From NCBI GenBank assembly GCA_036939755.1, contig JALLAZ010000150.1, positions 1-21,753 of the forward strand: DNA of 21,753 bases. The letters run 5' to 3'. Shown one piece after another: positions 1 through 21,753 of this stretch. The stretch's first letter is position 1, and each line of letters opens with the position of its first letter. The DNA is from Stephanodiscus triporus (taxonomy: Eukaryota; Bacillariophyta; Thalassiosirophyceae; Thalassiosirales; Thalassiosiraceae). Position numbers and translations under genes: made by a program. The notes beneath the pieces are model-generated. The model did no database searches. It saw only the letters and a program-made list of their open reading frames with translations, and had not been told where the DNA came from.

Positions 1-317
1 TCCGAGGGTGGGATGTAGCATCCCACGACGAAAAATCTGATTTTCCCCATCATCAAATGCAAAGAAATGACGTTGGGGCCCCAAATTCTCGTCTCCTTGA
101 TCTCGTACGAAATATTGCTCCTCCAGAAGAGGGCAATCCCCCCTTGCCAGGCCGACGGAGCTAGCAAGGCGACGACATTATATCCGCTAGAAAAGCGTGT
201 ATAAATGCCGTCCGTCAATTTCGTCTCCAAAAGGAAACCGATATCGACCCCCAACCCATCCATCGCCCTCAAGGCTGCTAGATGCAGGGGTGGTAACAGT
301 TGGAGGAGGAGTGGGGT
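1..317 (-). mobile_element. LINE-type retrotransposon AP-endonuclease fragment, runs off left edge
   Basis: The minus strand is open for about 105 codons from near 317 to the window edge. The predicted peptide reads as the exonuclease/endonuclease/phosphatase fold of non-LTR retrotransposons: GVDIGFLLETKLTD (the E of the catalytic LxETK motif), then AWQGGIALFW, and then WGPNVISL followed by FFVVGCYIPPS. In this family the domain nicks target DNA to prime reverse transcription. No start codon is needed because the fragment is internal to a longer ORF, and the part encoding reverse transcriptase would lie to the left of the window. A stop codon closes the frame near 317 with no clear N-terminus, so the copy is probably 5'-truncated or mutated. 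Family recognition is by eye from motifs; the clade (CR1, Jockey or other) cannot be given. Confidence 0.6.
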
Positions 318-409
318 TGATTAGTCCACAAGACACTTCGGCGACAATGGAATTATGCATGGAGGAGACAGTGGCAACAAGGACGATGTCTGGGGTCAAG
401 GGAGACAAT

Positions 410-668
410 CCCAAAGGTGATCTTTGTTGCGTGAAAGAGCAAGCTGACGTACCCGCTAATGCTTGGGACAAACACGCCCAACATGCCATCCCGAAGGTGT
501 AGGAGGGACTAACCAAGAAGCAGATCAACCTACAGCGCCTGGATAAGCTGTACGAGGGGAAGCAAACGCTCCAGGCGAAGATACTTGAATCTAAGTCGAA
601 GAAGGAACAAATGGTCGCACGAGCGAGGACGGCTACAATGCACCGCAACAGTCAATGACGTGTTCTAA
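410..668 (+). pseudogene. VIPP1/IM30 (PspA family) gene fragment, disrupted
   Basis: The plus-strand frame that includes 503-658 encodes a coiled-coil segment containing DKLYEGKQTLQAKILESK and then KKEQMVARARTA. This matches my knowledge of the central helical hairpin of VIPP1/IM30/PspA, the ESCRT-III-like protein that maintains thylakoid membranes. The same frame is interrupted by TAG at 500-502. After ARTA the family signal moves to another frame, where 651-665 reads VNDVF, resembling the VNDML that normally follows, and TAA follows at 666. Upstream residues in the frame (GDLCCVKEQAD) may be the decayed preceding helix. One in-frame stop plus one frameshift make it a relic. It is much shorter than the roughly 220-270-residue family, has no neighbouring VIPP1 exons, and lies next to a LINE fragment, so retroposition is possible but unproven. 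Confidence 0.5.
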
Positions 669-818
669 ATATTTGCGAGGTTCGTGGAAATGATATTTAC
701 ATATGATCGTGCTATGGATCTTCCCAAATTTACAATAATAATCTCCGTCCGTGACCATCCGGAGAATAAAGAAGAAGCTCGCATCTCTACCCCCCCCCCG
801 CTTCGATCATTCACTCTT

Positions 819-1859
819 TCATCGACGGTATCCCGACATCCAATTGTAAGCGAGCCTCCAGAATGCCAGCACGCTGAGCGAATCGAAGATGTAGTCGGCG
901 TCGGCCCTCGTCAGTCCCCCCCGCGGCGAGACGCCGAGGCGGGCGTGCCCGTCCCCGCCAGCGAGGTACGAGCGCAGCGCCTCCCGCCGCAGGTCGTCCG
1001 AGTAGTATGTCCCGTAGTCGAGCACCGGCGGCCCCGCGCGGCGGACGATGCCCGTCGTCGCGGGCGCGATCCCGCGCCAGTCGTAGTCGTAGTCGTCGTC
1101 GCCGCCGCCGAGGCATCCGTCGCTCCCGAGAGCGATCGCGACCACGAGCGGCGCCGCGACGCACCACGCTCGCAGCGTCACGACCAGCGCGCGCGAGGGG
1201 TCGCGAATCGTATTCTCGCGGCGGAAGGCGCCGGCGGCCAGCCCGCACAGGAGCCAGCACGACGCGACGACTACGAACGCCGGCCCGGGCGCGGCGACCG
1301 CCGGCGCGTACGGCGCGCCCGGGTCGATCGGGTGGGAGAGCCACTGACGGCCGTGATCGAGCAAGTTCGACCCGTCGAACCAAACTGGCAGCATCGCGCC
1401 GCCGCCAACGCCGCCCCCCCTTTGCGTGGGCGCGACGAGCTCGGCGACTTCCGCGGCCGAGTTGGCCTCGATGACCATCGAATTCGTTATGTGGTCGAGG
1501 TAGGTGTAAACCAACAGGGCGACGACGTCCCCAGAGAGGACGATGGAATCGTCCGGGGGGGGGAAGGACCGTCGGAATCCCTCGGAGACGGGATCGAACA
1601 ATGACGACGGGAAGTCGAAGAGGAAGTCGATCACGCCATCGACGAAGCCATCGTCGTCGTCGTCGACTCCGTCGTTTTTGAAAACGTAGGACGTCCGCCG
1701 TGGCGATCGAGGGAGGGAGAAGACCGCAGACGAGGAGTAGTGGGCGGCGGGCGACGACGACGACGACGACGTCCGGAGGTCGAGTGGCCAGGACGACGGC
1801 TGGGATCGGAACGCCGCCGCCGCCGCCGCCGCCGCCGATGACGACCCGCGGCCGCGCAT
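819..1859 (-). CDS. GC-rich gene for a predicted small multi-pass membrane protein (possibly DUF3054-like)
   Basis: This is an uninterrupted 346-codon frame from ATG 1859; a stop lies a short distance upstream in frame, with no earlier ATG. Residues 1-60 are rich in Ser, Ala and Arg (polyalanine at 9-16, polyserine at 31-36) and resemble an organelle-targeting or disordered leader. A short Asp run follows at 66-70. Hydrophobic segments lie near 107-125, 192-212 and 224-245. The pattern of a hydrophobic helix beginning with an Asp, and a later RAWCVAAPLVVAIA segment, recalls DUF3054 membrane proteins of algae and cyanobacteria, but the match is weak and from memory. The body is extremely GC-rich with trinucleotide runs, so long opposite-strand frames over it are shadows. 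It lies head to head with the ferredoxin-like gene, separated by 220 bp. Function unknown. Confidence 0.55.
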   Translation of the reverse strand: MRGRGSSSAAAAAAAAFRSQPSSWPLDLRTSSSSSSPAAHYSSSAVFSLPRSPRRTSYVFKNDGVDDDDDGFVDGVIDFLFDFPSSLFDPVSEGFRRSFPPPDDSIVLSGDVVALLVYTYLDHITNSMVIEANSAAEVAELVAPTQRGGGVGGGAMLPVWFDGSNLLDHGRQWLSHPIDPGAPYAPAVAAPGPAFVVVASCWLLCGLAAGAFRRENTIRDPSRALVVTLRAWCVAAPLVVAIALGSDGCLGGGDDDYDYDWRGIAPATTGIVRRAGPPVLDYGTYYSDDLRREALRSYLAGGDGHARLGVSPRGGLTRADADYIFDSLSVLAFWRLAYNWMSGYRR

Positions 1860-2079
1860 CCCCGTCGGGTGAATGCAATGTTTTAGGTTTATGAATTCTC
1901 TGTCGGCCTAATGTGGCCGTGCGAAGAAGGCTGCGTCTGGTTCTAGTCACGAGTTCCGATGAGTCAAGAGTGACGTCGGACTTCCCCCCCGCCCCACACA
2001 ACGCAAAATCCAAATCGCCCAAGTCGCAAGATGTTGTGTGATCCTAAAGCCAAACATATTACTACTTAGATATCTGAAG
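1860..2079. promoter_or_regulatory. Divergent intergenic region, likely shared promoter
   Basis: These 220 bp separate the start codons of two divergently oriented genes (the membrane protein on minus, the ferredoxin-like protein on plus), so both 5' UTRs and core promoters should fall here. A run of seven C residues occurs near 1984-1990. I see no convincing TATA box or repeat. The assignment rests on gene geometry alone. Confidence 0.35.
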
Positions 2080-3804
2080 ATGAGACATGGCGCAACATTG
2101 GTGAAGTTGGCCGCATTTTCCATCGCCACCCAAGGCGGTTCAACCGCCTACGTAATCTGCCTTGACAGCCAAATCCGAACACATCGATCGGAGGGTGTTA
2201 GCCGAGGACTGCACTCGAGTCGTCATCGCCCGAGGACACAACGACGGCAGAAGCCGTCGCCTCTATTTTCTGACCCAGACGGCGATGAAGTCAATTATGA
2301 CCCCAATCGATGGATCAGTTCAGATGTTCAATCGTCGTTGGGGGACGCGAGCTGGGAGGAATCTCTCCAACGCAGAGAGGATGGGTCATTGTGGAGCTCT
2401 TATAGTAGCTCCGACGACGATGGCACTAGCGAAATGATATCGGACGAAGCAAAATTCACGACCGAAGCAGATGGGGGGGAGGAGGCATGGCTTGATGCCC
2501 TGGCCGGCATCGCCGCCGATGAAGTGGAGTTCATGTCGAAGGAAGCCGATCGGGCGGACAAGGTGCGCCAAATGCAAGAGATGGGCTTTGGCGCGGAATC
2601 GATCGCGTCTACTCTCGGAGTAGCAACGGACGGGGAACTCGAGACCGATCAAACCAACGAGGTATTCGAAGCTTTTAAAGCCGAGACGGCAAAGACTGGG
2701 TTCGGGTTGATGGTCGAGGATGACGTTGATTTGCAAGCTGTCGAAAGTCATACACGGGTGGAATGGGACGACGAAACCAATGAGCCCGTGAGAGCACAGT
2801 ACGTGTATGTAGACGAGGTGACATGCATTGGATGTACCAATTGCGCAATGATCGCCCAGTCGACTTTCTTCATGGAAGGCGAGCATGGAAGAGCGAGGGT
2901 ATTCCAACAATGGGGAGGTGAGGTTTGGAGTTTGCCTCGGAACTCGGAACACATTTTCTAACACGCATCTAACTGCTAACATCTCATCAACTATTGTACG
3001 TCCTTATTCGAATAATGCTGCATGGAAAACCATGTTTCAGATGATGATGAAACAATAGCGATAGCGATTCAAACGTGCCCAGTGGACTGCATCCACTAGT
3101 GAGTACATCCATCAATTTTCTTAGAGAGTTGTTTTCCGTGCATATTGATCAATGATTTCTCTGCCTTTTTCAGTGTTCCCTATGATGAGCTGAAGCGCTT
3201 GGAGATTGATCGGCGTAATCAAAATATTAACTTCAAGGCACGGCTTGTCAATCAGGGTGAATATCGATCTGGCGCTGGATATCAAGCTAGGTATGGCGGT
3301 GGAGCACTCTTCACAGATCAGCAACTGATCTCTGGTAACATGGGAAGTCGCTGCAACAACTGGTGAGTAATTGATCATGCATATGCATGTATGCTACGTA
3401 TGTCAATGGAGCGTGAATTTCACGGCCTGAGACTTTGGTTGACTTTGGAACTTGCCAAGTACGACACGTACCATACCGATCTGGCATGGAGTACACCGCC
3501 GATCTCGGGCTATCATTCTTTCGGTTGGTTTTCCATCTGGTTCGAATTTCTTGAATTTCGTTCTCGAGTATTCTTCCTATCGTAGTAGCGAAAACCTGCA
3601 TTTTCAACTTAGGACCTCACTTTTTTTGTTTATCTCTTATTCTCCGTCGTGCAAAGCCCATCTCGTGGATGTAAGAATTGTCCGATGTTCGGGGTTGGTC
3701 TAAATCCTGAATTCCAAAAGAAAGAGAAAACTCGCAAGGAAAAGATAGCAAAAGCAGAAATGAAGAAAAGAATGGAGAGCCAGAACAAGCGAGCAGAATT
3801 GTAA
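2080..3804 (+). CDS. [4Fe-4S] ferredoxin-like protein, four exons, probably plastid-targeted
   Basis: Exons are 2080-2917, 3041-3098, 3174-3362 and 3657-3804; the introns (123, 75 and 294 nt) are all GT-AG and phases agree, giving 410 residues. ATG 2080 begins a hydrophobic leader ending near STA-YV, which resembles the diatom plastid cleavage site with Tyr at +1. Residues 40-235 are acidic and low-complexity. A single-cluster ferredoxin domain follows: CIGCTNC at 249-255 and CPVDC at 292-296, with RARVFQQWG between. It resembles the ferredoxin module of plant plastid DnaJ/ferredoxin proteins, but no J domain is present. The C-terminus adds CX2CX4CX2C (359, 362, 367, 370), then NPEFQKK and a basic helix ending KRAEL. 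Intron 3 splits Cys362 (TG/C); without splicing the frame stops after NNW. An AATAAA overlaps the end at 3805-3810. Likely role: plastid electron transfer or Fe-S chemistry; partner unknown. Confidence 0.8.
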
Positions 3805-3810
3805 AATAAA

Positions 3811-5330
3811 CTCTCACAATGTATTCTCTTTCTAAGTTGAAAGGGAAGAAGCATCAGATTACAGAGATCTGTACAGAGGAAGCAATGGTCTTCAAAGGAT
3901 GACTTTAGCCTTGTATTTACAAGACACTGTAAGAAAGGTCCATCAAGGATAGGATTCATAACATGGACTGAAGAATATTGACAGTGTAGAACCATGAAAT
4001 TTGCAGGAGCTGTTGGGTACTGAGCAACTCGTATGATGAGTTCTATCTTTGTTTGTTTGTATTTCTTCTGAATACATAAGCCTTATGAAATCAGGATCTG
4101 TTCATAATCATTGACAAATTTTCTCACCAATTGCCAGGCTTCATCAATGTCCAATGTATATGATCAATGTAAATCTATTATCAAATTCTTGCTAAGGATA
4201 CAGTCTCATGTATCATAGCGTTTTGGTGGGATGAGATGAAGAACACGGTGGTGCTGCCAATCTATTGTTAGCAGGGTGAATGTTCTTGAAGCATCAAGTA
4301 CCTCTTTTCAGTGGTGTTGGGGCGGGCCAGCGCTAAGTGGGAAGGTTAAAGCCAGTGTCCTTTGTTGTGATCATTGCTAACAAAATGAACCCCATCCACC
4401 CTTACAGATCCAGGATGACTGGATATCTCTCTATCAATGTCAATTGAAACACATGACCATGAATGTTGTGTTGATTTACATATTATGTACACTACAACAT
4501 TATTTCCAACATCACATGAGAGTGTCATCCTACCTACATGGTCACATAGGTGCCAGTGCCACCACTTTATTGAAGCCTTGTTCTTCATGAGACTTTAGAA
4601 CATGGATTCGAAGCCGCACTGCACAGCTATTTTGAAGACTGCCTATGTTGTTAAGACAAATAGCCAGAACCAGGCATGAATCATGAAGATACCCACCCAC
4701 TAAAGCTAAAACAAATTATTGGATAGCAGATCAAGGGCTTCACTGGAAGCCAATAGACACTGTCACTGGGCATGTATTTACACTGTTTCACGCTGTACTG
4801 CCCAAACTGTTGCTGGAGTCATTTTTTAGGGAAAATGATATGGTCCATGATGATGATGTCACATTTGACATTTGGATTTGAACCCCACCATAATGATAAT
4901 GGATGGCTTCTACTAGTACTTGCACTGGAGCAAAATTGCACATGCCTTTGTTAGGGTATTAAAATGGCACCTCCCTCTGGACCCAGTAAAGACCACATAT
5001 TGAATAAGTTATGACTTTCGGCTGATGGGGGTATTGATAACTTTAGGTGCATTTATGATTAACTTGCTAGATACCATATGGTAATACCTGAGGGTGTTAT
5101 TGTGTGTAGAGTAGAGTACTGGTACTGCCATACCTAGAGTGTGAATTTTAGTTCGGTTGGGCTTAAAAAGTGAGTTATGAGTAATATGCCTCTAACTAAC
5201 TAGTAAGATCCTTTGGCAATGGTGAGCAAGAGATGTCTGGTCTTTTTGGGTGCAATTTCTGCTAAGGCTTTTTCCCAGGAGGCGGCCCTATTAGATATTT
5301 AACAATAAACCCCTACCTTTCCAGCCAGTA
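3811..5330. other. AT-rich stretch with no recognisable gene
   Basis: All frames are short and broken, and none carries a motif I recognise. The beginning should hold the 3' UTR and polyadenylation site of the upstream ferredoxin-like gene. A 17-nt string at 4607-4623 (GATTCGAAGCCGCACTG) recurs at 6462-6479 with one extra C. At the second site, read on the other strand, it encodes the GGFES part of a decayed reverse transcriptase, so more debris of that element may be hidden here. No tRNA, terminal repeat or long array was seen. Confidence 0.4.
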
Positions 5331-5849
5331 CTACAAAGGGATGCTAGTACTCTTTCCATCAAATGTCTTAAACATGTCCAAAAATAAAATACTACCACTC
5401 GCCATGCTCAACCTCTCACAAACACTTTTTTTGGGCTTTTTGTCACCATCATCAAAGCCCCACTTCCTACTTGGAACTTCTTGCGAACCATGGGAACATT
5501 GCCTTACAACTTCATACTCTGCGCATTTCACTTTTAAGGTTCAAAATCTTCTGTCTCCTGTTGGTGTGTGCACAGACCAAAGTCTGCATCCTCGACACCC
5601 AACAAAATCTTCCGTCAGAGATCTCAGAGCAGTTTCTTCTGCAGATTCATGGGACGGCTGAAAACGACGAGAGGGTGTAACCACTTCAGCTTGAACAAAT
5701 TCTGAGTTCTTCATGACTTGAATGATTGGCCTCTGTGAGTGGCTAAGGCTTGCATACTTGACAATGAGGAAGAAATTGCGCTTGTCAATGGTGTGCAATT
5801 TTTTTGGAGCCTGGCTGGGCCAGAGCTTGAATCATTGTCGAGGACAGCA

Positions 5850-7320
5850 CTGAGCATTCACATCATCTGGCCAGGCTTGAGTTCTTGTCCAGTGAGCCGG
5901 AGTGCTTCATGCTTGTCCAGATAGACATCCAAGAGGCTCCAATTGGCATTAGTCAGAGTACGTGTGGTGTGGAGTACAAGGCACAGCTCCACACTGGATA
6001 GTACCGCCATCTTGTGGTGCTGATGGTGGTGGCTGACAGTATTCAATACTTTACCAATTCACCTGGTTTTCTGTGAATGTTAAATTGGAGGGTATTAGCT
6101 TTACTGCCTCCACAATAATTTGATGTCAAGGTATGGGATGGCAACGTCCCCATCCCGTTGATTGAAACAGAATCAAAGCTGCCACCAATCCCAATATTGT
6201 TAACAGATGAGTCTGGGAGTGGTTCCAAGACATTGCAAGCAGGTCACAATACCTTCATGGTGAATTGGATGACAACTGTGCCAAGGATATGATCTACTTC
6301 TCCTTGGAAAATCAAGAACCAATTGCCACTTGCTAGATGGATTGCCACAATATATGATGATCTGTCATTGCGGTAAGTGCCAATAAATTACACATGTTGC
6401 TCCAGGAGGTGATGGAGCTTCTCGAATATGTATGTGGCCCAAGTCATCAAGGAATGCTGATTCGAAGCCGCCACTGGTGAGTCCAGATAGTCCTATGCCT
6501 GAAGCTGACAATAGTATTCCCTATACTGAACTTGAGGATGTCCAGGCAACACTTAACTTTCTCCTGTTGGACAGGAGGCAGTTGACGCGAGAAGTGCCGG
6601 ACGGCAGTTTTTACTGCCTTAAATTGTCATTGAGGATACATATCCTTGATGTCAAGACTAACAATTATATTATTATCCCAAGAGAGATTCATACTCTTGA
6701 ATTTCCTCTTCAGATCTAGGGAATTCTTGAGTGTGTGCCACTCAAAATTAATGCTGGCATGCCGAAATGATTTTTCAATGGATTTTGAAGGCAAATTACT
6801 CAGACAATGAGTGAAATTATGTTCCAAGGCTATCAGCCAAGTAGGTTGGCGGACGTTAGCTCCGACAGGTTTGTGTGAAGAAATTGAGTCTCTTTGTCGG
6901 AACAGAGGTGCTTGATCTCATTGATTAGGGGTGGGATCTCTTTAGAATAGCGGGTGAGGCGTACCTCCATGATGGCAATGTATTTTTGTCAATGTGGATA
7001 GGCAACCATAGACCAGTTTTATCAGACTGAACCACCAACCAATGTGGATCTTTGGCCAGCAGGGCATCGAGATGTTCCAAGATAACTTGGTCGCAAGTCG
7101 CATTTGGGGATGGATCGTGTATCCTCCTTGCCGAGTGCCCTGATAGAATTTACAAATTCCAATTCGAACTTATCATGGAAGTGTTCCAGTTGTTTTTGTG
7201 TGTACGATAGCTGCTGGCTGCTGGTGCTAGATAGTATGTACGTACTGTACCTCACAGTTCCAGGAAAAGAAAAGAAGATGCATTTTTGTAGGTGGGAATA
7301 GTAGACAGACTGAACCAAAA
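5850..7320 (-). mobile_element. Decayed retroelement reverse transcriptase
   Basis: Pieces of one reverse transcriptase are spread over three minus-strand frames, in correct order from right to left. Segments: near 7020-7200, QKQLEHFHDKFELEF and then (other frame) SDKTGLWLPIHIDK; 6627-6827, EHNFTHCLSNLP and IVSLDIKDMYP, the palm motif carrying the first catalytic Asp; near 6425-6490, LSGLTSGGFESAFLDDLG; 6043-6228, EPLPDSSVNNIGIGGSFD and later FNIHRKPGELVKY; 5858-6046, a stretch ending DVYLDKHEALRLTGQ. Family knowledge: these resemble reverse transcriptases abundant in Thalassiosira-like diatoms. Several frameshifts and stops separate the pieces, and the metal-binding second motif (YxDD-like) is not intact. 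The copy cannot be active. I saw no flanking terminal repeats. The decayed region may extend left to about 5330. Confidence 0.6.
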
Positions 7321-7895
7321 TGGAGCTGGAACCCCCCCTCTCTATAACTATGTGATACTATACTGTACATAAGCGATGTCGGGGCATAAGCAAAACTGAC
7401 TAAATAAGACAATAATCTAAGATAATTAGCAACCCTAGGTACTAAGAGATTAGTATTTTCTCCTTTTCTCTGTTATGGGTTAGGGGCAATGACACCAGCT
7501 TTCTGGTGATCCCCTTTATGCCTATTGTCTATTCATGACTAAATTTTTGGAAGTTGATGTGACAACCGCTTGACATAGAACAAAATTAAGGCAGCCACAA
7601 AACACACACAACCATGTCATGATGGAAAATGATCCCAACAAAGTCTGTTGAGTGAAGTATCATGCCAACAAGAGATACGCTTGTGTTGTGGCGATCTCCC
7701 ATGTGCCGATGGGCATTGACGCTATGCCGAGCTAAAATTTGGCAGGTGATGGTTTGGGGGGGATGACTATCATAATTCAATAGAATGATTAATTTAGAAA
7801 ATATGTTTAGTATATGAATCCCCCTCCCCCAATTATCATTGTTGTAATATATTTAAAAACACCTACATTCACCCCTTGCCCCCCTCTTCTGCCTC
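7321..7895. other. Spacer between two transposon relics, nothing recognised
   Basis: The short frames here (for example minus strand 7586-7780) show no family motif. Several C- or G-runs occur, such as near 7329-7336, 7757-7763 and 7821-7828. It probably consists of non-coding ends of the retroelement and DNA-transposon relics on either side, but no terminal repeats were found to prove it. Confidence 0.3.
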
Positions 7896-7899
7896 ATCG

Positions 7900-9040
7900 T
7901 ATTCATCCTCGTATCGTCCTCCAAGAAATATCCTCATCAAAAATATAGTCCTCTTCATCTTCATTGCCATTGCTGTCATTGTCGTTGTCCACCACTATCT
8001 TGCCACCATCACCATCGTCTTCATTGTCATAGTCATCACCGGCATCAACCAACCGAGGGAACCAGTCGTAGTCTGTCTTCTGCCACACATTGCAGAGCAT
8101 CCTCTTATGTTTGATCGCCATCTCCCAATAGTTGCCGTTGCCCACTCGACTACCTCCTTGCTTGGCGCATCACACACCTCGTTCATCTTGTCAATCATCA
8201 CAGTCATCCATTCCTCCCACTGCTGACAGATGCATGTCTTGAAGGGCTTGTTGACGCCAATGTTGAGTGGCCGACACAAGCCCGTGCATCTGCCAGCAGG
8301 AATGATGTGAATCACCTCAATCCCCAATGCCATGATCTCTGACACAACTGACGCAATATGTGACATCGCTACAAGTTGAGCAGCATGACTGGATGGAGGA
8401 TGGATGCCTGGAGATGGGGGGTTCACCAAAAGGTAGAGCTTGAGCTCATGCGTAGATGGACGTGGGGTCAAGGGTGGGCAATTCTTTTTGGGCAATATGC
8501 CCATCAAGCTTACCTTTGAAAATAATCATCGGCATCTAAAAATCTCCAGCAGCCATCACAGTGAGTGCTGCGGTAGCTCATTTCGTCCCGTCTGTTGTCT
8601 TCCTCACACTCACTATCTTTGCCCCTCAAACTTTTGTAAGAAAAAGGACGAGGCGTCTGGTCCATGTCCTACATCAAATGTGGATCACGACAAGGGCCAA
8701 CGAGAAGCTGACAAGTTTCCACCATGAACTCCATCACCTTGTCAACAACGTCTTGCAGTGGACGCGTAGCCTCATTTGTCCACTCCCGATGATGATAGAC
8801 ATACTTATGCTTGCGCATAAAGCGCTCTACCACCTTGTACCGGGCGTTGAACAACTTATTGCCAAACATCGTCCCGAGCAAAGCGGATGTCTTAAATGAC
8901 ACGATTGCATGCCAGATGCTGATACCCTGCTCTTGGCAAGCAAAGATCCACATGAACACCAGCTCCTCCTCAATAGAGGGGTGCTGCCCATTGGGACAAT
9001 GTACAAGGAGGTGCACCAAATTTTGGTGAACCTGCACCAA
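7900..9040 (-). pseudogene. Decayed pogo/Tigger-type DDE transposase
   Basis: Read right to left, minus-strand frames give a CENP-B-type DNA-binding half (HPSIEEELVFMW, then FKTSALLGTMFGNKLF and ERFMRKHKYVYH), then DDE_1 catalytic parts: MDQTP at 8651-8668 (first Asp kept), ALTVMAAGDF and MPMIIFKGKLDG near 8500-8570, VMLLNL near 8375-8393, IPAGRCTGL with PLNIGVNKPFK near 8238-8300, and finally VWQKTDYDWFP near 8070. Damage: in-frame TAG at 8669-8671 and 8536-8538, another inside the second-Asp motif, and frame changes near 8500, 8365 and 8140. The second and third catalytic Asp positions both read Asn (LLNL, PLNI). In life such an enzyme cuts and pastes its element at TA dinucleotides. Terminal repeats were not identified. 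An acidic low-complexity tail covers 7900-8030. Confidence 0.7.
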
Positions 9041-9068
9041 ATTTGTTGAAACACCAAATTTTGGTTCA
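9013..9068. repeat. Three tandem imperfect copies of an ACCAAATTTTGGTGAA-like unit
   Basis: Three imperfect copies lie at 9013-9030, 9034-9050 and 9051-9068, each centred on ACCAAATTT and ending with a TTGAA/TTGGTTCA variant. Each unit is itself nearly palindromic (CACCAAATTTTGGTG). They fall just before the recognisable N-terminus of the pogo-like transposase relic, so they could be internal binding repeats of that element or a chance microduplication. Confidence 0.4.
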
Positions 9069-9259
9069 TGTCAAAGTTCACACCATGCACAGGAACAAGT
9101 ATGGTGAGAACTGTAGAAAGGTTATTACATCCCTCTGACATCTGACCTGGCTAGCTAAAAAAGTGAGTTTTAGACCTTCGCACTTTGGTGTTTAGGCATT
9201 GATTATGCCCTGGCATATGGTAGATAACTACTCAAGATAAAAGCTTATGCTGAGGCTCA

Positions 9260-9261
<2 letters not shown>

Positions 9262-9291
<30 letters not shown>
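9262..9291. repeat. (AT)15 dinucleotide microsatellite
   Basis: Fifteen uninterrupted AT units sit in the non-coding interval between the pogo-like relic and the Harbinger element. Such repeats are typically length-variable between individuals. Confidence 0.95.
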
Positions 9292-9294
<3 letters not shown>

Positions 9295-10647
9295 GTTTCA
9301 AGTCCTAGAGTACTACTGACCAGGGTAGCTACTAGGAGTGAGAATGCTAGGTGGAAGAGTATGAGCAGGGTGGCAATGAATTTGCAAGATGCAAGCGGAA
9401 GCGGATGTGAAGGGTGAACGCTTTGGTTATGGAGAGTCCAGAGGGTGTGGGGGTATTATTATGAAAACTCTGATATTCCATCGAGATGGATTTTTTTTAA
9501 ACGAGTTGGAACTCCATGGATTTTGGTACAGAAAAATATACCCCTACTGTCACATCTCAAAGTACCCCTCGTTTTGGAGGGGTATGTGAGCAAAATGTTA
9601 TGGTATTTGAGGCGCGCAAGCCAAGCCAAGATGGAATGGAGGATAGATTTTTTTTGTTAGCAATAGCTAGGCGTTCTTTGATGGAATAAGTGGATAATTC
9701 CACGCCCATGGGACTTGCTTAAGCCGGACTAACAACTCTTGCACCACCCCACGAGTTTGACCATGATATCCGTACCCTCCCCCGCCGGCCCAAAATTCAT
9801 CACAGTGGCGCGTATTCAACCGCTGAAAATGCAGTGCGATGTCGCCAAGGACCTCTTTGGCAGGCGACATCATTTGATGTGCGTCGCCGACCAAAAAATG
9901 CTTTCACAGGTTGCTTTCAACAACCCCCCGGAATTTTTGTAAATCAAAATCAGAACACAACAATCAAATGGATGAAATGAGGTTGGAATGGCAGGGCGGC
10001 GGTGTCATAAGGAGATTTCGGCGGAGTGTTGGAGTTGAGAGGCGGCGTTGAGAGGTTGTTGCATATAGCAGTAGCGGGGTTCACCGGCGGCGGCTGCGGC
10101 AGAGGTACAGCATTGGCTTTGACGACGTCGACGCGCTTCAATTCAAGGGAAAAGTTTCGGGGGGCGAAGGCGAGGAGATAGACATATAGTAGCGGCAGCG
10201 GCACGGATGCGACGATGGCGTCAACAAGCCAAGGTCAAGGGGATGATTGCGCCGAACCAGCACAGGTGAGGCAAGGACCGAATGACGATGGCGTCATGGG
10301 AGGAGTGAAGAGGGAGAGGGGGAACGGCTAGGCAAGGGCGCGCATCAATTATCGACACAGGCGGAGTGAAAGGGTGGGAGCGACGGCGGCACAGAGACAA
10401 ATTAATGAAAAAGTACGTGCTAGGCTCAATACTATTATATTTTTGCCCCTCCCCCACTCAAATCTGCCCAAGCCAAGCGTAGGTAACCTTACCTTGGACC
10501 TCTAGATGAGGTATCCGCGCTTAGACTGGGCGCCGCTGTGGCAATGGCACCGTTATGAGCCAGCGGCCGCCAGTGCCATGTTGCGGCAGAAATAATTCTC
10601 TTGTAAGAACATGGAGATCGGGGAGATGTTGTGGGAACGAGGAGTAG
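9292..10647. other. Non-coding or undetermined interval upstream of the Harbinger element
   Basis: No gene was recognised. The minus-strand frame at 9950-10204 (84 codons, Pro-rich: VPLPQPPPVNP, TPPLNSNTPPKSP) and a short plus-strand frame starting with ATG near 10215 and running into a GTGAGG donor-like site have some codon regularity but no motif. Base composition becomes GC-richer from about 9960 to 10360 than in the preceding 6 kb, so decayed exons or another transposon end are possible. Confidence 0.3.
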
Positions 10648-10704
10648 GGTACCTGTCTCAAATCGCACATACGTAGGATATGATAATATTTTGAGACAGG
10701 TGCC
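10648..10704. repeat. 57-nt hairpin, 15-bp inverted repeat
   Basis: The left arm GGTACCTGTCTCAAA (10648-10662) pairs with TTTGAGACAGGTGCC (10690-10704). The one mismatch in DNA becomes a U-G wobble in plus-strand RNA. The loop is 27 nt and AT-rich. It lies 38 bp outside the left end of the Harbinger element. It could be a tiny MITE-like insertion or an RNA structure; no duplicated flank was found. Confidence 0.6.
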
Positions 10705-10741
10705 TATTAGATCAATGGATTTTATGATGGAATAAAAACAG

Positions 10742-10755
10742 TAGAGTGGGCTTAA
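10742..10755 (+). repeat. Left terminal inverted repeat of the Harbinger element
   Basis: TAGAGTGGGCTTAA, an exact inverted match to 13473-13486. Beyond the 14 bp the two ends stay G-rich and alignable with gaps (CTCCGGG against ACTCGGGG). Confidence 0.85.
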
Positions 10756-11061
10756 CTCCGGGCAGCGGGCTGGGGCAGGGCCAAACCAGGGTGCGACATT
10801 TGCTGTGACAAAGTGGTCGGACACCAAGACACGCCCCGAATCTGCCCGAAGGTCGCCCCGAGGATGTTGGGGTGGTTTTTGGGGCGAAACCTGCGCATTT
10901 CTGGGGCGAAAAATCCATTTTCACCCCGATTTCGCCCCTGTAGACCTCTACACTGGGCCTGGTACTGCTCCTCCCCCCCCTGCCCCAAAGGACAACTTCG
11001 TTATTTTTTGGCGCATGCTCTCCTCTCTCCTTGCATCACAATCCACAACACACAACACACC

Positions 11062-11859
11062 ATGGCTGAAGAAGCGCGTCCTCCCGCACCCGCCGCTATC
11101 CCTGCTTTCCCTGCTTTTCCCCTACTGCCCAGCAGCCGTGCGATCATTCTCCCCGCGAATAATGACATCGCAGTCACTATTCTCCAAGGAGTCCAGCTGT
11201 TACGGCCACATGTTCAACTGAACATGTGGCCTCAACTTGAGCAACGCCTCTTCGAGCCGAATCCGCCATCCTACGGCGTGTTTCACGGGCATTTCAGCCG
11301 ATGGGCTGACAATCAGCGCGGGCGGAATATCAAGGATCGTGTCGTTGCCATCCTGAGCCACCATGGCACCTATGACCCCACGGTCGTGACAAACCCAACC
11401 CAGCTTCAGCTCTCCGCGAAGGAAATCAAGGACGAGATGGATGCTGCCATGGCAGCGAGGCAGGCTGCTCTCGATGCCAATGTCCTGATTAGAGAGGAGC
11501 GTGCAGCCCAGAACGTGCGCCAAGAGGGCGCATTTGGGGCGATACCCCGAGGATATGGTGTTGATGCTCCTCGTATGCCCGGTGCCAATCAGGCACATCA
11601 GCGCCAAAATCAGGGTGCGTGCGACCTCCTCGCACAAAACCCAAGGTCACAGAACGACCATTTGCAACCGATCGTTCCCATCGGTAGGCCTGCTGCTCCC
11701 CCTGCTCGTGGTGGTGGAGGGGTAGTCACTCCTATCCATCCGGCTGAAGGAGCAGGAGGGGAACAGCCACGGGTATTCCAACAGCAGCGCGGCCCTCCTC
11801 CTCCCCTGCCCACTCTCGGCGAGTTTGCGGCGATGCCTGTGCCTNAAAATCTAAAATAA
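11062..11859 (+). CDS. Second ORF of the Harbinger element, function unknown
   Basis: ATG 11062 has a favourable ACACCATGG context and opens a 265-codon frame. The frame is also open upstream, but that part reads through the transposon end without family character, so I prefer this start. The N-terminus is Ala/Pro-rich (residues 1-30). A central part (about 45-160) contains LRPHVQLNMWPQLEQRL, then FSRWADNQRGRNIKD, and a charged helix with AAMAARQAALDANVL. The C-terminus is Gln/Gly/Pro-rich and disordered. Harbinger elements usually carry a Myb/SANT-like helper protein that brings the transposase to the nucleus and DNA; this ORF occupies that place but I cannot see a clear Myb signature. An ambiguous base (N, 11845) makes one codon NAA, so the protein may end there (if TAA) or four codons later. 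Confidence 0.6.
   Translation: MAEEARPPAPAAIPAFPAFPLLPSSRAIILPANNDIAVTILQGVQLLRPHVQLNMWPQLEQRLFEPNPPSYGVFHGHFSRWADNQRGRNIKDRVVAILSHHGTYDPTVVTNPTQLQLSAKEIKDEMDAAMAARQAALDANVLIREERAAQNVRQEGAFGAIPRGYGVDAPRMPGANQAHQRQNQGACDLLAQNPRSQNDHLQPIVPIGRPAAPPARGGGGVVTPIHPAEGAGGEQPRVFQQQRGPPPPLPTLGEFAAMPVPXNLK
11204..11231. repeat. 28-nt palindrome inside the second Harbinger ORF
   Basis: Two perfect 13-nt arms (GGCCACATGTTCA and its complement) are separated by AC. Because of it both strands encode the same residues, LRPHVQLNMWP. It lies within the plus-strand ORF and could be a protein-binding site of the element. Confidence 0.85.
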
Positions 11860-11876
11860 AATTATTTGCGATCTGC

Positions 11877-13079
11877 TTAAAATCTAATGTCTTCATTCGC
11901 GTCACGTTCAAGATGCGGCATGTATGTATTCCGAATTTGATTAATTCCTATCATTCTTGCCCGCATGTTGTAGAGTAGGACAAACATTTTCAACACAATC
12001 CTCCGCTCTCCTCTCTCTTCGTACACAAATCTATCCTTCACCCTTGGGAAAGAAGCCTGCATTGTGAGCATTCCCCACTCTGCCGTCTGCCGTGCCGATG
12101 TTGCCTGTCTTTTTTTCTGAAGGTCAAGTTTCCTCAGCCGGCGCGTTGGTGCTTTGGAACCCAACTGGTCCTGGCACGATTTATACAAGTAATTCCTGTT
12201 CACACTCCCGAATGCCGAGTCAACGCAGCACATCCCGCCGGTCGTACGATAGACATTCTCCAATTTGTCATAAATCTTACCAAACTCCGCAACCTGACTG
12301 TCATGAACACATCCGGGGACGTTGAAAAATGCAATTGGAATTGTTCCGTCAGGGCAAAAGCAGAACACCGAAGTCACGTAGTGGTCATGCGTCCACCCGT
12401 TATAGAATCTCTCCTGCATATCCGAATTACCGGACGACTGGAGATATAACTTTAGCCCATCCATTGTCGCCCAGCAATCGGTCAAAAGGGGGTGTCGCTC
12501 CGCAAATGCCGCCTTGAATGTTTCGATATCCTCACTGGAGGGGATAGCAATTCTTGCCAGCGGATCATTTTTGAACGTCTCCACCATTAACCTGATGCCG
12601 AATCTCAGATAAACAGACAGGTTGGAATAGGTCAGTCCAAAAACAAGTTGTAAAACATTAAGCGAGCCCCTGGTGCGCGTCCAAACTAACACAAGCCCGA
12701 GGCAATCCGCCGGCTGAACTTTTCTCTTTCGCCCACGGGTGTAATCAAATGCAACAATCATCCCAGACGCGTCAAAAGGTGTGTGTCCTGAAAACATTGG
12801 ACCAAACTTCTCGAGGATCCTGTCGAAGGACTCGCAGTCAAAGCCCATCATTGTGATGTACGCTTGATCATTTCGTGACGCAAGCAATCTTCGCCATGGC
12901 GACAGTGCCAGCGGAATAAGCGCACTGCGAGGAATTTTGCGGTAGCGTCGTCGGCGCTCCTCAATCGAGAGAGTCTTGAAGAAGTCCTTCCGGAGGCGGG
13001 AGTGCTTGTAGGGGCCCCTCTTCTTTCTTACGTGACGACGGGCAAGGCAAAGAAGGAGGGCGGAATCCAAGAGACGCAT
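11877..13079 (-). CDS. PIF/Harbinger transposase (DDE_Tnp_4 type), intact
   Basis: This is a 400-residue intact frame from ATG 13079, close to the usual size of HARBI1-like nucleases. The N-terminus is basic (RRHVRKKRGPYKHSRLR), then a helical region. Catalytic residues are visible: CWATMDGLKLY (Asp207), NVPGCVHDSQVAEF (Asp260), CCVDSAFG (Asp287) and RQTAEWGM (Glu334). The first, third and fourth would be the DDE triad that binds the two metal ions for DNA cutting and strand transfer. Between the first two are NGWTHDHYVTSVFCFCPDG, typical of the fold. No stop or frameshift is present, so recent activity is plausible. The stop is 17 bp from that of the opposing ORF. Upstream, 13080-13472 carries no gene and should contain the element's promoter. 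Confidence 0.9.
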   Translation of the reverse strand: MRLLDSALLLCLARRHVRKKRGPYKHSRLRKDFFKTLSIEERRRRYRKIPRSALIPLALSPWRRLLASRNDQAYITMMGFDCESFDRILEKFGPMFSGHTPFDASGMIVAFDYTRGRKRKVQPADCLGLVLVWTRTRGSLNVLQLVFGLTYSNLSVYLRFGIRLMVETFKNDPLARIAIPSSEDIETFKAAFAERHPLLTDCWATMDGLKLYLQSSGNSDMQERFYNGWTHDHYVTSVFCFCPDGTIPIAFFNVPGCVHDSQVAEFGKIYDKLENVYRTTGGMCCVDSAFGSVNRNYLYKSCQDQLGSKAPTRRLRKLDLQKKRQATSARQTAEWGMLTMQASFPRVKDRFVYEERGERRIVLKMFVLLYNMRARMIGINQIRNTYMPHLERDANEDIRF

Positions 13080-13086
13080 CGCAAAG

Positions 13087-13472
13087 GATGAGGCGGTAGG
13101 GACAGCGAGGTCAGCTCTCTAAATGGAGAGATGTGGGAGGCACAGATTTTGTGACAACTGAAAAACTTAAGAAACTAGGGGAACCATGAGCTTCCCCTTG
13201 CTTCTCGTAGAGAGATACTGTAGGAACAGTATGAAGGGAAATGTCTCGATTTTTCCCTTGTCCCAATTGTACTGGAGACTGTAGTAAACTGAGACATCTC
13301 TCCCTTTTCCTACATAATTATCAAGGATACAAAGGAATCAATACAAAATGGGAAGATACCGAGACAAAATTTAAGACCACGAAGCAGAAACTCCAGGGGC
13401 AGCACAAGGGCTGTCACACCGACACGCAGGTCTGGCCCCGCCCCGCCCTCACCCCACCCCTCCACCCCGAGT
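13087..13472. other. Non-coding 5' flank of the Harbinger transposase
   Basis: The stretch lies between the transposase start and the right inverted repeat. It contains no coding frame I trust and becomes C-rich towards the end (13430-13470), mirroring the G-rich continuation of the left repeat. It should hold the transposase promoter and subterminal binding sites. Confidence 0.5.
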
Positions 13473-13486
13473 TTAAGCCCACTCTA
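13473..13486 (-). repeat. Right terminal inverted repeat of the Harbinger element
   Basis: Complement of the left repeat. Its outermost three bases, read on the minus strand, are TAG and form the stop codon of the synthase frame that enters from 13487. Confidence 0.85.
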
Positions 13487-16400
13487 ATAAGTGCGCGCCC
13501 CCAATATTCCCTCAACTCCGTTGTGGCGGGAAAAAAAACTTGATGCTTTTTCCACCATCAGAAAAGCCGCAGATGTGCGCTGGGGGGCGGTGCCGGCCAG
13601 GTCGCTTGAGTAGAATTTGAGATCTTGATGATTCGGTAAGATCAATTTTACCATAGCAGACTGACTCCTCATTGCGCCGCACTCAACAAATTTATTACAC
13701 CCTTCTTTGAAATGTATGTGTTCGATGGTCGCTTGCCACTGCACTGGTTTGGTCATCTGCAAAGGCAGTAGTTTTCGAATTTCAGCTACAGATTTGTACG
13801 GGCGCCCTGTCACGTTCGAATACACAAGGTGATGTCGAGGCATCTGTATGCAAGTCCTGGCTAATACACGCCTAAATTCATTAACTGCAGGCATCATCAG
13901 CACTGTATCTATGAAGCAAGAAATTTGGATGCATGGCATGGTCAGATATGTCTGTGTTACAAAAGCAAAAGCAAAATGATGCTTGATATAACAAAGAAAC
14001 CTACGATTTGCTGTCTTGACAGGGAGCTTCTTTGCGGAGATCTGGCTCCTCCTTCCTTCTTCAAGACCTTCAGCGTTGTTCGTTCCAAGTCCGTTCACGT
14101 AGCTGACAATGAGGTCGATACTACTTGTGGTTCCGCCACAGACAAAGACATTCCTCTTGATTTCATCAGGGCTGCGGCTGTGGTCACTTATTACATTTGC
14201 AATTGAGCAATGGAACCGCTTACACAGCAATTCAACATCTTTGCGAAGAAGACCTCGTATGTTGCAGAGAGAAGATCTTGTTTTTAGCTTGGTGAACTCT
14301 TCGCACTGTACTCGAACAAGGTTTAGGGCATCCTTGAAAGAGATTGCTCCAGCAAAGTACAGCGCGGCAAACTCTCCGACCGAGAAGCCAGCAACAATCG
14401 TTGCTTGTGACATCAATAAAGCTTCACGCTGTTTCATTATCTCAATTGATACAATGTTCATCACAGTAACTACCATCTGTGCCACATTAATATCATCTAT
14501 CGTCGAGCTAGTACACAGCTCGAGTATGTCCAAGTTTAACACCTCAGATGCCTCGTGCAACATCGCCAAAGCATTTGGGTACAGCTCAACATCCTTGAAC
14601 ATTCCTACATAGGTGCTTCCAAGACCAGCAAATAGTATTGCAACTGTATCTATCGACTCGGCAGTGACCGCCTTGGCTGTATTTCCAACGTATTGAGTGT
14701 GTGCTTTGCAGAATTGACCCTTTGAGGTGACTGCAAATGGCCGAAGTGTTGATCCTTCGCCGTATTCTGTCAAAGGCATAACTGTTGCGCCTGGGTTTAC
14801 CTCACATCCATCTGAGAATATTACGGGACAAAACTGCATCACTCCGTGATCTGCATAGTGCGAGTTGATGTTGGGAGTAAGAATGTGGCAATTATCCCCG
14901 ACTGTGAGAAAGTCCAACTCGCGCAGTCCACCGTTTTCAGGGCTAAAGAAGACTTCTTTTCCTATCTTTGAACCCATTAATCGAAGCCAATGACAAAATA
15001 TCTCTGTACCAGAGAAAGGTACAAAAACAGTTTGAGTGCAGAGGAATACCAAGTCACTGAGAAAATACCAACCCATAAACTGTACTGAGTAGAAACGAAT
15101 TGTTCCAGTAATCATGGGCCCACCAAAGAATGCCAACTGCAGGAGTTTGATCATGAGCATCAACAAGATGGATCCAAGTATGAAAGTTGTTGGAATCATC
15201 AAGGCAAATCCTACGGGCCCAAATGACCCAGCAAACACCGCAAGACATCCCACATAAATAGCTACATACGATCCAATAGCAATGACAGGCATAATGAACT
15301 GAGCGATATTCATTACAACTGCATACAACCAGAAGGGAAGTTTCGTCGTCAATTCTTGGGGTTGTGTCAAGTCTGATTGGGATGGTTCTCCAATCATTCG
15401 TCTCGCTTGACGCTGACATCCTGAAACTCTTCTGGCATTTGTCGTCGATGACTCAAAAATAATAAGGGGCGATCCAAAGGCTGTGCCATTATCCCCGACA
15501 CGTGTGTTGTGACCAGTGCAAGTTTCAGCACCAATAGTTACATTTTTTCCAAGTTTGGTGCCACTGAGAATGATAGACCTCTGCCCGCAAGAAGTATCAT
15601 TCCCAATTGAAATTTGGTGGAAACTAACTCCATCCCAACTCTCAACAGAGGTTGTGATATACGTTTGCATTCCTGTGTGAACACCGCCTTTCACGGTCAA
15701 CATTTCCATACCAACCCTCAACGAGCAATATGTTAACCAAACTTTAGACCCATCAAGCTTTACTCCTAAAAGCTTCAAATAGAAGGGATACGACGAGGTC
15801 GTCTCTAAACTTCGCTGGAGTGAAAATGAAAATGCAGGACTCAAGAACAACCGATCTAGAAGCCATTTCCTCAAGGCAAACCATTCACCTGTGTAAACAA
15901 ATCCTTCTTCTAGCCTTGGAATCAGCATTTTCTTTAGCAACGCGGTGACGATCTTAATTATTGGGACAAAAGAGCAATAATGTGAGACAACAATTTGTCA
16001 ACAGTATCATACCATATGCACACAAATTGAACTTACAAGGAAGACGAGACCACACGTGTATGAGAAAAGGGAAATCATGTATAGCAAAACACCGGCTTCG
16101 CCGAACTTATTTGCCAGTATTTGAGCAATGATCGCCCCTACGTATAGGCAGCCAGAGATCAGAGTAGGAAAAATGAAGCAGCATAAAATCTGAGCAGTCT
16201 TGAACAAACTACTCCTCTTTGGTCTCCAAGGTCTTCTGTCCAACAAACCTCGATTGTATTCTATTTTGGCTGGCGAACCTACTAAGAATTGCATTGGTTC
16301 TGTAGTGCTACTGCGGTAGTCAACCAGAGCTTTCGGCACAACATCAGACCCTTTGAAAATGAATGAATCATTCACATGTGAGATAAAACATGTTCAACAG

Positions 16401-19400
16401 GACTTATCCAAAGTAACGGGGAAAAGAATCAGACTTACAATCATGCACACTCGAGCCTCCTAAGAGTACCGATCGAGTCCCTAGCCGTACGTTTTCTCCA
16501 ACCTTAATCTGCATCATTTTGAATAAATGCAACGATGGTAAGAATACATCGACTCTAAAAAAAATGCTTGCAACGATACAAATGCAGTTCACTCACTTCT
16601 CGTAATTCAAGCATTCCTCTCACTATTTCAGATGTATTAAAGCAGACTTCGAACTCAACCACAGTGTCATCTCCAATCTGTACAAGGTCGGGCTCAAGCA
16701 AGCTGAAGCGGAGATCTGTTGAGTTTTAGGCAGGTAAATACAACCGAAACAGCCATGTGTCACTGAACTCACCATGCATTTTCAATTGATACGTTCGTCC
16801 CCAAACTTGCTCCAAGAGCACGCAAGAAGTACCCTGCTAGCTCAGTGTCATCAATTGCCCAAGTATAGAGCTTCGTAGAGCTGATGATTCTTCTCAAAAG
16901 CCACCACTTGAGAAAATACCAGCTGAAAACTACTGCTTTGCCTTCTTTGTACCTCCCGATGATTATCCATTTAATAGCGAGTACAATAAAAAGATGAACA
17001 AAGCAGCCTCCTGCCAGAATGGCTGGGATCAATGCCCCCCCAATCTTCCCAAACCATGCCAGAGAGCGCGCAGATACTACTAAAGTGCCAATAGTAGGTA
17101 CAAAGAGTACGAATGACATAAAAAGCAGTCCAAACCACTGGAGAATGCGTCTCACTATCGGATGTAAAGCCTTCTCTCCATCAGGAAGGAATATTATAGG
17201 CCTTGGATCGCCTGCAAGCAGCAAGTCCCCAGTTTCTGAGAGATGCTTTGAGAGCGATCGTAAAGTCTGATGTGCGAAAATGTCTTGAACAGGCACTTCC
17301 CTACCACCAAGATGAGAGCCCAGTGCTCTTGCAACCAGTACCGCAGATAGAGAAGTTCCACCAATTTCGAAGAAGTTTGAAGCAGGCATGATGTCATCAA
17401 TTGATACTTTCAACACATTTGACCATACTAAGCATACTCTTTTTGTCATTTCGAGGGCATCCCTGTCCTCCTCCACATTATTGATCATATTTAATTGACG
17501 ATACGGTTCCTGTTTTGCCAGTAAAATGAGCTGCTGTATATCAAGCTTGCGGTTCTTATTTAGCGGGAACGAATCAATCGCGAAGTATTTCTTTGGGACC
17601 ATGTAAGGTGGGAGCTTAGCCTCTAAATAATTCATCACTTCGGTAGCGGAGAGTTCTTTAGTTTTGTAGAGCAATAACTCGCCCTCGCTCACCATTACAT
17701 GGGCATTCTTCAGTTCACTTGGTAGGATATTGATTATTTCAGAAGCTTCTAGTCTGAATCCATTGATCTTAAGCTGGGTGTCAATTCGACCTAAAAATTC
17801 AATCCTACCGTCGCTTCGCCTCTGGATGTTATATGTGAGTGAGAGAGAAGGGTGAGCATATGTGATGATTGGCTCAACTGATATAGGTGGACGCACACTC
17901 AACTTACTTTTGCTAGATCGCCTGTTTTATAGCAACGCAGGTCCGACCCCATCAGATCTACTGTGAACCTTTCATCTAGTTCAGGTCTGTTCAAATATCC
18001 ATTGCAGACGTTCGCACCAGACACCCAAAGCTCTCCAACTACATTCACTGGAGTTTCCAACCCACTGGCAGGGTTGATGATGTATGCTTTTACGTTCGAG
18101 GCAGGGAAGCCAATACAAATATTCTCTCCATCAAACTCACCACAAAGGGCGTGAGCTGTCAACTCTGTAGGTCCCAAACCAATGTATAGTTTTGGTACCC
18201 TTGATTTCCAAGCTAACATCACTGCTAGGCGAGGAGCTTCTCCAGCAACCTGTATGGCTTGAATATTGGGAGCAACTCTATCGATATCAAGAACGGAAAG
18301 AGCTGATGGGGTGCACACAAGTTTGTTGACTCTCCCCTCTATTATGGCCGTCTCAAAGTTAACACTGGAGTCGGGTAAGACAACCGTCCCTCCTCTGCAG
18401 AGTGTTGGCAAATATTGACGCAAGCTCATGATAAATGAAAGAGACGAAAACAAGAGTACTTTGTCGCTCTGTTGCAGGTCAAAGAAACCACACCACCAAT
18501 TAACTAGATTCAAGACATTTCCATGCGTGATGATAGCACCCTGAATAGTTGGGAGAGAGTCAAATCATTTTCGTTTAGACATGATGGATGAGTAAAGGAC
18601 GATTGTTCTCTCATGTTACTTACCTTCGGTAGTCCAGTTGTACCACTGGTATAAAAGTATCCAAATACACTGTCTCGATTTCTGGGTGCAACATCAAGAC
18701 ATTCACTTGCAACACATTCATGAGCTTCACCCAATGTGACGAGCTTGAAATCATTTGCAAGGATTTCAAATTTATCAACAACGCTGTTATCAATCAGCAC
18801 TAAACAAACACCAGCGTCTTGAAGGATCATTTTACTTCTCTCGACTGTAGTCTTCTCGGGATCCACAACAACAATAGGTGAACCATACGACACAGCGCCA
18901 AAGATTGCTGATATGCCTTGGGCGGTAGATCTGATCACAACACCAACAGGTTCTCCATATTGTAGACAAGAGCTTAAGTATGAATGAACACTAGATGACA
19001 TGGTTCCGAGCTCACCGTATGACACATTTTTTTCATGAGCGCCATAGCAAAATAAAGCTGCTTGAGTTTCTGAATTGCACGCCCACTCAAGGACACTCTG
19101 AACAGGCGATTGAAACTCTATGGTTGTATCATTTGCCAACAGTGCAATGCTCTTGTCTTTTTCAGGGGTAATGTCATAGGAAAGCAAAGAGTTGCCATGA
19201 CCGGATGAGGCAATATTTGCCACCAGCAGGTGAAAAGCTTCAGCAAGGCGCTGACCTGTTGACTCATTGAATAAATCAGTAGATATGGTCAGATCACCTT
19301 CGATGCCACCCTCTTCATTGTTTCGTATGAACATGTGCACTTCAAACTTCGAGATACTTGAACTAAAAGTCTTCAGCTGAAACTGCAGCTCGTCTTCGGG

Positions 19401-21603
19401 TGGTGGGCTGATGTCTTCAAGCGTCCACCATTTTCGTTCTTGCAGTGCAAAGAAGGCTTGGAAAATTGGTGTCCTGCTGCTGTCTCTTGGTACTCTTAGT
19501 GCCTTCACTACATCATGAAATGGCACATCGGCATGTGCCATTCCTCCCAACAGATTCTCACGAACTTGGCGAAGTAGTTCTCCAAAGTTCATGTCATCTT
19601 GAAACGTTGCTCTAACTGAAACCTCATTAGCGAAGTAACCAATTAAGTCGTGAAGTCCCTCAGAATTACGATTTGCCAGAGCGACTCCAACTGCAAAATC
19701 CTCACCGCCCCCCATGCGATGCAACAACAACATGTACACGCTGAGCAGTCCAGCGTAAAGGTTCGCACCATGAGATGAAATGGAACACCTGAATGAATTG
19801 ATGGTGTTGTAGTCGATGTTTATCGGGATCTGCAAACCCTTCGATCCAAGTGATGATGGGCGCTGCTTATCAAGTGGTAGTTTCAACAGTGGAAGGTCGT
19901 TCAATTTATCTTTCCAGTAGTCTAGTTGCCTGTGAAAGTCAAGAGCAATAGAGAGAGAAAATGACATTAGTTAGAAACTACCACAACTATTTGCTCCTTC
20001 CTCTTACCATACTCGGCTTACCTTTCCTCTTCCCCATACTCAAGGAGACATTTTCGGTTCCACATGGTCCAATCGATGAAATTGGGATGGGTAGCAGTCG
20101 TTCTGATTCCAGCTACATTTCCAGTTGATCGAATAGCCATGTATGCTTCAAGTAGCTGGCGTCTATAACGTGAAAGGAAGGTGAGGGGAGATATTTCATG
20201 TAAGTCTTTGAAAAAAAAGTGGGAGAATGTACTTCTAGAAAGAATTAATCATTACTCACCGAAGAATTACGAGAGCCCAGGAGTCAGAGCCCACGTGGTA
20301 TTGGCTCAAATGAAGAAAATCAGATCCATCCACGTTCTTTATGATAACTCCTCGTAGAATTGGAGGATCATAGAGAGGGAAGATGTATTGGTTTTCCGTC
20401 TTGATGACACTCCGGAGTTGCTCCTCATTCTCAACAGATGTTATGACTTTGATTTCAAACATTCCTCTGCTAAATGGGAGGGGAGCACCTTTTGCATGAA
20501 CTTAATTCCATCATTTATCTTCACAACTGTTCTTAGAGTGGGTTGCTGCTCAACGACAAACATGAAAGCTCGACGAATGATATCCACATCAATAGCTTCC
20601 CGAGGAAACTCAATCGTAGTGCTCATGTTGTACATACAAGGATTTGTTTCCCACAGCGCGATCATTTGCTCTTGACTATGAGATGCGGGAAACCACTTGT
20701 TATCGTGTGAGTCTTCCAAAGCGACTAGTTTTGGAAAGTCCTGAGAAGAAGCCTTTATCTCAAGCATTCTCGATGCTAGTTCCTTTACGGTCGGGTTAAG
20801 AAAGAACTCATTTTGCGAAACTTAAAGTCGTACAAGAGTTGAGGCATGAGAGATGTTAGATCCTGGTGACAGCTGGAACGAGATACTTGGATGAAAACAA
20901 CTCGCTTACCTTGGATGTTCACATCTTGCTCAATGCGACAAATGAGTGCGATGGTATCCAAAGAAGAACCACCGAGTTCAAAAAAGTCGGAAGACAGCCC
21001 AATCAAAGCAATATCTACATTGAGTACTTTGGAAAAGATAGTCTTGACTGTAGACACCATTGCATCTAGCCCCGAGTCGGCGTCGGCGCCTTGATCAAAA
21101 TATTTGGGGACTCCCCCCTCGTGCGCGACGATCGGTGCTTCGACGGCGTTAGCGCCTTGATCAAAATACGTGGGGACTCCCCCCTCGTGCGCGACGATCG
21201 GTGCTTCAACGGCGTTGGCGCCTTGATCAAAATACGTGGGGACTCCCTCCTCGCGCGTGACGATCGGCGCTTCAACGGCGTCGGCGCCTTGATCAAAATA
21301 CTTGGGGACAACGTCGGCGCCTTGATCAAAATACTTGGGGACAACGGCGTTGGCGCCTTGATCAAAACACTTGGGGGCTTTCCCTTTGCGCGTGACGGTC
21401 GGCGCTTCAACAGGGTCGGCGCCTTGATCAAAACACTTGGGGACTTCCCCCTCGTGCGCGACAATCGTCCCCGCCGAGGCGAACGGCGCCTCGTCAGGAT
21501 TGGCGCCAGCGCGATGATTGAACACGCCGCTAAGGATGTCGGAGTAGGAGGTGCCATGCTTGACACGAGAGTGGGCGGCGGCGGTGGAGGAAGCAACCCT
21601 CAT
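13484..21603 (-). CDS. Pls/PosA-type nonribosomal peptide synthetase fused to an acyltransferase
   Basis: I assemble eleven exons on the minus strand: 21603-20910, 20820-20260, 20162-20022, 19929-18624, 18540-17908, 17821-16773, 16702-16597, 16508-16439, 16350-16037, 15952-14005 and 13908-13484. All ten introns are 70-97 nt with GT-AG ends, and codon phases agree at each junction. The product is about 2,415 residues: repeat linker, carrier, condensation, adenylation, carrier, six-helix membrane region with three soluble hexapeptide-type domains, acyltransferase. By analogy with epsilon-poly-lysine synthetase it should activate an acid, hold it on phosphopantetheine, and build an amide-linked product at a membrane. 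One frameshift (about 20480, a C-run) breaks exon 2; sequencing error or true lesion cannot be told apart. ATG 21603 is the first ATG of its frame, but upstream exons beyond the window are possible. The stop TAG is contributed by the adjoining transposon end. Confidence 0.85.
13608..14653 (-). other. Synthase domain: FabD-like acyltransferase (AT)
   Basis: VAILFAGLGSTYVGM opens the domain; AGFSVGEFAAL holds the nucleophile Ser (14383-14381, about residue 2149); NHTVLMMPA holds the catalytic His (about 2275), created by joining 14005 to 13908; PVQWQATIE and FVECGAMRSQ close it. Ungapped comparison with E. coli FabD puts Gln (14308-14306) at the place of the carboxylate-binding Arg117 and Leu at the place of Gln11. 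The Ser-His pair is kept, so transacylation is plausible, but malonyl specificity is doubtful. The domain is in the same exon as the membrane region, so the fusion is not an assembly artefact of distant exons. Confidence 0.85.
13909..14004 (-). other. In-frame 96-nt intron in the acyltransferase domain
   Basis: The donor GTAGGT at 14004 and acceptor TTCATAG ending at 13909 bound 96 nt with no in-frame stop. Removal gives LPVKTANHTVLMMPA, which aligns without gaps to FabD LPVSVPSHCALMKPA; keeping it inserts 32 unrelated residues in place of the catalytic His. Confidence 0.8.
14668..17200 (-). other. Synthase region: Pls/PosA-type membrane part with hexapeptide-like domains
   Basis: Six hydrophobic helices are visible, paired as in Pls: two after the carrier (WFGLLFMSFVLF; AILAGGCFVHLFIVLAIKW), two in exon 9 (ILCCFIFPTLISG; LLYMISLFSYTCGLVFL) and two in exon 10 (YAVVMNIAQFIMPVIAIG; FALMIPTTFILGSILLML). 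The family marker KWIIIGRYKEGK follows helix 2. Three soluble segments with hexapeptide-like turns lie between and after the pairs: KVGENVRLGTRSVLLGG with FLVGSPAK, ISIGNDTSCGQRSIILSG with LGKNVTIGAET, and KIGKEVFFSPENGG with LTVGDNCHI. In epsilon-poly-lysine synthetase these three domains iteratively make the peptide bonds; here that is inference. Confidence 0.85.
17236..17458 (-). other. Synthase domain: second carrier protein
   Basis: NFFEIGGTSLSAVLVARAL carries the attachment Ser (about residue 1269), and DIFAHQTLRSLSKHL forms the final helix. It sits directly between the adenylation domain and the membrane region, the same order as in Pls/PosA enzymes. Confidence 0.9.
17540..19105 (-). 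other. Synthase domain: adenylation (A)
   Basis: Core motifs: YTSGTTGLPK (A3, split from the following GAIITHGN by the intron at 18541-18623), IGLGPTELT (A5), GELWVSGANVCNGYL (A6), YKTGDL (A7), GRIDTQLKINGFRLE (A8) and PLNKNRKLDI (A10, Lys about 1204). The enzyme family forms an acyl-adenylate with ATP. By ungapped eye alignment to the gramicidin synthetase GrsA pocket, position 235 is Ile (codon 18432-18430) where alpha-amino-acid-activating domains have Asp. Confidence 0.9.
19187..20698 (-). other. Synthase domain: condensation (C)
   Basis: The family motifs appear in order: ASHSQEQMIALW (C1), VEQQPTLRTVV (C2), SQYHVGSDSWA (C3, near 20297), NFIDWTMW (C4), FAVGVALANR with LIGYFANEVSVR (C5) and HADVPFHDVVKAL (C6). 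The canonical HHxxxDG is YHVGSDS here: second His and Asp are kept, first His and Gly are replaced. The frameshift near 20480 lies between C2 and C3. In this family the domain joins the acyl group on the upstream carrier to the downstream one. Confidence 0.85.
20764..21066 (-). other. Synthase domain: first carrier protein (PCP/ACP)
   Basis: Residues about 180-250 read as a carrier domain, with DFFELGGSSLDTIALI carrying the phosphopantetheine Ser (Ser214). A spliced joint (20910/20820) continues it as FFLNPTVKELASRMLEI, the usual last helix. No adenylation domain precedes it, so it must be loaded by another protein or by the acyltransferase of the same chain. Confidence 0.85.
21076..21450 (-). 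repeat. In-frame FDQGA repeat linker of the synthase
   Basis: Protein residues 52-176 contain seven FDQGA copies. The full unit is 22 residues (66 nt), for example FDQGANAVEAPIVAHEGGVP plus a Tyr-containing pair, and two shorter units of 11-12 residues lie in the middle. The units are very similar at DNA level, suggesting recent tandem duplication. The composition predicts a flexible spacer ahead of the first carrier domain. Confidence 0.85.
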
Positions 21604-21753
21604 GGTGCAAAGTGGTTGGAGAGACGTCGGAAAGGGAGATACGCCACTCCACAAGTGCACATGCTGTAGGATGGACGAATTCACAAGTCCCTCCCTTAAG
21701 ATGTCAAGCGAAGATTGTGTGCTTAGTTTTAGGACTTAAGGTCCGGAACTACA
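21604..21753 (-). promoter_or_regulatory. Upstream region of the synthase gene
   Basis: The 150 bp before ATG 21603 contain no upstream in-frame ATG. They may be 5' UTR and promoter, or an intron if the real start lies beyond the window; the predicted N-terminus shows no signal peptide, which leaves both possible. Confidence 0.3.

Follow-up and report, generated by a model that had tools for sequence, protein, structure and literature searches.

A single gene on the minus strand of a Stephanodiscus triporus contig, running from 21603 to 13484 in eleven exons and ten introns, encodes a protein with the domain order T1-C-A-T2-membrane/hexapeptide-AT, that is, two carriers (T1, T2), condensation (C), adenylation (A) and membrane domains, and an acyltransferase (AT), as assigned from Pfam and NCBIfam. 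The window, by which we mean the whole stretch of DNA analysed (21,753 nucleotides), is not unique in this respect, and judged by its sequence it holds a member of a wider algal family whose usual order is TE-T1-C-A-T2-membrane/hexapeptide-AT, with a thioesterase (TE) at the N-terminus. We read the protein, at somewhat less than an even chance, as a membrane-anchored assembly machine of one protein and one module in which an acid and an acyl group would be joined.

Gene structure and domain content

The gene is a real, single coding unit, and a chance origin is excluded by a match to an independent protein, with 56% identity across 99% of the 1,015 residues searched. Its exons, followed by domain spans converted from protein positions, are listed below.

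20910..21603, minus strand: exon 1, with the ATG, a tandem-repeat leader and the first half of T1 (PP-binding, 53.0 bits)
20260..20820, minus strand: exon 2, end of T1 and start of the condensation domain, with one frame break at ~20441-20490 (comparison with P0001)
20022..20162, minus strand: exon 3, condensation domain (alignment to relatives)
18624..19929, minus strand: exon 4, condensation domain up to the adenylation motif TSGTTGLPK (Pfam and alignment)
17908..18540, minus strand: exon 5, adenylation core including the substrate pocket (pocket alignment)
16773..17821, minus strand: exon 6, end of the adenylation domain, T2, first helix pair and start of the first hexapeptide domain (Pfam, hydropathy, alignment)
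16597..16702, minus strand: exon 7, first hexapeptide domain (acceptor shifted by 13 bases, giving a gap-free match to relatives)
16439..16508, minus strand: exon 8, first hexapeptide domain (alignment to relatives)
16037..16350, minus strand: exon 9, first part of the second helix pair (hydropathy and alignment)
14005..15952, minus strand: exon 10, second and third hexapeptide domains, third helix pair and most of AT, including GFSVGE (one open frame)
13484..13908, minus strand: exon 11, end of AT, with the His of the TANHT motif, and stop codon (alignment and motif)
19161..20689, minus strand: condensation domain (Pfam)
17522..19067, minus strand: adenylation domain (profile matches)
14678..17128, minus strand: membrane/hexapeptide terminal domain, TIGR02353-like (NCBIfam, hydropathy)
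13631..14644, minus strand: acyltransferase (NCBIfam and structure-sequence match)

All ten introns are bounded by GT...AG and measure 70-97 nt, with intron 6 at 70 nt once its acceptor is relocated, and all ten exon junctions are gap-free in alignment to P0001 and P0004. Together with the Pfam matches, these features bear out the strand, extent, domain order and exon and intron numbers given in a preliminary description of this DNA. The phase-consistent exons of that description hold at every junction, but exon 2 contains a frame break. The membrane part and most of AT share one exon (15952-14005), and the end of AT falls in exon 11. The leader in exon 1, which is putatively coding, contains a repeat array at 21078-21467, and the TE motifs that relatives carry at that place are absent from it.

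Pfam PP-binding matched T1 and T2 at 53.0 and 47.0 bits, AMP-binding matched at 168.3 bits, Hexapep at 32.1 bits (cut-off 27) and Acyl_transf_1 at 33.5 bits (cut-off 32.7), while Condensation scored 19.7 bits upstream of the frame break (cut-off 30.6) and 175 bits downstream of it. As described earlier, the membrane domain has six paired helices, since hydropathy gives three pairs, at residues ~1001-1057, 1234-1288 and 1491-1550 of the downstream piece. Two further weak hydropathy peaks lie within AT. This last domain carries the nucleophile motif GFSVGE and an active-site His in TANHT. A ketosynthase domain, which a PKS-NRPS hybrid would have, was absent from the Pfam matches of the two window protein pieces. 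The NCBIfam models of EntF and MxcG, which are single-module C-A-T NRPSs, match the C-A-T core far below cut-off; unlike them, the window protein ends with a membrane domain and a cis AT, and its relatives carry an N-terminal TE.

A family of algal relatives

The fusion of membrane domain and AT is common to eleven other proteins, including one from Ditylum brightwellii and P0004, which its name identifies as a complete transcript from MMETSP. These eleven, drawn from the matches listed (20, 79 and up to 120), carry both domains and make up the family rows; what fell outside the family counts consisted largely of polyketide synthases and Pls-type proteins of the classic kind, and some of these proteins were reused as comparison rows. 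Eight of the relatives were found with the window's own sequence, to which they are 33-56% identical. In P0003, P0007 and P0021 the frame occupies 95-97% of the longest contig, as in cDNA. The window's assembly also contains a silicon transporter match at 758.8 bits; silicon transporters fit diatoms and also their silicified relatives. With the independent relatives, this match agrees with the earlier view of a single membrane-type protein in a probable diatom.

A TE was present at the N-terminus in all seven of the relatives that reach that region. The window contig has none; it ends 150 bases beyond the ATG, and the remaining family domains are present, as is a pocket of the IMRSQAGAHK type. 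When the window's assembly was searched with PF00975, one match was returned above cut-off (44.8 bits), in a 368-residue frame on C787 that, judged by eye, resembles a general hydrolase. A search with the P0001 TE gave no counterpart among the matches listed in the assembly. Both searches were intron-blind and scored the best candidates only.

The algal family is apparently undescribed, and no description of the same architecture was found in open-access titles and abstract openings among the matches listed. For a bacterial counterpart, two short condensation-domain peptide patterns gave 33 loci in GTDB contigs, and the membrane/hexapeptide domain was absent from the frames of the three inspected, namely L028, with the order C-A-T-KS-AT-T-TE (translation judged by eye), and L030 and L035, both C-A-T-TE-MFS by Pfam. 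A scan of viral contigs for the family confirmed nothing.

The family is distinct from Pls/PosA synthetases

The preliminary description had taken the protein for a Pls/PosA enzyme with extra domains. In common with epsilon-PL synthetase and PosA, the window protein has an A-T-terminal membrane domain order, with six helices in three pairs and three soluble domains between them, and the NCBIfam model of the Pls/PosA terminal domain, TIGR02353, is matched over almost its entire length (model positions 42-694 of 695). However, the score of 196.9 bits is less than half of the cut-off of 423.1, and P0004 and P0007 score similarly low (194.8 and 209.9), in contrast to the classic relative P0010 (602.2). 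In the membrane-domain tree, a 100/100 split set the family apart from the remaining rows of Pls type.

The adenylation pocket points in the same direction. Its code is IMRSQAGAHK in 8 of 10 family rows and VMRSQAGAHK in the other 2, so that all ten rows have Ile/Val at position 1 and Arg at position 3, rather than Asp and Glu. Among 21 other rows, both acidic residues are present at these positions in 13 and Asp only in 3, the remaining 5 being unalignable or not found. In PosA-type enzymes, the pocket Asp and Glu bind diamino acids, and both residues were found to be conserved and essential in the work on PosA (PMC10522769). On the low score, the pocket lacking Asp and Glu, and the tree split we reject membership of Pls/PosA, and an ordinary synthetase of the epsilon-polylysine type with added domains, here a T-C head (TE-T-C in relatives) and an AT tail, is very unlikely. 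Judged from the pocket, the substrate of the A domain is probably not an alpha-amino acid. Loss of the pocket Asp is also known with beta- or omega-amino acids, aryl acids and keto acids, and the predicted substrate class is therefore a loose one. Proteins of the P0023 type (C-A-T-membrane) share a similar pocket, IQRSQGGAHK, and the membrane-domain tree nests P0023 within the family (89/96); P0023 differs in ending without an AT, and its branch is long and its placement unsure.

The acyltransferase groups with the host malonyl transferase

In the AT tree, which contained one host MCAT only (C539), the twelve family ATs and this host protein formed a single clade (100/99) that left out the 4 FabD and 12 further ATs sampled. 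A GFS motif was found in 10 of 11 relatives, with GLS in the other, and in 0 of 198 other proteins compared. The window AT scored 110.7 bits against TIGR00128 (cut-off 260.9). It resembles MCAT/FabD in its GFSVGE motif, its active-site His and its best solved-structure match, human mitochondrial MCAT (2c2n, 96.9 bits), and differs in its fusion to an NRPS and in having GLGST for GQGSQ. A further difference concerns the pocket Arg, which we take to be the residue that binds the malonyl carboxylate: 8 of 12 rows have R at this position, P0004 has H and P0094 has K, whereas the window and P0001, its sister, have Q. Because the AT groups, within the sampled set, with the host's own malonyl transferase, the membrane NRPS-AT fusion probably arose in eukaryotes. 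The old gene transfer of a bacterial-looking core that the preliminary description proposed is conceivable.

Changes shared by the window and P0001 were counted at sites invariant in six relatives, a definition that depends on six mutually related rows. Such changes occurred at 23 of 116 sites in C, 9 of 53 in AT, 15 of 113 in the membrane domain and 5 of 117 in A (Fisher tests against A: p 2e-4 for C, 0.012 for AT and 0.019 for the membrane domain). The condensation motif is YHxxxDS in the window and P0001, and HHxxxDG in 6 of 6 other rows covering the region. Since C and AT have changed and A hardly has, the pattern suggests that the window protein and its sister activate the same acid as their relatives with a different acyl partner. 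The earlier idea that C and AT together acylate the product gains indirect support from these shared changes relative to A, but the membrane domain is also above A and the signal is therefore not exclusive to C and AT. Either the C or the AT step could be degenerate in the window's branch, given the YHxxxDS motif and the loss of the malonyl Arg.

State of the window copy

The frame break inside exon 2 lies in the condensation domain at ~20441-20490 and, like the N-terminal TE of the family, was a feature beyond the preliminary description. Both sides of it match P0001, residues 333-471 in one frame and residues 457-540 in the next. A small intron at this point is disfavoured, since the two flanks overlap on P0001 with zero residues missing. 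As the contig stands, the break would halt translation.

The broken frame, the lack of a TE on the contig, the failure of the P0001 TE to find a match elsewhere in the assembly among the matches listed, and the altered motifs YHxxxDS and Q/ANH could all be signs of a dying gene with drifting catalytic motifs, but we regard this as improbable. Apart from the break, conservation of the window copy matches that of intact relatives: private changes affect just 7 of the 364 sites that are otherwise invariant, a number equal to that of P0002 (7/364) and lower than those of P0001 (12/369) and each of the five remaining rows, and none of the 89 such sites in its C domain is privately changed. Downstream of the break, 2,072 codons run without a stop until the end, across clean junctions, and the motif changes are common to P0001, which has an unbroken frame. 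With the contig ending so soon past the ATG, a TE could sit on unassembled sequence. That separate neighbouring genes or a misassembly mimic one gene is scarcely credible; the window is known from a genomic contig only, but its order recurs in proteins that come independently from several sources, P0004 is by name a complete transcript, the membrane part and most of AT lie within one exon, and the AT and membrane trees are concordant on the main groups.

Proposed mechanism and alternatives

From the domains and their pocket residues, we infer the following chemistry. The A domain would adenylate a carboxylic acid without an alpha-amino group and load it onto T2; this acid may be neutral or acidic, since the Asp/Glu of cationic-polymer synthetases is replaced by Ile/Val and Arg. 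The cis AT, as kin of the host malonyl-CoA:ACP transferase, would load an acyl group onto T1, malonyl in most relatives and, in the branch of the window, probably a different acyl, and C would join the T1-borne acyl with the T2-borne acid. The membrane domain may then transfer the product on T2 to an acceptor within or at the membrane, in a single round or in several, and the N-terminal TE of relatives may remove stalled or finished chains.

Asp235 is known to be lost where the substrate is not an alpha-amino acid, and its loss would fit a beta- or omega-amino acid, or some other acid whose amine is distant from the carboxyl, which C would acylate with malonyl from T1 to give an N-malonyl amide. 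The position of C between T1 and T2, which requires a nucleophile on T2, and an AT Arg of malonyl type in 8 of 12 rows are consistent with this chemistry, but a pocket-facing Arg with no acidic residue disfavours a free ammonium group, and we consider it unlikely, though distinctly conceivable. The same pocket, in which each of the ten family rows tested has Arg and lacks Asp, and a terminal domain of the polymerising type would suit an anionic or polyester polymer synthetase, in which a hydroxy- or dicarboxylic acid is polymerised across the membrane and AT and C supply a starter cap. For this account and for the main reading alike, Aureobasidium offers a fungal parallel: its polymalate synthetase, a eukaryotic membrane NRPS with A, T and C domains and six helices, and without a TE, is credited with making polymalate, from a substrate other than an amino acid (PMC9210645, PMC11905612). 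The likeness to it is by description only, however; its helices are described as N-terminal, unlike those of the window protein, and the available description mentions neither an AT nor a second carrier (PMC9210645). There is also no sign of iteration in the algal protein, and seven relatives have a TE, so that a polymer synthetase of this kind is an unlikely account. We retain, as the tentative reading, the one-module machine that joins an acid to an acyl group.

Implications

It is possible, although doubtful, that algae own a class of membrane enzymes in which an organelle-type malonyl transferase is fused to a one-module NRPS, with a fixed non-amino acid and an acyl partner swapped between lineages, giving acyl-capped membrane products or polyesters. 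If so, the NRPS-acyltransferase fusion would have been made in eukaryotes, as opposed to a bacterial system adopted whole, and the range of Pls-type membrane domains would extend past cationic amino acids. The pocket is near-identical from the window to the most distant members, and one assay on one member could thus fix the substrate for all; Ditylum is a culturable diatom. To our knowledge, NRPS products of diatoms are hardly known, and this giant membrane enzyme of a silica-forming alga points to a natural product yet to be found.

Gene structure and domain order

The window is the whole of contig C150, which belongs to an assembly of 21.65 Mb in 1,324 contigs. Exon-by-exon reconstruction placed one giant gene on it, and the features in and around this gene are as follows.

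13484-21603, minus strand: giant gene, ATG at 21603 to stop at 13484
21078-21467: 66-base tandem repeat in exon 1 of this gene, where relatives have a thioesterase
11877-13118, minus strand: 413 aa open frame encoding a DDE_Tnp_4 transposase domain (42.0 bits), directly downstream of the giant gene
8669-9070, minus strand: weak match, under the cut-off at 16.8 bits, to a Tc5 transposase DNA-binding domain
1963-2961, plus strand: reading frame whose product has a ferredoxin-type domain for a single 4Fe-4S cluster (Fer4_13, 33.8 bits)

The reconstruction gave ten introns, 70-97 bases long, each starting with GT and ending with AG, the same number as in the preliminary description, and protein alignment to two relatives was free of gaps across all 10 exon junctions. 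The exons, earlier described as phase-consistent, join cleanly at these junctions, but exon 2 holds a single remaining frame break. Around it, residues 333-471 of P0001, the sister of the window protein, were matched in one frame and residues 457-540 in the next, and since both flanks match the same relative, the reading frame is broken here rather than a piece being lost. To describe the state of the copy, we counted private changes, taking for each row the sites at which the other seven do not vary. The window had 7/364, as did P0002, followed by P0004 (9/366), P0001 (12/369), P0003 (14/371), P0021 (15/372), P0008 (23/380) and P0007 (111/468); the broken condensation (C) domain of the window had 0/89. 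The few private changes in the window copy suggest that the gene has not been long disused. The likeliest explanation of the break is an error in sequence or assembly, or else a very recent origin.

A domain scan, run on the pieces upstream and downstream of the break, returned the order carrier, condensation, adenylation, carrier, hexapeptide, acyltransferase. The NCBIfam Pls/PosA terminal-domain model covers the protein over model positions 42-694 of 695, and hydropathy shows three helix pairs in this region, in agreement with the six paired helices noted earlier. The C-terminal tail matches malonyl transferases, with human mitochondrial MCAT as its closest solved relative.

A family sharing this domain order

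Three protein searches yielded 20, 79 and 171 proteins within thresholds (the best 120 of the 171 were listed), and across them a membrane domain followed by an acyltransferase (AT) was found in at least 11 proteins. P0001-P0008, obtained with the window's own sequence as query, show 33-56% identity to it in a 1,015-residue region at 66-99% coverage; P0021, P0022 and P0094 were obtained with relatives as queries. P0008, from the diatom Ditylum brightwellii, is the sole member with a named organism. A silicon transporter was matched in the window's assembly (758.8 bits), and with the diatom name of P0008 this makes a diatom the probable host. The name of P0004 marks it as a complete MMETSP transcript, with a frame of 2,473 residues, and in P0003, P0007 and P0021 the frame takes up 95-97% of the longest contig, as in cDNA. 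Together these indicate that the fusion is made as a single message in at least one relative, which answers by proxy the test by separate transcripts that the preliminary description set.

All seven relatives that reach the head region (P0001-P0004, P0007, P0008, P0021) carry a thioesterase (PF00975) upstream of the first carrier, according to precomputed domains and a fresh scan of three of the seven; the other 4 of the 11 start downstream of this region and fall outside the count. No thioesterase was found in the window, whose contig ends only 150 bases beyond the ATG, so that loss and truncation look alike there. The P0001 thioesterase as query gave no match among those listed for the assembly, and the PF00975 profile gave one, on contig C787. 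The 66-base repeat can be read without a stop in several frames of either strand. A DNA search, of a kind that passes over simple repeats, found no other copy of it in the assembly; the repeat is possibly an expanding leader or an intron array.

Distance from Pls/PosA synthetases

The gene had been called a Pls/PosA-type synthetase. We reject this identity on three grounds: the model score, the tree and the adenylation pocket. With the NCBIfam terminal-domain model, whose cut-off is 423.1 bits, the window scored 196.9, and two family relatives scored 194.8 and 209.9, compared with 602.2 for a classic enzyme. A terminal-domain tree with 32 rows, some of them on long branches, split the family, with P0023 (a C-A-T-membrane protein lacking the AT) inside it, at 100/100 from the 19 other rows, among which were bacterial, fungal and further Pls-type proteins and the host gene on contig C213.

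The substrate code was read from an alignment in which we took its positions from gramicidin synthetase numbering as we presume it to run; family rows P0005 and P0006 lack the region. The code was IMRSQAGAHK in 8 of ten family rows, VMRSQAGAHK in the other 2, and IQRSQGGAHK in P0023. Among 21 other rows, code positions 1 and 3 held Asp and Glu in 13 and Asp alone in 3, and 5 were unalignable or unmatched. The PosA paper (PMC10522769) describes this Asp and Glu as conserved in Pls/PosA synthetases, and mutants in either residue as inactive. The near-uniform family code, without Asp and Glu, indicates that the adenylation (A) domain probably activates one and the same acid in every member, that this acid is not a diamino acid, and that it probably has no alpha-amino group.

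Other Pls-like arrangements were also seen. The window's genome has a second Pls-like gene (C213, L007, L020), with an AMP-binding head resembling acyl-CoA ligase; its membrane domain, a partial row, clusters with fungal rows. P0142 (2309 aa) is a Pls-type fusion with the membrane domain first and, by eye, a C-terminal thioesterase and TauD-like part, and P0109, P0135 and P0195 are Pls-type fusions in which precomputed annotation shows FMN-dehydrogenase, phosphopantetheinyl transferase and acyltransferase domains. Outside the Pls-like proteins, loci L030 (54-5396) and L035 (12652-18060) hold actinomycete C-A-T-TE NRPS modules, each fused in a single frame to a Major Facilitator transporter.

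Origin of the acyltransferase tail

An AT tree was built from 12 family acyltransferases, the host malonyl transferase (contig C539), 4 bacterial FabD and 12 other AT domains. One clade, at 100/99, held the family together with the host protein; the corresponding support was 99/98 in an earlier tree without FabD and with 19 other AT domains. At the nucleophile, 10 of the 11 relatives have the motif GFS, which occurs in 0 of 198 other proteins compared; the remaining relative has GLS, as do the host C539 protein and one bacterial FabD (Ruminiclostridium). Human MCAT aligned to the window tail shows GFSVGE. Because of the clade with the host enzyme and the motif pattern, the case that the fusion arose inside eukaryotes from an organelle-type enzyme appears good but not final, with one eukaryotic MCAT in the tree.

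Proposed chemistry and changes in the window branch

The best account of the family's chemistry, as read from its sequences, is that the A domain would load a non-amino acid onto the second carrier (T2), the AT would place an acyl group on the first (T1), the C domain would link this group to the T2-bound acid, and the membrane domain would pass the joined product on. A precedent is fungal polymalate synthetase, described as a membrane NRPS working on a non-amino acid (PMC9210645, PMC11905612); by its description (PMC9210645) its helices lie at the opposite end from those of the window protein.

The window and P0001 were sisters at 100/100 in both the terminal-domain and AT trees. At sites invariant in six relatives, changes shared by both numbered 23/116 in C, 9/53 in AT and 15/113 in the membrane domain, an excess over the 5/117 in A (p 2e-4, 0.012 and 0.019, respectively), with 1/19 in T2 and 0/11 in T1. 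In both proteins, the condensation motif HHxxxDG has become YHxxxDS, retaining the second His, the malonyl-binding Arg of the AT is Gln (His in P0004, Lys in P0094), and the residue preceding the AT active-site His has changed from Phe to Asn. The simplest reading of these changes is that, in this branch, the acid would be unchanged and the acyl partner altered.
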